DNA of 64,000 nucleotides. Source: Methanohalobium evestigatum Z-7303 (lineage in GTDB: Archaea > Halobacteriota > Methanosarcinia > Methanosarcinales > Methanosarcinaceae). The DNA lies in NCBI RefSeq assembly GCF_000196655.1, contig NC_014253.1, positions 558,001 to 622,000 on the forward strand, read 5' to 3'. The translations under genes were made by a program, and so were the position numbers. The notes beneath the pieces were generated by a model. It had not been told where the DNA came from. It saw only the letters and a list, made by a program, of their open reading frames with translations, and made no database searches. Below, in pieces: positions 1 to 64,000 of this stretch; positions within the stretch are counted from its first letter, which is position 1, and every line of letters begins with the position of its first letter.

Positions 1-1
1 T

Positions 2-463
2 CCAATGATATTAAACCACCGACAGGATGTCCAGTTTGTTTTTATTGGAGAAGGGGATATGCGCAGTCATTGTGAATATCTTGCAGAAACACTGGGTGTT
101 TCAGATTCATGTCATTTCCTCGGATATGCATCTGATGAAGCTGCCATTGACTGGTATAATGCCTGTAATGTTGTGTGTATGCCCAGCCGTAATGAACCGT
201 TTGGAATTGTCGTTCTTGAAGCATGGGATGCGGGTAAACCTGTAGTTGCCAGTGATGCTGTAAAACTCGTGGACAATTTCAAAAACGGTGTGGTTGTTTA
301 CAAATATCCAGAATCCATTGCTTGGGGAGTAAATTATGTAGTTGACGGATTAGGTGATGATTCAATGGGTAATTTTGGAAGAGAACTGGTAGAAACCAAA
401 TACAACTGGACTACCATAGCAGTGGGTACACTGGAGGTATATAACAGGGTTATACAGGTTTAA
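2..463 (+). CDS. Glycosyltransferase family 4 (GT-B), C-terminal part
   Basis: This is the C-terminal nucleotide-sugar-binding half of a GT-B glycosyltransferase; the N-terminal half lies before the window. The reading frame is open from base 2. The segment contains a Rossmann-type stretch (FVFIGEGDMR), then SRNEPFGIVVLEA, the E-x7-E pattern typical of family 4 enzymes, followed by GKPVVASD. Family members transfer sugars to lipids, glycans or small molecules at the cytoplasmic membrane face; the substrate cannot be told from this piece. Its last four bases overlap the end of the convergent DUF2150 gene. Confidence 0.85.
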   Translation, partial: PMILNHRQDVQFVFIGEGDMRSHCEYLAETLGVSDSCHFLGYASDEAAIDWYNACNVVCMPSRNEPFGIVVLEAWDAGKPVVASDAVKLVDNFKNGVVVYKYPESIAWGVNYVVDGLGDDSMGNFGRELVETKYNWTTIAVGTLEVYNRVIQV

Positions 464-1098
464 ATCGGTTCAAAATCTCCGCTACCATCATCTTCTTTAT
501 AGCTATCTGCCCCTACCATAGCAGCAGCAATTGAATCGATTCCATCCAGCCATTCTGCAACCAGACCATATGGAAGCTCATCGAATATATTCTCGGGTAA
601 TTGCTCTCCTCCTATCACCCGTGCTCCGGTTTCAGCTATAAACTGCATTGCTACTTGGAGGTCTTCAGAGTCCTCAGCATCAACTGCCGCTTTTATCAGT
701 TCATCAATTTTTGCTTCTTTATCATATTCATCCATGATATAAACTTCACATGCAGCAATTGCTGCCATAAGTGACGTTTGTAATGACTCTATCATAAGGT
801 CAATATCTTCTGAGATGGAATCTATTTCTTCAAGGACAATTTCACGAATTTGGGATATAATATCGAGTGTATCTTCTTTTGAGAGGATATTTCTTTCGTA
901 TTGTGCAATTACTTTAAGACATGCAAGTATTACATCATCCTGCATATAGACAAAAATTGCACTTTCTTTTTCGGTCTCCTCATCAGATTCCTTGAATTCA
1001 AAACCGCTTTCTTTAACCTTGTTTATCCAGTTATTCCAGCGCTTTTGTGTATAAAATTCATTATTTACGTGTTCTTTTTGTGCACTTGAGTTTGGCAT
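460..1098 (-). CDS. DUF2150 family protein
   Basis: A 212-residue, acidic, largely helical soluble protein that matches my recollection of the DUF2150 family, which is conserved in Methanosarcina-type methanogens and has no assigned function. It has no signal peptide or membrane segment. The centre (about residues 60-150) is predicted helical with many Glu and Asp, and the C-terminus is DDGSGDFEPI. It is transcribed alone, convergent with the glycosyltransferase and ending 4 bases inside it. A function cannot be inferred from the context. Confidence 0.7.
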   Translation of the reverse strand: MPNSSAQKEHVNNEFYTQKRWNNWINKVKESGFEFKESDEETEKESAIFVYMQDDVILACLKVIAQYERNILSKEDTLDIISQIREIVLEEIDSISEDIDLMIESLQTSLMAAIAACEVYIMDEYDKEAKIDELIKAAVDAEDSEDLQVAMQFIAETGARVIGGEQLPENIFDELPYGLVAEWLDGIDSIAAAMVGADSYKEDDGSGDFEPI

Positions 1099-1190
1099 TT
1101 GTTAACCTCAAAAGTGTTTTTTCTACTTTTATTATTCGATATTTTTGTTTTAATACTAAAATATAATCGTCAATTTGATTTGATTATAGA

Positions 1191-1640
1191 TTACAAACTA
1201 AGTTCTACCTTTTTTAGTGATTTCCCACGCAGACACTCATCTACATCATCCATCACATTAACAATTGTACATTTATCTCCGCTTTTTAATCCTTTTGGAT
1301 AACAGTAACCATAAAATTCGCAGTTAATTTCACTGCATTTAATCGGTTCAAAGTTTATTTTGGCTCCGGGAACTGCCTTTTTTGACTCGATTGTAGCCAC
1401 AACAGGTGTTCTGGAAACTTCCACAACCATAACACCCTGGTCATGTAAGTAACATCCATGAACTGTACCATTACGGATTTTTTCTACTCTATACTTACGC
1501 CCTGCTTCAAGATTGTTACAGGTACCCTTAATTTTACAACCACTGCAATCTGGAGATTCACCCCAGTATATAAATTCCTGACCTTCTTTTGCAAGTCTGC
1601 AACCTACAAGTGTCACTTTAGTGCTTTCATTATTCACCAT
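1191..1640 (-). CDS. UPF0179 family cysteine-rich protein
   Basis: A 149-residue protein of the archaeal UPF0179 family. It carries several cysteines arranged as likely metal-binding pairs: CSGCKIKGTC near residues 32-41, and CSEINCEFYGYC near residues 102-113. The family is nearly universal in euryarchaeal methanogens but has no known activity. A zinc- or FeS-binding role is inferred only from cysteine spacing. It sits between DUF2150 and egsA on the same strand with its own AT-rich upstream region. Confidence 0.75.
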   Translation of the reverse strand: MVNNESTKVTLVGCRLAKEGQEFIYWGESPDCSGCKIKGTCNNLEAGRKYRVEKIRNGTVHGCYLHDQGVMVVEVSRTPVVATIESKKAVPGAKINFEPIKCSEINCEFYGYCYPKGLKSGDKCTIVNVMDDVDECLRGKSLKKVELSL

Positions 1641-1676
1641 TTAATCACCGATTAGCGTTAACAATCAAAAATATAT

Positions 1677-2747
1677 TCATGAAATTACCTTAGTGGTCTT
1701 TGCTACTGCTTCTGCCGCATCACGTGTCAAACCACTTGTTCCAAGTATTGTATATCTTTCCTGACGAATTGTATGCGAAATAAGGAGAGCCTCTATTATA
1801 TATTTATCTTCAACGCCCAGTTCTTCTGCTGTTGTAGGCGCTCTTATTTTTTTGAGTCCATCACGAATCATCTGCCAGTCTCCGCCATGCAGATACATCA
1901 TCATTATTGTACCCACCCCGCATTGCTCACCGTGAAGAGCCGACCCAGGTGCTATTGAATCAAGTGCATGGCTAAACATATGTTCAGAGCCTGAAGCAGG
2001 TCTCGATGACCCGGCAATACTCATTGCAACTCCACTTGAAACCAGCGCTTTTACAACCAAACGGGCTGAACTTTCAAGTTCCGGTTTTATTGAATCCGCA
2101 GAATCAATCAAAATTTTTGCCGTCATACGGGATAGAGAAGCAGCATATTCACTGAATGATTCATTTTTTAACCGGCTTGCCAGTTCCCAATCAAGAACTG
2201 CTGTGTAATTTGATACTATGTCACCACAACCCGCTGCAAGTAATCGGTAGGGTGCATTTGCTATTATTTCAGTATCAGCCACTACCGCCATGGGAGCGTT
2301 TGATTGTATGGATGTGGTTTTTGAATCATGGATAATTGAAGCTCTTGAAGAAACAATACCATCATGTGATGCTGCTGTTGGTACGCTCAAAAACGGTATA
2401 TCCAGTTCAGTAGCCGCCAGTTTGGCTATATCGATAGAGTTTCCACTTCCCACACCGAGCAAGTAATTAGAGCCGTATTTCATTGCTTCATCTTCTACCC
2501 GTCTGACTTCATCCATAGTAGCGGAACTGGAGGTATACATCTCAACACTTCGACCCTTATCCTCAAGTTCATCATGAACAATGTCTCCTGCTATTTTTCT
2601 GGTACTATCACCTGTCACTATCAGTGCGTTATCTCCAAGTTTCAAATCATTACAGACATCTGTAATATCATTGATTACTCCTGTCCCAACTACCACATCT
2701 CTGGGAAGTTGCATCCATTTGGTCTCTCCGTGTTTATCCTGAATCAA
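1677..2747 (-). CDS. egsA: sn-glycerol-1-phosphate dehydrogenase
   Basis: This enzyme reduces dihydroxyacetone phosphate to sn-glycerol-1-phosphate, the backbone of all archaeal membrane lipids. It is 356 residues long, the usual family length. Visible hallmarks are the NAD(P)-binding loop [12 protein letters not shown] (about residue 97), [26 protein letters not shown] with a zinc-ligand histidine, and LHGEQCGVG with a second. These place it in the iron/zinc-dependent alcohol dehydrogenase fold with glycerol and 3-dehydroquinate dehydratase-like relatives. It is a single gene divergent from the DUF63 membrane protein at 2867. Confidence 0.96.
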
Positions 2748-2866
2748 GATTATACCTGCGAACGAATTTTTATATTATAACATATTATTCAATCCCTATT
2801 AATAGAATTGCCGAAAGCTATTACTTCCTGCATTAATTATAAATTTGACAATAGATAAGTGATATA

Positions 2867-3718
2867 ATGAACTCATTTATAGATAATATTTGGGAATTTA
2901 TTCAAAACTATTACATAGACCCGATTATATTTGATACAGGTTACAACCCGGTAAATACCATCACATGGGCAATATTTTTGGGTATTTTTTTATTCGGTGT
3001 AATCAAATTATTTAAAAGGCTCAATATTTCGGTTGATGATAGGTTTATCCTGTCAATTATACCATTTATACTTGCCGGGTCATCACTGCGAGTAGTGGAA
3101 GATGCAGGTATATTTAATGCTCCTGTCAATTATCTACTGATTACACCTATTATCTATTTCTTAGTTTTTGCTATTGTTATTTTGACATTGGTTGTTTCAA
3201 AGTGGCTGTATAATAAAGAATTTATCAAAGACTATCACATATTAGTTGCCAGCATAGGTTCATTGTGGTTTATCTTTAACGTATCAATTCTGTTATATTT
3301 TGAAAATGTCGTTAATTTATATGTCCCGTATTTCGTGATTGGTGCCGCCACTTTACTGGTATTTATCGTGTACAAAATCCTGAAATATAGTGGATTGGAT
3401 ATACTATCCACCAACTTGAATTTTGCCATCATGTGGGCTCATCTGCTGGATGCATCGTCCACTATTGTTGGTATTGACCTTTTGGGATACCATGAAAAGC
3501 ATGTAGTCCCATCATACCTGATAGAACTTACAAACACTGCAACAGTTATGTATCCGCTAAAAATATTAATCTTTATACCAGTATTATATATACTTGACAG
3601 TTATTTCAACGAAGACAGGGAATCAAGAAACTTAAAAACCTTTGTAAAAATAGTTATACTTATCCTTGGACTTGCACCTGCATGCCGTAATACTATCCGA
3701 ATGACTCTTGGAATCTGA
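2867..3718 (+). CDS. DUF63 family integral membrane protein
   Basis: A 283-residue polytopic membrane protein with about seven hydrophobic helices, matching the archaeal DUF63 family. The acidic/His-containing signatures SSLRVVEDAG (about residue 69) and MWAHLLDASSTIVGIDLLGYHEKH (given here only as its start MWAHLLDASS, about residue 187) are typical and conserved, and might form an active site inside the membrane, but no activity is established. It lies 5 bases before a SpoIIM-like membrane gene, so the two are probably cotranscribed. Confidence 0.8.
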   Translation: MNSFIDNIWEFIQNYYIDPIIFDTGYNPVNTITWAIFLGIFLFGVIKLFKRLNISVDDRFILSIIPFILAGSSLRVVEDAGIFNAPVNYLLITPIIYFLVFAIVILTLVVSKWLYNKEFIKDYHILVASIGSLWFIFNVSILLYFENVVNLYVPYFVIGAATLLVFIVYKILKYSGLDILSTNLNFAIMWAHLLDASSTIVGIDLLGYHEKHVVPSYLIELTNTATVMYPLKILIFIPVLYILDSYFNEDRESRNLKTFVKIVILILGLAPACRNTIRMTLGI

Positions 3719-3723
3719 TTAGC

Positions 3724-4332
3724 ATGAACGCCTTAAGTAAAAGGATCAGAATCGATTATGCAAAAAGCTACCTTAATTCAATAAGTTTCTACTTATTAAT
3801 AATTGTAGCATTGTTTATCTCTTCCATTATAATTGGTGCTGTTTATTCATCGATGAACCCAGAAATTGCACAGCAATCCATGGAAGAGTTCAGAAATATG
3901 ATTGATTTTATTAAAAGCCTACCACCATATGCAATCATGCTTTTTATATTTGTCAACAACACCGTAAAAACACTGATTGCATTGCTACTTGGTATTGGTT
4001 TTGGTATAATACCCTTTGCGTTTATAGCATATAACGGATACATTATAGGCATATTCGGATTTATTACAGCAATGGAAAAGGGTCTGTTTTATCTGGTGAC
4101 CGCTCTATTACCACACGGAATTATAGAACTACCGATGGTGTTTATATCCGCTGCTATTGGACTGAAACTAGGGCATGAAATGTTTAATTCGGTTACCGGT
4201 CGAAAAGCCAATATAAAGGAAGAATTGTCAAGAGGTATCAGATTTTATTTTTACTGGATTGTTCCTTTATTATTTGTCGCTGCAGCAGTAGAGACATTTA
4301 TTACCCCTACACTAATACAGTTAATACTATAA
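3724..4332 (+). CDS. SpoIIM-like (DUF95) membrane protein
   Basis: A 202-residue membrane protein of the stage II sporulation protein M / DUF95 family, with about five membrane helices and the family signatures NNTVKTL and LPHGIIELP. In archaea the family is unrelated to sporulation and has no proven function; some members sit beside membrane-shaping or transport genes. It follows the DUF63 gene by 5 bases on the same strand. Confidence 0.8.
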   Translation: MNALSKRIRIDYAKSYLNSISFYLLIIVALFISSIIIGAVYSSMNPEIAQQSMEEFRNMIDFIKSLPPYAIMLFIFVNNTVKTLIALLLGIGFGIIPFAFIAYNGYIIGIFGFITAMEKGLFYLVTALLPHGIIELPMVFISAAIGLKLGHEMFNSVTGRKANIKEELSRGIRFYFYWIVPLLFVAAAVETFITPTLIQLIL

Positions 4333-4403
4333 AATCAATCCATCCATTGCTTTCAAAAATACAACAGCATCAAACAAAATAAAAAACATGACCGAGGTTA
4401 AAA

Positions 4404-5555
4404 ATGATTGACAGAAAACAAATCATGGACATAGTCAACGACTATGATGCAGATAATATAAAAGTCGGCACAGTTGGTTCTCACTCCGCACTGGATGTCT
4501 TTGATGGTGCGGTCGAAGAGGGGTTTAACACTTTTGCCGCCTGCAAATCGGGACGAGAAAAAACCTATAACCAGTATTTTAAAGCTAAAAGAGACTCTGA
4601 AGGTAACGTTATAAGAGGCATAGTGGATGAAGCTTCTGTATTTAGTAGATTCGATGATATTCTGAATCACCAGCAAAAACTGGTAGACGATAATGTATTA
4701 TTTGTTCCAAATCGGTCATTTACAACCTACTGTGGTATTGAAAATGTGGAAAACAACTTTAAAGTCCCACTTGTAGGAAGCAGAAATTTGTTAAGAAGTG
4801 AAGAAAGGGGCATGGACTATGATTATTACTGGATTCTGGATAAAGCAGGTCTCCCATATCCAGAAAGAGTGAACAAACCGGAAGATATCGATGAACTGGT
4901 AATGGTTAAACTTCCACATGCTGTTAAAACTTTAGAACGTGGGTTCTTTACTGCTGCATCATATGAAGAATACCTTGATAAAGCAAACAACCTTCTCGAC
5001 CGAGGCATAATCACCCAAGATGCACTTGATAATGCCGTAATTGAAAAATATATAATCGGTCCTGTGTTCAATTTTGATATGTTTTATTCACCGATAGAAG
5101 ATGAAATGAATAAACTTGAACTGCTGGGTATCGACTGGAGGTTTGAAACAAGTCTTGACGGTCATGTACGCTTACCTGCTCCTCAGCAAATGACCCTTTC
5201 CGAACATCAGATGAATCCAGAATATACTGTTTGCGGACATAATTCCTCCACTCTGAGAGAATCATTGTTGGATAAAATCTTTGAACTGTCAGAAAAATAT
5301 GTAGAAGCTACACAGAAATATTATGATCCCGGTATAATTGGTCCTTTCTGCCTGCAGACATGTATCGATAAAGACCTGAATTTCCATATCTATGATGTAG
5401 CTCCAAGAATCGGGGGAGGTACAAATGTCCATATGTCGGTTGGACATTCCTATGGAAACACACTATGGCGCAAACCGATGAGTACCGGCAGACGTGTGGC
5501 TTTTGAAATCAAAAGAGCTATTGAAACAGAACAGCTCGATAAAATAGTTACATAA
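4404..5555 (+). CDS. purP: FAICAR synthetase (ATP-grasp), purine biosynthesis
   Basis: PurP ligates formate to AICAR using ATP to give FAICAR, replacing the folate-dependent PurH step of bacteria and eukaryotes. The 383-residue protein has the N-terminal DUF1246 part, starting with VGTVGSHSALDVFDGA, and the ATP-grasp DUF1297 part with DFYD-like metal site sequence YDVAPRIGGGTNVHM near the C-terminus. The start ATG is preceded by GAGGT. A terminator-like hairpin follows at 5564. Single-gene transcription unit between membrane genes and the aIF2-gamma operon. Confidence 0.94.
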   Translation: MIDRKQIMDIVNDYDADNIKVGTVGSHSALDVFDGAVEEGFNTFAACKSGREKTYNQYFKAKRDSEGNVIRGIVDEASVFSRFDDILNHQQKLVDDNVLFVPNRSFTTYCGIENVENNFKVPLVGSRNLLRSEERGMDYDYYWILDKAGLPYPERVNKPEDIDELVMVKLPHAVKTLERGFFTAASYEEYLDKANNLLDRGIITQDALDNAVIEKYIIGPVFNFDMFYSPIEDEMNKLELLGIDWRFETSLDGHVRLPAPQQMTLSEHQMNPEYTVCGHNSSTLRESLLDKIFELSEKYVEATQKYYDPGIIGPFCLQTCIDKDLNFHIYDVAPRIGGGTNVHMSVGHSYGNTLWRKPMSTGRRVAFEIKRAIETEQLDKIVT

Positions 5556-5563
5556 TTTAAAAT

Positions 5564-5595
5564 AATTTGTGAACCACCCCACTCACAAATTTTTA
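5564..5595 (+). terminator. Hairpin terminator after purP
   Basis: A 9-bp perfect inverted repeat (AATTTGTGA at 5564-5572 and TCACAAATT at 5583-5591) with a 10-base loop is followed by a run of T, just after the purP stop. This looks like a transcription terminator; in archaea the T-run alone may be the active part. Confidence 0.6.
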
Positions 5596-5648
5596 ATATT
5601 TATCTGTATTTAATAAAAGCAGAAAAAATACCAAAGAAAAATATATAG

Positions 5649-5671
5649 ATGGTTAAACCATTTATATTTAA
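5649..5671 (+). promoter_or_regulatory. Palindrome and TATA box before the aIF2-gamma operon
   Basis: A perfect 13-base palindrome, ATGGTTAAACCAT (5649-5661), abuts TTTATATTTAA, a good archaeal TATA box. With the start codon at 5792, a leader of roughly 90-100 bases is implied. The palindrome is placed where a repressor or activator could contact the TBP/TFB region. No regulator is known from the window. Confidence 0.4.
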
Positions 5672-5791
5672 GGCAGTGGCATTATATATTATAAGAAGGT
5701 AAACACAAACTTTAAATGAAGTCATTTTAGTTTATTAATTCCGTTCTTAGTTATTACTATCATTTTATCACCATATGGAGGAAATTAAAAA

Positions 5792-7024
5792 TTGAGTCAA
5801 CCTTGCGTTAATATCGGACTGGTAGGTCATGTTGATCATGGTAAAACTACGCTTGTCAGAGCGTTATCAGGTATTTGGACAGATAGACACAGCGAAGAAA
5901 TGAAAAGAGGCATATCCATCAGACTGGGGTATGCTGATGCTACCCTTAGAGAATGTTCTGATTGTCCAGTTCCAAATTGCTATACAGTAGAAAATACATG
6001 CCCAGAATGTGACAGTGAAACAACCGAACTGAGAAAAATTTCTTTTGTCGATTCTCCAGGGCATGAAACTTTGATGGCTACTATGCTTTCAGGTGCAGCC
6101 ATAATGGACGGGGCTGTACTCGTGATTGCTGCCAATGAAAAATGTCCGCAACCACAGACAAAAGAACATCTAATGGCTTTGAATATAATCGGTATTAAAA
6201 ATATCATTATAGTCCAAAATAAGATAGACCTTGTCACAAGAGACAAGATGGTTGAACATTACCATCAGATAAAAGATTTTGTCGCAGGTACTGTCGCTGA
6301 AGATGCTCCAGTGATACCTATATCCGCCCAGCAGAATATAAACATCGATGTTCTTATAAAGGCTATGGAAGATATTATTCCTACTCCTGTTTATAAACTG
6401 GATAAACCTGCCAGAATGTTTATCGCAAGGTCTTTTGACATCAACAAACCGGGATACTCCATAGATAAAATATCAGGCGGTGTTATCGGAGGAACTCTTA
6501 AAGACGGTAAATTGAACTCAGGGGACGAACTGGAAATCCGACCAGGACGTAAGGTTGAAAGTGAAGGTTCTGTAAAATGGGAACCAATAACAACCAATGT
6601 ATCAATGCTGCTTGCTGGAACTGAAAGGCTTGAAGAAGTAACCCCTGGAGGGTTAATTGCTGTAGGCACCACACTTGACCCATCTCTTACAAAGAGTGAT
6701 TCTTTAACCGGTCAGGTTGCAGGTGAACCCGGTAATCTACCACCTACTCATCACTCATTAAAACTGGAGCTCCATCTTTTTGATAAAATTGTTGGTGTTA
6801 CTGAAGAAACAAACGCGGATATCGGCAATATAAAAACCAGTGAACCTCTCATGCTGAATGTTGGTACTGCAACCACTGTTGGTATAGTTACAAGTGCAAG
6901 GTCGGATGTTGCAGAGGTAAAACTTAAAAGACCAGTGTGTGCAGAAGCGGGTTCGATGGTTGCTATCAGCAGACGAATAGGGTCACGATGGAGACTTATA
7001 GGTGCTGGAGCAATTAAACCTTGA
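5792..7024 (+). CDS. eif2g: Translation initiation factor aIF2 gamma subunit
   Basis: The GTPase core of archaeal IF2, which carries initiator Met-tRNA to the small ribosomal subunit. The 410-residue protein shows GHVDHGKTT (G1), a zinc knuckle with CSDCPVPNC and CPEC, DSPGHE (G3), NKID (G4), then two beta-barrel domains. The start is TTG at 5792, chosen because ATGGAGGAAATT provides a strong ribosome-binding site and the protein then begins MSQPCVNIG as in relatives. It heads an operon with the PIN gene overlapping its stop. Confidence 0.97.
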
Positions 7025-7389
7025 AGGTGATTATCGATACAAACGCACTAATGATACCGGTTCAGTTCAATGTTGATATATTCCAAGAACTGAAACGTCT
7101 GGGATATAACAAATTCCTTGTTCCAAAAGCGGTATTAAATGAACTCGACACACTGGTGAAAAAATCAAAAGGTTCGGATAAAGCTGCTGCAAAAGTTGCA
7201 TGTTCATTAGGGAACAAATGTGAAATTATTAACCAGACTGGTATAGCCGATGAAGTGATAATCAAACTTGCAAATGAACTGGATTCTGCTGTGCTTACAA
7301 ATGATATCGAACTTAAAAAAAGATTAATAGATAAAAATATACCAGTCATCTATTTACGTCAGAAAAACCGGCTGGAAAAAACACCATAA
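7021..7389 (+). CDS. PIN-domain protein (FCF1-like archaeal ribonuclease)
   Basis: A 122-residue PIN domain protein. The N-terminal [12 protein letters not shown] gives the first acidic metal ligand, NELDTL a second, and [10 protein letters not shown] the third region. Archaeal PIN proteins next to aIF2-gamma are thought to act in rRNA processing, related to eukaryotic Fcf1/Utp24, rather than as toxins; no antitoxin gene is present here. The start is TTG at 7021, overlapping the aIF2-gamma stop in a TTGA junction, so translation is probably coupled. Confidence 0.85.
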
Positions 7390-7475
7390 TGCAGTTTACA
7401 ATAAATTTAAGTAGAGTATATTAAATCCAGACGAATTAAAACTTTAATCGAAACCACATTTGCCGGAGAGAAAAA

Positions 7476-8042
7476 ATGTATAAAAAAATGAAACTTGTAG
7501 ACACGGTGCGCATATCACCCGACAGACTGGGAGATGATGAAACACTCAGTGTTAAAGATGCGCTAAAAAACAAGTTAGAGGGGAGAATTGATAAGAAAAA
7601 TGGCTCTATTGTTGCTATTACTGATATAGAATCAATAGGTGAAGGCCACATTATAATGGGCGATGGTGCTGTGTATTATGATGTAACTTTCAAAGCGATT
7701 GTATTCATGCCTATGATGCAGGAGGTCATTGAAGGAAAAGTCGTAGAAATTGTGGATTTCGGTGCTTTTATTAGCTTTGGTGCAATGGATGGTCTCCTTC
7801 ATGTCAGCCAGATTACCGATGACTTCATGTCCTATGACGGCAAAAATGCAAGACTTATAAGCAAAAATAGTAACCGTGCACTTGCAGAAGGTGATTATTT
7901 AAGAGCCCGTATCGTTGCAGTCAGTATAAATGAAAGAGACCCAAGAGAAAGTAAAATAGGTCTTACAATGCGCCAAGTTGGTCTTGGACAGTTCCAGTGG
8001 CTTGAAGAAGAACGTCAGGCTACAGCAAAAGCTGTTGAATGA
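7476..8042 (+). CDS. rpo7: RNA polymerase subunit Rpo7 (E')
   Basis: Rpo7 pairs with Rpo4 to form the stalk of archaeal RNA polymerase, binding nascent RNA. The 188-residue protein has the N-terminal RNP-like tip domain (MYKKMKLVDTVRISPDRLG) and the C-terminal S1/OB RNA-binding domain (EGKVVEIVDFGAFISFGAMDGLLHV). Length matches the family. It is followed 22 bases later by spt4, the conserved archaeal order. The start ATG has CCGGAGAG upstream. Confidence 0.95.
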   Translation: MYKKMKLVDTVRISPDRLGDDETLSVKDALKNKLEGRIDKKNGSIVAITDIESIGEGHIIMGDGAVYYDVTFKAIVFMPMMQEVIEGKVVEIVDFGAFISFGAMDGLLHVSQITDDFMSYDGKNARLISKNSNRALAEGDYLRARIVAVSINERDPRESKIGLTMRQVGLGQFQWLEEERQATAKAVE

Positions 8043-8064
8043 TATTTACCGGAGGTTTTTATAA

Positions 8065-8250
8065 ATGAGCGAACAGGTTTGTCGGGAATGCCATAGAATT
8101 ACTCTCAACCAAGTCTGTCCTGTATGCGGTTCAAGTAACCTTAGTACTGACTGGAGTGGACTTGTTATAATCATTGACCCAAAAAAATCCAAAATCGCAG
8201 AAAAAATCGGAATAGAAATGCCGGATAAATACGCTTTAAAGGTGCGATAA
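8065..8250 (+). CDS. spt4: Transcription elongation factor Spt4 (RpoE'')
   Basis: A 61-residue zinc-ribbon protein with CRECH and CPVCGS cysteine pairs, the archaeal Spt4. With Spt5 it clamps RNA polymerase on DNA and raises processivity. It follows rpo7 and is followed two bases later by the dephospho-CoA kinase gene. The ribosome-binding site GGAGGTTTT is strong. Confidence 0.94.
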   Translation: MSEQVCRECHRITLNQVCPVCGSSNLSTDWSGLVIIIDPKKSKIAEKIGIEMPDKYALKVR

Positions 8251-8252
8251 TA

Positions 8253-8834
8253 TTGGGATCTCAGATTATATTACCTGAAAAATTTCGCCCAACATTGCGC
8301 AAATATTTTGGGGAGCTTTTTCTGGGTACAGGTAATGACACCATCAAAAAAATGGAGCAACAGCTCAAAAACTCCACAAAACTTATATCTGTAGGTGATG
8401 TTACTACATTCCACTTAATTGAATCTGGAATTATTCCAGATGTCTATTTAATCGACAACCGGACAAATCGCAAACCTACACCCGATCGTGTTGATAAAAA
8501 TCATAGATTTACACAGGTAACTGTAGATAATCCATCAGGTACTATAACCGAAGATCTGGTTAACAATATAGAAAACGCTGTATTATCTGACAAAAATGTG
8601 AGAATATTTGTCAATGGTGAAGAAGATCTGGCAGCTCTGCCGGCAATTTTGTTGGCACCAATAAATTCAATTGTTCTTTATGGACAACCCGGCGAAGGTG
8701 TAGTACTGGTCGAAATCACCGAATCAAAAAAAGAAGAAATAAGAGATTTAATGAACAACATAATTGAATTCCAAAACACCAACAATAGTCTTAACAAATT
8801 AAGGAGGAAATTAAATGGAAATAAAAATAAATGA
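8253..8834 (+). CDS. GTP-dependent dephospho-CoA kinase (DUF359)
   Basis: A 193-residue protein of the DUF359 family, shown in Thermococcus to be the GTP-dependent dephospho-CoA kinase that finishes archaeal coenzyme A synthesis. Family features visible are VGDVTTFHLIESGIIPDVYLID (its start VGDVTTFHL, about residue 47), IDNRTNR, and NGEEDLAALPAILLAP near residue 125. The start is TTG at 8253, giving MGSQIILPEKFRP; the gene reads on 20 bases into rps24e, suggesting coupling. Confidence 0.9.
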   Translation: MGSQIILPEKFRPTLRKYFGELFLGTGNDTIKKMEQQLKNSTKLISVGDVTTFHLIESGIIPDVYLIDNRTNRKPTPDRVDKNHRFTQVTVDNPSGTITEDLVNNIENAVLSDKNVRIFVNGEEDLAALPAILLAPINSIVLYGQPGEGVVLVEITESKKEEIRDLMNNIIEFQNTNNSLNKLRRKLNGNKNK

Positions 8835-9114
8835 AGATACCCACAATCCACTGCTAAATAGAAGGAAAATCGATTTTACAATAAAATTTGATGGAGCAAC
8901 CCCTTCAAGGAACGAAATCAAAAACAAACTTGCAGCCATGATGGATATATCATCAGAATTGATAGTTGTCCAGGATATAGACAATCAATATGGCAAAAAA
9001 GAAGCAAGAGGATATGCTAAAATATACGATGATGCTAACACTTTAAAATCTGTTGAATGCGACTACATTATTGAAAGAAATAAACCCCCAGAAGAAACAG
9101 AATCTGAAGCATAA
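8815..9114 (+). CDS. rps24e: Ribosomal protein S24e
   Basis: A 99-residue small-subunit ribosomal protein starting MEIKINEDTHNPLLNRRK, with the conserved RGYAKIYDD stretch. It overlaps the preceding kinase gene by 20 bases, with AGGAGGAAATTAA as its ribosome-binding site. It is directly followed by rps27ae, the universal archaeal pairing. Confidence 0.95.
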   Translation: MEIKINEDTHNPLLNRRKIDFTIKFDGATPSRNEIKNKLAAMMDISSELIVVQDIDNQYGKKEARGYAKIYDDANTLKSVECDYIIERNKPPEETESEA

Positions 9115-9125
9115 AAGGTGATTAA

Positions 9126-9278
9126 ATGGCAAATGTATATGAATATTATAAAGTAGATGGCGACAACATCGAAAGAACACACCAGTTCTGTCCAAGATGC
9201 GGTGTGGGCGTATTTCTTGCCGAACACAAGGACAGATTGAGTTGCGGAAAATGTGGATACACCGAATTCAAAAAATAA
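9126..9278 (+). CDS. rps27ae: Ribosomal protein S27ae
   Basis: A 50-residue zinc-finger ribosomal protein. The frame from ATG at 9126 ends at TAA 9276-9278. Cysteine pairs FCPRCG and SCGKCGY, spaced by 15-16 residues, are the S27ae zinc site. It follows rps24e by 11 bases with AAGGTGATTAA upstream and closes the operon before a terminator hairpin at 9290. Confidence 0.94.
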
Positions 9279-9289
9279 TTATCCAAGTC

Positions 9290-9326
9290 ATCACAACTAT
9301 TTAAGGTTGTGATACACCCATTTTTT
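9290..9326 (+). terminator. Hairpin terminator after rps27ae
   Basis: An 8-bp perfect inverted repeat (ATCACAAC 9290-9297 with GTTGTGAT 9306-9313) and a following TTTTTT run sit between rps27ae and the convergent ferritin-like gene. It could end transcription from the left. Confidence 0.6.
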
Positions 9327-9331
9327 AAATA

Positions 9332-9817
9332 TCAACCATAAATGGATTTAAATCCGCCTATGTGAGATTGGCATATATTAATATGGTTTTGCTCCTCTGA
9401 TACTAATTCATCCATATCTGAGCGAAAATCATCGATATATGATTCATCAGGAACTAACTTTTTCAACAGTGGTTCATCAATATCTCTTAAATCTGTATAG
9501 GAATCCCTTAAAATTATTTCATAATTCTGTATAACATCAAACATCTGTGAGGAATCAAGGTTACTAAAATCAAAGTTTTCCTCAGGAATTCCTCTAGGGC
9601 GTGTTTCAGGTATTGATAAATTCATAATTTCAATCCATTTCTCAAGTAGAAATTTGTGCTCTTCCGATTCATAAGCAAGTGTATCAAGTGATTCTTTTTC
9701 GTCTCCTTTTAACTTGATACGAGTTTCCCAGATTACTAACTGTTCCATATCAGCCTCTATCCAGTAGTTTTTCTTAATCTGATCGATTAATCCGTTTTTA
9801 CTTTTAATACCTGTCAA
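9332..9817 (-). CDS. Ferritin-like four-helix protein
   Basis: A 161-residue acidic helical protein of unknown exact family. The pattern EADMEQLVIWE, then SEEHKFLLEKW, a central NYEIILRDSYTDL and a C-terminal SEEQNHINICQSH gives repeated Glu plus ExxH motifs as in rubrerythrin/ferritin-like di-iron bundles. That supports iron or oxygen-stress chemistry, but this is inference. It is transcribed away from another ferritin-like gene at 9934, sharing the intergenic space. Confidence 0.6.
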   Translation of the reverse strand: MTGIKSKNGLIDQIKKNYWIEADMEQLVIWETRIKLKGDEKESLDTLAYESEEHKFLLEKWIEIMNLSIPETRPRGIPEENFDFSNLDSSQMFDVIQNYEIILRDSYTDLRDIDEPLLKKLVPDESYIDDFRSDMDELVSEEQNHINICQSHIGGFKSIYG

Positions 9818-9933
9818 ATTAAACCCTCTATAATAATATTATATTTTTAGTAGTTGATTTATTTTTATAAATATGATTTGAAACAAAACAAAGTTTATCA
9901 TGGATGAAAAACTATTGGTTATGGGGTGAGAGT

Positions 9934-10203
9934 GTGTTATCAGAGATACCCATAGATCTTGAAAGGATTAAACAGGGAGATGTAAATAAAGAAACCCTTA
10001 GAGCTGCTATAATTGCTGAACTGGATGCTGTAAATCTTTACGAAGAAATGGCTAACTTAACTGAAAATGAAGATCTTAAAACAATTCTTCTGGATATTGC
10101 AAAAGAAGAAAAGGTTCATGTAGCAATGTTTCAAAGTGTTTTGATAGAAGCGGATGACGAGTTTCTAAAAATAATGGCAGATTATTCACTGGGAAAATAC
10201 TGA
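9934..10203 (+). CDS. Small ferritin-like / rubrerythrin-type protein
   Basis: An 89-residue two-helix protein with IAELDAVNLYEEMA and AKEEKVHVAMFQ: one glutamate-rich helix and one EExxH helix, the half-ferritin arrangement that dimerises to make a di-iron site, as in encapsulin-associated ferritins. I prefer the GTG start at 9934 because GGGGTGAG lies 4-10 bases upstream; an ATG at 9904 would add ten residues with no ribosome-binding site. No encapsulin shell gene or encapsulin-targeting tail is evident. Divergent from the gene at 9332-9817. Confidence 0.72.
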   Translation: MLSEIPIDLERIKQGDVNKETLRAAIIAELDAVNLYEEMANLTENEDLKTILLDIAKEEKVHVAMFQSVLIEADDEFLKIMADYSLGKY

Positions 10204-10244
10204 ACTATAATGGATTTTAGCCATTAGTTTTTAAATTAAATTTT

Positions 10245-10448
10245 TCATCCGTAATTATCTTCCCATTTTACGTCAAGTTCTGGAATATCTGAAGTTATCC
10301 AGTCTATATTATAACTCTGACCACATGAAGGGCAGATTAGACCTATTCTAAACCTTGAATTTTCAGTTTTTTTGAAACATAAATGGAATCCCTTTTTGTA
10401 TCCACAATTGGGACAAATTCTAAATTCATCATCTGGATTTTCTTTCAT
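10245..10448 (-). CDS. Small zinc-ribbon protein
   Basis: A 67-residue protein with two cysteine pairs, CPNCGYKKG and CPSCGQSY, separated by about 27 residues: a zinc ribbon of transcription-factor or nucleic-acid-binding type. It lies upstream-adjacent to nothing obvious and precedes the membrane protease gene on the other side. Function unknown. Confidence 0.65.
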   Translation of the reverse strand: MKENPDDEFRICPNCGYKKGFHLCFKKTENSRFRIGLICPSCGQSYNIDWITSDIPELDVKWEDNYG

Positions 10449-10482
10449 AACAACACACCTGAGTTTATAACTTATTTTGGAA

Positions 10483-11313
10483 TTATTCTATGTACTCCAC
10501 ACTGGATTTAACCGACCTGTAAAACTTCATGAACTCATGTACTTTATCCGGTAGGTTAGTACTTACAGGCAATCCTATATCAGCTGCTTCTGATGCGGAT
10601 ATAGGGGTAATGTGCACCATTTCTCCACTTACAAGTTTTTCAACTACATAATTGCGTTTTTCTTCATCTTCTATTTTACCTTCCAAAAGTTCATTAGCAA
10701 CCTTACGCATAAGTTTCATTGTTTTTTCTGATATATCACTGAGAACAATTGTGGTATCAGCAGCATTTGCTCCTTTCTGTGATACAGCATTTATCCATGA
10801 TGGTGCAGGATATGTACCACGTATCAAATCACCCAACTGCGGATCAATAGGACCTATTACCGCATCGTCATCCATGATTATCTCATCAGCCGCAAGTGCT
10901 ATTATAGTACCGCCAGACATTGAATAATGAGGTATCATAACCCTTGTATGTCCGTTGTGGTTTTTAAGTGCACGTGCTATCTGAATACTTGGATGTACCT
11001 GACCACCGGGTGTATGGGCAATGATATCAATCGGGCGGTTATTGGCTGTATTTCGTATTCCTCGAAGAATCGATTCTGCATCCTCTATATCGATATATTG
11101 ATAAACCGGAAGACCAAACATCGATACTGCTTCTTTTCGATGGATTAATGTAAGAACCTTTGTCCCCCATTCCTGCTCCATTTTTTTAATCATGGAAAGT
11201 CTCTGGGTTTTTACCTTTTTCATCTGATACTGCGGGTATACAAGTGCATAAAGAACAAAAACTATAGCCAAAACAGTCAGAATATCCCATGTTCCAACAT
11301 CCTCAAATACCAA
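10483..11313 (-). CDS. Membrane-bound SDH-type serine protease (ClpP/SppA-like, DUF114)
   Basis: A 276-residue protein with one N-terminal membrane helix (residues 7-27) followed by a ClpP/crotonase-fold protease domain. HTPGGQVHPSIQ, HYSMSGGTIIAL and GPIDPQLG supply the histidine, serine and aspartate regions typical of the SDH (serine dehydrogenase proteinase, DUF114) group. It probably degrades membrane-associated peptides on the cytoplasmic side. Single gene; its promoter region is divergent from the radC remnant at 11433. Confidence 0.86.
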   Translation of the reverse strand: MVFEDVGTWDILTVLAIVFVLYALVYPQYQMKKVKTQRLSMIKKMEQEWGTKVLTLIHRKEAVSMFGLPVYQYIDIEDAESILRGIRNTANNRPIDIIAHTPGGQVHPSIQIARALKNHNGHTRVMIPHYSMSGGTIIALAADEIIMDDDAVIGPIDPQLGDLIRGTYPAPSWINAVSQKGANAADTTIVLSDISEKTMKLMRKVANELLEGKIEDEEKRNYVVEKLVSGEMVHITPISASEAADIGLPVSTNLPDKVHEFMKFYRSVKSSVEYIE

Positions 11314-11612
11314 TACACTTCCTCCTAACTTTATTATTATCCCGCAATCACTATTAATATTATTTGTCCAGATTAAATTATTAATTCAAAAAACCGAATA
11401 TTTTATTAGTTTTTTAAATAATTTTAACATTTATGAGTAATTACAAAATCAAAATGCATGATATTCCAGAAGATGAACGCCCCCGTGAAAGGTTGTTAAA
11501 ACATGGACCAGAATACCTGTCAAATGCTGAGCTGCTGGCGGTAATCCTTCGAACAGGTTCCAGAAAAGAAAACGTGGTCAATTTACGTACCTGAATATTT
11601 TCAGAATATAAT

Positions 11613-11720
11613 CGTGAACTACTTCGCCTTTTGAGGCGGAGCTTCCTGCGAGTACCCGTATCATCCTGGTGATGATTTCAGTGAGTAATCACTCCGATCA
11701 ACAGGCTTGTCTGTCGCCGA
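11613..11720 (-). ncRNA. Candidate omega/reRNA region at the tnpB 3' end
   Basis: In active IS605-type elements the guide RNA overlaps the 3' end of tnpB and runs to the right end of the element, with the flank serving as guide. Here the tail of tnpB and the 65 bases after it fold into two hairpins: ATCATC/GATGAT near 11655-11675 and CGCCT/AGGCG at 11625-11638. The guide would be the radC sequence beginning ATTATATTCTG. The boundary is a guess based on family knowledge. Confidence 0.35.
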
Positions 11721-13009
11721 TTATCAGCGAACCGCTGATAGCCCGTCCACAGGGCATTCTGGCGTAGATACCTCTCCATTATCAATATTGCACTGTTTTT
11801 ATCCCTATCTATCGATTGTCTGCAATAGGGACAGTTATAGGTTCTTTCGTACAGAGACATCTTCTTGCGGTTTCCACAATTGCAGCAGTCCTGAGAGGTA
11901 TATAATTCATCAATTTCTATTATTCTCTTACCTACACGTATAGATTTATAGATTAGAAATTGAGCGAACCGTCCTATGTAACCTGAATTATGGGTACCGC
12001 GGTGTGTGCTTTTATCGGATTTCTTGTCTCCTTTCTTGCTGGTTGCCATCTGTTTAGCTGACAAATCACCGAGTATTATCACGTTTGCGTCGGTGTTATC
12101 CACAATGTTTCTTGTTTTCTTGTGCTGGAAGTCTTTCAACTGGTTGGACGACTTCTGTTTCATCCTGTTAAGGTTGCGTTTCAACCTGTACCATTTCTTA
12201 CTGTATCTCTTGCAGTGATCCAATCTGGATTGTATCTGCTGGATTTTGGGTTCCCAGTATTTATCTGGTCTATTGTTGATAACTTCACTAAGATAACCGT
12301 CAGAATCGACCATGGTATGTTTGCTGACTCCAATATCCATAGCTAGATACTTATCATTATGTTTGAAATCCAGACAAGGTACATTATATGTGATACTGAG
12401 ATAATAACTACCGTTTTTCCTCTGGTAGATTTCAATCTGTGCTATATCATCTGCCACACTCAGTATATTGTCATAAACGATTTTAGCAGGCAAACCAAAC
12501 TTCAGCTCGATCCCAAAAGGATGCTTATGTGAAAAACTGATGAAAACTTCATCATCTTCAGTATATACAGGCTCACTTTTACCATACAGATAATTGGTAG
12601 TATCGGTACTGTTATAGGTTATATTATTAGCTTTTGAATCAGTGATTTCGAACCCGGACTGATTGTAGGTCATAATGAAGAAATAACCTTCGCCTCTAAA
12701 TTTAGGCGGTTTTGCAGTTTAATCACCGTTTTTCTTCAATGAGAAGAACGATTTGTAATTAGCATCAAGTCGTTTTAATACAGACTGTAGTACCTTAGAA
12801 TACACCCATTTATATTCAGGATACTGTTTCTTGGTTTTGGGTAAATCATTTTGCTGTTTACTGTAGCTGATTTTTATACCATTACTATAAGCATCTTTGC
12901 GTTCTGCAAGTGCAAAATTGTACAGCAACCTACATTTTTCAGACAGTATCCACAATAATTCTTCCTGATCAGATGTGGGTGTAATCTTTATCGGAAACGT
13001 CTGATACAT
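11678..13009 (-). pseudogene. tnpB: TnpB RNA-guided nuclease gene with one in-frame TAA
   Basis: TnpB is the RNA-guided RuvC nuclease of IS605-type elements. Start ATG at 13009 gives MYQTFPIKITPTSDQEE. The frame runs 96 codons to TAA (12721-12719) and then continues, unshifted, through TAKPPKFRGEGYFF to the TGA at 11678. Downstream motifs are AMDIGVSK (RuvC I aspartate), VIILGDLSAKQM (RuvC II region, with Gly where the catalytic Glu usually stands), the zinc finger CCNCGNRKK...CPYC, and DRDKNSA (RuvC III aspartate). With one nonsense codon the gene is probably dead unless read through; no release-factor exception for TAA is expected. Confidence 0.88.
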
Positions 13010-13685
13010 AGTTTTTAATTTGTCTTGGTGATATTTATAAGTTTCAAATGTTAGCGTTTTTATAATAAAAAATATATTCATTGACACTCTCATCTCCCAG
13101 CTGTTTCAGGGAGAGTTACCGCTACAGAATTAAAGCCGATGTATCTACTCTTTCTAATATATATGGTGTAGGTGTTTCAAAAGCTGCACAGATTGCATCA
13201 GTTTTTGAACTTGCAAGAAAGCTTGAAACATTTGTTGATGAACAAAAACCAGAGATAAAGTCTCCAAAAGATGTATATTCACTGATGCATCCAAGAGTCA
13301 GAGGAGAAAAGAAAGAAAAATTCATTACATTAAACCTCGACACAAAAAACAGAATTATCAAAGAAGATATTATATCAATAGGAAGTTTGAATTCCAACAT
13401 TGTCCATCCCAGAGAAGTGTTTAAATCGGATTTGCTTGAATCATCTGCAGCTGTTATAATCACTCATAACCATCCTTCAGGAGATACTACTCCAAGCAAA
13501 GAAGATATAAACCTAACAGATAAACTGGTAGAAGGCGGAAAACTGCTTGGAATCGATGTTCTTGACCATGTAATTATTGGAGATTCTAATTATACAAGTC
13601 TGAAAGATGAAGGATTAATCGAATAAAGATACTACAGTGACAAATAACAAAATCTTTAAAAACCTACCCACTAAAAAGCAAACAG

Positions 13686-14597
13686 ATGAGAGATATAGAA
13701 CTTGAACAGCCCTATACCATATCGTATAAGGGAATATATGTAGTGTGTGACCGGAACAACAGATATGCAGAAATCATAGAACATCCCAGATGCTATGGAG
13801 GTGCTTCATGGGCTCGTTATCATTACTCGAATTCACCTCTTATTCTACAGGTAAACACCATCGGAGATATGACCAGATATTATACTAAAATCGGTACTTC
13901 AAACCTTGAATTAAAACCTTCAGCATTTGCTGCAGGTATTGAATCAGTAACAGTGAAAAATGATAAAGTAGAAATAACCTATGCAGGACTTGGAGGTGGT
14001 GGTGTAGGCGCCACCAAATGCAGAGCCTATGCTGATGGTGTCATAAGTTATGATATTACCGAATCCGGAGGGGGGCGCTCAGCAAAGGGAAAGATTATAG
14101 TCCCAAGAAGAGAACGTCTTATAATTGGAATTGATGATACAGATACAAAAGAAAAAGGTGCTACATGGACACTGACACACAACATCGCAGATGCACTAAA
14201 CTGTAGTGAATCGGTATATCTCTCACATTCTATTGTACAACTTTATCCTGTATCTTCCAAAACTCAAAATTGTGTATCCACTGTACTTGAATTTGGATGT
14301 GTGGATGAGAATGCGAAAAACAAAATCCTACAGGAAATAAAATCCGCTCTTTTAAAATACAGTGTATCTGATAAGACCGGTATGGTTGCATTTTCAGGGT
14401 TTGATGCAGTGGATATTTATAATTACAGCAAAATGTGTCGTTCGGGAGAAGTAAGCAAAGATTTTGCTATGCAATATGCGAGGGAACACGGAGTTGAAAT
14501 CTGGCTTGATGGAGAAGGGGTGATTGGTGCACTGGCTGCTTTACCATGGTTTGCAAAACCCGATGAATCGATAAAACTGGATACAGGATTACAATGA
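13686..14597 (+). CDS. mmp11: Methanogenesis marker protein 11
   Basis: A 303-residue protein recognised as methanogenesis marker 11, found across methanogens and of unknown function. A glycine-rich stretch GLGGGGVGATKCRAYADG lies near residue 100, and LIIGIDDTDTKEKGATW near residue 140 resembles the N-terminal motif of TiaS, the tRNA-Ile2 agmatidine synthetase, implying a nucleotide-binding site. It overlaps the next gene by four bases (ATGA), so the two are coupled. Confidence 0.85.
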   Translation: MRDIELEQPYTISYKGIYVVCDRNNRYAEIIEHPRCYGGASWARYHYSNSPLILQVNTIGDMTRYYTKIGTSNLELKPSAFAAGIESVTVKNDKVEITYAGLGGGGVGATKCRAYADGVISYDITESGGGRSAKGKIIVPRRERLIIGIDDTDTKEKGATWTLTHNIADALNCSESVYLSHSIVQLYPVSSKTQNCVSTVLEFGCVDENAKNKILQEIKSALLKYSVSDKTGMVAFSGFDAVDIYNYSKMCRSGEVSKDFAMQYAREHGVEIWLDGEGVIGALAALPWFAKPDESIKLDTGLQ

Positions 14598-16150
14598 CCA
14601 CCGATAATTCTTATAATAATACAAATACAGTTTTCACCGGACTGGATGCTTTATTTTCTGCTGTTGTAGATAGCGGTGTCAAAACAATAAATGGAGTTGC
14701 AGGTTTTCCTGTTACAGAGATAATGCAGAAATTTCTGGATAATCAGAACGGCAGATATAACGCCAGATGGGTTACAAATGAAAAGACGGGTCTTGAAATT
14801 GTGCTGGGTTCATCAATATCCGGTCACAGAAGTTTGATGATTACAAAGCATGTAGGCATGAATGTACTGTCAGACCCATTAATTACATCCACAACCCATT
14901 CTATCGGTTCAGGTGTTGTAATTATTACCGGTGATGACCCAGAGGCTCTTGCATCCCAGAATGAACAGGATTCAAGATGGTATGGTATTATTGCAGAGGT
15001 ACCTGTATATGATCCCTCTACTCCGGAAAACGCCTATTTATCCATAAGAAAAGCATTTGAAACATCTGAAAAAATAAAAGCTCCAGCAATTGTAAGGATA
15101 ACCGATAGATTGAACAAGTCAAAAGGTAGTAAAGAATTTATAAAAAATAAAAGGCAGTTCCAACCAGAACCCCGGCAATCGGTTTTTGACAGGTCTATCT
15201 GGGAACTTACAATGCATGGAAGACATCAAAAATATCATCTGGAAAAATTCCCAGTGCTTACAAAGGAAACTGAAAATACCGATTTAAATACATCAACCAT
15301 TAACGATTCAGATGTTGGAATTATTTCATCAGGAACTCCTTCTAACCTTGTATATAAAATATTGGATAAAACAGGATTCAATAAGTTTTCACATTTTTCT
15401 TTAAACATGGTATATCCACTACCCAAGAAAAAACTGAATGAGTTTATAAAAAACCATGACCGTGTACTGGTTATCGAAGAAAGTGAACCTTTTATTGAAA
15501 ACCAGATTAATATTTTTGGCAATGTTTACGGTAAAACAACAGGACATGTACCCTATGGAAAAATAAATGCAGAACATATTGAATTAGCTCTTGATTATAT
15601 TAATAAAGATTCTTTAGAAGAATACACAAGAATCCAGACACTGGAAAATAGAGGTTATCGGGGTTTCTGTGAAGGATGCTTTTACATACCTTTATATCAG
15701 ATTCTACGTAAGCTTGATGTAAAAGTAGCAGCTGACATGGGGTGTTCAATTCTTGGAGCGCCCGAACCAATGAAAGCTGTTGACGGCGATTTTGCTCTTG
15801 GTTCTGCTATAGGTACAGCCTGCGGATTTAATAACAAAGGTATTGCAGTTATAGGCGATTTTGGACTGGCACATTCTGGATTAATGAGCTTGATTAATGC
15901 TGTGTATGGTGGTTTTGATGTACTGGTTATTGTCCTTCAAAATGAAGTTGCCGCAATGACAGGCGGTCAGGATACACCCGAGCTTACAGATGTTGTAAAA
16001 TCAATTGTTGATGATGTTTCCATATACAACATCAATGATAAAGCAGAGGAAGATATTAAAAAATCAATGTCGAAATTGATTAATGATAAATTAAACAATT
16101 CCGGTGTTTCTGTTATACTTGCAAAAGGTAAATGCGTTAAATATCAGTAA
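14594..16150 (+). CDS. TPP-dependent 2-oxoacid oxidoreductase-like protein (IorA-related)
   Basis: A 518-residue protein with the layout of the alpha subunit of indolepyruvate ferredoxin oxidoreductase: an N-terminal pyrimidine-binding domain (NGVAGFPVTEIMQK, then KTGLEIVLG with TKHVGMNVLSDPL), a middle domain, and a C-terminal TPP-binding domain with ADMGCSILGAPEP, the GDF motif (VIGDFGLAHSGL) and QNEVAAMTGGQDTPE. It stops where true IorA would add a two-cluster ferredoxin domain; only a CEGC pair is present. No beta subunit gene is next to it. Coupling to marker 11 suggests a methanogen-specific role rather than aromatic amino acid catabolism. Confidence 0.8.
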   Translation: MTTDNSYNNTNTVFTGLDALFSAVVDSGVKTINGVAGFPVTEIMQKFLDNQNGRYNARWVTNEKTGLEIVLGSSISGHRSLMITKHVGMNVLSDPLITSTTHSIGSGVVIITGDDPEALASQNEQDSRWYGIIAEVPVYDPSTPENAYLSIRKAFETSEKIKAPAIVRITDRLNKSKGSKEFIKNKRQFQPEPRQSVFDRSIWELTMHGRHQKYHLEKFPVLTKETENTDLNTSTINDSDVGIISSGTPSNLVYKILDKTGFNKFSHFSLNMVYPLPKKKLNEFIKNHDRVLVIEESEPFIENQINIFGNVYGKTTGHVPYGKINAEHIELALDYINKDSLEEYTRIQTLENRGYRGFCEGCFYIPLYQILRKLDVKVAADMGCSILGAPEPMKAVDGDFALGSAIGTACGFNNKGIAVIGDFGLAHSGLMSLINAVYGGFDVLVIVLQNEVAAMTGGQDTPELTDVVKSIVDDVSIYNINDKAEEDIKKSMSKLINDKLNNSGVSVILAKGKCVKYQ

Positions 16151-16166
16151 TCCAAAACCAGTTAGA

Positions 16167-16322
16167 TTATTTGGCTTTAATTGTTTTTTCGCTACCTATT
16201 TTTTGCTCGTATGTTGTAAAACCGCAGTTCTGGCAGTAATACACCATATAGGAACCTATAAGTTCTCTTTCTATCGGAGACCTACATAATTTGCACAATT
16301 TCTGATTATGCTTTCTGTACAT
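16167..16322 (-). CDS. Small zinc-ribbon protein, second gene of a pair
   Basis: A 51-residue protein reading MYRKHNQKLCKLC at the start, with cysteine pairs C10/C13 and C30/C33 (YYCQNCGFT). The ribosome-binding site AAAGGGGAG lies just after the stop of the preceding zinc protein at 16340, so the two form a small operon. Role unknown; a nucleic-acid-binding or metal-holding zinc ribbon is likely from spacing alone. Confidence 0.65.
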   Translation of the reverse strand: MYRKHNQKLCKLCRSPIERELIGSYMVYYCQNCGFTTYEQKIGSEKTIKAK

Positions 16323-16339
16323 TTAATTTACACTCCCCT

Positions 16340-16477
16340 TTATGTAAATATCATTGCAGGGTCCAGTCTTGCAGTACCCTTTATTGTCCAGTATCCACAG
16401 ACATTACATATCTGTATTTTGTATTCTCTGTTTATTAATTGAGATTTGCATACAGGACATATTTCCAGTGATTTCAT
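16340..16477 (-). CDS. Small zinc-ribbon protein, first gene of a pair
   Basis: A 45-residue protein starting MKSLEICPVCKSQLI, with a second pair ICNVCGYWT. AAGGAG precedes the ATG by about 12 bases. It is followed 17 bases later by the second zinc-ribbon gene. Both are convergent with the TPP enzyme gene. Confidence 0.62.
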   Translation of the reverse strand: MKSLEICPVCKSQLINREYKIQICNVCGYWTIKGTARLDPAMIFT

Positions 16478-16658
16478 ATTCAATTACACTCCTTAATACG
16501 TTTTTATTTATATTTGAACAATGAACTCTGTAAGATATATAATTTATGTGCATAGAATATAGAGTATTTTATAAACTATATACTAAAAATAATTAAAAAT
16601 TGATAGGATGTTTACAGAGGAGCCCCTTGAAATCGAAACACTAAGAAACCAAAACACA

Positions 16659-16700
16659 GAAGGTTTAAAAATGGAAGATAACTTTTAAACCTTCTTTTTA
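16659..16700. terminator. Bidirectional hairpin terminator; rest of 16478-16706 has no gene
   Basis: A 12-bp perfect inverted repeat (GAAGGTTTAAAA at 16659-16670, TTTTAAACCTTC at 16683-16694) followed by TTTTT on the plus strand sits 12 bases beyond the end of the HAD gene. On the plus strand it could end a short transcript from a TATA-like region near 16550-16580; a 26-codon frame at 16608-16688 overlaps it but is not convincing. Confidence 0.55.
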
Positions 16701-16706
16701 CTTTAT

Positions 16707-17381
16707 TTAGAACAGATGTTTAAATGCGGTGGTTAACTTCCAGGCTTCCTCTATATGCACTCCCCTCATCCCAAGTTTTTGAGGCGGTTCCACATCATTT
16801 TCGGTAGTATCACCTATCGATAAAATCTCTTCAGGGTTGATATCCAGCCGTTTCTGGGCGATTTTAAACAGACGTTCGTCAGGCTTTTTGTATCCAAAAT
16901 CCGATGAAAAAATTACAAAATCAAAATACTTATACAACCCAAGATATTTCAGTTCCAATTCTGAAAAAACCCTTTGAGCATTGGATACTATACATTTGGG
17001 ATAATCCTCAAATATCTCGAGTAATTCCAGTGATTCAGAATAAGTTCCTATGTTTTGTATCGAAGCCGCCCGAAAAAGGCGGGCTGTTTCAATCCCCAGT
17101 ATCTCTTCATCAATATCCCATATTGCATTTTCTTGACAAATTTCAGAAAATATATCCTCGACTTTTACTTCTGGATAATCCTGCTCACTTAATTCGAATG
17201 ATTTACTGATCTTCTTTTTATATTCGCCTTTTAATTTTTCAGGTGAAATCTGGACACCATAATAAAGAAGCCATTTGCTAACTATATCATAAGTCTCCAG
17301 TGAGTCTTCATCAGTTTCAATATCAATGAGAGTTTTGTAACAATCAAAGATTATTCCCTTTACTTTACCGCGTTTAAACAT
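16707..17381 (-). CDS. HAD-superfamily hydrolase
   Basis: A 224-residue haloacid dehalogenase-type phosphatase. Motif I is IIFDCYKTLID, motif II is CIVSNAQRV, motif III is the lysine in GYKKPDERLF and motif IV is SIGDTTENDV. Start ATG at 17381 follows AGAGG; a longer frame upstream would lie inside the kinase gene. It overlaps the end of the preceding phosphotransferase by 22 bases, so kinase and phosphatase are expressed together and may act on the same small molecule. Confidence 0.85.
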   Translation of the reverse strand: MFKRGKVKGIIFDCYKTLIDIETDEDSLETYDIVSKWLLYYGVQISPEKLKGEYKKKISKSFELSEQDYPEVKVEDIFSEICQENAIWDIDEEILGIETARLFRAASIQNIGTYSESLELLEIFEDYPKCIVSNAQRVFSELELKYLGLYKYFDFVIFSSDFGYKKPDERLFKIAQKRLDINPEEILSIGDTTENDVEPPQKLGMRGVHIEEAWKLTTAFKHLF

Positions 17382-18304
17382 GATTTTGCCTCTTTGAGAA
17401 GATAATTGTAATAATCGGGATGCCATCCCAAACGAGCAATCCTTAGCCACCCATAAGCCATATAAAAGGGAAGTGTAACCGTTATCTTATAAAATTCTTC
17501 TTCGTCTTTACTGTACTCCCATAAAAAATGCCTGATATAGGGTTCAGCCCTTTGACCAGAACCTTTCAACGCAAAATGGTTTTTAATTTCTGCACAGAGG
17601 ACTCCAAGGTCATGTATACGGTTTCTATAACCCGAACTCTCAAAATCGATAGCATATACTTTGTCGTTCTGGAATATATAATTTAGAGGTGTTACATCCC
17701 TGTGTATGAGATAACTACATTCCTCATTCACCTGTGGGCTATTCCACCATTTTCCCAGTAATTCATCAAATTTATTTCTTGTATGAGCGTCAAGATGGAG
17801 ATAATCAAGGTTCCATTGAAAATCATCAAATTCCTTTTTTTTGTCATAAAAGTTCATCTTTGTATTATCATGAAGTTTTCTAAGAAGCTCTGCAATTTCT
17901 GAAAGCCGACTGTCAAGATGTTTTTCATGTTCCATATACCACATTAGAGATTTCCCGGAAACATACTCAATCACAATAACACAATTAAAATCTTTATTCC
18001 GAGCAATTGGTTTTGATGTATTGATAATCTCATTAACTTTTTTAAGGTTTTCAAATTCATTCTCCATAACATCACATGGGTTATATTCCCGAGTTTCTCC
18101 TTTTGGCTCTCCAAGAAATTTTGCTACCACACTGAAACCTTCATCCACAAGTTCATACCTGCAAACAGTGTGTGACGATATATTGAATTTATAAACATTG
18201 ACAGCACATTCTTTATTTTGTACTCTATCATCAAGTACCTCTATAAGCCAATCCCTGAATTTATGACCCCGAGTAATCGTATTAACAAAATGTTCCCTGC
18301 TCAC
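17360..18304 (-). CDS. Aminoglycoside phosphotransferase (APH)-fold kinase
   Basis: A 314-residue protein kinase-like phosphotransferase. The catalytic loop reads LIHRDVTPLNYIF (about residue 200) and the metal-binding motif is YAIDFESSGY. Such enzymes phosphorylate small molecules such as choline, sugars or antibiotics; the natural substrate here is unknown. The start is GTG at 18304 with GGGGGAGT upstream. It forms a two-gene operon with the HAD phosphatase. Confidence 0.8.
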   Translation of the reverse strand: MSREHFVNTITRGHKFRDWLIEVLDDRVQNKECAVNVYKFNISSHTVCRYELVDEGFSVVAKFLGEPKGETREYNPCDVMENEFENLKKVNEIINTSKPIARNKDFNCVIVIEYVSGKSLMWYMEHEKHLDSRLSEIAELLRKLHDNTKMNFYDKKKEFDDFQWNLDYLHLDAHTRNKFDELLGKWWNSPQVNEECSYLIHRDVTPLNYIFQNDKVYAIDFESSGYRNRIHDLGVLCAEIKNHFALKGSGQRAEPYIRHFLWEYSKDEEEFYKITVTLPFYMAYGWLRIARLGWHPDYYNYLLKEAKSCLNAVK

Positions 18305-18405
18305 AGATAATACTCCCCCTTACTACTTAATCAATTAAAATATTAAACTTTAAGGGTATATTTAAAAAAGCAGTATATATAAAAAAGAATAGGGACAGCT
18401 TATAT

Positions 18406-21048
18406 TTATTGCTGTCCGGTTGATTCTTCACTTTCTTTTTCTTCAGTGCTTTGTGTTTTCTCAATATTAATCACAATACCGTTTTCATCGGAATCAACTT
18501 TAACTGTTGACCTTTCGGGTACATACCCTGAAATAATCGATTTGGCAACTTCGGTTTCAACCTCATTCTGGATAACACGCTGTAGAGGTCTTGCACCGTA
18601 GGTTTCACTATATCCTTCTTCTGCAAGATATTGTTTGGCTTTGTCTGTAATCTCAAGTTTGAGTCTCTGGTGTATAAGCCTTTCTGCCAAGTCTTGTACC
18701 TTGATATCTACAATTTCAACAAGTTGTTCTTTTGTCAATGGACGGAAGATTGCAACCTCATCGATACGGTTCAAGAACTCGGGTCTGAAATGTTTGCTCA
18801 GTTCATTCTGAGCCATGGATTTCATTTTACTATAATCTGCACCGTTTTCAAGTTGTTCATGTACATAATCCACAAAGATATTTGAAGTCATTATGATTAT
18901 CGTGTTCTTGAAATCCACTGTCCTTCCTTGGGCATCGGTAAGGCGGCCGTCATCCAGTATTTGTAGCATGATATTGAATACATCATGATGTGCCTTTTCA
19001 ATTTCATCAAAGAGTATCACAGAGTAGGGTCTGCGCCTGATTGCTTCTGTAAGCTGACCGCCTTCTTCATATCCTACATAACCCGGTGGTGCTCCTATCA
19101 TCCGGGATACAGTGTGTTTCTCCATATATTCGGACATATCAAGACGTACCATATTGTTTTCATTATCGAAGAGGTCAGCCGCCAGAGCCTTTGCAAGTTC
19201 GGTTTTACCTACACCTGTGGGTCCGAGGAATATGAAACTTCCAATTGGTTTATCCGGGTCTTTGATACCAGCATGTGCACGTACTACAGCATCAGAAACT
19301 GCTTTTACAGCCTCATCCTGACCAACCACTCTATTATGTAGTCTGTCTTCCAGATGAGTGAGTTTTTCACGTTCCCCTTCCATCAGTTTGGTTACCGGTA
19401 TACTGGTCCACTCGCTAACAACTTCAGCAATATCCTCTTCATCAACTTCTTCTCTGAGAAGCATCTCATCCTGCATCTGATGAAGTTCTTCTTCCTTTTC
19501 CTCATACTGGCGCTGGAGAGGTATCAATGTACCGTATTTCAATCTTGATGCAAGTTCAAAGTCGTTATCATTTTCTGCACGTTCAAGCTGTGTTTTGGTA
19601 TCCTCTATCTGTTCTTTGAATGAACGCAGTTCTGAAATTATTTCCTTTTCTTTCTGCCACTGTTCTCTTAGAGTCTTGGATTGCTCACGGATATTTGATA
19701 ACTCTTTTTCAAGGCTTTCAAGTCGTTCTTTGGATGCTGGGTCTGTTTCTTTTTTCAAAGCTTCACGCTCAATTTCAAGCTGTGTAATTTTTCGGTCGAC
19801 CTCATCGAGTTGTGTGGGTTTGCTGTCAATCTGGGTTCTGACGTTTGCCGCCGCCTCATCCACAAGGTCGATTGCTTTGTCTGGTAGGAAACGTTCCGAT
19901 ATATAGCGGTCGCTCAAAACGGCTGCTTCTACAAGTGCAGAGTCTTTAATCCTGACTCCATGGTGGACTTCATATCTCTCCTTAAGTCCGCGAAGGATTG
20001 ATATGGTATCCTCTACATCTGGTTCCCCGACCATTACCGGCATAAACCTGCGCTCAAGAGCTGCATCTTTTTCTATGTTTTTGCGGTATTCATCCAGAGT
20101 TGTTGCCCCTATACAGTGAAGTTCTCCACGTGCAAGCATGGGTTTTAACAAATTGCTTGCATCCATCGAACCTTCTGCAGCACCTGCTCCTACAACTGTG
20201 TGCAGTTCATCAATAAACAGAATTATCTGACCTTCTGATTCTGATACTTCTTTAAGCACCGATTTCAAACGGTCTTCGAATTCACCCCGATATTTTGCAC
20301 CTGCTATAAGAGCCCCCATATCAAGGGCAATAATCCGTTTATTTGCCATATCTTCGGGAACATCTCCATTTGCAACTCTTTGTGCAAGCCCTTCAACAAT
20401 CGCGGTTTTACCTACACCCGCTTCACCGATAAGTACCGGGTTGTTCTTTCTACGGCGTGAAAGAATCTTTACAGTATGTCTTATTTCTCTGTCTCTTCCT
20501 ATCACAGGATCAAGTTTACCCTGTTTTGCAAGTTCTGTAAAATCGATACCGTATTTTTCAAGGGCTTCATAGGTCTCTTCCGGATTTTCAGTTGTCACTT
20601 TTTTATCCCCTCTAATCTCTTTTAATACCTGTTGCAGATATTCCCGAGTCACACCAGCGTTTGACAGAATTTTACCACTGGAGCTGTCAGACTCTTTGAG
20701 TAATCCAAATAACAGATGTTCTACACTTACGTATTCATCACCCATCTGTTCTGCTTCTTTGCCTGCTGTATCAAGCACCCGTTTAAGTCTCTGGCTCATG
20801 TATACCTGTTCACTGCCAGGACCCGAAACACTTGGTGATTCAGAAAGCGCTTTTTCCACTTTCTTGATTATTGTTTCTGGTGAAATGTCCATTTTTTGCA
20901 GGATACGCGGTATCAAACCATCTTTTTGCTCAAGTAATGCAAGAAGTAAATGCTCACAGTCAATTTGTTGATGACGATATCGTGCTGCAATAGTTGTCGA
21001 ATTCTGGAGTGCTTCATATGTTTTTTGTGTAAAATTCTCCCCGTTCAT
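18406..21048 (-). CDS. clpB: ClpB disaggregase (Hsp100)
   Basis: An 880-residue ATP-driven protein disaggregase. Order: N-domain repeats (1-145), AAA1 with Walker A GEAGVGKT (208-215), a long middle-domain coiled coil (about 400-540), AAA2 with GPTGVGKTE (about 610), and a C-terminal small domain; the protein ends STGQQ. It has all parts of bacterial ClpB, which normally works with DnaK; no dnaK is in this window. ClpB is patchy in archaea and likely came by transfer. The ribosome-binding site GGTGATAGGA precedes the ATG. Confidence 0.96.
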
Positions 21049-21254
21049 TTCCTATCACCGATAATAATCCTGATTAGGTAATTAGATGATATGTTAATTT
21101 GATAATGAAGTTTTGTTAAACAATAATATATGGATTTGTTCTTCTATATAAAAGATTTGGTGTAAAAGGAAGTTATTAATTGAAAGAATTAATATGCACA
21201 GAAAGATAGTAACCAAAATATATATAAAGAAATAATAAGTAATAAAAATCCAAT

Positions 21255-21623
21255 ATGCCAAGATACAAAACACATATAACTGCTGGAGCAATTTCGGGCT
21301 TGATAGTATTACTGATCCTTGGTAAAATTCATAGTATAACAATAAGCCCATTACTAAGTATAATAGCTATATTATTTTCTGTAATGGGTTCTACACTTCC
21401 TGATAAAATAGAACCAGCAAAAAACAGCAAACATAGAAAGTTTTTCCACTCAAAAATTATCCTTATTGCTACAAGTTACCTGCTATATGAAATATTTAAC
21501 ACTGGAACCACAGCGTATTTCAATGAAAATATACTAAGCTTATATACAGGATTTATTTTAGCAGGTTATCTGTCCCACCTGATACTGGATGCAACTACAC
21601 CCTCAGGGCTTCCACTGTTTTAA
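21255..21623 (+). CDS. YdjM/DUF457-like membrane hydrolase family, short form
   Basis: A 122-residue membrane protein with three to four helices. Conserved histidine and aspartate positions of the family are visible: THITAGAISG near the start, HRKFFHS near residue 60, and LSHLILDATTPSGLPLF at the C-terminus. The family is predicted to be metal-dependent membrane hydrolases; no substrate is known. Transcribed alone, divergent from clpB; 206 bases between them hold AT-rich promoter sequence. Confidence 0.75.
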   Translation: MPRYKTHITAGAISGLIVLLILGKIHSITISPLLSIIAILFSVMGSTLPDKIEPAKNSKHRKFFHSKIILIATSYLLYEIFNTGTTAYFNENILSLYTGFILAGYLSHLILDATTPSGLPLF

Positions 21624-21691
21624 TATATTAATAAAAATATCAAGAGTAATGCATTTATATAAATATTACAAATTAATATACAGGAGTTTTT

Positions 21692-22159
21692 ATGGCTGAC
21701 TGGATTTCTCGTTTAAATAAAATACTTGAAGGAAAAGAAAACAAAGAAAAAACCTCTTTAGAATCAAGCACCTCGGATGCAGATACAAGGTATCAAATAA
21801 TCGGTTTTATTGAAAACGCAGTAATTCCAGCATTTACAGAACTCAAAAAAGAACTCGAAAACAAAGGTCGTAAAGTTGTTATAGATGAACCTGAAGACCT
21901 TGAAGACAGGTCCTCAATAACCGCATCTATTACTGTTTACAAAGATGATGAAGAAGAATTCTATTATGCTATACAAGGAAAACCCTATCAGAAAATGAAT
22001 TTTGCTTTTCCATATCAACCGGATGACAAACCAAGTTACTGTAAGGCTGTAATTCTTTTAAGAAGTGGTGTTCAGGGTAAAATAGACATAAAAAAATATT
22101 CAAAAGAAGATATAATTCAAAACTTTTTAGATGAATATTCAAAATGGATTATTTTTTAA
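21692..22159 (+). CDS. Hypothetical soluble protein
   Basis: A 155-residue protein I do not recognise. The N-terminal 35 residues are charged and low in complexity (ILEGKENKEKTSLESSTSD), followed by a compact alpha/beta part with many aromatic residues (EEFYYAIQGKPYQKMNFAFPYQ). No signal peptide or membrane segment. CAGGAG precedes the ATG. It ends four bases before the convergent marker 12 gene. Confidence 0.6.
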   Translation: MADWISRLNKILEGKENKEKTSLESSTSDADTRYQIIGFIENAVIPAFTELKKELENKGRKVVIDEPEDLEDRSSITASITVYKDDEEEFYYAIQGKPYQKMNFAFPYQPDDKPSYCKAVILLRSGVQGKIDIKKYSKEDIIQNFLDEYSKWIIF

Positions 22160-22162
22160 TTT

Positions 22163-23152
22163 TTAATAGTTGACATCCAGCCCAAGAATTTCTGTTGCAC
22201 CAGAAACAATATCTCTGGCAATTTCTGCACATCCTATAGCTGCACTCCATCTGCCAAGAACATAAGGCTTTATACCAAGATGGTAATGGATTTTATCAAC
22301 TACATATTCTACCTCACCAACTGAACCTGCAAGATATATATTACCTTCCAGTTCAGGTTTCAAATCAGAGAGTAATACCTATATACTTTTAATTTCCATT
22401 GCAGCAAAAAGTGATATTGTATCAAGTGCAAGAACTGCTTCAGGATTATTTTTATCGACTGCATCAAGTAGAGTTTGCAAATCAGTATACAGTGTACGTT
22501 TCAATACACCAGCGTTCATGAACGCTTCGTTTGCTGAATATAAGCCCGAATCAACATCTCGTATAGCCTGCAAATCCATTGGACCATGCTGTAAACCGGG
22601 TGCAAAAATACAAGCATCAATTGCACCTGCAATTTTTTTATTTGATACACCCAATGTAACTGTATTAGAACTAATATCTGAAACGATAAAATCATCATCA
22701 TGATTGAGGCATCGGGCATGGTATGCTATACCCACTTTTTCAGGGCTGGTAGAGTGTGAAAATATATTCATACGCTGGTCTGTATTACTTCCTGTATGTA
22801 TACCGGGAATTACCACTGCAGGAATGTCTGAATTTTTGATTGCATCAAAAATTTTTGCTCCCCCTCCTGTTTTTTTACCTGCCCCTTCGATACTTCTAAC
22901 ACCTCTTGAATCAACATTTTTAATATTCTCGATACTGTTGATATCATCGCCCATTGAATATGTGACAGCCATAAGTTCAACATTCTCTTTACTAACATCA
23001 AAGCTATCCATAATGTAGTCAATAATATCAGATTCGTTCATAGATGCAGCATTGTCACGGGGCAATTCAAACCTGTAAGAATCAGTATCTTCATCCTCTG
23101 TAATAGATGCAAAGCGTATTGCATTTGTACCATGATCAATACCGATAAACAT
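22163..23152 (-). CDS. mmp12: Methanogenesis marker protein 12 with an internal TAG codon (possible pyrrolysine)
   Basis: The frame starts MFIGIDHGTNAIRFASI, an actin/hexokinase-type (ASKHA) nucleotide-binding signature, and runs 257 codons to TAG (22381-22379), then continues in the same frame (VLLSDLKPELEGNIYLAGSVGE) for 71 more to TAA at 22163. The downstream part completes the ASKHA fold (LAGSVGEVEYV and the C-terminal RWSAAIGCAEIARDI), so a full protein of 329 residues needs TAG read as an amino acid. TAG decoding as pyrrolysine is established in Methanosarcinaceae; whether it occurs here is inference. The alternative is a recent nonsense mutation. Confidence 0.82.
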
Positions 23153-23166
23153 TATTACACATACCC

Positions 23167-23526
23167 TTATTTATCCTGTAGCATTTCGTTTAATTCGTCC
23201 ATAACGCGTTTCCCTTCTACAGTATCTCCTACAGTGGTTATAATCCGCAATTCTTGGGTAGATGTTCCTTGAGAAACAACCAGCCTCAGGTTTCCCCGTT
23301 TATCACAGCGTAAAGCTTTGGCAGAAAACGCTCCGCCTGGTACACCTTTTTTTGCTTTTACTTGAATAACAGCCGGTATTATTTTTTTCACTTCTGGATG
23401 AGAACCAATGATATGGATTATTCTTCTCCCCTGACGACCGCCGATGATAGTAGAATGTGAACCACCCAGCTTATCATAGGGTGATTCGTCAGCAGAGGTT
23501 ACATTTTTTTTCTGTTCATCCCTCAT
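23167..23526 (-). CDS. DUF2103 predicted metal-binding protein
   Basis: A 119-residue protein with the family signature KLGGSHSTIIGG and a later HIIGSHPEVKKIIP; the histidines and the single cysteine in LRCDKRG suggest metal binding. Family DUF2103 is archaeal with no known function. It lies 14 bases upstream of the marker 12 gene on the same strand, and downstream of the ACT gene, so the three may share transcripts. Confidence 0.72.
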   Translation of the reverse strand: MRDEQKKNVTSADESPYDKLGGSHSTIIGGRQGRRIIHIIGSHPEVKKIIPAVIQVKAKKGVPGGAFSAKALRCDKRGNLRLVVSQGTSTQELRIITTVGDTVEGKRVMDELNEMLQDK

Positions 23527-23547
23527 TTTTAAACCTTCATCCCTTAT

Positions 23548-23991
23548 TCAGAGATGCTTAATTTCTTCCATATCAACCAATTTGAAACTGGCATCATCCA
23601 GTACACTAATAGCTCCCTTGATATCATCAACACGTACTATCAACAGGGCTTTTTCGGTTTTTGTAACAAAAGCGTAGGAATAATCGATATTAATTCCGCG
23701 TTTACCCAGACTATTTGCAATATTGGATAAACTACCCGGTACATCTTCCATCTCTATACCAAGTACATTTGTTTCAGAAACTGTAAATCCGGTGTTGTGA
23801 AGTGATTCATAGGCTTTATCCGGATTATCCACCACCATTCGTATAATACCAAACTCACCGGCTTCTGCTATATTAAAAGCCCTGATATTAACATCGGCAT
23901 TTTTGAGTTTGTCCGCTATATCTGCAAGTCTTCCCGGTTTGTTTTCTGCAAATATGGAAATTTGTTTTAATATATTATCTTCGGTATCCAT
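23548..23991 (-). CDS. Tandem ACT-domain regulatory protein
   Basis: A 147-residue protein made of two ACT domains: ISIFAENKPGRLADIAD (first) and IEMEDVPGSLSNIANSLG (second), each with the ligand-binding Gly-Arg/Ser-Leu turn. ACT domains bind amino acids. Pairing with phenylacetate-CoA ligase, as here (32 bases downstream of it), is conserved in methanogens and suggests sensing of an aromatic or branched-chain amino acid. Start ATG at 23991 follows GGGTGTTT. Confidence 0.85.
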   Translation of the reverse strand: MDTEDNILKQISIFAENKPGRLADIADKLKNADVNIRAFNIAEAGEFGIIRMVVDNPDKAYESLHNTGFTVSETNVLGIEMEDVPGSLSNIANSLGKRGINIDYSYAFVTKTEKALLIVRVDDIKGAISVLDDASFKLVDMEEIKHL

Positions 23992-24035
23992 GTAAACACC
24001 CACATAACCAATTTTTTAATAATACCCAATCACTG

Positions 24036-25337
24036 TTATAGGTTTCGATTATCAATAACTTTCTTGGATTTACCTACAGTCCTTGGAAGGGAACCCTGTT
24101 CAACAAGTTCTACCTTAACTGAAACATTCAGTACACTCTTAAGAGCAGACTCCACCTTTTTCTCAAGGGATATGATGTCATTCACCTTATCACTGAATGC
24201 TGTATCGGTCATTTCAATCTGCACATTCATCATATCCATTTCATTGACCCTGTCAACTATTATCTGGAAATGTTCACCTACCTCTGGTATATTCATAAGC
24301 ACAGCTTCAATCTGACCAGGGAATACGTTGACACCCCGAACAACAAGCATATCGTCCACTCTTCCAGTAATTCTTGTAATCCTTGGATGAGTACGTCCGC
24401 ATTCACAGGGTTCACTGTTTAAAGCTGTAAGGTCTCCGACTCTATATCTGATTAGGGGAAGCGCTTCTTTTGAAAGGGTTGTTATTACAAGTTCACCTCT
24501 TTCACCATCTGGCAGCGCCTTTCCTGTATCAGGGTCTATGATTTCGACAAGGAACTGGTCTGCCCATATGTGGATACCGTCCTGATATTTACATTCGGTA
24601 AATAACGGACCACTCAATTCTGATGTTCCGAAGATATCATAGGCTTTAATACCGGTTGTATCCTCTATCCGTTTACGCATCTCTTCTGACCACGGTTCTG
24701 CTCCGAGTATACCAATCTTTAAATCGGTGTCCTTTTTGATATTAATATTCATCTTCTTTGCAGCTTCATTCATATACAGCATATAGGACGGTGTACAGGC
24801 TATGACGCTTGTCCCCAAATCTTGCATTAATTCAATCTGTCTTCCTGTATTACCAGCACTTGTTGGGAGTACCGAAGCTGACACCTCCTCAGCTCCGTAA
24901 TGTAATCCAAGACCACCTGTAAAAAGTCCATAGCCGTAGCTTACCTGCATGTTGTCCCCTCGACCTATCCCAATTGATGTTAGGGCTCTTGCAAGCGAGT
25001 TAGCCCAGCCGTTGATATCATTTCTTGTATATCCCACAACTGTAGGTTTTCCAGATGTTCCTGATGATGCATGGAAACGTACAAGCTGTGTATTCGGTAC
25101 ACAAAACATTCCAGTAGGATAATTATCACGCAAATCCTGTTTATAGGTAAAAGGAATTTTTTTTACATCTTCAAGTGAATTTATATCTTCTGGTTTTATA
25201 CCGGCATCATCGAGCCGTTTTTTATAAAAAGGAGAATGGTTGTAAACATAATTTAAAAGTTGTTTTAATTTATGTTCCTGTAATTGTCTTAATTCATCAA
25301 TCGGCATTCGTTCAATATGTGGGTCCCAGTATTCCAT
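24036..25337 (-). CDS. Phenylacetate-CoA ligase family enzyme
   Basis: A 433-residue adenylate-forming CoA ligase close to PaaK. The phosphate-binding loop is FHASSGTSGKPTVVGYT (about residue 92), with YDIFGTSELSGP and the hinge GRVDDMLVVRGVNVFP typical of the family, and a C-terminal lysine region VGKSKKV. Methanogen homologues probably activate aryl acids such as phenylacetate or indoleacetate, feeding reductive aromatic amino acid synthesis with 2-oxoacid ferredoxin oxidoreductases. It is cotranscribed with the ACT protein. Confidence 0.92.
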   Translation of the reverse strand: MEYWDPHIERMPIDELRQLQEHKLKQLLNYVYNHSPFYKKRLDDAGIKPEDINSLEDVKKIPFTYKQDLRDNYPTGMFCVPNTQLVRFHASSGTSGKPTVVGYTRNDINGWANSLARALTSIGIGRGDNMQVSYGYGLFTGGLGLHYGAEEVSASVLPTSAGNTGRQIELMQDLGTSVIACTPSYMLYMNEAAKKMNINIKKDTDLKIGILGAEPWSEEMRKRIEDTTGIKAYDIFGTSELSGPLFTECKYQDGIHIWADQFLVEIIDPDTGKALPDGERGELVITTLSKEALPLIRYRVGDLTALNSEPCECGRTHPRITRITGRVDDMLVVRGVNVFPGQIEAVLMNIPEVGEHFQIIVDRVNEMDMMNVQIEMTDTAFSDKVNDIISLEKKVESALKSVLNVSVKVELVEQGSLPRTVGKSKKVIDNRNL

Positions 25338-25400
25338 TGTATTCCTGCCTGTTTTTTATAAACGGATAATTTTTACTGATTAGCAGAATAATTGTAATAA

Positions 25401-26393
25401 TTAATGGTTTTCATTTTTAACAGTTTCTTTTTTTAGTGTTTCAAGTACTCGCATTTTACATTCTGAAAGAATCTGGTTAACATCGGTTACGACATCGATA
25501 CCTGCAGCTCCCGGATGACCACCGCCTGTGCCACAGTAATTTTCACTTATATCTTCCATTATTTTACCAAGATTTACACCCGAATTTACCGCATCACGTC
25601 TGGCACGCGCACTGACTCTTATACTACCATCACAGGTTGTAGCTACAAAAGCCACATCAGCCCCTATGTTAATTAACATTGAGGATGCTGCACCTCCAAA
25701 AGAACTTACATTCGATGTTACCACCAACCATTCATTCACACGATCAATTTCCAGTCTTTGTGCAGATTTTAACATTGCTATACGCAATGATATATCCTGA
25801 GGAGCTGCAGCCATCATCTCAAGTACTTCAGCGTACTCCACCCCGCTTGCCTCTATTATCTCTGCAAGGTTTCTAAAAGTACTTGAATTTGCATGTTTAA
25901 AATGGCCGGTATCAGTAATAATACCTGATATAAGCCCTATAGCAGTTCGGCGGGTAATGGGTGCTCCCATTGATTTTAATACTTTAAAAACTATTTCTGC
26001 TGTTGATGTCGCTCTGGTATGCAGATAAAAATCAGCTTTTTCAGTTAACGCTGTTGTTGAATGATGGTCTATAACACAGTAATTGGGTAATTCTATATCA
26101 TTTAACTGTGAACTTGTGGATGTATCCACCACGACTACAAATTCGTAACTTTGTGGGTCTGGTTCATCCACAACTTCAATATTTAACCTATCAACAAGCA
26201 GTGCTGCAAGTCTGTTGCATCCTTCTACAAGTCCTACTGTTCCACCTACAGCTTCAGAAAGTGCAAATGCGCTACTTACTGCATCCGGATCTGCGTTTCG
26301 GTGACATAAAAATAAAATATTATGATAGTCCAGGAGTCTGCTGTAAAACTCCGTTTCATCGACCTGCATTTGCACCTCTCGATGGTATGCCAT
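25401..26393 (-). CDS. DHH-family phosphoesterase (NrnA/RecJ-like)
   Basis: A 330-residue DHH/DHHA1 phosphoesterase. Metal-binding motifs are CHRNADPDAVSS, VVVDTSTSS and the DHH triad in VIDHHSTT; the DHHA1 domain ends in CGTGGGHPGAAGI. Such enzymes degrade nanoRNA or cyclic dinucleotides with Mn2+. It has no CBS domains. It lies between the ligase and the prefoldin gene. Confidence 0.88.
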   Translation of the reverse strand: MAYHREVQMQVDETEFYSRLLDYHNILFLCHRNADPDAVSSAFALSEAVGGTVGLVEGCNRLAALLVDRLNIEVVDEPDPQSYEFVVVVDTSTSSQLNDIELPNYCVIDHHSTTALTEKADFYLHTRATSTAEIVFKVLKSMGAPITRRTAIGLISGIITDTGHFKHANSSTFRNLAEIIEASGVEYAEVLEMMAAAPQDISLRIAMLKSAQRLEIDRVNEWLVVTSNVSSFGGAASSMLINIGADVAFVATTCDGSIRVSARARRDAVNSGVNLGKIMEDISENYCGTGGGHPGAAGIDVVTDVNQILSECKMRVLETLKKETVKNENH

Positions 26394-26449
26394 AATGATA
26401 TACCTATGGCTTACTGTTATCTAATATGCACATTACACCTCAACCGGTT

Positions 26450-26818
26450 TTACTGTGCCTGACCACCCTGCTGCTGTTTACCCATTGACTGCTGGAGTTG
26501 TTCTTGGAGCTGTTTGAATCGCTTTGAGATACGTTCTTCCTGACGGTTGATAGACTGGAGTCTCAGTGAAAGATTTTCTTTTTGTTCTTCCAGTTTTTCA
26601 ATTGCATCATCTCTGGTGGTTTTTACCTGAACATTCCCCACCATTCTGTACACTGTTGCATCTTCTGGCAGTTTATTTAATTCTTCAAGCGCTTTTTCAG
26701 TCTCTTTTTGAGATGATTCCACCTGATTTTTCTGTACTGCTAACGACTGTGCCTGCTGTTGCAATTGTTGTAATTGCGACATCTGATTCTGTGCCTGTGG
26801 AGGTAATTCCTGACTCAT
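26450..26818 (-). CDS. pfdB: Prefoldin beta subunit
   Basis: A 122-residue coiled-coil chaperone subunit: long N- and C-terminal coils flanking a short beta hairpin (LPEDATVYRMVGNVQVKTTR). Prefoldin hands unfolded proteins to the thermosome. The C-terminus is glutamine-rich (QQSMGKQQQGGQAQ). Standard archaeal neighbour of Pcc1 and Brix genes. Confidence 0.95.
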   Translation of the reverse strand: MSQELPPQAQNQMSQLQQLQQQAQSLAVQKNQVESSQKETEKALEELNKLPEDATVYRMVGNVQVKTTRDDAIEKLEEQKENLSLRLQSINRQEERISKRFKQLQEQLQQSMGKQQQGGQAQ

Positions 26819-26891
26819 TTAGTTTCACCTGTTATTGCAATTAACTTGAAATGATTTGAATGTTTCCATGATAATAAAAATCTACTTAAAT

Positions 26892-27167
26892 TTACCTGTA
26901 TTCTTCATTAAAAAAAGGCTGTGAGACCTCTCCAATTTCATATGCTATCTGCACCAAACGAAGCCAGGTGTTCAGAGCAGACCTCATGGATACAGAGTCA
27001 TTTGCTGTTATGTTTAATAATAGACCTGTGTCAGTAACAGAAATATCAACAACTGACCTTTCAAAATCATTGGATTCTGATTCCGGCAACACTGCCCTGT
27101 AGATATTTTCTGCATCATCTATTTCAAATATGGATTCGGCTGTAACCCTCATATCAAACACCATCAT
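26892..27167 (-). CDS. pcc1: KEOPS complex subunit Pcc1
   Basis: A 91-residue protein of the Pcc1 family, the dimerising subunit of the KEOPS complex that makes N6-threonylcarbamoyladenosine on tRNA. The C-terminal helix SMRSALNTWLRLVQIAYEI is characteristic. It overlaps the end of the Brix gene by 14 bases. A second in-frame ATG three bases later is equally possible as start. Confidence 0.87.
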   Translation of the reverse strand: MMVFDMRVTAESIFEIDDAENIYRAVLPESESNDFERSVVDISVTDTGLLLNITANDSVSMRSALNTWLRLVQIAYEIGEVSQPFFNEEYR

Positions 27168-27627
27168 TTAAAACTCTGTAGCTCTTTATTCTAAAACTAA
27201 ATATCAATTCTCCAGAATCCATAAAATCAATCGAATCCTTATCCACACTTATGCATCTGGTATTACATTGTCCGGAATTTTCTATATATTCAAATGAAAG
27301 TGTTTTTGCAATAGTTTTGGCAATATTATTATCCCCAGAAACAGCTGGAACTTCTTTTTTCCTGTTTACAGATTTAAAATTTTGAGGATAATCTACATTC
27401 ATATAAACGGATAGTTTGTAATTTCCAAACTGGTCAAATATATCAAAACTTCCAGGATTTCCATGAGATTCACCTATCAGCAATACCGGAACACATGGAT
27501 AAATACCAAAAATATCCTCAAAAGAACTTTTTCCACGATTTACATAATCACAGTTTAGAAAACGAGATAAATGTTTGCACAATGTACGGGTTCTGGATGA
27601 GGGTTTACGAGAGGTGGACAGTATCAT
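27154..27627 (-). CDS. Brix-domain ribosome biogenesis protein
   Basis: A 157-residue archaeal Brix/Imp4-like protein beginning MILSTSRKPSSRTRTLCK, the usual opening, with YVNRGKSSFEDI and the sigma70-like motif region. It is thought to assist large-subunit rRNA assembly. It is followed by pcc1 with overlap and preceded by rpo12 and rpl37ae, the conserved order. Confidence 0.9.
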   Translation of the reverse strand: MILSTSRKPSSRTRTLCKHLSRFLNCDYVNRGKSSFEDIFGIYPCVPVLLIGESHGNPGSFDIFDQFGNYKLSVYMNVDYPQNFKSVNRKKEVPAVSGDNNIAKTIAKTLSFEYIENSGQCNTRCISVDKDSIDFMDSGELIFSFRIKSYRVLNDGV

Positions 27628-27696
27628 ATGGACTAAAATAAATTCAATCCCAATATTTAGTTTTCCCGGTATAAAATTAAAAAAAGTAAAGCGTAT

Positions 27697-27834
27697 TTAT
27701 TCTGCTTTGATACGCTTTATAGTAGTTGGACGCTCTTTTACAAGTATACGATGTCCACAGTAAGGGCAACGAATACCTGTGTAATGATAATCAATCTCAA
27801 CTACTTTCTTACATCGTGTGCACTTGTACCCCAT
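27697..27834 (-). CDS. rpo12: RNA polymerase subunit Rpo12 (P)
   Basis: A 45-residue zinc-ribbon subunit: [10 protein letters not shown] and [15 protein letters not shown] give the two cysteine pairs and the conserved basic tail. Rpo12 helps assemble the Rpo3/Rpo10/Rpo11 platform and open the promoter. The ATG lies 5 bases after the rpl37ae stop. Confidence 0.95.
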
Positions 27835-27839
27835 AGTAT

Positions 27840-28130
27840 TTATTCAACCTCTTCTTCAATAGCTTTCCTGATAGCTCTTGGGACAGTTTTACCCACACTG
27901 GTCTGAGGAGTATAAGTTCCACCTGCAAAGGTATGTCCACATTTGGTACACTCCCAGATTCCTGTTCCTGTTCTTCTTACTGATACACGTGCACAGTTAG
28001 AACATCTGTGCTTTTTATGCATCTGTTCTTCAATATTTGCTATTAATTTACGGTCTTTTCGTCCGTATCTTGTACCAAATCTTCCTGCTGATCTGGTAAC
28101 TCTTCCTTTTGTTCTATATCCTTTTGCCAT
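27840..28130 (-). CDS. rpl37ae: Ribosomal protein L37ae
   Basis: A 96-residue basic protein, with [24 protein letters not shown] containing the four-cysteine zinc finger (CSNC near 42, CTKC near 60). It binds the large-subunit rRNA. It stands between the exosome genes and rpo12, as in most euryarchaea. Confidence 0.95.
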
Positions 28131-28185
28131 ATTATCAACCTTTAGAAATGTGAAAATTACTTTTTATATAATATCGATTAATTGT

Positions 28186-28968
28186 TTAGATATTGGATAA
28201 ATATTTCTCTCTTATTTCAGATGCCCTTGTTCGTGCTATATTAGCGGCCTGTAATACTTTTTCTTCTGTAAGGCTTCCTGTTCCGCTTTTTTGCATGGCT
28301 GATATGGAACCGTCCTGATTAGACACTACTGTAATTTTAGTGTCACAAACGGATTCTTCGTTATAAGTAGGATCAACCATTAATTCTCCACTAATATCCA
28401 CCAGAGATATTCCTACTGGTATATCGCGTACAGGCATCATCATATCTTCACCGTATCCTTCGCTTTCAGCAGGAATATTTGTGGTCATAAGTGCTGCAAT
28501 TGCACCAATTGATGCTGCATCCATTATATTACCGTCATCATTGAGAACGTTGACATCTATAAATACTGTCCAGACTTCTTCTCCTTCCGTTATACACAAT
28601 TTATTTAAATCTATTGCGCCTGATTCACGTATTCCTCGATCAACAACCCTTGCTATTTCAATAGCATCCTCTTTTGGAGGACCTGCTTCAAAATCCGGTG
28701 AAGCAATTGGGTTTAGCTCCAGGCTGGTTATAATTATTCCTTTGTCTGGTGTATCAGGGAATGGTTCTCCTACCTGTAATTTGACACCAACAATCAACTG
28801 GGTATCTCCCCAGTAAACCTTTGCAGAACCTTCTGCATTACCTATTATATCTGTCTCGATACTGATATCACGTATCTCGTCAAATGCACGGTTATCTTCC
28901 CGTTTTTCTTTAAGCATCAGATGATAAACATAATCCTTTTTAAGTTTTGACATTACCTCACTGGTCAT
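28186..28968 (-). CDS. rrp42: Exosome subunit Rrp42
   Basis: A 260-residue RNase PH-fold protein without catalytic residues that alternates with Rrp41 in the hexameric archaeal exosome ring. Visible features are DNRAFDEIRDISIETDIIG and PVRDIPVGISLVDI. I choose ATG at 28968 because GGTGA lies just upstream; a GTG at 28977 is the alternative. It overlaps the end of rrp41 by 11 bases. Confidence 0.93.
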   Translation of the reverse strand: MTSEVMSKLKKDYVYHLMLKEKREDNRAFDEIRDISIETDIIGNAEGSAKVYWGDTQLIVGVKLQVGEPFPDTPDKGIIITSLELNPIASPDFEAGPPKEDAIEIARVVDRGIRESGAIDLNKLCITEGEEVWTVFIDVNVLNDDGNIMDAASIGAIAALMTTNIPAESEGYGEDMMMPVRDIPVGISLVDISGELMVDPTYNEESVCDTKITVVSNQDGSISAMQKSGTGSLTEEKVLQAANIARTRASEIREKYLSNI

Positions 28969-29959
28969 CTGATTCACCTTCTGTATTATTTCTCACAATT
29001 TCCACAAAAAAATCCTCTTCATCCGAATCATCCTCATTATCTTCAGATTGTTCGGTTTCATCTTCAAGGATATCTAATGTGTCTGGTTCCTGTTCTTCTC
29101 CGGATTCTTCCTGGTTTTCAGAGGATTCATCAGAAAGGATATTACTGGAAATTAATTCACTGCTTTCTGTATCAACAGATTCAGTCTCCTGTTTAGAAGA
29201 TGTTTCAGTCAAAGGTACAGATTGTATTTCAGTATCTGCCCCCTCATATTGACCAAATTTTTTAAGGAGTGCTTCCCTTTGAATTTGCTGAATCTGTTGG
29301 CAACCGTTTTTAACAAGTTCCATTGCCTGTTTAATTTCATCTTCAGTCAGGTGTCCGTCCATTTGAAGCAGTGTAATTTCTCCATCTTGGGTTATTGCAA
29401 CTGGCAGGTCTGCTTCTCCTTCATTATCCTCTTTTTTATTTAAATCCAGCACAAGCTGACCATCAACTTTTCCCACTGCACAGGCTGATACCAAACTTTT
29501 CAGTGGTATCCCTGCATCTATTAAAGCAAGTGTTGCAGCATTAATGGCAGCAGTCCTTGTACCCGCATCTGCTTCAAGTACTTCGGAAAAAACATCAATA
29601 ACAGTGTTGGGATAAAATTGTGTCATGACAACAGGTTCAAAAGCCTCGCTACTAACCTTGGATATTTCACTACTTCGACGACTTGGTCCCGGACGCTGTC
29701 TATCCTCTACAGAAAAAGAAGCCATATTGTATTTGTAGCGTATGACTGCTGCATCAGGGCGCTGCATACGCCTGGGATGTAACTCTCTGGGTCCATAGAC
29801 TGCAGAAATTATTTTATTATTGCCCCATTCAAGGTAACAAGAGCCATCAGCTCTGGACAAAACACCTATATCAACTTTCATCGGTCTGATTTCATCGGTA
29901 CGTCTGCCATCAACACGTAAACCGTTTTCATCAATAAACTTTGTTGGTTCATTGTTCAT
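28958..29959 (-). CDS. rrp41: Exosome subunit Rrp41 with a long acidic tail
   Basis: The catalytic RNase PH-like subunit that degrades or tails RNA with phosphate or nucleoside diphosphates. The core (about residues 1-240) shows RPMKVDIGVLSRADGSCYLEWG split by GRRTDEIR, RRSSEISKVSSEA, and VIDVFSEVLEADAGTRTAAINAA. About 90 further residues rich in Glu, Asp and Ser follow (SSELISSNILSDESSENQEE), absent from shorter homologues. The tail may be a halophilic solubility feature or a binding site. Confidence 0.94.
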   Translation of the reverse strand: MNNEPTKFIDENGLRVDGRRTDEIRPMKVDIGVLSRADGSCYLEWGNNKIISAVYGPRELHPRRMQRPDAAVIRYKYNMASFSVEDRQRPGPSRRSSEISKVSSEAFEPVVMTQFYPNTVIDVFSEVLEADAGTRTAAINAATLALIDAGIPLKSLVSACAVGKVDGQLVLDLNKKEDNEGEADLPVAITQDGEITLLQMDGHLTEDEIKQAMELVKNGCQQIQQIQREALLKKFGQYEGADTEIQSVPLTETSSKQETESVDTESSELISSNILSDESSENQEESGEEQEPDTLDILEDETEQSEDNEDDSDEEDFFVEIVRNNTEGESDDQ

Positions 29960-30076
29960 AATTTATTATCTCCAGATTATTTACTCATTCATTTTTCACT
30001 TTTCTCCTTGTTCCCATCCTTATCTTCCAGTTTTTAAATATATAAATCCATAAAATAAGATTAAAACCAAATTATA

Positions 30077-30873
30077 TTAATCATGTGATGGGTCCAGTAG
30101 TGCATCGATTTTGCGACAGGTATCTTCTGGAGTGTCGTGGTTTTTGGAATTTTTTCTGAAAGATTTTTCTTCGGATTGAGAGTTATCAGAACCTTCAGAA
30201 CCTGTTTGTTCACTGGATTCTGTTTCAAAAAGTTGCAGGATTTCATTATTGTTGTTATTTAAATCACAATAATAGGATTTTTGCACTATCAACTTAATAG
30301 CTTTTTCCAAGTAATCCATATCTTCATCTTTACCATTAATCCAGATTCTACCGTTTTGACCTACAAAAATATCACAGTTAAATTTTTTCTTGAGCATTGA
30401 TATTACAGAACCGCCTTTACCGATTATGTAGGGTACCCTCGTTGATTTGATTTCGACTACACGCCCTTCATTGAGGGTTTTTAGATTCCGACCAGTAATA
30501 GTAAGTTCCACTTTCATGGACATACTGACATCTTTTATCTGCAGTATTGCTGAATCACCAACATCAAGAAAATCTGTCATTTTTGATGGGTCAATACGGG
30601 CCGGATATTCTGATAGGTGCATTAACCCTACATAAGGAGAATTAATATCAAATACCCAATTTGAGGGGGTTACTTCCATAACGGTACCAATAACCAGGTC
30701 TTTGGAGACAGGGATATATTTACCTGAAAACGGTACAACTGTTACTTTTTTTTATTATCCAGTATGCCGTACAAAAGAGAATAAACTTTCCCATCTTTCA
30801 CATAGGTTCCAGACCCTGAATTTTCAGCATTTTCTGATAATAATTGACCTGGTAGCACAATATTTTGATCCAT
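30077..30873 (-). CDS. rrp4: Exosome cap subunit Rrp4, frame interrupted at an A8 run
   Basis: Rrp4 is the S1/KH cap protein that feeds RNA into the exosome. The 5' frame (30873-30742) encodes MDQNIVLPGQLLSEN to LDNKKK and then hits TAA. Adding one A to the run AAAAAAAA (30746-30753) gives KKKVTVVPFSGKYIPVSKDL, which joins the 3' frame (MEVTPSNWVFDINSPYVG, S1 domain; VPYIIGKGGSVISML, KH motif GKGG) to make about 265 residues. The C-terminal 60 residues are polar. The gene is expected to be essential, so either transcriptional slippage restores it, or the sequence has lost one A. Confidence 0.88.
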
Positions 30874-30886
30874 AATGTGTTGCCTC

Positions 30887-31579
30887 TTACAAAAGTTTGG
30901 ATTCAGCTTCACCTTTTGTCAAACGGTTTATAAGGCTGTAAAAATCATTCTGTAGACCTGCAGGTATTCTTACTACAGCCACCCATGAACCATCATTTTG
31001 CCATTCTTCCTTTTCCACTGTACCGAATCTGGATATTTCACCATAGGATTTTGCTGCATAACTGGCAGGAATCTTGACAGCCACTTGTACTTCTTCAAAC
31101 CTGATCGGTATAATGGGTCTAATTGCTTTTAATGCAGTATTCACCTGCTCATCTACACTCTTTAACAAATCAATATTAACTTTTGCCTCTTCCATCGCAC
31201 TTTCAATTCGGCTTGGTGGATGTGGGGTTTTAGTCTGAGGGTTAATTGCATTCTGAGCAATGATATTTACAACCTGCTTACGTTTTTCATCCAGCATTCG
31301 TTTTCTTTGTTCTTTAGTTAGCTGAATATCACCGTGTTTTATGATGTTGTATATGATTTCATAGACTTCATCTGTCCCAAATATCTCCTGTATATCGGAT
31401 TCAGATGCAAGGTTTCCTTTATTAGCGTCTTCAAACACTGATTCCACTGCAATAATGTCCTCTATATTGATATCCTCTCCTCTTTTAATATCAAGTGCCC
31501 CATCCGGGTCTACAAATACCTCAAACTGTTTACCACCTTTTTTATATCTTGCAATTACAGAATCATCAAGGGATATCAT
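30887..31579 (-). CDS. sdo1: SBDS/Sdo1 ribosome maturation protein
   Basis: A 230-residue archaeal homologue of the Shwachman-Bodian-Diamond protein, with the N-terminal FYSH domain (VIARYKKGGKQFEVFVDPDG) and EVAVKIPASYAAKSYGEISR-like C-terminal domain (here QVAVKIPASYAAKSYGEI). It helps release the anti-association factor aIF6 from new large subunits. Part of the conserved exosome/proteasome string. Confidence 0.94.
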   Translation of the reverse strand: MISLDDSVIARYKKGGKQFEVFVDPDGALDIKRGEDINIEDIIAVESVFEDANKGNLASESDIQEIFGTDEVYEIIYNIIKHGDIQLTKEQRKRMLDEKRKQVVNIIAQNAINPQTKTPHPPSRIESAMEEAKVNIDLLKSVDEQVNTALKAIRPIIPIRFEEVQVAVKIPASYAAKSYGEISRFGTVEKEEWQNDGSWVAVVRIPAGLQNDFYSLINRLTKGEAESKLL

Positions 31580-31621
31580 ACTTTTTGCTCCTTTTAATTT
31601 AAATCAAATGTTCCGGGGAGA

Positions 31622-32389
31622 TTATTCCTCTCCGGAACTTTCCTCAGGTTCTTCTCCTTTATGTTTCTCCAATTCTTTATTTACATAATTTTCTACTTCT
31701 TCATTGGAGAATTTTCTGAATTGTTTTGTATCGGTAGTGATTATACCAACTTCAAGTGTTGAAGCATCAAGTTTACCTTCTGTAACATTATATAGTGCAT
31801 CCATACCAAGCATTATTGCAGAATCAATGTCCATGTCGTCACTGTAATTTGCTTCAAATGTTTCCATGAAGGAATTTCTACCTGCACCGATTGCTGTTGC
31901 TCTGTATTCAAGAAGGGCTCCACTCGGGTCTGTTTCAAATAATCTGGGTTTATTATCATCGATACCTGCTATCAGCACAGCAGTACCATAGGGACGTACA
32001 CCTCCAAACTGGGTATAGGTCTGTTTGTGGTCGCATATCTTTTTGGCTATAACCTCTACCCCTATCGGTTCATCGAATGACACCCTGTTGACCTGAGCTT
32101 CGACTCTTGCTCTGTCCACCAGTGTACGTGCATCTGCTACAAGCCCTGATGTTGCTACTCCTATATGGGCATCAATCTGGAAGATTTTTTCAATTGATTC
32201 TGCCTCTATTAATCTGCTGGTTATTCGCTTATCAACCAGTAATACAACCCCATCTTTTGCTTTGATACCTGCAGCAGTTGTGCCTCTTTTTACTGCTTCC
32301 CTCGCGTATTCTACCTGGAAAAGTCGTCCATCTGGACTAAAAACTGTAATTGCTCTATCATAACCCATTTGTGGTGCGCTCATTTGCAT
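31622..32389 (-). CDS. psmA: Proteasome alpha subunit
   Basis: A 255-residue 20S proteasome alpha subunit. The gate-forming N-terminus [21 protein letters not shown] is present (split here as [13 protein letters not shown] and [12 protein letters not shown]) and the C-terminal tail is acidic ([12 protein letters not shown]). Alpha rings cap the proteolytic beta rings and dock the PAN ATPase. Placed between rnp2 and sdo1 as usual. Confidence 0.97.
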
Positions 32390-32434
32390 GTATTAATCAA
32401 CTCCATCTCGCATAAAAATTCGTAATAAGATATA

Positions 32435-32818
32435 TTAGGATTTGTACTCTTTTAAATATGATTGTTCTTTCGGATTGAATACTTCAAATTCTTCCAAGTA
32501 TTTTTTTGTTGCCCCTTTTACAGTGCCTGATATACCAAGTATGTGTATAACAGCCTGTGTTCCTGAGATATTTGAAACTGTTGCAAGTACTGCGCGTGTT
32601 TTATCAGTAGTATTGTGGTTACACCGTATTATACCTTTTGAATTTTCAAAACTTAACAATCTGATATTGCATTCACTTGAACCAAGGTCACCTATCAATG
32701 AACTGGCACATGAAAAAACCTCTTTTATCAAATCATCCCTTGATACTTCTTTTTCTGAAATTAATTCAAATGCAAGATACCTTTTACGGTTTCTCAAAGT
32801 AGGTGGAAGTATTTTCAC
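32435..32818 (-). CDS. rnp2: RNase P protein component 2 (Pop5)
   Basis: A 127-residue protein of the Rpp14/Pop5 family, starting MKILPPTLRNRKRYLAFEL and ending in the GISGTVKGATKKYL region. With Rnp3 it forms the core that activates the catalytic RNase P RNA for tRNA 5' maturation. Two bases after the rnp3 stop. Confidence 0.92.
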   Translation of the reverse strand: MKILPPTLRNRKRYLAFELISEKEVSRDDLIKEVFSCASSLIGDLGSSECNIRLLSFENSKGIIRCNHNTTDKTRAVLATVSNISGTQAVIHILGISGTVKGATKKYLEEFEVFNPKEQSYLKEYKS

Positions 32819-32820
32819 AC

Positions 32821-33546
32821 TTATTCACCGTCGCTACTTACTATTTCCTCATTAACAATTTCTACGCCTTCCTGTACAATACCACTGTTTCTATTCTTGG
32901 TGATAATAGATTCTGGTATATCACTAAGTGAAGTTATGGCTTCCTCTCTACCCATGCCAAAAAGCTTTGAAAGTGCTATCATTTCTTCAGGTGCACGAAG
33001 GTCAAAACAGTTGAATGCATTGCTTGTTAATATAGTTGGTACATTGTACTTTCTTGCAAGTTCAAGATTTTTACTGAAAAATGAAAGTGTATGAACCCTT
33101 TTTCCACCACGTCCTTTTATAATAGAATCAAGGTTAAATTCTATTGCCACGTTGTTGTGACTTGCTGATTTTGCAAGCACGTGGTTAATACCGCCGTTTT
33201 TTGAGGTTTGGGGATGTGCAAGAATATCCACTGCAGGAGTTTCTACTGCCGCACGGTTAATTTCTTCATTTCCACCGTGGACAGCCACCACATCCACATT
33301 TTTTCGATATTTACCTACCAGACCATTGAGTTTTGACGGATTTGATACTACTATTTCTACTGCCTTATATACATCAATCCCGTCTTGCATACTTCCTTCA
33401 GGATAGGATTCTTCTACATTACTGTGGTTTGTGATTGCAAAGCCACCAAACCCTAAATGTTTTGCAAAAGCCATTACATCTTTTACTGTATCCTTACCAT
33501 CTGGAACAGTGTGAACATTGAAATCATAAAATCTGGTATTACCCAA
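32821..33546 (-). CDS. rnp3: RNase P protein component 3 (Rpp30)
   Basis: A 241-residue TIM-barrel protein of the Rpp30 family: FYDFNVHTVPDGKDTV at the start, FGGFAITNHS, DVVAVHGG, DILAHPQ and LTSNAFNCFDLRAPEEM. I place the start at TTG 33546, since GGAGG lies 6 bases before it and the product then opens MGNTRFYDFNVH like its relatives; a longer frame is open upstream. It overlaps the stop of the preceding gene by 8 bases. Confidence 0.9.
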   Translation of the reverse strand: MGNTRFYDFNVHTVPDGKDTVKDVMAFAKHLGFGGFAITNHSNVEESYPEGSMQDGIDVYKAVEIVVSNPSKLNGLVGKYRKNVDVVAVHGGNEEINRAAVETPAVDILAHPQTSKNGGINHVLAKSASHNNVAIEFNLDSIIKGRGGKRVHTLSFFSKNLELARKYNVPTILTSNAFNCFDLRAPEEMIALSKLFGMGREEAITSLSDIPESIITKNRNSGIVQEGVEIVNEEIVSSDGE

Positions 33547-33985
33547 ACAAGTCCTCCACATTCTTTTTTGCCTGTTCCCAATTTTTAGGGTAGGTTGCAA
33601 TCTTTATTTTAATTATAATAGCATCAGATGATGTTGACAGTAGCAACCTACCAAGGTATGCTTCCTGTTTATTGAATCTGAGATGGAAAACTTGTTCATC
33701 ATCAAGGCGGTCAGGTATCTCTTTATAAACAGTAGCTAAATCCTGCGAGCTCAGGTTTTCCTTTATAAATTCAACCAATCTTTTGCATTCGGATTTACGG
33801 GTTAATTCAGCACTGCAAAGAGATATAAGATTCCCATAATGACCTTCAACATCCAATACTTCAACAATCTCATCTGTATTGGCATTACTTGCAGAATTCA
33901 ACAAAAATAAATCCAGAGAGGTTTTTACTCTGGATTTTTCTTCTGTTGCGTGTGATGTTGCACGCAGTGTTATATAATGTATCAA
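33539..33985 (-). CDS. COG1325 exosome-associated RNA-binding protein
   Basis: A 148-residue protein of the archaeal COG1325 RNA-binding family, beginning MIHYITLRATSHATEE. The family is defined by linkage to exosome and RNase P genes and is thought to bind RNA, with a ribosomal L5-like fold; the activity is unproven. Located between L15e and rnp3. Confidence 0.85.
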   Translation of the reverse strand: MIHYITLRATSHATEEKSRVKTSLDLFLLNSASNANTDEIVEVLDVEGHYGNLISLCSAELTRKSECKRLVEFIKENLSSQDLATVYKEIPDRLDDEQVFHLRFNKQEAYLGRLLLSTSSDAIIIKIKIATYPKNWEQAKKNVEDLFG

Positions 33986-34004
33986 TTGAGTCTACCCAAA
34001 GCGT

Positions 34005-34562
34005 TTATTTGGTTTTTTCTGTACCTTTACCGCTTTTTCTTATGCCTCTACCTTTTCTTGAGGCACTGGTTTTTCCGCGGTGAGCTCGTCCTTTTTGCTT
34101 GTTGGAACAAACCCAGTTAAGGTCTTTATCGCTTTTTATTACCGGATGGTTCGGGTCAACAAGAATAATTTCATACCATTTGGATTTTCCATCTTCAGCC
34201 ACCCAGTAAGAATTCAAAACTTCCATGTTGGGGTATTTGCGGTATGCACGTTCTTCAGCAATCCTCTGGATGCTTTTACCAGTTGTTATTTTGTTTTTGC
34301 CCATTCGCTTGGTACGCCGTCCAGCATTGTATCTGGATTTTCTCATGCCTCCACGCCGTACCTTTGCACGTACTACAATTATACCCTGTTTTGCCTTGTA
34401 TCCAAGTGTACGTGCACGATCAAGGCGGGTAGGGCGGTTTATTTTTGTAATTGAACCCTGTCTTCTCCATTCCTGCAAACGTTGCCATCTAAGGTTATTT
34501 ACGTAGGTCTCTTCAGGTTTTCTCCATGCTTCTCTTATATAGTTATAAAACGGTTTTGACAA
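34005..34562 (-). CDS. rpl15e: Ribosomal protein L15e
   Basis: A 185-residue basic ribosomal protein: [39 protein letters not shown] and [18 protein letters not shown] choose TTG at 34562 as the start because GGTGAG is correctly spaced and the protein then opens MSKPFYNYI as in homologues; GTG at 34571 would bury that site. It heads the minus-strand information-processing string. Confidence 0.94.
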
Positions 34563-34571
34563 TTTTCTCAC

Positions 34572-34972
34572 CTGGTTTCATTTTAGTTTCATGGTTCAAC
34601 TCATATTTTGAGTCACATTCCGACGGGATAACATCCCGTAAATGAAACAAGTGCACTACAAACTTAATATGATTTAAAGTTTTTTATGCAACTATACTGA
34701 GTTATATTATCATACAAAAATACAACCATGCAGACAGAAAAATGAAATCAAAAATAAAAGTTTTTAATGATGAGGCATCATCTGCAAATATAAAATGCCT
34801 CATCACTGGATGACCCCACTCTTTACCCACTCTCATAAATATTATTTGCAGTGACTAATATATAATCTTAAGAAACTCTGTTACATAACTAAATTACCTA
34901 TAGTTTGTTCACTGGGATTATAAATAGAATCATTAATATCCAGCCAATACATCATAACATGGAGATTAATCA
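34572..34972. other. Intergenic region with two inverted repeats
   Basis: No convincing gene lies here. It holds a short palindrome ACGGGATAACATCCCGT (34622-34638) and a 10-bp perfect inverted repeat, TGATGAGGCA (34768-34777) with TGCCTCATCA (34796-34805), loop 18. The first is near the promoter of rpl15e. The second may be a stable RNA or terminator; no tRNA or C/D box RNA with complete boxes is seen. Confidence 0.45.
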
Positions 34973-35878
34973 ATGACCGAAGAAATTGGAAGCATACTCA
35001 GCAGAGGTTTTAATACATTCACCAGAAACCTCAACATAACAGTACCATTTATTCTAAATTTGGTTCTAAGTGGAATAATATTTATCTTGGGCTTAACTGC
35101 ATTTACTGCAATGTTTGTCATGCCTGCTCTCCCCTCAGGAGATCTGGGACCGGCAAACGTCAATGTTGAACAGGTGATGAATATATTTTCATCAGTGTTT
35201 ATTGAAAATCTATGGATTGTAATCGCTGGAATATTGATACTTACCCTCCTTATAACGTTTGTACAATCCTATTTCACAGCCGGTGCTATTGGAATGTCAA
35301 AAAATGCTACGGAAAATGGTAATACTGATATAGGAAAAATGTTTCGTTATGGTAGAGAAAACGTTGTCAATATGTTTTTTTTAAAAATCCTTCTGGGGCT
35401 AATAACATTTGCAGGAATCATATTTTTAATACCTGGCTTTCTTTCAGTAGAAGATTTAGATTTATTAATATCAAATCCCCAAATGGCTACTGGGAGTGCC
35501 GTTCTGTTATTTGCTGGTTTTCTGGTATGGATGCTTTATATAGCAGCAATAAGTATAGTACTTGCATTCACTGAATACGCTCTGATAGTTGATAAACTCG
35601 ATCCTGTAAGCTCAATAGAAGAAGGGTTTAACAAATTTATGGAAAACAAACTCGATGTGTTCCTTTTATGGCTGGTTATACTGGCTATTTCTATATTGAT
35701 GGGAATTATAGGAGAATTTGTAGGAATTATTGAAATAACTGCAATCGCATGGGGATTTATAAATCTAATACTGTCAATTATCATAATTCCTGTACTGGAG
35801 ACTATCTGGTGGACAAGGCTCTATATGGATAAAACAGGCAAAGATATATACAAACCAGAAGAACTGATTAATTACTAA
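34973..35878 (+). CDS. Polytopic membrane protein (DUF7847-like)
   Basis: A 301-residue membrane protein with six or so helices and an N-terminal cytoplasmic amphipathic start (IGSILSRGFNTFTRNLNI). It resembles the archaeal glycerophosphodiester phosphodiesterase membrane-domain/DUF7847 group, which lacks known activity. It is convergent with, and 4 bases from, the truncated ABC ATPase gene. Confidence 0.65.
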   Translation: MTEEIGSILSRGFNTFTRNLNITVPFILNLVLSGIIFILGLTAFTAMFVMPALPSGDLGPANVNVEQVMNIFSSVFIENLWIVIAGILILTLLITFVQSYFTAGAIGMSKNATENGNTDIGKMFRYGRENVVNMFFLKILLGLITFAGIIFLIPGFLSVEDLDLLISNPQMATGSAVLLFAGFLVWMLYIAAISIVLAFTEYALIVDKLDPVSSIEEGFNKFMENKLDVFLLWLVILAISILMGIIGEFVGIIEITAIAWGFINLILSIIIIPVLETIWWTRLYMDKTGKDIYKPEELINY

Positions 35879-35882
35879 AAAT

Positions 35883-36317
35883 TTATTTACTTTCATCCAG
35901 CAGACCATCTCTCATCCAGATTATACGGTCTGCTTTATTGCCCTCTTCCATTTCGTGAGTGACCATAACAATGGTCTGACCATTTTTTTCATTGAGTTGT
36001 CTAAACAGTTTTATTATCTCATCTGAGGTTACTGTATCCAGATTAGCTGTAGGTTCGTCTGCAAAAAGAATTTTTGGCTGATTTACAAGTGCTCTTGATA
36101 TAGAAACCCTTTGTTGCTGACCTCCAGACAATTCAGAAGGATAGTAGTTCATCCGGTCTTCAAGACCTACCTGCTTTAAAATATCAGATGCTGTTTTTAA
36201 ATATTCATTTTTATCCAGCCCACGTGCCATTGATGTCAGGTATACATTTTCAAGAGCTGTAAGTTCTGTTAGAAGATTGTAGTTCTGGAATACATAACCA
36301 AGTTTTTCAAGTCTAAC
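35883..36317 (-). pseudogene. ABC transporter ATPase (LolD/MacB type), 5' end removed by the element
   Basis: The frame opens at 36317 with RLEKLGYVFQNYNLLTELTALENV, the segment just after the Walker A region in LolD/MacB-type ATPases, directly after a TAA in foreign sequence. Q-loop (VFQ), signature LSGGQQQR, Walker B ILFADEPT, D-loop ANLD and H-loop VTHE are all present; Walker A and about 80-90 N-terminal residues are absent. The break coincides with the start of the integrated element, so the missing part may lie at its other end beyond this window. An internal ATG at 36230 could start a useless fragment. Confidence 0.85.
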
Positions 36318-36334
36318 TTATAATATTACCCAAG

Positions 36335-36386
36335 TTCTAACCAAACTTTGTAAACTCAGGATTACTTTCACACTACTAGGTTAGAA
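36335..36386. repeat. Inverted repeat at the element boundary (candidate att or integrase site)
   Basis: TTCTAACC (36335-36342) and GGTTAGAA (36379-36386) form an 8-bp inverted repeat around a 36-base spacer, 34 bases before the integrase ATG. The host junction AAGTCTAAC (36309-36317) resembles the left arm AGTTCTAACC. These may be recombinase-binding arms or part of attL, and would also overlap the integrase promoter. Confidence 0.45.
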
Positions 36387-36419
36387 TTTAAATTTTTAGA
36401 AAACGTATAGGGTTCTACT

Positions 36420-37592
36420 ATGGTATTCGTTGATTATGATAAACAACTCGAACAGACTGAACAGCTGATAAAAGATGCTGATTACCCGGAGGAGAACAAA
36501 CAGATTCTTTTTGACTATGAGAACCATATGTTTATGAACGGTCTAAAAAAGTCCACAATAAGAAATCACCTTTATGGGATGCACTATATCTCAGGTATTA
36601 TTAACAAACCTTTCCCACAGGTCCAGAAACGCGACATAGAATCATATATAGGATATCTCGAGAGAAATATAGATTCAGAGAGCAGCAAGTCTACCAAAAA
36701 AACTCAACTCAAGAAATTTTTCAAATGGTATCATGGCAGTGAAACAGAATTAACCAGTTGGATTAAAACTAATAAGAAATCAAACAGAAAACTTCCGGAT
36801 CAGCTGATTACAACAGAAGAAGTCAAACAGATGATTGAAGCAGCTGATTACGTGCGCGATAAAGCCCTAATTGCTGTCCTCTATGATACCGGAGCCCGTG
36901 TTTCAGAAATAGGTAATCTGAAAATCAAGGATTTAAACTTTGACCAGTACGGCGGAGTAATCAAGGTAGACGGTAAAACAGGTATGAGGCGCATCAGGAT
37001 TATATTCAGCGTGCCTTACATCAATATGTGGTTAAATACTCATCCTCTAAGAGACAATCAGGATTCATATTTATGGGTGACTCTCAGCAGACGAGCTAAA
37101 TGCAGCCAGTTGAGATATCATAGCATAAACGACAACTTAAAAATCATAGCAAAACGGGCAGGAATTAACAAGAAAATCTACAACCACCTTTTCAGGCACT
37201 CAAGGGCTACAGAACTGGCTAATCATCTAACCCAAGCACAGATGGAAGAACATCTCGGCTGGATCCATGGGTCCAATATGCCCCAAACATACATCCACAT
37301 GTCAGGTAAAGAAGTGGATGATGCCATTTTGAAGATGCACGGTTTTAAAAAAGACGAAGAGACCCAGCCAGAACTCACGGCCAGACAGTGCCCAAGATGT
37401 GACGAGATGAATGGACCTACCAGTAAATTCTGTTCAAGGTGTGGAGCTGCACTTGATACCCAAATAGCCATGGAACTGGATGAGAAGAAATCAAGTATCA
37501 TGCAGAGATTCATGGATATGGTGCAGAATGACCCCGAACTTCTGTCTATGATTCAGCAAAATGCAGTAGAAGATGAAGACAAAAACAAGTAA
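36420..37592 (+). CDS. Tyrosine recombinase (integrase) with C-terminal zinc ribbon
   Basis: A 390-residue site-specific recombinase. The N-terminal SAM-like core-binding domain covers about residues 20-100. Catalytic residues appear in order: arginine in YDTGARVSEIGNL, H-x-x-R in YNHLFRHSRATEL, histidine in EEHLGWIHGS and the nucleophile in QTYIHMSG. A zinc ribbon follows (CPRCDEMNG and FCSRCGAAL), then an acidic tail. Such XerD-like integrases with zinc tails are frequent in methanogen and haloarchaeal elements. It most likely integrates this element. Confidence 0.93.
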   Translation: MVFVDYDKQLEQTEQLIKDADYPEENKQILFDYENHMFMNGLKKSTIRNHLYGMHYISGIINKPFPQVQKRDIESYIGYLERNIDSESSKSTKKTQLKKFFKWYHGSETELTSWIKTNKKSNRKLPDQLITTEEVKQMIEAADYVRDKALIAVLYDTGARVSEIGNLKIKDLNFDQYGGVIKVDGKTGMRRIRIIFSVPYINMWLNTHPLRDNQDSYLWVTLSRRAKCSQLRYHSINDNLKIIAKRAGINKKIYNHLFRHSRATELANHLTQAQMEEHLGWIHGSNMPQTYIHMSGKEVDDAILKMHGFKKDEETQPELTARQCPRCDEMNGPTSKFCSRCGAALDTQIAMELDEKKSSIMQRFMDMVQNDPELLSMIQQNAVEDEDKNK

Positions 37593-38045
37593 CATATTTT
37601 CAATTTTGCATTTATGTGGCTCTGCTCGTCAAAGGGTGCTACGTTAATATTAGATGGGGTTCTAAAACCCCTCACAACTTAAATGTGGAATTAATCCAAA
37701 TAATCCTCTAAAAACCCGTCAAATCTTCGTGATAATTCTGACAAACCCTTTGATATCATCGACAAAACAAAGGATACAATATTCAGTAGATAACATATCA
37801 AAAACAATGGACTTACGATAACCCATTTAAACTTATTTTTCTTATTCTCTATATTTTTTATTTTATTTCTATATATACCTATATTCATAAGTTTCTAATA
37901 TAATCTAATTAAATCCAATTATTATTTGTTTTCGCTTATTGTTATTGCAACTTCTAAAAATAGCTGTGAAATATTTATTAACTGTTTTTTTCTATATAAA
38001 TTATTGAGAAATTAGGAGTTCAGATTATAAGGTCAAGGTGTAACC
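37593..38045. other. Intergenic region after the integrase with a GC hairpin
   Basis: A short perfect hairpin GGGGTT-ctaa-AACCCC (37656-37671) follows the integrase by 64 bases and may be its terminator. The rest is AT-rich and holds only one doubtful minus-strand frame (37691-37888). A TATA-like TATATAAATTATT near 37993 probably serves the rightward block, with AAGGTG before the ATG at 38046. Confidence 0.45.
37691..37888 (-). CDS. Doubtful small membrane protein
   Basis: A 65-residue frame with basic N-terminus and one strong membrane helix (VSPLFLICYLLNIVSFVL), followed by an amphipathic tail. No ribosome-binding site is clear, and AT-rich sequence produces such frames by chance. It would be transcribed toward the integrase. 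Confidence 0.3.
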   Translation of the reverse strand: MNIGIYRNKIKNIENKKNKFKWVIVSPLFLICYLLNIVSFVLSMISKGLSELSRRFDGFLEDYLD

Positions 38046-38648
38046 ATGAGAATCTCAAAACAACAGAAATTCAACATCAGACTGGTAGTAGGAATACTTG
38101 TAGCTATTACATTCGTTTCTCTAGTGCTGCTGTTTGCAGACCTCAACATCATAGAATCGATGTTTTTTGTTGCAGCTGTAGCAGGTATAATTACAATGGT
38201 CCTTAATGATGCAAGGAAACTGACAGACAGAGAAAAAAATCTGATAGCATCCAAACTCGAACCGTACAATAAACTAAAACATGCAAACGTTCAGACAGTA
38301 ACCTATCCGGAAGATCTGTTAAAAAAGACCAATCCTCCATATACAAGCTATTTTATCTGCAAAAACTGCAAGAAACCAATCGGGATAAACATATACGGCC
38401 ACAAGCGATACATCAACTTCATACAGAACAAGATGACAAACATCCTGCTGGTTTTGACATTCTTTGTATATATGGTTTTTACACCATTGATACCTCACTA
38501 CATCAATTCAGCTGTTTTCTTCGTACTGGTGATGACTTTCATCACGATAAACGCCAGCAACAGATATGCACACCGGTTTTACGATAACAGGTCTTTGAAT
38601 TCTGTTTTTGACAACAGGCCATTGAGGTGGTTCTATGAACATGTCTAA
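38046..38648 (+). CDS. Four-TM protein with a CxxC pair, first gene of the rightward block
   Basis: A 200-residue membrane protein: two helices at about 10-55, a soluble middle with FICKNCKKPIG, and two helices at about 130-175. I do not recognise a family by sequence. Its size and four-helix topology, and its place directly before a spike-like surface protein, recall the VP3-type matrix protein of pleolipoviruses; this is inference. Its stop overlaps the next gene by 14 bases, so translation is coupled. Confidence 0.7.
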   Translation: MRISKQQKFNIRLVVGILVAITFVSLVLLFADLNIIESMFFVAAVAGIITMVLNDARKLTDREKNLIASKLEPYNKLKHANVQTVTYPEDLLKKTNPPYTSYFICKNCKKPIGINIYGHKRYINFIQNKMTNILLVLTFFVYMVFTPLIPHYINSAVFFVLVMTFITINASNRYAHRFYDNRSLNSVFDNRPLRWFYEHV

Positions 38649-40464
38649 AAATACATTCCTCCGAACTATAATATTAATTTCAGCTGCACTTGTACTACTT
38701 GCAGGATCTGCCAGTGCAACAAACGAGAGTATAACCATCAGTTCACCATCAAACGGTACTACTTTCGAGCATGGAGAAACTGTAACAGTTTATGCACAGA
38801 CCACAGATCCGGACATGACAAAACCCATGCTTCAAACCTCTAACAACCTAGGCACATGGGATCCGATGGACCAGATAGATAACAACCTATTTGTCAAAAC
38901 CTGGAACACTTCATCTCTTGAAAACAAAAACGAATCCTACATAATCTCTGTAAAATCATCTCTTTCTGAGCAGGAATATTTCGACTCAATAGACATAGAA
39001 ATCGAAGAGTCAGATATAACCCATGAATCCGGTTCTGATACCAAAAACCTGACAGTTGACGGTCTGAAGGACGGAAATACCTACAATATCAACGGGTCCA
39101 TATGGGTACAGGTAGTGGATGAAGACACGACCAATCCGGTATCCAACCCCAATATCAAAATCCAAAATCCAAGTATCCTCAACACCTACGAAGGTACTGA
39201 ATCCGGACTCGTGAAATTGGACTGGATGAACCTTGACGGTGAACAGCTGGACCCCGGCAAATACATGGTCTCTATCACAGCTGAAGGCTACAACAAAGAA
39301 GAATACCTGGTAAACCTCGAAGAACCAGAAGAAGAGGAGCCAGAAGAACCTGAACTTGATGTCATGGGTCTGGATAACAGGGTACTTGTCAACTCCAAGA
39401 CCGATATATGGGTGATGGACAGCGAGACAGGTGAACCGGTAGAGGATGCAACTATCAAGATGGTTGACAAGGAATCTAATACCGTCATAAGGTCCGAGAA
39501 AACCACCGATTACGGCGAGGTATACTGGCACTGGGATATAGCGGGATACTTTACTGTAGTTGTATCCAAACCGGGTTATGACAAAGAAACAACTTCTGTT
39601 AGAGTGGTCCATGAATCCGACATAGGTACACATCCTGATTTTGATGATTCTGAATCCACTAGTTCAGATGATAGTTCAGGTTCGGATAATGGCAATGATG
39701 GAAGTGACACAGATACCCAGGACAAGGATGAAGACCTGACACTCAGAGAAGTCCAGCAGTACCTTGACGAGAACCACAAGATCAACGGTGAATCCTACCA
39801 AATCATGAGTCCGAATGAAGTTGAAAGGATTGAAAAGAGGTCATATCAGAGGGGTTACCAGAACGGTACAGCAGCTGCAAAAGAAGAGGAGGGGCCTATT
39901 GCAGGACTGATACTCAGTAACCCTGCGATAGCTGTTCTGATTGCGGTAGCTTTAGGAGGTCTGTCTTTTGCAGGTGGTGCCAAGGTCGGTAATGTTAGGG
40001 ATCTAAACCTCAACCCCTCCAGCCTGATACCTGACAGGAATCCTCATGATGAAGACGAAGACGACCTCATAATGAACAATGAAGATGTTCCTGACATCCA
40101 GATACCCTATACATCAAAACCAGAACAATCCAGTACAGATGATAACAATGAAGAAGACCAGAGCACCGGCAAAGAACAGGAAGAAACACAGCAACATTCC
40201 TCCGACACGGATGAGAAAACAGAAGAAAGACTCATGGAACTCCTGACACCCAAACAAAAAAAGGAACTTTTGAAATCTATAGAGTCAGAAGACCAGTCTA
40301 ACCAGGAAGTATCAGATTCTGGCCCGGATATTCCCGAAGAACCGAGCCCTGAAGAGCTCGCCGGTGAACAAAAACAAAAGTCAAAACCAAAACCTGTACA
40401 ACCCTTTGACACCAGTGAATACGATGAACTCGCAGAAAAGATGCAGAACAAAGGGGGGTGGTAA
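38635..40464 (+). CDS. Large surface protein with signal peptide, Ig/carboxypeptidase-regulatory-like domains and TM anchor
   Basis: A 609-residue protein. A signal peptide (1-29, ending AGSASA) is followed by an Ig-like domain starting ITISSPSNGTTF, two domains of the carboxypeptidase-regulatory type (one beginning SIWVQVVDEDT, the next DIWVMDSETGEPVEDA), an Asp/Ser linker, one membrane helix at about 420-446, and a 160-residue acidic cytoplasmic tail rich in Gln, Glu and Lys. So most of it faces outward. It could be a virion spike or a cell-surface adhesin. The long inner tail is larger than known pleolipovirus spikes have. Confidence 0.75.
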   Translation: MNMSKNTFLRTIILISAALVLLAGSASATNESITISSPSNGTTFEHGETVTVYAQTTDPDMTKPMLQTSNNLGTWDPMDQIDNNLFVKTWNTSSLENKNESYIISVKSSLSEQEYFDSIDIEIEESDITHESGSDTKNLTVDGLKDGNTYNINGSIWVQVVDEDTTNPVSNPNIKIQNPSILNTYEGTESGLVKLDWMNLDGEQLDPGKYMVSITAEGYNKEEYLVNLEEPEEEEPEEPELDVMGLDNRVLVNSKTDIWVMDSETGEPVEDATIKMVDKESNTVIRSEKTTDYGEVYWHWDIAGYFTVVVSKPGYDKETTSVRVVHESDIGTHPDFDDSESTSSDDSSGSDNGNDGSDTDTQDKDEDLTLREVQQYLDENHKINGESYQIMSPNEVERIEKRSYQRGYQNGTAAAKEEEGPIAGLILSNPAIAVLIAVALGGLSFAGGAKVGNVRDLNLNPSSLIPDRNPHDEDEDDLIMNNEDVPDIQIPYTSKPEQSSTDDNNEEDQSTGKEQEETQQHSSDTDEKTEERLMELLTPKQKKELLKSIESEDQSNQEVSDSGPDIPEEPSPEELAGEQKQKSKPKPVQPFDTSEYDELAEKMQNKGGW

Positions 40465-40467
40465 GAA

Positions 40468-40788
40468 ATGAGTGAAACCCTACATCCCACTACTTTCCGT
40501 TTACCCCAGAGTTTCCTGGACCACTGCGACAGGATAGCAGATGCACTCAACAAATCAAACCTTGGTGACAGGCAGTACTGCAGGAACGATATAGCATACA
40601 TGATCTTTAATCACCACATTAAAAAGGTCTATGGAAACCCGATAAGCAACGAGATATTCGAGATGATATTCAACAACCTTGATGATCCGGATATCATCGA
40701 TGCACACACTGTCAGAGGTATAGCAAAGAAGATATCTGACAAAGACGTAGACCAGGATTTCTTTGAGAAAATAGCAGGGTGTCTCTAA
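40468..40788 (+). CDS. Small protein, possibly ribbon-helix-helix at its N-terminus
   Basis: A 106-residue soluble protein. TTFRLPQSFLDHCDRIAD at the start has the strand-helix pattern of ribbon-helix-helix DNA-binding proteins, but the fit is weak. The rest is helical. It sits 3 bases after the surface protein and overlaps the next ATG (TAATG). Confidence 0.55.
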   Translation: MSETLHPTTFRLPQSFLDHCDRIADALNKSNLGDRQYCRNDIAYMIFNHHIKKVYGNPISNEIFEMIFNNLDDPDIIDAHTVRGIAKKISDKDVDQDFFEKIAGCL

Positions 40789-41579
40789 TGAAGATGCCGA
40801 ATCCTTCTGTCACAATGTTTGTAGTACTCTTCTTCCTTGCAGCTGCATTTGGTACACCTGAAAGCAGTAAACATCTTGTAGAGGGGTTGAATGTCATATC
40901 AAACGGTGTTCTGGAGATACCTCCAACAATAGAGGTTCCAGTTATAGGTCAGTATCTGCTGCTTATAATAGGATTTGTAACCCTTGTCAATGGTCTGGAC
41001 CTGCATTTTAAGGAGAACTATTCACCCAAAATACTGGGTTCTGGATTTGAACATCCCTACGCTTACAACGGTGATTACATGGTCCACTCCGGGTTCTGTA
41101 TGGCAGGTGCTGAAGGCTGTGCATCTCCTGTACCAAGACCCGGAACACACATTATAATAGCTCCTGGAACTCATGTGCATCGTATAGCAGGAAACCACCT
41201 AATAGTTACTGCTAACGTCATGGAGAACACACCGTTAGATGAAACTCCTGTAGAGCTTAAACAAAAATTGAGAAGCATGAAAGGTATGGTATTCGGTCCC
41301 AAATCATCTGCAATAGGTTTCCTGAGTACCAGAGAACTTGAGAAATATAAGAAGTTCGAGGTAACCAACCCCAATACTAACAAAAAGGAATACGTCAACG
41401 TCAACACGTTCATTCAGGAAGAGCTTATGGGTTTCAACAAATCCTATGATGTAATCTTCCAGGTAGCAAATAACGAGACAAAAGGTGTGTCCAAGTTCCT
41501 CGGAATGATAACCAGTATAGGCAAAGAGTCAGCCAGGAACAGAAATGACGGGTTCCTGAAACGGCACCTGTTGAGGTGA
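40788..41579 (+). CDS. Membrane-anchored protein of the rightward block
   Basis: A 263-residue protein starting at ATG 40788 (TAATG junction, AGGGTG upstream). Two N-terminal helices (about 8-24 and 50-68) are followed by a soluble region with HIIIAPGTHVHRIAGNHLIVTAN and a mixed C-terminal domain. The related gene at 41584 has the same layout (two helices, then FGPKSMVHMAGNTLIFLG), so the two are probably paralogues. Function unknown; a virion membrane protein or ATPase partner is possible. Confidence 0.65.
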   Translation: MKMPNPSVTMFVVLFFLAAAFGTPESSKHLVEGLNVISNGVLEIPPTIEVPVIGQYLLLIIGFVTLVNGLDLHFKENYSPKILGSGFEHPYAYNGDYMVHSGFCMAGAEGCASPVPRPGTHIIIAPGTHVHRIAGNHLIVTANVMENTPLDETPVELKQKLRSMKGMVFGPKSSAIGFLSTRELEKYKKFEVTNPNTNKKEYVNVNTFIQEELMGFNKSYDVIFQVANNETKGVSKFLGMITSIGKESARNRNDGFLKRHLLR

Positions 41580-41583
41580 ATAC

Positions 41584-42411
41584 ATGAAGCTATCCAAGAA
41601 ACTCATTTTTTTCCTTATCTTTTTAGCAGTCATAGTGGTTGCAATATTCTGGCTCGATATGCTCGGGTCCGAACCTGTGCCTGTCATGGTAGTGGCATTT
41701 GGAACATACGCATTCATGTTCATCCTCAAACTCAATGCAGACGGCTACTTCTCATATTACAGTGAAAAGGTAGCTTTCCTTGACGAGGATCCGAAAGAGA
41801 AGAAAGACAATGCCAAATCCTACAAACCTCTTAACAACCCTATACCCAGATATTACCAGATCCATAAGGAACCCGCCGACCATCCCAAAGTAAAACACTG
41901 GGTTTGGACATACAACGGATACAACAGGGGTTTCCAGACAAAACCCGGCAACAAACTGTTCTTCGGGCCGAAGTCCATGGTTCACATGGCAGGTAACACC
42001 CTTATCTTCCTCGGCAGGAAGCGGAGAATCAGCCATAAAGCCTTCTTCGAGTATATCGGCAGGGATAAACAGATTTTCGACCAGGCTGTACTGGGCCAGT
42101 ACATGAAGATATACGTCCCTGAACCCCTCAAATCCGAAGAATACGATAACATGAAATCCGTTATAAACGGTCACGATTTCAAGGACGACAAGTTCAATGA
42201 AGTTATTTACTGGTTAGTGGACATGATACCCCTCAAGAATAAATCATTAGATAATCTCAAGAAAGCCATCAACTCAAAGATCGAGTTTTCAGAGGATGTA
42301 ACCGGAGGTATGAAGCGTACTGCATTCAATATAGACACCACACTCGGCTACAAGAGGACCGAGTTCAAGCGTTCTGAAAACTATGACGATGATAACAAAG
42401 AGGATATCTGA
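41584..42411 (+). CDS. Second membrane-anchored protein, paralogue-like
   Basis: A 275-residue protein with two membrane helices near the N-terminus (8-25, 32-50) and a cytoplasmic domain. The stretch FFGPKSMVHMAGNTLIF parallels IIIAPGTHVHRIAGNHLIV in the preceding gene. Its last base is the first base of the ATPase ATG (TGATG), so the membrane protein and ATPase are made together and may form a complex at the membrane. Confidence 0.65.
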   Translation: MKLSKKLIFFLIFLAVIVVAIFWLDMLGSEPVPVMVVAFGTYAFMFILKLNADGYFSYYSEKVAFLDEDPKEKKDNAKSYKPLNNPIPRYYQIHKEPADHPKVKHWVWTYNGYNRGFQTKPGNKLFFGPKSMVHMAGNTLIFLGRKRRISHKAFFEYIGRDKQIFDQAVLGQYMKIYVPEPLKSEEYDNMKSVINGHDFKDDKFNEVIYWLVDMIPLKNKSLDNLKKAINSKIEFSEDVTGGMKRTAFNIDTTLGYKRTEFKRSENYDDDNKEDI

Positions 42412-43376
42412 TGCATTTTACAGGTACACAGCAGAAAAAGACACCTTCACCGAGACAGAAAGGCAAGAACTGGTACCGCAAATGGTTGTTCCAGCTGCAC
42501 AAGGAACATCTCATCAGGTATCTGGACGAGAGATGGGAGCCTGAGGAGCACAGCACCATTATCAGCGATTTCTACGAAGATCCATACCTTGGTTACCTGG
42601 TGATTACGGATTATTTGTCCAATCTGGAAGACCCGACAAAGAACTTCTGGAAGATGATAAATGTCATCAGAAAACCAGGACAGGATGTAATCCTGATATC
42701 CGGTTCAAAGGGTTCAGGCAAGACATACGAGGGTTGGAGGCTGCTTCATGCACTCAGAAAAGAATACAAGGTTTACTGGGTCGGTCCACCTATCAACCTT
42801 CCTGAATGGGCGGGATACGTGGCTACACTAGACCATCTACCCCAGAATGCAGTAGGTCTTGTGGACGAATCGGCTATCTTCATGAACTCACGCAGATCCA
42901 TGAGTAAAGACAATGTTGAATCCACTGAGTTACTTGCAGTAGCCAGACACCAGGGTAGGAAAGTTATCTTTATCACCCAGAACACATCCAGGTCTGACAA
43001 TTCATTGACAATCTGGGCCGATGTGCATATCATCAAACCCTATACATCATTATACGGTAAGCAGACCGAGAGAGAAATAGTGTTTGACAAGAGGGACCAG
43101 TATTTTGAACCAAAAAACAGAGAATGGTCATACGTCAAATCCACTGATCTAAAGTACTGCACATATAAAGGGTATGAACTGGATTTCTATGATGAGAAAA
43201 TCGGTACTCCGTTCTCGGTGTTTGAAAATGAGGATATGGCGATGCAGTATGCAGAAGCGATGGCAGAACAGGGTTATGGTGCCAAATCGATACAAAAAGT
43301 GATGAGAATGAAAGGTATGGATAAAGGTCAGGATTTCTGGCAGGATATTATTGACCAAATCAATCCTGGACAGTAA
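42411..43376 (+). CDS. P-loop ATPase of the HerA/FtsK/Zot type
   Basis: A 321-residue ATPase with Walker A GSKGSGKT (98-105), Walker B AVGLVDES (147-154) and a sensor glutamine in VIFITQNTS (Q190), the arrangement of viral packaging or extrusion ATPases and of Zot/pI of filamentous phages. No membrane segment is present; the two preceding genes supply membrane anchors. Pleolipoviruses and other membrane-enveloped archaeal viruses carry an ATPase at the end of the structural block, as here. It ends 17 bases inside the convergent regulator gene. Confidence 0.8.
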   Translation: MHFTGTQQKKTPSPRQKGKNWYRKWLFQLHKEHLIRYLDERWEPEEHSTIISDFYEDPYLGYLVITDYLSNLEDPTKNFWKMINVIRKPGQDVILISGSKGSGKTYEGWRLLHALRKEYKVYWVGPPINLPEWAGYVATLDHLPQNAVGLVDESAIFMNSRRSMSKDNVESTELLAVARHQGRKVIFITQNTSRSDNSLTIWADVHIIKPYTSLYGKQTEREIVFDKRDQYFEPKNREWSYVKSTDLKYCTYKGYELDFYDEKIGTPFSVFENEDMAMQYAEAMAEQGYGAKSIQKVMRMKGMDKGQDFWQDIIDQINPGQ

Positions 43377-43824
43377 TCAAAGCTTTTTCTTGATTCAGTT
43401 TTTCTATTTGGTCATCAATTTCTTTTTTCTTATCTTCCAGTATTTGGATTCTTTTTTTGATATATTCTTCTGACGTCCTAATATATGAACTTATTTTTTC
43501 TTCTTTTGGGTTTCGAAGGTTTAGACTTTCTCCATTTTTCATTTTCTCGTGAAGTTTTGGAAATACTTTTTTACCAACTTCACCTAAAACGTAATAGTTC
43601 TTGCAATTGTTTCTAGGTGTAATGTATTTTTTTCTGATAAGGTAGCCATAGTTTGCCATCTTGTTGAGGGTTTTTACGAGGGAGTTTTTACTAACATCTA
43701 ACCGTTTGTGAAGTGTATTTAAATCAGCCTTATCAGCAAAAGGGTCTTTTTTCCTTTCTTCTTCTATTTTTATCACTTCACCTAGTATCCGATATTTAAG
43801 AGCGTTGTGGATATGGTAAGCCAT
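43360..43824 (-). CDS. Winged-helix transcription regulator with C-terminal coiled coil
   Basis: A 154-residue protein. LNTLHKRLDVSKNSLVKTLNKMANYGYLIRKK (here its core SKNSLVKTLNKMANYGYL) is a helix-turn-helix with wing; the last 45 residues form a charged coiled coil, probably for dimerisation. It is a candidate regulator of the element, for example of the repeat-bearing promoters at 51.3 and 52.9 kb. GGGAGGAT precedes its ATG. The stretch 43825-43922 between it and the pilin gene is AT-rich promoter sequence for this gene's own start. Confidence 0.78.
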   Translation of the reverse strand: MAYHIHNALKYRILGEVIKIEEERKKDPFADKADLNTLHKRLDVSKNSLVKTLNKMANYGYLIRKKYITPRNNCKNYYVLGEVGKKVFPKLHEKMKNGESLNLRNPKEEKISSYIRTSEEYIKKRIQILEDKKKEIDDQIEKLNQEKALITVQD

Positions 43825-43922
43825 TTTATCCTCCCATACAAACTAAATAAATTAATTGTTTTGTATGATAACATATATATTATCATGCATGATGTTTTTT
43901 ATAAGTTATCCTTAAAAGACCG

Positions 43923-44813
43923 TTATTGCCATTCATCAAATAACTTCTCGCTGCCATCACCAAAAATGAATTTAACTGATATGTCTTCTTTACCAGGACC
44001 ACCTTTGGCAATTTCATCAGAAATAATTAAAAAATGGTTAATGCCTTCAGGGACATTTATGTTCTCATTAGTAAATTCTCTTTCATTTATTTTTATATTG
44101 TTATATCCTACTGGACCATCTTCATTTACAAGGTATAATTCAATATTATCTATAGTCACTTCACCCTCATTAACACTAAAACTAAAGTTAAAATTAGCTC
44201 CATTTTTATTTACAGAATCATCAACATATTTCACACGTTCCGATGCATTCACTGTACCGTCACCGTTACCATTACCATTTCCGTTTCCATCTCCTCCATC
44301 GTCACCATCACCAGAACCATCACCGGTTCCTACCTTTGAACTCGTCAGAACACCATTTTCAATAACGGTACTGGATTTAGTGTGGATAAGAGTAAATTCG
44401 ATGTCTTTATCATAAGTCACTTCCTGACCGAATTCTTCAGAAATATCCACCGAAATGGTATCAGCAATCTGCCACGTATCTTTATTATGGAAATCATCTT
44501 TGATTTCATTACCTGTATAAGATTTCCTTGTGTCATTGACCTCAACTATCAGTTTCAGGTCCTCTGTACTAAGCTTCTCCCCACCTTCATGCCTTATGTG
44601 GATTTTATCCGTATAATTGTTGGGCCACCCATCGACATCGATATGAGGTTCTTCAACAGGGTCAAGCATAGAAAAAACAGATACAGCTATGATAGCAAAT
44701 ATTAGGACAGCAATACCTGTCATCAGGATTTCGCCGATAATACTAGAGACTGCTTCATCATCGGATACAAGGTCAGATAAGCTGCGCATTTGTTGATGGT
44801 TTAATCCATCCAA
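43923..44813 (-). CDS. Archaeal type IV pilin-like protein with Gly/Asn/Asp linker
   Basis: A 296-residue protein with an archaeal pilin N-terminus: SDDEAVSSIIGEILMTGIAV then a hydrophobic helix (to about residue 50), cleaved in the family by PibD/EppA-type peptidase. The outer domain has the pilin hallmark IHIRHEGGEKLSTEDLKL. A low-complexity Gly/Asp/Asn stretch (about residues 183-203) is encoded by a slippage-prone repeat and separates a second beta domain. It is the last gene of the leftward envelope block. Confidence 0.8.
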   Translation of the reverse strand: MDGLNHQQMRSLSDLVSDDEAVSSIIGEILMTGIAVLIFAIIAVSVFSMLDPVEEPHIDVDGWPNNYTDKIHIRHEGGEKLSTEDLKLIVEVNDTRKSYTGNEIKDDFHNKDTWQIADTISVDISEEFGQEVTYDKDIEFTLIHTKSSTVIENGVLTSSKVGTGDGSGDGDDGGDGNGNGNGNGDGTVNASERVKYVDDSVNKNGANFNFSFSVNEGEVTIDNIELYLVNEDGPVGYNNIKINEREFTNENINVPEGINHFLIISDEIAKGGPGKEDISVKFIFGDGSEKLFDEWQ

Positions 44814-44833
44814 CTATAAATATTTAATTAAAG

Positions 44834-45130
44834 TCAGACATCAGGCAGACCTGTAAAAGCTACTTCTGCAGCTTTAAGCATTATAATAATCAGTATCAAC
44901 AGAGGCACCATATACTGTATGGTCATGGTTCTGTCATAGAACATCAGCATAACTGCAGCCGGTATCAGCACAAACCATATTGAAGATATGGTCTGGAATA
45001 GAGTCCAGAGCGGTAAGCCGAACCATCCTAAACCAGACAGTATCACCTCTTTGTTCAGCAGCATCATTACAAAGTGGCTGAAACCGAGTACAGATATGAT
45101 TATTAATGGTAATCTGTACCGGCTTATCAT
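44834..45130 (-). CDS. Three-TM small membrane protein
   Basis: A 98-residue protein that is almost entirely three membrane helices (about 7-25, 38-60, 72-90). Not recognised. It starts one base after the stop of the preceding gene (TGATATG), so it is cotranslated with the secreted protein at 45132. Confidence 0.65.
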   Translation of the reverse strand: MISRYRLPLIIISVLGFSHFVMMLLNKEVILSGLGWFGLPLWTLFQTISSIWFVLIPAAVMLMFYDRTMTIQYMVPLLILIIIMLKAAEVAFTGLPDV

Positions 45131-45131
45131 A

Positions 45132-45749
45132 TCAGATACCTCCGAATATACTGAATTTCAGGCTTTCCATACCTGTATCTCTGTTTATTATACGGTCTTT
45201 GAGCCGGTTGGATACTTCTACACGTTCTCTGAATCCGAGCTCTCCATCTTCTGTTCTCTCAAGCACAAACTCGATATCATCAGTAGTGACCTGTGCTTTC
45301 ACATCCACTTCACCGTTATGTGATTCAACAAAACCCTGGTTCTTGACCAGATAGAACTTCTCATCTGTATCGACTACCCTTATAGAAGCTGCCTTAACAT
45401 CGTGTTCGTCCATGAAATCGCTAATCTTGTCGATGTTCTCTCTATTTCCTACTCTATCTTCTACTTCTTCAAGGGTTTCTCCATCTTCATCCAATTCGGA
45501 TTCACTCCTGTTGACTCTATCCTTATCTCTGTCAGTGGACCTGTTGAACTGTGGATCTCCCTGAGGGCTTGAATTGTTTACAGCTTCACCGAACATATTC
45601 TCAGCTCTTTCAGCCACACCGCCTACAAAATCTTCCACTCCTCCAAAGAAACCGGCACTGATTGACTCCTGATCTGCAACAGATATAGGACTTGCAGCAA
45701 ACGATATTATCAGTAACATTGCCAGAGTTTGTTTCAATCTATTATCCAT
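45132..45749 (-). CDS. Secreted or surface protein with signal peptide
   Basis: A 205-residue protein starting at ATG 45749 (GAGGTGAT upstream). The signal peptide MDNRLKQTLAMLLIISFAA is followed by a charged linker (DRDKDRVNRSESELDEDGE) and a globular domain with VKAASIRVVDTDEKFYLV. No anchor at the C-terminus. Function unknown; a membrane- or virion-associated outer protein by context. Confidence 0.65.
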   Translation of the reverse strand: MDNRLKQTLAMLLIISFAASPISVADQESISAGFFGGVEDFVGGVAERAENMFGEAVNNSSPQGDPQFNRSTDRDKDRVNRSESELDEDGETLEEVEDRVGNRENIDKISDFMDEHDVKAASIRVVDTDEKFYLVKNQGFVESHNGEVDVKAQVTTDDIEFVLERTEDGELGFRERVEVSNRLKDRIINRDTGMESLKFSIFGGI

Positions 45750-45754
45750 ATATA

Positions 45755-45940
45755 TCACCTCACATATCTTACAAGGAGCAGCAAAATCCCGACTGCAATC
45801 ATCAGGTTCCAGTAGGGATTCCACATATTATATACTCCGAAACTCCTGAGTCCTTCCTGCAGGAATCCACCGGCCACCCATGTAGCAATCATAGCAAATA
45901 CTACCTTCTGGACACCGGTACCGGCAGGGATAAGACTCAT
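45755..45940 (-). CDS. Two-TM small membrane protein
   Basis: A 61-residue protein with two helices (about 10-28 and 40-58) and a central NMWNPYWNL loop. Its ATG overlaps the stop of the lipoprotein gene before it (ATGA), showing coupling. Holin-like in size and topology, but no evidence goes further than that. Confidence 0.62.
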   Translation of the reverse strand: MSLIPAGTGVQKVVFAMIATWVAGGFLQEGLRSFGVYNMWNPYWNLMIAVGILLLLVRYVR

Positions 45941-47250
45941 CTCTCACCCCTCCTTGCAAGTAAAACAACGATTACAAGACCGGCCAGAGCAAATACTGCT
46001 TCAAATCCTGGTATCTGGAGTACTGGCCTCGGCCTACTATCGCCTTCTGAATCAGTACCAGAGTCACCGGATTTTTCCTCGGACTCTACTACCTTCTTTG
46101 TCTCATCGATGGTTACCTTGTATTTTGCAGTCGAGGTTGCTCCCTGATCATCCGTGACATCTAGTTCTACGACATAGGTCCCGGAGTTCATGTTGCTCGT
46201 CTCCATCTGGTACTGGTCACCTGTACTCACGGGTTCACCGTTCAGGAACCATTCCTGTTTGGTAATCTGACCGTCAGGATCCGAGGATTCTGAAGTGAAC
46301 ACTATATTTGTCTCAGATGTTTGTGATGCGGAAATCTGAGCAGATGGTGCAGTGTTTGAAGGTTCTGTATCCCCTCCGTCATCACCACCGTCATCGTCTC
46401 CTCCACCATCAGATGTACTCTCCTCAAGCGAGGCTGTGACGGCATTAGTTTCTCCAGCTGTCACGCTGAATGTACCTGTCTCAGTTTCGTAATCATTGGC
46501 AGAAACCGTGTAACTGTGGCTACCCTCATACAGTTCCATGGTCAGTACACCGTAGCTGTATGAGGATGTCTGGCCTTTATAGTCTCCATCCACGTATACA
46601 GCTGCACCTACCGGGTCAGTGTAGAACTCGACAGTACCTGTTGAAGGTGAAGTGGTACCTCCAGTATCACCTGTACCACCACCTGTTGTACCCCCATCAT
46701 CGCTTGTGGTAGATGATGTCTGGTCTGCGATGAATGCCACCTCATGTATCTTGACGGATTTCTCTGATGATGAGTGCTTGATGGTAACTTCTACCTGACC
46801 GTCTCCATCATCAACGTGTTCGAGATTTAATCCTGTATTTACCACCACGTTTTGATAATCATTGTAGAAGGCATCAGGGTCTGACAATGTAACTGTTTGT
46901 GACGATCCGCCTATATCCACATTGACAGTAACATCGCTACCTTCCGGAGTATAGCCTATTGCCACCCTGAAGTTCTCATTTTTCATCGAGGTGTCGAAAC
47001 TGTTGCTGTTCTCGTACGTTACTGTACCTCTCACACTATTCTGGAACCTACCGTATTCATCCGAAGGTGAGTCCATCTGGTAGGGGTTCTCAGGTGCATA
47101 CATGTAGCCTGTTACTTCCGGGTATTTCACGACTGCATTATCACTACTTGGCAGATATGTCTGCTCTGAGATGCAGCCGAAGGTGGTGAAAGAAATAAGC
47201 ACCACCAACATTATTGCTGTCCATTTTTTGAATTTAGATCCTAATTTCAT
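45937..47250 (-). CDS. Surface lipoprotein with PEGA and PKD domains and a PGF-CTERM tail
   Basis: A 437-residue surface protein. It opens with a lipobox-like signal (ISFTTFGC), then a beta domain, a Gly/Thr/Ser linker, a PEGA domain (EFYTDPVGAAVYVDGDYKG, about residue 205), a PKD domain (APSAQISASQTSETNIVF to GATSTAKYKVTI, about 298-380), and ends with PGF, a hydrophobic helix and ARRGER, the PGF-CTERM signal recognised by archaeosortase A. Having both a lipobox and a PGF-CTERM is seen in archaeal S-layer-associated proteins. On a mobile element it may decorate the host surface or the virion. Confidence 0.8.
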   Translation of the reverse strand: MKLGSKFKKWTAIMLVVLISFTTFGCISEQTYLPSSDNAVVKYPEVTGYMYAPENPYQMDSPSDEYGRFQNSVRGTVTYENSNSFDTSMKNENFRVAIGYTPEGSDVTVNVDIGGSSQTVTLSDPDAFYNDYQNVVVNTGLNLEHVDDGDGQVEVTIKHSSSEKSVKIHEVAFIADQTSSTTSDDGGTTGGGTGDTGGTTSPSTGTVEFYTDPVGAAVYVDGDYKGQTSSYSYGVLTMELYEGSHSYTVSANDYETETGTFSVTAGETNAVTASLEESTSDGGGDDDGGDDGGDTEPSNTAPSAQISASQTSETNIVFTSESSDPDGQITKQEWFLNGEPVSTGDQYQMETSNMNSGTYVVELDVTDDQGATSTAKYKVTIDETKKVVESEEKSGDSGTDSEGDSRPRPVLQIPGFEAVFALAGLVIVVLLARRGER

Positions 47251-47255
47251 TTATA

Positions 47256-49085
47256 TCAACTCCAGAAGGTAATAGCATCAGCTGCTGACTGCAACATATC
47301 CTGTACTGTCAATATCGACCATATTACAACAGTTGCGATTATCAGTGCTGCAATCAGTATCGGGTTCTGTATGAGATACTCTATGAGTCCGGAATACCAC
47401 ACTACAAATCCGATTAACAGTATACCTGCAAGGATTCCTATGTAGTACCAGAGCCATCCCCACTCTTCATCATCAGAACCGGGTCTGTCTTCTGCGAACT
47501 TGATGGTTACTTCTTCCATACCACCGGGTTCTACAGTCACAAGATAGGGTTCTTCCTGGGTGTACTGCGACTTATAGCCTGATGTATCATTGCTGTATAC
47601 AGCATACTCAATATCACCCATGACCTCTACTTCTGCAGAACCTGTGCCTTTTCTCGCATCAGATCCATATCCTACATAGATGGGTGCGTTCTCGAACTCT
47701 TCACCCGTGGATTCGTAGACTGCATTTATCTTGAGTGTGCCTTTCTGGGCGGTGTCACTGCTCTTTACTACCAGTTCAAAGGTCTGCGTGTCAGTAGTAC
47801 CGAACTGACCCGACACACCACCGTCTGCCTGGACTTTGACATCAAAACTCTCTTCACCGTAATCCGTGATATCATCAGCAACATCAGCGGTGAACATGAA
47901 GCTCTCAGATTCACCGGACGGGATGTAGCGCTTCTGGTCTCCTATTGTTCCGATGTTCTTCAGTGCATCAGATACAGCTGTAAGCTCCACATCTCCACCG
48001 GTACCCTTGTTATCAACAGTTACCTTGAAGTTGACAGATTCACCCTCTACAGTTGTCACAGAATCGAGTTTGTTTATATCGGGTGAAGGAGCAGCCTTTT
48101 CTTCTACGATGGTATCTGCAAGTTCTTCAGGTATGTATGCAGTAACAGATGTGGAGAACGTTCCTTTACTGTAATATACCTCTATACCCTGAGGGTTAGA
48201 ACTGAAACTCTCCACTCCTCTAATATCATATCCTGATACAGATTGTGAAGGTATCTCGCTTCTTAACCCGTTGTTCCTCATCCAATCATATGCATCCTGC
48301 CAGTTCCAGATGTCAGGGTCTTCCTGGGTAGGATCGAGGTTATCATACCCTGTCTTTGCAAACTCCCTCTCTTCTTCCAGTGTCTCTTTGAGCGTGATGT
48401 AGTTCACGAGATCATACGATGAATCCGAGTTTGCATCTGTACCATCGGAAACTATTGCCAGTTCACCTTTGGGTGTAAGCACTCCCTTCATTTCGAGATT
48501 GTTTAGAGTGATGTATATGGTGTGGTCTCTACCATCAGGGCCCTCTGCTTCCATAGTAAGTGTTCCAGATTCTGTGTCATCTGTTGCAAAGTTTGTCACT
48601 GTGCCAGATGCCACCTCTTCACCGTCTGCTTCAATTACAGCTTCATAACCTGCATGGATGGTCTGGTCTACACCGGATACCCTCCAGTACTTGGCATCTT
48701 CTGTCCTCAAATCCTTGAAGGTACCCCAGAGGTTCTTGTTCCAGTAAGCGTACTGCAGCTTATTGGATGGTTCGTAGCAGTTAGCATCCCAGTAGGGTTG
48801 AGTGGGTCTGAAATACAATCTAAGGGAGTTCTGTGCCTGTGTATCACCATCTTTTAGCTGTTCTTCATCAACTTCCAGTACATACTCTTCACCGGTACCG
48901 TCTACAGTTGTGGATATCCGCCAGTAATTGTTGTCTATGTTGCCGGGGTTATCTTCTGTATAATCTACACTTCTTACAGGCATGGGTTCACTGATACCGG
49001 TGGTGGAGAGGTCCAGACAGCCAGAGAGTGAAACCGCTGCTGCGAGTAAGATTATAAGTGTGATTATTGATTTTGCATTGATCAT
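47256..49085 (-). CDS. Large lipoprotein with C-terminal membrane helices
   Basis: A 609-residue protein. The signal ends in the lipobox VSLSGC; the outer part (25-540) has several beta-rich domains including a CARDB-like stretch SVTTVEGESVNFKVTVDNKG and a further one ending TVEPGGMEEVTIKF. Two membrane helices follow at about 545-565 and 573-595. This topology (outer domains, helices at the end) suits a fusion or spike protein, but no family is recognised. Its start overlaps the small gene at 49082-49243. Confidence 0.7.
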   Translation of the reverse strand: MINAKSIITLIILLAAAVSLSGCLDLSTTGISEPMPVRSVDYTEDNPGNIDNNYWRISTTVDGTGEEYVLEVDEEQLKDGDTQAQNSLRLYFRPTQPYWDANCYEPSNKLQYAYWNKNLWGTFKDLRTEDAKYWRVSGVDQTIHAGYEAVIEADGEEVASGTVTNFATDDTESGTLTMEAEGPDGRDHTIYITLNNLEMKGVLTPKGELAIVSDGTDANSDSSYDLVNYITLKETLEEEREFAKTGYDNLDPTQEDPDIWNWQDAYDWMRNNGLRSEIPSQSVSGYDIRGVESFSSNPQGIEVYYSKGTFSTSVTAYIPEELADTIVEEKAAPSPDINKLDSVTTVEGESVNFKVTVDNKGTGGDVELTAVSDALKNIGTIGDQKRYIPSGESESFMFTADVADDITDYGEESFDVKVQADGGVSGQFGTTDTQTFELVVKSSDTAQKGTLKINAVYESTGEEFENAPIYVGYGSDARKGTGSAEVEVMGDIEYAVYSNDTSGYKSQYTQEEPYLVTVEPGGMEEVTIKFAEDRPGSDDEEWGWLWYYIGILAGILLIGFVVWYSGLIEYLIQNPILIAALIIATVVIWSILTVQDMLQSAADAITFWS

Positions 49086-49243
49086 ATGATCTTCACCCCG
49101 AACTTTTCCAGGATTGCAAATAGTATCCCTGAAATCATGAACTCGTCCATGTTCGTGACAGGGAAGAAATCCGGCAGCAGCAGGTATACAAAAGCAAGAA
49201 CTGCTATAAGCACCAGTCCTATGTTTATTATCTGGTTCATCAT
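49082..49243 (-). CDS. Small one-TM protein
   Basis: A 53-residue protein starting MMNQIINIGLVLIAVLAFVY with one membrane helix and an outer/inner tail ending EKFGVKII. ATGGAGG lies 7 bases before the start. The stop TGA overlaps the ATG of the lipoprotein gene (ATGA), so it is part of the leftward operon. Confidence 0.65.
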   Translation of the reverse strand: MMNQIINIGLVLIAVLAFVYLLLPDFFPVTNMDEFMISGILFAILEKFGVKII

Positions 49244-49258
49244 GTCTGAGCCTCCATT

Positions 49259-49978
49259 TTATCCTCCTAACCAGGAGTTGTTCATGTTGAATGTCTGGTG
49301 CAGTGCCACTGATGCTGCAAATCCCCAGTACCGGTAAACCAGGTAGAACACCGTGAATGCGATGTATGCGAATCCGAGAGAGATTGCTAAGTTTGTAACC
49401 GGGTCACCACCTGTTTTCTGGATCTGCAGCTGAGTCTGTGTCCAGTAAACGGAAACATGGGAGAGTGCAGCGACTACACCTGCAGGAACGTATTCTATTA
49501 TCTTTGATACAACTCCGGATCCTCCCAGATTGAAGGCAAACAGTGCCGGTGCCACCATCACCAATGCAAGGTTCTCCATGGCTGCAATCACGAAATTGAG
49601 TATGAAGCTACCTGCTCCGGTATACTGTGTCTGGAGTTCAGGAAACCCGAACCCCACAAGTGCGTATCTGGTGAGAAAGAATAACAGGAATGTACCTATC
49701 CAGAACACTATGAACCAGAAAGCATAGTTCCTGACCAGTTTGTAGGCCTTGGGCATGGGTGGCAGCTGTCTGCCTGTTAATCTGGTCTTGTACAGGAGCA
49801 CTACAAGGAACAAAAGTGTCATCGGCAGGTAGAAGTCGATGGTGTTGGTCAGGGTGTCGGCTATATTAGGAAACAAAAAATCTGCATTTGTCCTTAGCAG
49901 CTGAACTACAGCTGCAAAAAGTCCCAGTGCAGATATACCCTTTATCCTATCATCGACTCTCGACACTTTGGTCGCCAT
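49259..49978 (-). CDS. Six-TM protein resembling CPBP (Abi) intramembrane proteases
   Basis: A 239-residue polytopic protein. The three spaced motifs AAMENLAL (Glu), AALSHVSVYW (His) and SVALHQTFNMNNSW (H-x3-N) match the pattern of the CPBP/Abi family, in which such residues form a metal or glutamate active site inside the membrane; the usual EExxxR first motif is not complete. CPBP proteins process prenylated or secreted proteins or act in immunity. Within an envelope gene block it might mature surface proteins. Confidence 0.6.
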   Translation of the reverse strand: MATKVSRVDDRIKGISALGLFAAVVQLLRTNADFLFPNIADTLTNTIDFYLPMTLLFLVVLLYKTRLTGRQLPPMPKAYKLVRNYAFWFIVFWIGTFLLFFLTRYALVGFGFPELQTQYTGAGSFILNFVIAAMENLALVMVAPALFAFNLGGSGVVSKIIEYVPAGVVAALSHVSVYWTQTQLQIQKTGGDPVTNLAISLGFAYIAFTVFYLVYRYWGFAASVALHQTFNMNNSWLGG

Positions 49979-50033
49979 TCAACAACACCCCTGTAAAAGA
50001 AAAAAGAAGGAGGAGTAAATATGGATAGAGGGA

Positions 50034-51212
50034 TTATGTATCCCATCCATCACTACCGGAATCAGTTGCATTCAAAGTAAATGCAGGTTCCTGACTGAAT
50101 GGTATCTCGAGGTTGCGACCGGCATCTACAAGCTGCATACCATAGAAGTGTGCTTCATTTGTACCGCTGCCTGGATGTGTGTATGTAATCTTAATCTCGA
50201 GTGGATCTTTGTTGCTGTCAGAGGTCCTCTTGACATCCGGCAGTTCTCCAATCCAATACATATCGTTGGCAGAGTTTTGCGCGGAAGGTGCACTCTCATA
50301 TATCGGGTCTGAAGTGTCGAGGTTGTCGACCTTCTGGAAGCTTGTGAAGTCCTGTGAGGTACCGTCTTCCTTGGAAACAGTGATTGTGTCGATGTTGCCT
50401 TTCAGGTCTTCAGGAAGCTCTACATACAGACCCATCCTATCTCCGATGCGGTAGTTGTTCTGTGGCTGTGCATCGAAAGTGATGGTTTTGTCTGTGGTGT
50501 ATGAGGTCTCAGTCTCGGTGTATCCTGAAACATTGGACCCTGCAAAGTTTACAGTCTGCATTGAAGAGTATTCATAGATCTGGAACCTGTTAGGTGTGAC
50601 AGTGAACTCACCGAGGTTCTCGTTGTAGTTATCAACTGAGAATGATTCCTTGATTACCTCGAATTCGCCTGAAGCAGGGGTTTCACTGTTGTATCCAAAC
50701 AGTAAGAACCTCTGTCCTACCTGTGCGTTCATACTTGCTCTCTCGATGGCTCCGTCAGTTGTAGATGATGCTGTAGGTGTACCTCCTCCGGGAGCCTTGA
50801 GTTGTGAAACGCCGTCATCGATTACAGTCTGCAGTATTTCGTATTTGTCTTTGTCCGCATACTCGCTGTAATCAAGTATGTAGAAATCGTAGCTTGTATC
50901 TGTGAAATCAGTACCGTCTCCCTGACTAATCATCAGTTTGATATCGCCTGAGTATGTTTGTGCTGCTTCTGCTTCGGGTGCAGTGATGCCTCCGCCATCA
51001 TCGGTGTCTACCAGACCACCGATACTTATCCATCCAAAACCGATACCTATAAGCACGAAAGATACAATCAGTACCACTCCATTCTTGGGCACTCTGCCGC
51101 TTAAGATGTTTAGCAACGGGATTTTTCGAAGCATCCCGAAATAGTCAAGTACATACATTATACCTGCAATTGCAAGTATTAAGTTGAAAGATAGCCATGT
51201 AATGCCTAACAT
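50034..51212 (-). CDS. Membrane-anchored surface protein A (shared anchor, unique outer domain)
   Basis: A 392-residue protein. Two N-terminal membrane helices (about 5-25 and 45-67) precede an outer beta-rich region of about 320 residues that I do not recognise (starting AEAAQTYSGDIKLMISQ). The first 70 residues are about two-thirds identical to those of protein B at 51460-52788, while the remainder is unrelated. GGAGGT precedes the ATG. It is the first gene of the leftward envelope operon, under a promoter with four GGTGC repeats. Confidence 0.72.
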   Translation of the reverse strand: MLGITWLSFNLILAIAGIMYVLDYFGMLRKIPLLNILSGRVPKNGVVLIVSFVLIGIGFGWISIGGLVDTDDGGGITAPEAEAAQTYSGDIKLMISQGDGTDFTDTSYDFYILDYSEYADKDKYEILQTVIDDGVSQLKAPGGGTPTASSTTDGAIERASMNAQVGQRFLLFGYNSETPASGEFEVIKESFSVDNYNENLGEFTVTPNRFQIYEYSSMQTVNFAGSNVSGYTETETSYTTDKTITFDAQPQNNYRIGDRMGLYVELPEDLKGNIDTITVSKEDGTSQDFTSFQKVDNLDTSDPIYESAPSAQNSANDMYWIGELPDVKRTSDSNKDPLEIKITYTHPGSGTNEAHFYGMQLVDAGRNLEIPFSQEPAFTLNATDSGSDGWDT

Positions 51213-51250
51213 TTTTTTAACCTCCGATTGGTTTATTACCTATTGTATCG

Positions 51251-51368
51251 GAGGTCTGACTTTGAAATATTTATAATAATGTATTCGCCTTTTTTAAAAG
51301 CCGGTGCAGAATACCTCAATCTGGTGCGAATTAGCCTAATCTGGTGCAAAATACTCTGAATTGGTGCA
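51251..51368 (-). promoter_or_regulatory. Promoter with four GGTGC repeats at 20-bp spacing (copy 1)
   Basis: Plus-strand GGTGC starts at 51303, 51323, 51343 and 51363, exactly 20 bp apart; flanks are also similar (AATCTGGTGCRAAWTA). The minus-strand TATA element TTATAAATAT is at 51267-51276, so the repeats lie about 26-96 bp upstream of it, where activators bind. This 118-bp block is almost the same as copy 2 at 52829-52946. Confidence 0.8.
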
Positions 51369-51459
51369 GGTTTAGAATTATCTTGAGCTATTAATGTTTC
51401 AAAGTTTAATTCAGGACCATGTGATAAATCGGTAAAAAAAGAGAAAAATAAATTGATGG

Positions 51460-52788
51460 TTAATGTACAAAGTCTGCTTCATACCAGTTATTTGTATCCC
51501 AGTTACCAACAATAATATCTTTTATACCATCATTATTAAAATCGATTACTTCTATTGAATATGTACGTTTTTTATTACTGTGCATTTTATGAGCAGTAAA
51601 TGTATTATTACCATTGTTTTCGTAAAAATAATTAGAATCATTATTGACACCAGTAATAACATCTAAATGACCGTCATTATTTATATCGTTTACTTTTAAT
51701 GAACGAGTATATTCAGATTTACTATGTATCTCATGCTCATGAAATGTATCATCACCACTGTTTTCGTACCAACAGTTTTTATATCCTGAATTACCTATAA
51801 GAATATCTATACGATTATCACCATTCATATCAGCTACATCTACGGATTTAGTCCAATCTGGATTGGTATGTATCTCATGAGCAGTAAATTTTGTATTATC
51901 ACCACTGTTTTCGTACCAATAGTTTTCATTTCCATTTCCAGCAATATAATCTAAATAACCGTCATTATTCAAATCGGCTAATTCTATTGCGTATGTATTT
52001 TTTGCATTGTTATGTATCTCATGAGCGGTGAAAGTACCATCACTATTATTTTCATACCAATAATTTTTATATTCAAAAGCATTACCAACGATAATATCTG
52101 GATGACCGTCCTTATTCATATCGGCTACTTTTATGGCTTGTGTATCTTTTTCATGGCTATGTATATCGTGAGGAGTAAAAGTACCATCACCATTGTTTTC
52201 ATACCAACTGTTTACACCACCAGTGCCACAAATAATATCTAAATAACCGTCATTATTCAAATCATATATGGCTATTGAGTTAGCCCATTCTGAATTAATA
52301 TTAATCTCATGAGCAGTAAAAGTACCATCACTATTATTTTCATACCAGCAATCTATTTGACCATTGTTACCTGCAATAACATCTAAATGACCGTCGTTAT
52401 TCATATCGGCTACTTTCATTGATTTTGTATCATTATTATAGCTATGTATTTCATGAGCATTTGTAAAAATCAATGTCTTTTCAGACCAACCTCCACCTCC
52501 AGATTTCTCTTCAAGATTTACTGTTTGCTGGTCCTTAATATCCGTAGTAACTTCTGGACCTGGTGATTCGTTATCTACTGTATCACTTACAGATCCAACC
52601 GATACCCAACCCATACCAACAGCAACCAGTACAATAGCACCCATGAGAAATACGGGATTTCTGGGCATCTTACCGCTTAGAGTATTGACCAATGGAATAG
52701 TTCTCAAAAATCCAAAATAGTCCAGTACATAGAATATACCTGCAATTGCAAGTATTACGTTGAATGATAACCATGTGATTCCTAACAT
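51460..52788 (-). CDS. Membrane-anchored surface protein B with seven FG-GAP/VCBS repeats
   Basis: A 442-residue protein with the same two-helix anchor as protein A (MLGITWLSFNVILAIAG), then seven tandem units of about 47 residues. Each carries a calcium-binding loop of the type DxNxDGxxD (VADMNNDGHLDVIAG, YDLNNDGYLDIICG, and so on) and ends WYEN(N/S)xDxTFTAH. Seven such units would close a seven-bladed beta-propeller as in integrin alpha chains and adhesins. It has its own promoter copy and ribosome-binding site (CCGGAGGTC). Likely a receptor-binding or adhesion domain. Confidence 0.82.
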   Translation of the reverse strand: MLGITWLSFNVILAIAGIFYVLDYFGFLRTIPLVNTLSGKMPRNPVFLMGAIVLVAVGMGWVSVGSVSDTVDNESPGPEVTTDIKDQQTVNLEEKSGGGGWSEKTLIFTNAHEIHSYNNDTKSMKVADMNNDGHLDVIAGNNGQIDCWYENNSDGTFTAHEININSEWANSIAIYDLNNDGYLDIICGTGGVNSWYENNGDGTFTPHDIHSHEKDTQAIKVADMNKDGHPDIIVGNAFEYKNYWYENNSDGTFTAHEIHNNAKNTYAIELADLNNDGYLDYIAGNGNENYWYENSGDNTKFTAHEIHTNPDWTKSVDVADMNGDNRIDILIGNSGYKNCWYENSGDDTFHEHEIHSKSEYTRSLKVNDINNDGHLDVITGVNNDSNYFYENNGNNTFTAHKMHSNKKRTYSIEVIDFNNDGIKDIIVGNWDTNNWYEADFVH

Positions 52789-52828
52789 TTTATTTGACCT
52801 CCGGATAGTCGTTTAAATCTTTATGTTG

Positions 52829-52946
52829 GAGGTCGAACTCTGAAATATTTATAATAATGTATTCGCCTTTTTTAAAAGCCGGTGCAGAACAACCCAATCT
52901 GGTGCAAATAAGCCTAATCTGGTGCAAAATACCCTGAGTTGGTGCG
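52829..52946 (-). promoter_or_regulatory. Promoter with four GGTGC repeats at 20-bp spacing (copy 2)
   Basis: GGTGC starts at 52881, 52901, 52921 and 52941, again exactly 20 bp apart, with TTATAAATAT (minus strand, 52845-52854) at the same distance from the first repeat (36 bp) as in copy 1. It lies between the divergent genes for surface protein B and the pilin at 53022, so it might serve both. Confidence 0.8.
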
Positions 52947-53021
52947 GTTGCTATGCTTCGACTAAATATTTTTATAATTTAAAAATTATACTACTTTAGG
53001 TAAGATTTTATTGGGATAATC

Positions 53022-53615
53022 ATGGGCAAATATAACAGTTCATTACTAAGAGAAGATGACAAAGGGGTTTCACCTGTTATTGGTGTTATTCTGATGGTGG
53101 CAATCACAGTTATATTGGCAGCAGTTATCGGGTCAATAGTATATGATACTGATACCAAATATTTAGAAAAACCATCACAGGCTGCATTTGAAACATCGAC
53201 TGTTAATGGGATTCATAGAGATACAGAAGAAATGACTGTACCTGTTATAAAGATAAATAAGGTCGCAGGAGATACCCTGTCACAGGAATATGAAGAAGGA
53301 GTTCACAGTGGTATTAAGCTGAATAAAGTATATCTTTTTGACCCTGATGGTAATAAGTATGAAGTAAACAATTCAGATACTATGGAAGGTTCAATTATTG
53401 AAACCGGTGAATCATTCTATATATTCCATTTTGAACATGATGATGGAAATTACTGGATGACAAATAATAAAAAAAGAGTTAAAAAAGCAGATTGGGAATT
53501 TGAAGGTCAACCTAGAGGAAGCGGTGTTGAACCATTTAAATCAGGAAAATGGCGTTTGTTGATTGTTGATGATAAGAGAGACTTGATACTTGTAGATACA
53601 AAAATAGAACTTTAA
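53022..53615 (+). CDS. Archaeal type IV pilin (DUF1628-type)
   Basis: A 197-residue pilin: DDKGVSPVIGVILMVAITV is the classic euryarchaeal class III signal with cleavage after the glycine, followed by the assembly helix (to about residue 42) and a beta-rich outer domain ending GKWRLLIVDDKRDLILVDT. No pilus ATPase or platform gene is in the element, so assembly would use host machinery. Upstream TTTATAATTTAAAAATTATA supplies a TATA region. Confidence 0.86.
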   Translation: MGKYNSSLLREDDKGVSPVIGVILMVAITVILAAVIGSIVYDTDTKYLEKPSQAAFETSTVNGIHRDTEEMTVPVIKINKVAGDTLSQEYEEGVHSGIKLNKVYLFDPDGNKYEVNNSDTMEGSIIETGESFYIFHFEHDDGNYWMTNNKKRVKKADWEFEGQPRGSGVEPFKSGKWRLLIVDDKRDLILVDTKIEL

Positions 53616-53942
53616 CCTGAAACTTTGTTAGATGAACTTGAATTTTAGATTTCATAATAAAGTTAGACATTTTTTCATATTTTGTCTAATTTAATGTCTC
53701 CATATTCCTGAAAGATCCACAAAATCAGCTGTTTATTCATCACTAAATTAGACATCAGAAAACCTATTTAAGACTGGTTAACACAGACGGTAATATAATA
53801 AATTTCAGAGGTTTTGGTCTAAAACCAAAAAGAAGCTCTTTTTCTTAAATAGATTTAGAATCAGATACTTTATTAAGACAAAGATTTCTGCAGAGCCAAA
53901 ATCGATACTGTAATAAAAAGGAAATTTATGAACCCTGTTGAA
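53616..53942. other. Intergenic region with three TTAGACA motifs and a hairpin
   Basis: TTAGACA at 53663-53669 and its complement TGTCTAA at 53683-53689 form an inverted pair; a third TTAGACA is at 53748-53754, just before a TATA-like CCTATTTAAGAC. A hairpin GGTTTT-ggtct-AAAACC lies near 53812-53828. These could be an operator and terminator. No gene is seen, though a short transcript could start near 53790. Confidence 0.45.
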
Positions 53943-54437
53943 TTACCTGATTGTCATATCAGCAATGATTTGATGAGAGGCATCGTCAATTATTCTAACG
54001 GATACCATTCCAGGTATACTTGCTAATTCATCACTAATAGACTCAACGTCCTTCTTATTTGGGTTAATCATTACGAGGTCACCGGAATGTGAATCATAGT
54101 AGATATAGTATGTATCACCTTCTCTAAATTTGTCATCTTCATTTAAATTATAAACAACCTCCTTATCATTAACTTCTACAGTAGTTTCTCCTTTAACAAA
54201 TGTAACTTTGTCACCACCTCGGTGTTCAAGCTTTATAATCTTGTTACCATTGATTGATTCAGATCCACCCACAATACTCAACTGGGGCGCCTGTTTAGGA
54301 ATACCATCAGATTGTTCTTGATTGTCATCTGTCTGGTTTGTTGTGTCATCAGAATCGTTCTCATCAGGCGATGATGTGCAACCTATACCCATTAAAACCA
54401 GTAAAATAATTATAATAGTTATTGTTTTTTTGTTCAT
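53943..54437 (-). CDS. Lipoprotein with a pilin-type outer domain
   Basis: A 164-residue protein starting at ATG 54437 (MNKKTITII), with a lipobox VLMGIGC, an acidic linker (DENDSDDTTNQTDDNQEQ) and an outer domain showing IIKLEHRGGDKVTFVKG, the H-x-GGD hallmark of archaeal type IV pilins, and a C-terminal strand VSVRIIDDASHQIIADMTI similar to the pilin at 53022. So the pilin fold is tethered by lipid instead of a pilin helix. Convergent with that pilin gene. Confidence 0.72.
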   Translation of the reverse strand: MNKKTITIIIILLVLMGIGCTSSPDENDSDDTTNQTDDNQEQSDGIPKQAPQLSIVGGSESINGNKIIKLEHRGGDKVTFVKGETTVEVNDKEVVYNLNEDDKFREGDTYYIYYDSHSGDLVMINPNKKDVESISDELASIPGMVSVRIIDDASHQIIADMTIR

Positions 54438-54469
54438 ATAATCCCTATATCGATACACTACAAGAGTTA

Positions 54470-54730
54470 TTATTTTTTCTTTTTATCAGTACCAGATTTG
54501 ACAAAACCTACTAATAGAATAATACCGCCAATAACTATTCCAGCCGTAGAACCATATTTTATAATTTTCATGGTCTGATATTCTTCTTTTGATTCGTCAT
54601 CAATTTCCCTTACTATTTCATCAAAAACACCATATTGGTTCATTTCATCTATTTGATCACTAACATACATATTCAGTAGTAGTGACGCTACCAAAATTGC
54701 CGACCCTATAATAATCGCACCAGCATCCAT
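54470..54730 (-). CDS. Small two-TM protein
   Basis: An 86-residue protein with helices at about 4-22 and 60-80, and a helical acidic loop between (DEIVREIDDESKEEYQTMK). Basic C-terminus GTDKKKK. It lies 32 bases upstream of the pilin-like lipoprotein gene on the same strand. Not recognised. Confidence 0.6.
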   Translation of the reverse strand: MDAGAIIIGSAILVASLLLNMYVSDQIDEMNQYGVFDEIVREIDDESKEEYQTMKIIKYGSTAGIVIGGIILLVGFVKSGTDKKKK

Positions 54731-54928
54731 ATTATTAAAACTCCTTTGTTTAGTATTCTAATAGCAATTTATTAGCGTAATTAATATACCGTTTTCTTGA
54801 AACTAGCCTGACTATTAATTAGTTATTCTGGTTATAACTCTCCAGTTAATCGGTATAATTACTGATTAAAAATTAAGTAACAATTTATAAATATTTTTGG
54901 CATAAAAATTATACTTAGGTATATAAGC

Positions 54929-55033
54929 ATGAAAAATGGAATTGAAAATTTCATTGCAGAAGTGGTGGCATTTATAGTCCTTTTTGTATTCGCTGTTTGG
55001 TTTTTTTTATATATTTACCCAAATAAGCAGTAA
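54929..55033 (+). CDS. 34-residue single-TM protein
   Basis: ATG at 54929 to TAA at 55031-55033 encodes MKNGIENFIAEVVAFIVLFV and a further hydrophobic stretch ending YPNKQ. A TATA-like ATTTATAAATATTTTTGG lies 40 bases upstream. Such tiny membrane proteins are common in archaeal viruses; support is limited to the promoter and the hydrophobic pattern. Confidence 0.4.
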   Translation: MKNGIENFIAEVVAFIVLFVFAVWFFLYIYPNKQ

Positions 55034-55040
55034 TTTATAA

Positions 55041-55709
55041 TCAATGCACCCATGCCAACCTTTTCTTGATTTCAGCTTTCTCTGCATCAGTGAAAGGCAA
55101 ACCCTGATAATGCCTCATTGAAGTGAGGTTGTCATGACCCTGCCTTAAACAGATGCTTGTTAGTGGCATTCCAGAGGTAACCATCCAGCTCTCAATTGAC
55201 TTTCTTGTGGTTTTAGCACTGAAACCTTTAGGGTCCATATCGGCTTTTTCAGCCCATCTCTTCATGTTCTCTCCCCAGACATCCAGTCTTGGAGGATTAG
55301 GACCTTTGAAGAAATACCTCATAACCATGTCAAACTGTGGAGGTAGAGGATATATATACCTTTCAGGTTGTTTCCTCTTGCTTTTCTTCTGTGCAAATTC
55401 AGGTAGATGTATGGCTTTTTTTCTGGGCCACCACCAATCCGGATACTGGTATAACCTCTGCAGCTCCACGTATCTCATGCCGGACCAGAACAGGATTTCA
55501 AATATCGTCCTGAGATAATCTTTAGGGATCTGTTCACTAAGGGCATCGTACTCAAACGGTCCGATTATCTTTGTACCTTTAACCAGGATATCTTCTGATA
55601 TTTTTATACCTCCTACTTGCCCCATAGTTTTGTTAATATTTAGGGATTTTCGTAAAATAAGAGGTTGAATTGGTGTATAATATCTAGAAAAATCTGACAA
55701 AAATCCCAT
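55041..55709 (-). CDS. Second tyrosine recombinase, SSV-like
   Basis: A 222-residue protein with the catalytic half of a tyrosine recombinase: LFWSGMRYVELQRL (first arginine), AKTTRKSIESWMV (K-x-x-R in place of H-x-x-R), LRQGHDNLTS (histidine) and MRHYQGLPF (tyrosine). The K-x-x-R variant is typical of SSV-type archaeal integrases. The N-terminal DNA-binding part is short, so the gene may be trimmed; a start at the internal ATG 55625 is possible. Its presence with the 36420 integrase suggests two recombination systems or a composite element. Confidence 0.75.
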   Translation of the reverse strand: MGFLSDFSRYYTPIQPLILRKSLNINKTMGQVGGIKISEDILVKGTKIIGPFEYDALSEQIPKDYLRTIFEILFWSGMRYVELQRLYQYPDWWWPRKKAIHLPEFAQKKSKRKQPERYIYPLPPQFDMVMRYFFKGPNPPRLDVWGENMKRWAEKADMDPKGFSAKTTRKSIESWMVTSGMPLTSICLRQGHDNLTSMRHYQGLPFTDAEKAEIKKRLAWVH

Positions 55710-55789
55710 AATTTTATGTCAAAACTATGGGTAATTCATACTCTTTATTTTGATGATTTGAGAGAAAAATAGTTTTAAAATGCATTAAG

Positions 55790-55807
55790 CGCAGGTATAA
55801 ACCTGCG
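55790..55807. terminator. Short GC-rich hairpin in 55710-55957
   Basis: CGCAGGT-ataa-ACCTGCG is a perfect 7-bp stem with a 4-base loop in an otherwise AT-rich gap of about 250 bases between the second recombinase and the next gene. It may be a terminator or a protein-binding site. No gene is seen in the gap. Confidence 0.35.
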
Positions 55808-55957
55808 GTCTATTACTGGATATGAGTTATAATTATAAAAAAGTTATTAAATCGTATTTAGGTACGATATCAAAAGATAAAAAATTAAATGGTTTTAGCC
55901 CTCTATACCCCTTCAAACTCGTCAACTTTTTCTTCTAAAACCATTGATTCTGGTTAA

Positions 55958-56389
55958 TCACTCATTCTTAACTATATAAAGGTCACAAAGTTCACTTAGT
56001 TTTTCAGAAACAGGATGAATAGTTAAGAAAATATATGTTCTACCTTGTTGTCGAGCTGATTGAACAAGCTGGACTATTGCTTTTTCTTGTTCATATAATA
56101 CATTTTCATCTAATTTTTTATCTAACTGTTCAATAATAACTAAATTAGATTCAGGTTTGAAATTGAAGTGTTCCAATTTTGACGCTCTGATAATCTCACG
56201 ATCATTTGCAAAGCATTTTGACAATTCATCAGCTGTTATATAAAAATTAGTTGTTTTGGAAAATTTTGAGTTTTTGTACCCTTTTAAGATACAAAAATTG
56301 ATATCTTCAAAAGTTTTCACATGGCTTTTTGCAACAATATTGTCTTCCTTTCCAAGGATGTCATTTAATGGTTTCATATTCATCTCCAC
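55958..56389 (-). CDS. ATPase-like protein without a Walker A loop
   Basis: A 143-residue protein whose second half resembles the end of the P-loop ATPase at 42411: NLVIIEQLD (Walker B-like, with Glu instead of Asp-Glu), VQSARQQGRTYIFLTIHP, CDLYIVK. The GxxGxGKT loop is missing. It could be a degenerate paralogue, or an inactive partner that contacts the ATPase. GGAG-like sequence before the ATG is weak. Confidence 0.5.
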   Translation of the reverse strand: MEMNMKPLNDILGKEDNIVAKSHVKTFEDINFCILKGYKNSKFSKTTNFYITADELSKCFANDREIIRASKLEHFNFKPESNLVIIEQLDKKLDENVLYEQEKAIVQLVQSARQQGRTYIFLTIHPVSEKLSELCDLYIVKNE

Positions 56390-56516
56390 TTATTACACAA
56401 ATTGCACTTAGGTCAATATTTATAACTAATTATTGTTCATGAAACCTTGCGTGCAGACATTCATTTACCAAATCCTATTTTATCGAATTCAAAATCTTCA
56501 AGTTGTCCAGATAACC

Positions 56517-56654
56517 TTATTTTCTATTATGAGCTTTTAACAATTGCATTTGTTGATCTCTGATTCTGTCTGTCAAGGTAACTCCAAACATTTGTTTATG
56601 CTTTTTATCCATCAAACCCCAAATTGTTTTAGGATTACCAGATGCGTCACTCAT
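56517..56654 (-). CDS. 45-residue basic protein
   Basis: The frame from ATG 56654 (just after GAGCTGATTAA) to TAA at 56517 encodes MSDASGNPKTIWGLMDKKHK and a helical basic tail. It follows the zinc protein gene at 56655 with touching ends, in the same train of small genes. Not recognised. Confidence 0.5.
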   Translation of the reverse strand: MSDASGNPKTIWGLMDKKHKQMFGVTLTDRIRDQQMQLLKAHNRK

Positions 56655-56837
56655 TTAATCAGCTCCACTATAATGCACCAACCAACCGATTTCATAACCT
56701 GTTACAAACCTTTTACCGCAATTTGGCTCCTGACACTCCCAGTATATGCAAACCTCATCTCCGTCTGAGGATACTACTGGTTTCCTGAACTGTCGGCAGT
56801 TTGAGCTTCCGCAGTTATTGCATCCGAATTCTCCCAT
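56655..56837 (-). CDS. Small zinc-ribbon protein
   Basis: A 60-residue protein starting MGEFGCNNCGSSNCRQF, with a second cysteine pair in WECQEPNCGKRFV. I choose ATG 56837 with AGAGGG upstream rather than the TTG at 56855. Resembles phage Ogr/Delta-type or general zinc ribbons. Part of the small-gene train 56.5-58.4 kb. Confidence 0.65.
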   Translation of the reverse strand: MGEFGCNNCGSSNCRQFRKPVVSSDGDEVCIYWECQEPNCGKRFVTGYEIGWLVHYSGAD

Positions 56838-56851
56838 GGCATCCCTCTTGT

Positions 56852-57031
56852 TCAAACTATGAATGATTCTTGTTCCTCTTCGTATGCTGGCTGCTGCAGG
56901 GTATGAATTAGATCTATTATCTGGCTGTAACCTTTTTGCTCTTCTTCCGGTAGGAAATCGAGCAAATCATCCAACTGTTTCTGTAACTTGTCACCGTCCT
57001 CTTCTGACATTTTTACAACGTAGATTCCCAT
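56852..57031 (-). CDS. Small acidic helical protein
   Basis: A 59-residue protein starting MGIYVVKMSEEDGDKLQKQL, helical and acidic, unknown. AAGGAGCTGATTAAA precedes the ATG at 57031, and the stop of the zinc gene at 57033 sits in the same motif, so initiation is coupled. Confidence 0.55.
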   Translation of the reverse strand: MGIYVVKMSEEDGDKLQKQLDDLLDFLPEEEQKGYSQIIDLIHTLQQPAYEEEQESFIV

Positions 57032-57032
57032 T

Positions 57033-57161
57033 TTAATCAGCTCCTTCAAATTCAAACGGATCATAATCGCAGTTAGAACATAATGCCTTGTTTTCATCGC
57101 CGAAAATCGATTTTACTGTGTATAACTGAGCTCCATTTTGACCACAAATATCGCATTCCGT
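57033..57161 (-). CDS. Small zinc-ribbon gene that seems to start with ACG
   Basis: After the TAA of the gene at 57162, the same frame reads ACG (57161-57159) and then ECDICGQNGAQLY to ALCSNCDYDPFEF, a clear two-pair zinc ribbon of 42 residues. AGGAGATGATTAA lies exactly where a ribosome-binding site should be, and in neighbouring genes the same motif is followed by ATG. No ATG, GTG or TTG is available in frame. So either ACG is used as start, or ATG mutated to ACG and the gene is silent. Confidence 0.5.
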   Translation of the reverse strand, partial: TECDICGQNGAQLYTVKSIFGDENKALCSNCDYDPFEFEGAD

Positions 57162-57299
57162 TTAATCATCTCCTGTTTCATCGATTATTTTGACTATTCC
57201 ATGTACCATTTCCATATGTAGACCCATGTCATTATAATCCAAATCTCCTTCATTTGTCTCATATCCACATATTGTACATTTCAAATGATGATCTCCCAT
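57162..57299 (-). CDS. C2H2 zinc-finger miniprotein
   Basis: A 45-residue protein with a classical C2H2 finger: CTICGYETNEGDL then LHMEMVH. Such single-finger proteins are frequent in archaeal viruses and plasmids, acting in transcription control. The ATG at 57299 lies 3 bases from the stop of the gene at 57303... on the same strand, preceded by that gene's upstream neighbour end. Confidence 0.6.
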   Translation of the reverse strand: MGDHHLKCTICGYETNEGDLDYNDMGLHMEMVHGIVKIIDETGDD

Positions 57300-57302
57300 A
57301 AT

Positions 57303-57671
57303 TCAGGCCTCCTGCTTCTCAGCAAAACCATCCTGTTGGATTTCTGACATCCTTTCCTGTAGATGCTGCAGACCTAATTCCTGAACTTCATCGAAGTCCC
57401 AACCCATATCCATGCAGACCATTCGAGCCTGTATCAAAAGGTCTGAAAGTGCGAGTTTGGCGTTATCTCTGTAGGAACCAAGGATTTGTGGATCCATGTT
57501 GGACCTTGCATTATAGACTGCAAACTGCTGCAAATCCCCCAGTTCATAACCCATGATTGCAGCCCGGGTTACGAGCTGCTGTTTATTTTTGGGCGGTTCA
57601 AGTCTGCGTATCTTTTTCAGTGACTTTGTAATTTCCACTGTTCTGTTACCGTTGTTTGGGAAAATCATCAT
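57303..57671 (-). CDS. MazG-like or unknown helical protein
   Basis: A 122-residue protein starting at ATG 57671 (AAGGAGCTGAT upstream). The C-terminal helix region LALSDLLIQARMVCMDMGWD and FDEVQELGLQHLQERM resembles MazG-type nucleotide pyrophosphohydrolase-like phage proteins, though the ExxED metal motif is not obvious. The N-terminus is basic. Weak assignment. Confidence 0.5.
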   Translation of the reverse strand: MMIFPNNGNRTVEITKSLKKIRRLEPPKNKQQLVTRAAIMGYELGDLQQFAVYNARSNMDPQILGSYRDNAKLALSDLLIQARMVCMDMGWDFDEVQELGLQHLQERMSEIQQDGFAEKQEA

Positions 57672-57681
57672 ATCAGCTCCT

Positions 57682-58212
57682 TTACAAACCCGGGTCGTTT
57701 CTCCAAAATGTGAAAATGTACAATTCATCCCATTTCGTGATGTCTGAAATACTTAAAACGTCAGACCGGTTGTAATACGGTATACCATGTACAGTGTCAT
57801 TACACACGAGCTGTATATCGGTTATAGGATACTTTGTAGGATTAGGAGATTCATGGTCTCTAGTACTAGCATAATCAAAATCATATCCTTCAGGTCTCAA
57901 TGGTAATACATCAGCATCAAATTCAGAATGTCTGAAATTGTCCACAGGTTCTCCTGATTCTTCATTGATAACCTCCAATATCGTATTATCTCCATCAGAA
58001 GTTATCGGTAATTTGTGCTCTGGGATACTTACAAATAGCCACTGGTACCAATCATCCCAGAATAGACCTAATTCATTCATTTCAGAATCTGAAATTTTCC
58101 TGACTGTATTGTTTTTTACCCTTTCCGGGTTAGAGTTCCACCCTGTTTCTTTTATGAAGTTCTCATAATTGCTTTTGAACACGATTGTAGTATTGTTTTT
58201 TAAGTAAACCAT
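57682..58212 (-). CDS. Hypothetical protein
   Basis: A 176-residue protein starting at ATG 58212, where TAATG couples it to the previous gene. Many aromatic residues (LGLFWDDWYQWLFVSI) and a polar, acidic C-terminal half. No signal or membrane helix. Not recognised. Confidence 0.5.
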   Translation of the reverse strand: MVYLKNNTTIVFKSNYENFIKETGWNSNPERVKNNTVRKISDSEMNELGLFWDDWYQWLFVSIPEHKLPITSDGDNTILEVINEESGEPVDNFRHSEFDADVLPLRPEGYDFDYASTRDHESPNPTKYPITDIQLVCNDTVHGIPYYNRSDVLSISDITKWDELYIFTFWRNDPGL

Positions 58213-58409
58213 TATATCACATCCTTTAGAAGTCCAACAAATTCTAGGTGACAATGCGGACAATCCTCTTTACATACCGTTCCAGCTGTGGTAACTGTTA
58301 CAGGCATGCCTTTGAGACATGCCTCTCTGCCATCAGCTACCGGGTGTCCTACAAGGTGAATACATTTGTAGGCTTCATCATCGTCTGATACGAAGGTGCA
58401 GAGTTTCAT
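58212..58409 (-). CDS. Small cysteine/histidine-rich protein
   Basis: A 65-residue protein with C, H and paired cysteines (KCIHLVGHP, CKEDCPHCHLEF), probably zinc-binding. Its ATG overlaps the TGA of the truncated coiled-coil gene upstream (ATGA). Unknown function. Confidence 0.55.
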   Translation of the reverse strand: MKLCTFVSDDDEAYKCIHLVGHPVADGREACLKGMPVTVTTAGTVCKEDCPHCHLEFVGLLKDVI

Positions 58410-58675
58410 TGCTCTGCCCCCTGTTTTCCATATCTACCATCATTAAGAGAATATTCAATTGAATATTTCTGTTTCAGCTCGTGTAAATCGGTTTTTAGTT
58501 CGATAATATGTGGCCTGATTGATTCTTTCAGAGTTTTTGCTTTTTGTTCGATTTTCTCTCTGTCCTCTGAACTTAAACTGTTCATTGCTGAATCACAGTG
58601 GAATGATAGTTCATCAAGGCTTTTTTCTAATTGCTTTATTCGGTGGATGTTTTCTACTATAGTCTTTAACTCAAT
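58406..58675 (-). pseudogene. Coiled-coil gene, 5' end cut by the IS630 element
   Basis: An open frame of about 89 codons encodes a helical, coiled-coil protein (IHRIKQLEKSLDELSFHC, EDREKIEQKAKTLKESIR) that couples by ATGA to the next gene, so it was a real member of the operon. No start codon with a ribosome-binding site is present, and its upstream end runs directly into the end of the transposase gene. It looks truncated by the insertion. Confidence 0.55.
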
Positions 58676-59775
58676 GAATTATACTTCTGATTTGTACATC
58701 GAATTTTTTCATCCAAGCTTTAGCAAATGACAGTGAATTTCCGATCTTCATGAACACTGTTTTTATGATTGACCTCATATGCTGTTTTGATTGAACAAAC
58801 CTTACAGATATTTCTCTTTTAATAGATTTCCATATGAACTCAACGGGGTTTAAATCAGGCGAATACGGAGGCAGGAACACCAGTATAATACCCAGTTGTT
58901 TCGCTTTCATGGTCGTTTTCAGTGCATGATGTGCTCTGGCATTATCCATAATCAACACGATAGGTCTACCATGATTGATTCTTGATATTTCCTCGAGGAA
59001 TTCACAGACATCATCAGATTTTGATGAATCTTTGAATTCGATCAGGTTGTTACCGTTTATGGAATAAAATGCAAAAGCATTTGCTTTTATGTAATCCGTG
59101 TTCTTGTAAATCACGGGTTTATCAAACGACCAGAGTCTCTGTGTATTGGCTCTGGTCTGTGGAGACGATTCATCCATGAACCCTATTACATAGGGTTCAT
59201 CGGTCTCAGTGTTTAAGAGAGTAAGTATGTCTTCGAGGTTTTTTTAAAATCTCATCAGCATTTTCAGGTTTTCTGTAGTCGTAAGTATATGGTTTGGAAT
59301 GTTTCATGCCAAACTGTATCATTATGATTCTTATCTGTTTGAGAGAATATTCAACCCCGTACTTTTGTATAACGAGCTGCCTGACTTCATTAGTAGTCCA
59401 CAGGCTCCTCTCTTTAAGTATATCCTTGAGTTCATCAAACTGTTGTTGTGTGAGTTTGTGTTCTCTGCCCTTGCTTACCATAGGAACTAGTGCCTCATAA
59501 CCACCTTTATTCCATCTATCCTGCCAGTAATACCCGGTCATTTTAGTGATACCAACTTTGTCAGCAGCTTCGCTGACAGAGTCTCCAAGATACCTGAATT
59601 TGCAGAAATATAGCCGTCTCAACATCCTGGCATTAGTCTCGGTTTTTATTAGAGTGTTGAGCTGGTCAAGTGTCACATGATGCTCAATATCTATCTGGTC
59701 TTTTCTTCGTTGTTTCATAAGAAGATATATGCTGTTTGAGTATAAAGAGCTACGTATCAAACTATAATTTCTCAT
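58671..59775 (-). mobile_element. IS630-family transposase, two frames joined at an A7 run
   Basis: The N-terminal frame (59775-59206) has two helix-turn-helix parts (SVSEAADKVGITKMTGYYWQ, WTTNEVRQLV); the C-terminal frame ending 58671 has the DDE domain: GFMDESS, VLIMDNARAHH and PPYSPDLNPVEFIWKSIKR (D, D, 34 residues, E). The frames meet at AAAAAAA (59239-59245); six A instead of seven would fuse them (DEILKKNLEDILTLLN). This may be programmed slippage, known in IS630-type elements, or a decayed copy. Terminal repeats and the TA duplication were not identified. Confidence 0.82.
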
Positions 59776-59809
59776 AACTGTCTGTGTCTATTTTTCTATC
59801 GTACATTAT

Positions 59810-60076
59810 TCAGACCTCCGATGATTCACCAAATACCCGTTCAGTACATTTTTCCAATTCTGCTGTCAATTCGTCTCTGGTAAAGTTAGTACAATCAACA
59901 ACATCCTGATTTGCTGTAAGATAGACAATATTACTTCTTGCAAAGTGTTGCTGTACTTCTTCATCATCGCTATTTTCAATTGATTCCTGGATTTCTGGCG
60001 GTAGTATATGGAGCAAATCCTCTCCGTTCATTGCAAGACCGCCTGATTTGTTGTTCAGAATTACTTTGAATGTCAT
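59810..60076 (-). CDS. Small acidic protein
   Basis: An 88-residue protein starting MTFKVILNNKSGGLAMNGED at ATG 60076, overlapping the previous stop as TAATG with GGGGAGG upstream. Contains LLHILPPEIQESIENSDDEE and a C-terminal ELEKCTERVFGESSEV. Unknown. It lies just outside the IS630 copy. Confidence 0.55.
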   Translation of the reverse strand: MTFKVILNNKSGGLAMNGEDLLHILPPEIQESIENSDDEEVQQHFARSNIVYLTANQDVVDCTNFTRDELTAELEKCTERVFGESSEV

Positions 60077-60630
60077 TACAGAACCTCCCCTTCCAGCTGA
60101 TGTTTCATGTATTTGAGATGGAAAAGCTCCCTTTCCTTTCTGAAAATCATATGACTGATTTCGTCCATGGCATAATGTGCCGGGTCCCATTTTGTCTCGT
60201 CAATCAGCTCTACCTGAACATCCTGGAAACCTCTGGCATAAACCGGTAACCTGATTATGAAATTGTCAGAAAGGAACCGCATATCATATCCATCATGGTC
60301 ATCAGGGTCCAGACCATAATTTTGCATCAAGCTGTCAATACACTCATTTACGTGAAACAGTGCACTCCAGTACTTCAGAGCAAATTCTTTGGATTCCTTG
60401 TTGTGGTATTCTCCTTCGAAATCATCAATACCTTCTTCCCATGATCTGGACCATCTGCCGTTCCTTTTGAACCTGAATCCAACATCCGACTCCCACTCGA
60501 GTTTTTCTACGTTGTACCTGTTTTCAAGGTCGTTTAACATGTCCTTTGATTCCTGTACCCATACTGGCATTTTTTCAAAGAGTTCTGTAAGTGCATTTTT
60601 TATTGTAGTAAGGTTAGTTCCTGCAGTCAT
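60076..60630 (-). CDS. Hypothetical protein
   Basis: A 184-residue soluble protein with amphipathic helices in the first 60 residues (LTELFEKMPVWVQESKDML) and an aromatic-rich remainder. It overlaps the radical SAM stop by 4 bases and the next gene by one. Not recognised; part of the leftward replication/modification operon. Confidence 0.55.
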   Translation of the reverse strand: MTAGTNLTTIKNALTELFEKMPVWVQESKDMLNDLENRYNVEKLEWESDVGFRFKRNGRWSRSWEEGIDDFEGEYHNKESKEFALKYWSALFHVNECIDSLMQNYGLDPDDHDGYDMRFLSDNFIIRLPVYARGFQDVQVELIDETKWDPAHYAMDEISHMIFRKERELFHLKYMKHQLEGEVL

Positions 60631-61343
60631 TGATTAGCCTCCAAAAGGTCCTGTTTGATGTAGTAGCTGCAGCTCTTCAGCTGCAAGTAGTTAGAAACGC
60701 TGTTTCTGAATTCCACCCAATCAACATCTGATTTCCAGTAATTCAGCTTACCAACCTTGTAGTGGTCCACAAACTCATGGGTATCGTCTATGATCTGGAA
60801 AGTTTCAGTAGGATAGATTACAGGTTCCAAGGAAACCCAGGTGTAGATACCTCTGTGATGTGCTTCTTTGAGAGCCATGAACCGGTCGAAATACTTCGGT
60901 GCATTGGGCTCCCATTGTCTCCTCAGGGATTCGTCCCTGACTGCCAGAGTCATACCTACTTCGTTCTCAGGATGGCCTTTCAGTACGTCAAAGTCCCTCA
61001 GAAACAGGTTGGACTTGGTGAGAATCCGGACAGGTATATTGTTCTCATTCAGGATTTCAATAGCCTGTCTGGTTAATCCCAGCTCCCTTTCAATCGGTTG
61101 ATACGGATCCGATATAAAAGAGAGCAGCACTTTATCAATCCAGTATCCATTTTTCTCTGCATCGTTCTTTAGGTGCCTGATTATATCTTTCCTTGGTACA
61201 GGGTTCTGGAAATCTCTACGAGAAGTACGGGTTGCAGCTGGAGCGTAGCAGTACTTGCAGCCGTGACTGCACCCTCTGTAGATGTTGAGAGCAAAGGAGC
61301 AATACTCCCCTGCTCTTCCTCTGGGCTGGTAGATAACCCGCAT
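60627..61343 (-). CDS. Radical SAM protein, spore photoproduct lyase-like
   Basis: A 238-residue radical SAM enzyme with the cluster motif CSHGCKYCYAP (C-x3-C-x2-C) near residue 24. The barrel includes KVLLSFISDPYQPIER and VRILTKSNLFLRD, as in the SplB-related Rv2578c group often carried by phages and plasmids. Members may repair or modify DNA. I use ATG 61343, which overlaps the methylase stop (TGATG). Adjacent to a methylase-like gene, it may modify element DNA. Confidence 0.82.
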   Translation of the reverse strand: MRVIYQPRGRAGEYCSFALNIYRGCSHGCKYCYAPAATRTSRRDFQNPVPRKDIIRHLKNDAEKNGYWIDKVLLSFISDPYQPIERELGLTRQAIEILNENNIPVRILTKSNLFLRDFDVLKGHPENEVGMTLAVRDESLRRQWEPNAPKYFDRFMALKEAHHRGIYTWVSLEPVIYPTETFQIIDDTHEFVDHYKVGKLNYWKSDVDWVEFRNSVSNYLQLKSCSYYIKQDLLEANQ

Positions 61344-62086
61344 CAGTTGAACCCCCTGAGATACCACATAGGAGTGTACCATGTCTGTTTATTTTCCAGT
61401 TTCAGAGTATTTCCATGGACCAGTTGAGCAGGACAACCTATCAGTGACAGCTGGGTGTAAGCCATGCAGAATACCATGTAATCCGAATCCTGTGCTGTGA
61501 CTTTCAGCCTGTTCTGGAAATTTACTCCTTTCTCGTGCAGCATTTCACAGACTGCTATCACGAATGACCCGGCTCCAACTGCAGGTTCGTTGAACTCAAT
61601 TACTTCATCTGTATCAGAATCATAGTCTGAAAAAGTCACCTGTGCAGCGAATTTAGACAATTCGTAAGGTGTGAAGAACTGACCTCCGAACTTGTTTGGT
61701 AATTCTAGTTCCATGAAAATGGTACCCAGGAAATCACAGAACTCGGTATCCAGTGCCATTGTGGCCAAGGACAGCAGTTTTGGGAACTGCTGCATTTCTT
61801 CTCTTTCGTATTTGCTGACTATTTTCAGGTACTGGTCTTCCAGTTCCCTGTCGTAGTTGACTGAGTTGTGGATGGAAATTGCAGCTGCTTCTGTCCAGTC
61901 CTGCCAAACCTCCCATCTGTGGTGAGCGTGGCAGAGTCCATCAAAGATTTTGATGAATTCCTTGTGCAGCTGTTCTCTGGATTTAGGACCGGTTACCGGT
62001 GTTTTTGGTGTGGCCGGTTGGTTGTCTGAAACCACCGGCTGAGTACTGGAGGTGTTGTACTGATCCCATGTCAGCTGCACAGCCAT
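61343..62086 (-). CDS. N6-adenine methylase-like protein lacking the NPPY motif
   Basis: A 247-residue protein like the SAM-binding core of type I (HsdM-type) methylases: GGQFFTPYELSKFAAQV, motif I NEPAVGAGSFVIAV and a motif resembling TAQDSDYMVFCMAY. The catalytic NPP(F/Y) motif does not follow; the protein ends WYTPMWYLRGFN. It could bind DNA or SAM without methylating, or need a partner. The start ATG 62086 overlaps the HTH gene stop (TAATG). Confidence 0.75.
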   Translation of the reverse strand: MAVQLTWDQYNTSSTQPVVSDNQPATPKTPVTGPKSREQLHKEFIKIFDGLCHAHHRWEVWQDWTEAAAISIHNSVNYDRELEDQYLKIVSKYEREEMQQFPKLLSLATMALDTEFCDFLGTIFMELELPNKFGGQFFTPYELSKFAAQVTFSDYDSDTDEVIEFNEPAVGAGSFVIAVCEMLHEKGVNFQNRLKVTAQDSDYMVFCMAYTQLSLIGCPAQLVHGNTLKLENKQTWYTPMWYLRGFN

Positions 62087-62304
62087 TATACAAACCCCCA
62101 TTCAGCTTTGTATTTTACAACAGTTCTGTTGGATATCCCGAGTTCCTCGGAGATTTCACGATTGTTCTTTCCTTCCTGCAGCATTCTGTACAGTTGTTCC
62201 TGTTTCCATTCCGGAATCTGTTGACCACGGTTGCTGAGACTTTCGCGCTTTTGCTGCATGTTCTGGAAACGTTCGTATTCTTCAGGAGTTAATTTCAGAG
62301 ACAT
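62086..62304 (-). CDS. Small helix-turn-helix protein
   Basis: A 72-residue protein starting MSLKLTPEEYERFQ at ATG 62304 (TGATG overlap). The C-terminal half NNREISEELGISNRTVVKYKAEW is a resolvase/Hin-type helix-turn-helix. Probably a DNA-binding regulator of the operon. Confidence 0.7.
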   Translation of the reverse strand: MSLKLTPEEYERFQNMQQKRESLSNRGQQIPEWKQEQLYRMLQEGKNNREISEELGISNRTVVKYKAEWGFV

Positions 62305-62936
62305 CAACCAGTCACCCCCTGTGATTCTCCGGACTCTACGACCGGTGCTCTGGTATCCACTCCTACCGTGAATGATTCAGCATCGTTCTTGGTGAGAACT
62401 CCCCAGCTGTACTCGCAATCGAAGTTTGGATGCCTGTTGAAGTATTCAAAAATAGCCTTTGCTTTCTGGTATTTTAGAGGGATATCTTTGAATCTGGTTC
62501 TCTCCGGGAGCTGCTGATACAGGTCCGTGAGGTCCTCGAATGTAGTGTGAAGTATGCATCCGGATGTCTCTTTGATTTTGATTATTCCGGTGTTCACGTC
62601 TTTCTCTTCGTAGCTGAACTTTTTCCACTGTGGTTTTTCAGGTGGCTCTCTTTCCTGGAAGTCTATAGTAGGTTTAGGTTCAGCTGCATCTGTAACAGCT
62701 GGTTTAGCAGGATCCTCGGGTTCCCGGTTAGAAGGTTCAACTTCATCTGGTCCGTCAGAAGTTCCGGATTCTTCAGTCGATTTTGGTTCCTCTGCTTCAG
62801 AATTGATGTTGTTACAGCTGCACTTCTGAATCAGCTGGTCCACATCACTACAGATATCATCGATTGATTCTATCATTTCAACCGGGATTCCTTCCGGAAA
62901 CAGGATTTTTAGTATACTTGTTTTAGTATTGTCCAT
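62304..62936 (-). CDS. Hypothetical protein with a disordered middle
   Basis: A 210-residue protein: a helical N-terminus (residues 1-40), an acidic Pro/Glu-rich linker (45-105), and a folded C-terminal domain with PERTRFKDIPLKYQKAKAIF. The linker suggests a protein-interaction role near the MCM helicase. Not recognised. Confidence 0.55.
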   Translation of the reverse strand: MDNTKTSILKILFPEGIPVEMIESIDDICSDVDQLIQKCSCNNINSEAEEPKSTEESGTSDGPDEVEPSNREPEDPAKPAVTDAAEPKPTIDFQEREPPEKPQWKKFSYEEKDVNTGIIKIKETSGCILHTTFEDLTDLYQQLPERTRFKDIPLKYQKAKAIFEYFNRHPNFDCEYSWGVLTKNDAESFTVGVDTRAPVVESGESQGVTG

Positions 62937-62947
62937 GGAAACACCTC

Positions 62948-63091
62948 TTAGAACATCTTTGATAGTGTGAGTTTGAGATTCTCTGCCGGTATTTCGATTA
63001 TGTCGCCTTCATCGTCCTGAATCCGTGCTGTTTCACCGTCGATATTGCACACAATAGTTCCATCACTCATTACTTGCTGGTCTAGTATCAT
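62948..63091 (-). CDS. 47-residue protein downstream of MCM
   Basis: ATG at 63091, with GAGGGGGTT 9 bases upstream, to TAA at 62948-62950 encodes MILDQQVMSDGTIVCNIDGE and ends LKLTLSKMF. Beta-rich and acidic; unknown. Confidence 0.5.
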   Translation of the reverse strand: MILDQQVMSDGTIVCNIDGETARIQDDEGDIIEIPAENLKLTLSKMF

Positions 63092-63104
63092 TCAACAAAC
63101 CCCC

Positions 63105-64000
63105 TCAGCATATTATGTATGTACCAGTGTCGACTTCCATCAGGTCGCCCTGTTTTCTCATACGTCCGATGGCTTCATCGACCTGGTCGTTTGAGATGCC
63201 TTCTTTCTGAGCCTCTTCATAGATGTCGTGAATCGAAACTCCTTTCTGCCTACCCATCTGTGCGTTTGCATCCTCAAGGTCGTAGATGACCCAGTAGAGA
63301 TCTTTAATCTTGGACCTCTGAGAGTTGGATGTACCTGTTTCCAGGATATCAGTATCCAGTTTACCGGTCTGCGGGTCGACTGCGGACTGTTTGAGTGATT
63401 CCTGTATCAGGTCTATCGCATCCTGGACGTCCTGCTCGTTCACCCTATTATCCAGCCTCATCCTCGCAAAAGCTTCGGAAACCCGGATTATACTCTCAAG
63501 TTTCCTTGGTGTGACAGGTATCGAATCATCGCCCTTGTTGTGCCTGAGGTTCATCCAGAACTCGGTTATGCGGTCTTTGAGTTCTACAGGGAGTACAGGA
63601 ACAACGTTGTGTCTGGCGTAGCTGATGTATTTTTGAAGCAGGTCGAAACTTAGTACGGAATCGTCGGACTTTTCCTCGAGCTGCTGCTTAATCTGCAGAT
63701 ACTCGCTCTCTGTGAGGTTCTGCCTTGCTGAACTCTTTATATGGGTCGCTATTATGTGGTCGCTGAGTTCTCTATCCTTTACATCATCAGGTTTGTCAAG
63801 CATCAGGAATATCAGGTCGAACCGGGATATCAGAGACGGAGCCATCTGGACCTGTCTCGAGAGGGATTCATACTCATCGAACCGTCCATATTTCGGATTG
63901 GCAGCTCCCAGAACACTTGTCCTTGTGGACAATGTCAGGTGGATGTTAGCCTTGTTGATGGGTAATTTCTGCTGCGCCATTGCATCGTGAAGTGCGGACC
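63105..64000 (-). CDS. mcm: MCM replicative helicase, C-terminal part
   Basis: The last 298 codons or so of an MCM helicase; the start is beyond the window. Visible are HDAMAQQKLPINKANIHLTL (split), SVLGAANPKYGRFDEY (sensor 1 region), the arginine finger SLISRFDLIF, TPRKLESIIRVSEAFARMRL (sensor 2) and a C-terminal winged helix (VDEAIGRMRKQGDLMEV). Walker motifs lie outside. MCM genes on archaeal elements usually drive the element's own replication. It is upstream of the modification genes in one leftward operon. Confidence 0.93.
   Translation of the reverse strand, partial: SALHDAMAQQKLPINKANIHLTLSTRTSVLGAANPKYGRFDEYESLSRQVQMAPSLISRFDLIFLMLDKPDDVKDRELSDHIIATHIKSSARQNLTESEYLQIKQQLEEKSDDSVLSFDLLQKYISYARHNVVPVLPVELKDRITEFWMNLRHNKGDDSIPVTPRKLESIIRVSEAFARMRLDNRVNEQDVQDAIDLIQESLKQSAVDPQTGKLDTDILETGTSNSQRSKIKDLYWVIYDLEDANAQMGRQKGVSIHDIYEEAQKEGISNDQVDEAIGRMRKQGDLMEVDTGTYIIC

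Follow-up and report, generated by a model that had tools for sequence, protein, structure and literature searches.

The methanogenesis marker 12 gene of Methanohalobium evestigatum is interrupted at codon 258 by an in-frame TAG, which raises the question whether the protein ends there or whether the codon is read as pyrrolysine (Pyl) and the frame translated to its end. The original prediction of a TAG at this codon, followed by 71 further codons of recognisable protein sequence, was confirmed on the minus strand of the window (the whole stretch of 64,000 nucleotides analysed here). The locus has the following features.

22163..23152, minus strand: methanogenesis marker 12 gene (TIGR03281; single copy), 329 codons plus TAA with TAG258 taken as sense
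22379..22381, minus strand: in-frame TAG, codon 258, seen in the sequence; the surrounding 30-base stretch is unique in the genome
22382..23152, minus strand: part before the TAG, 257 amino acids by ORF translation, the product if TAG terminates
22166..22378, minus strand: part after the TAG, 71 codons, conserved C-terminus (11 invariant columns in an 18-sequence alignment)
22313..22333, minus strand: LAGSVGE motif, with Gly276-Ser277 invariant in the alignment
22163..22165, minus strand: TAA terminator of the full frame, seen in the sequence

The marker 12 gene and its C-terminus

Starting from the ATG at 23152 (minus strand), the 329-aa read-through product matched TIGR03281 (methan_mark_12) over its full length, scoring 362.7 bits (cut-off 180.85 bits; profile positions 1-326/326), and one copy of the gene was present in the M. 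evestigatum genome. The fragment downstream of the TAG lacks an ATG start, its first listed start being a TTG. Three bases separate the marker 12 TAA from the end of the convergent neighbouring gene at 22159, and the post-TAG stretch is therefore free of overlap with that gene.

An open frame after the TAG is unremarkable by itself, since 49 of 632 TAA- or TGA-ended ORFs had at least 71 open codons past the stop. What is beyond chance, judged by the alignment, is that the post-TAG codons match the C-terminal part that the marker 12 family conserves. Because the last 71 residues carry the 11 invariant columns, including the Gly-Ser of LAGSVGE, the 257-aa product is probably non-working. Compared with G029, the sister Methanohalobium genome, M. 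evestigatum had 18 synonymous and 9 non-synonymous differences before the TAG (rate ratio 0.14). After it there were 9 synonymous and 2 non-synonymous differences, giving a rate ratio of 0.07. This ratio comes from 11 changes, and roughly half of these presumably belong to the sister lineage. The low post-TAG ratio supports read-through, short of proof.

The position of LAGSVGE in the protein may resemble that of the ASKHA adenosine motif. The match of marker 12 to DUF1464 was weak and under the cut-off, a profile search for relatives with solved structures gave no credible match, and a single-sequence structure model had a pLDDT of 33 and was set aside. When the surroundings of the TAG were scanned with Rfam for a Pyl insertion element, just weak, snoRNA-like chance matches came up.

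Pyrrolysine genes and the use of TAG as a terminator

The M. evestigatum genome comprises 2,406,232 bases in two contigs (the larger of 2,242,317) and is 99.89% complete. It contains the full pyl set, the presence of which had been proposed as a check on the Pyl reading. The gene for tRNA-Pyl (pylT, anticodon CUA) adjoins pylS at ~300 kb, and pylB, pylC and pylD are consecutive at ~894-897 kb; PylS, PylB, PylC and PylD all scored far over their profile cut-offs. The separation of pylTS (~300 kb) from pylBCD (~895 kb) matches the published description of the archaeal pyl cluster as uninterrupted, M. evestigatum being the exception (PMC3941956). One in-frame TAG per gene was found in mtmB (two copies), mtbB (two) and mttB (one), and no second tRNA with a CUA anticodon turned up in the window or in the stretches sampled, which cover 36% of the genome. 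As in pyrrolysine-encoding genes, the marker 12 TAG is flanked on both sides by homologous protein in a genome with pylT, pylS and pylBCD.

A third MtmB homologue in M. evestigatum is without an in-frame TAG (L075, G000:C1:1469862-1471208). A non-Pyl MtmB homologue in Methanococcoides was recently assigned a role with tetramethylammonium and choline (PMC13044021). We also observed a divergent second aRF1-like protein in addition to the normal release factor (L173, G000:C1:957112-957900), which was present in G029 and G041 as well.

The original prediction also stated that all other gene ends in the window are TAA or TGA. This holds for ORFs of at least 100 aa: the 69 that do not overlap divide into 42 TAA, 26 TGA and a single TAG, that of marker 12. 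A census of 864 kb (36% of the M. evestigatum genome), limited to non-overlapping ORFs of at least 150 aa (n=640), gave 436 TAA, 199 TGA and 5 TAG stops. Four of the five TAG-ended ORFs are interrupted genes, namely MtbB, MttB, marker 12 and a SAM-dependent methyltransferase, and the fifth is a TnpB element; MtbB and MttB were named by position, as L099 (1950001-1970000) contains family matches at 1959336 and 1963899. Among ORFs of this length in the sampled 36%, none is clearly a cellular gene terminated by TAG, and TAG hardly serves as a stop codon there. The TnpB ORF (L071:18145-19377) ends at a TAG with a further TAG 12 codons on, and the same arrangement was seen in G029 (L174:1097-2329).

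True TAG ends, excluding interrupted genes and shadow ORFs, were few too in the widely sampled genomes G037, G081 and G033, so scarcity of TAG stops seems to be characteristic of the family and is strongest in M. evestigatum. The same TAG avoidance has been described before (PMC3941956). The idea that TAG depletion is unique to M. evestigatum was weakened by G081, from the Methanosarcina clade, in which TAG ends were also rare and the three TAG-ended ORFs of at least 150 aa in the sample were MtbB, MttB and an apparent shadow ORF.

Orthologues at codon 258 and the origin of the TAG

Marker 12 was present in 108 of 112 Methanosarcinaceae genomes, including 86 out of 86 of good quality. A full-length gene with an internal TAG was found in two of the 108, M. 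evestigatum and G037 (Methanohalophilus clade), both of which have pylS. The two TAG codons occupy the same alignment column on separate branches. In a tree of 47 sequences M. evestigatum grouped with G029 (CAG) and G037 with G032 (CAA), and the M. mahii group had AAA or AAT at this column. Elsewhere the codon was CAG in most genera, as in the same-genus G029, and AAA or AAG in others. Seven residue types were recorded at the column (Gln, Lys, Glu, Arg, Asn, Asp and Ser), and its entropy exceeds that of ~70% of columns. Nearby, residues 249, 252, 253 and 260 were invariant and 255, 258 and 262 variable, a pattern that suggests an amphipathic helix with 258 on its open face.

At a functional Pyl site TAG is conserved among orthologues, as in the methylamine methyltransferases. 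The comparison suggested with the original prediction, of TAG or Lys/Gln conservation among orthologues, showed that TAG is not conserved, the usual codon being CAG for Gln, with some Lys. The relatives have a variable ordinary residue, and the sister codon is one step off TAG, as for a near-neutral capture of the Thg1 kind. Because the usual codon is one transition off and TAG occurs in just 2/108 genomes, near-neutral capture is favoured over a functional Pyl, and Pyl258 is probably not catalytic.

We suggest that TAG258 is, with high probability, read as Pyl, and that a tolerant site changed here recently from CAG to TAG by a near-neutral transition. The reading of TAG as pyrrolysine put forward originally is well supported by the complete pyl set, the few TAG terminators, the conserved C-terminus and the independent TAG in the pylS-positive G037. 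A tRNA-Pyl (CUA), charged by PylS with pyrrolysine from PylB, PylC and PylD, would read the codon, and translation would yield the complete marker 12 protein of 329 aa, with Pyl as residue 258. This TAG would have originated from CAG (Gln) by one C-to-T transition postdating the split from the sister genome. It may have been kept both by a site that accepts many polar residues, including Lys, and by a lineage that has nearly abandoned TAG as a terminator. We infer Pyl as the inserted residue, the efficiency of its insertion and its near-neutral effect from these comparisons.

A fresh nonsense mutation, with translation stopping at the TAG, a dead or partly active 257-aa product and a decaying gene, would fit the occurrence of TAG in one Methanohalobium genome and not in its sister. 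The divergence between the two is too slight to reveal decay, and with about half of the 11 differences presumably due to the sister lineage a very recent silencing would be compatible. Against this, the 71 codons have no second lesion and 9 of the 11 differences are synonymous, and the single-copy gene is present in every good-quality family genome. In-frame TAG in mtmB, mtbB and mttB, its near absence from the ends of M. evestigatum genes and the TAG that G037 gained independently at this codon make silencing improbable.

That TAG recurs at a single codon in two genera stands out as the most unusual of these results. The recurrence could point to a selected role for Pyl258, in catalysis or in regulation via Pyl supply, since the same codon was reached twice independently. 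The chance is slim that selection for Pyl258 in halophilic methanogens accounts for the recurrence and links a core protein of methanogenesis with Pyl supply. The other sampled genomes have one of the seven ordinary residues at this column, and the sister gene has merely six CAG codons one transition from TAG, so that a coincidence is not very unlikely. A selected role is very improbable, and coincidence at a tolerant codon is the simplest account. A sequencing or assembly error hiding a true CAG, for which one C/T difference from the sister would suffice, is the least probable explanation, given a two-contig genome of such completeness, the same-codon TAG in the distantly related G037 and the internal TAG in another ordinary M. 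evestigatum gene, the SAM-dependent methyltransferase.

In the G029 marker 12 gene (L032:2020-3012) the TAA terminator is replaced by AAA; a TAG follows two codons on, and then 12 codons to a TGA.

Known Pyl proteins and further genes with in-frame TAG

Pyl outside the methylamine methyltransferases had been expected to be new, which is incorrect: such cases have been recorded for Thg1, transposases and a TetR regulator, and one has been proposed for citrate synthase (PMC2933860, PMC8211752, PMC3639795, PMC3017947). Among relatives, Pyl in ordinary genes already has a few precedents. According to PMC2933860 (citing Heinemann et al. 2009), Thg1, the tRNA-His guanylyltransferase of Methanosarcina acetivorans, has an in-frame TAG in this single species, and Pyl is dispensable for its activity. 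Marker 12 is similar in being a gene outside methylamine metabolism with a sporadic in-frame TAG. It differs in being another protein with a same-codon TAG in a second genus, and in that incorporation was tested for Thg1, whereas we infer it for marker 12. In Methanohalophilus mahii the needed citrate synthase gene was labelled a pseudogene for its amber codon, and Pyl was proposed in 2010 (PMC3017947). There too an amber codon in a needed gene was read as Pyl from sequence, though in a different gene and species. Marker 12 shares codon and decoding machinery with MtmB, MtbB and MttB, but in these Pyl is catalytic and the amber regular in the family, whereas in marker 12 the column is variable and the TAG sporadic.

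Kivenson et al., 2025 reportedly described a 'Pyl code' in archaea, with TAG standing for Pyl throughout. M. evestigatum would resemble it in having nearly lost TAG as a terminator and in Pyl scattered in ordinary proteins. No report of TAG in marker 12 was found in the literature searched, the 2025 work lying outside that search.

If TAG258 is Pyl, a protein of all good-quality family genomes depends on pyrrolysine in M. evestigatum. With each such codon, loss of the Pyl system and a return of TAG to termination would both become more difficult, and this would be a visible step in codon reassignment. Annotation that treats such genes as broken would overlook working core genes in Pyl-using archaea.

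The M. evestigatum SAM-dependent methyltransferase has its TAG at codon 193 (L093:10732-11535, G000:C1:1160732-1161532). Uninterrupted relatives, 62-66% identical, cover this site, and three of them read Glu, Met or Leu. From these alignments it is likely that this species has in the methyltransferase a second protein with Pyl that is not part of methylamine metabolism. Several other TAG candidates are not claimed. L085, L055 and L058 were without any family match, L091 had no family match across its TAG, and the TAG of L084 was covered by a TnpB profile alone.

In 184 kb of G037, three more genes had an in-frame TAG, each with a family match across it, and this genome looks rich in putative Pyl-containing proteins. 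They encode a protein of the geranylgeranyl reductase family (L101:15927-17129), a CbiZ/CbiS-like protein (L102:633-1757) and an HtrA-like protease (L108:867-2108). In G033, a transporter-like ORF (L136:11431-12297) runs for 288 aa to a TAG and is followed by 91 aa of in-frame transporter-like sequence.
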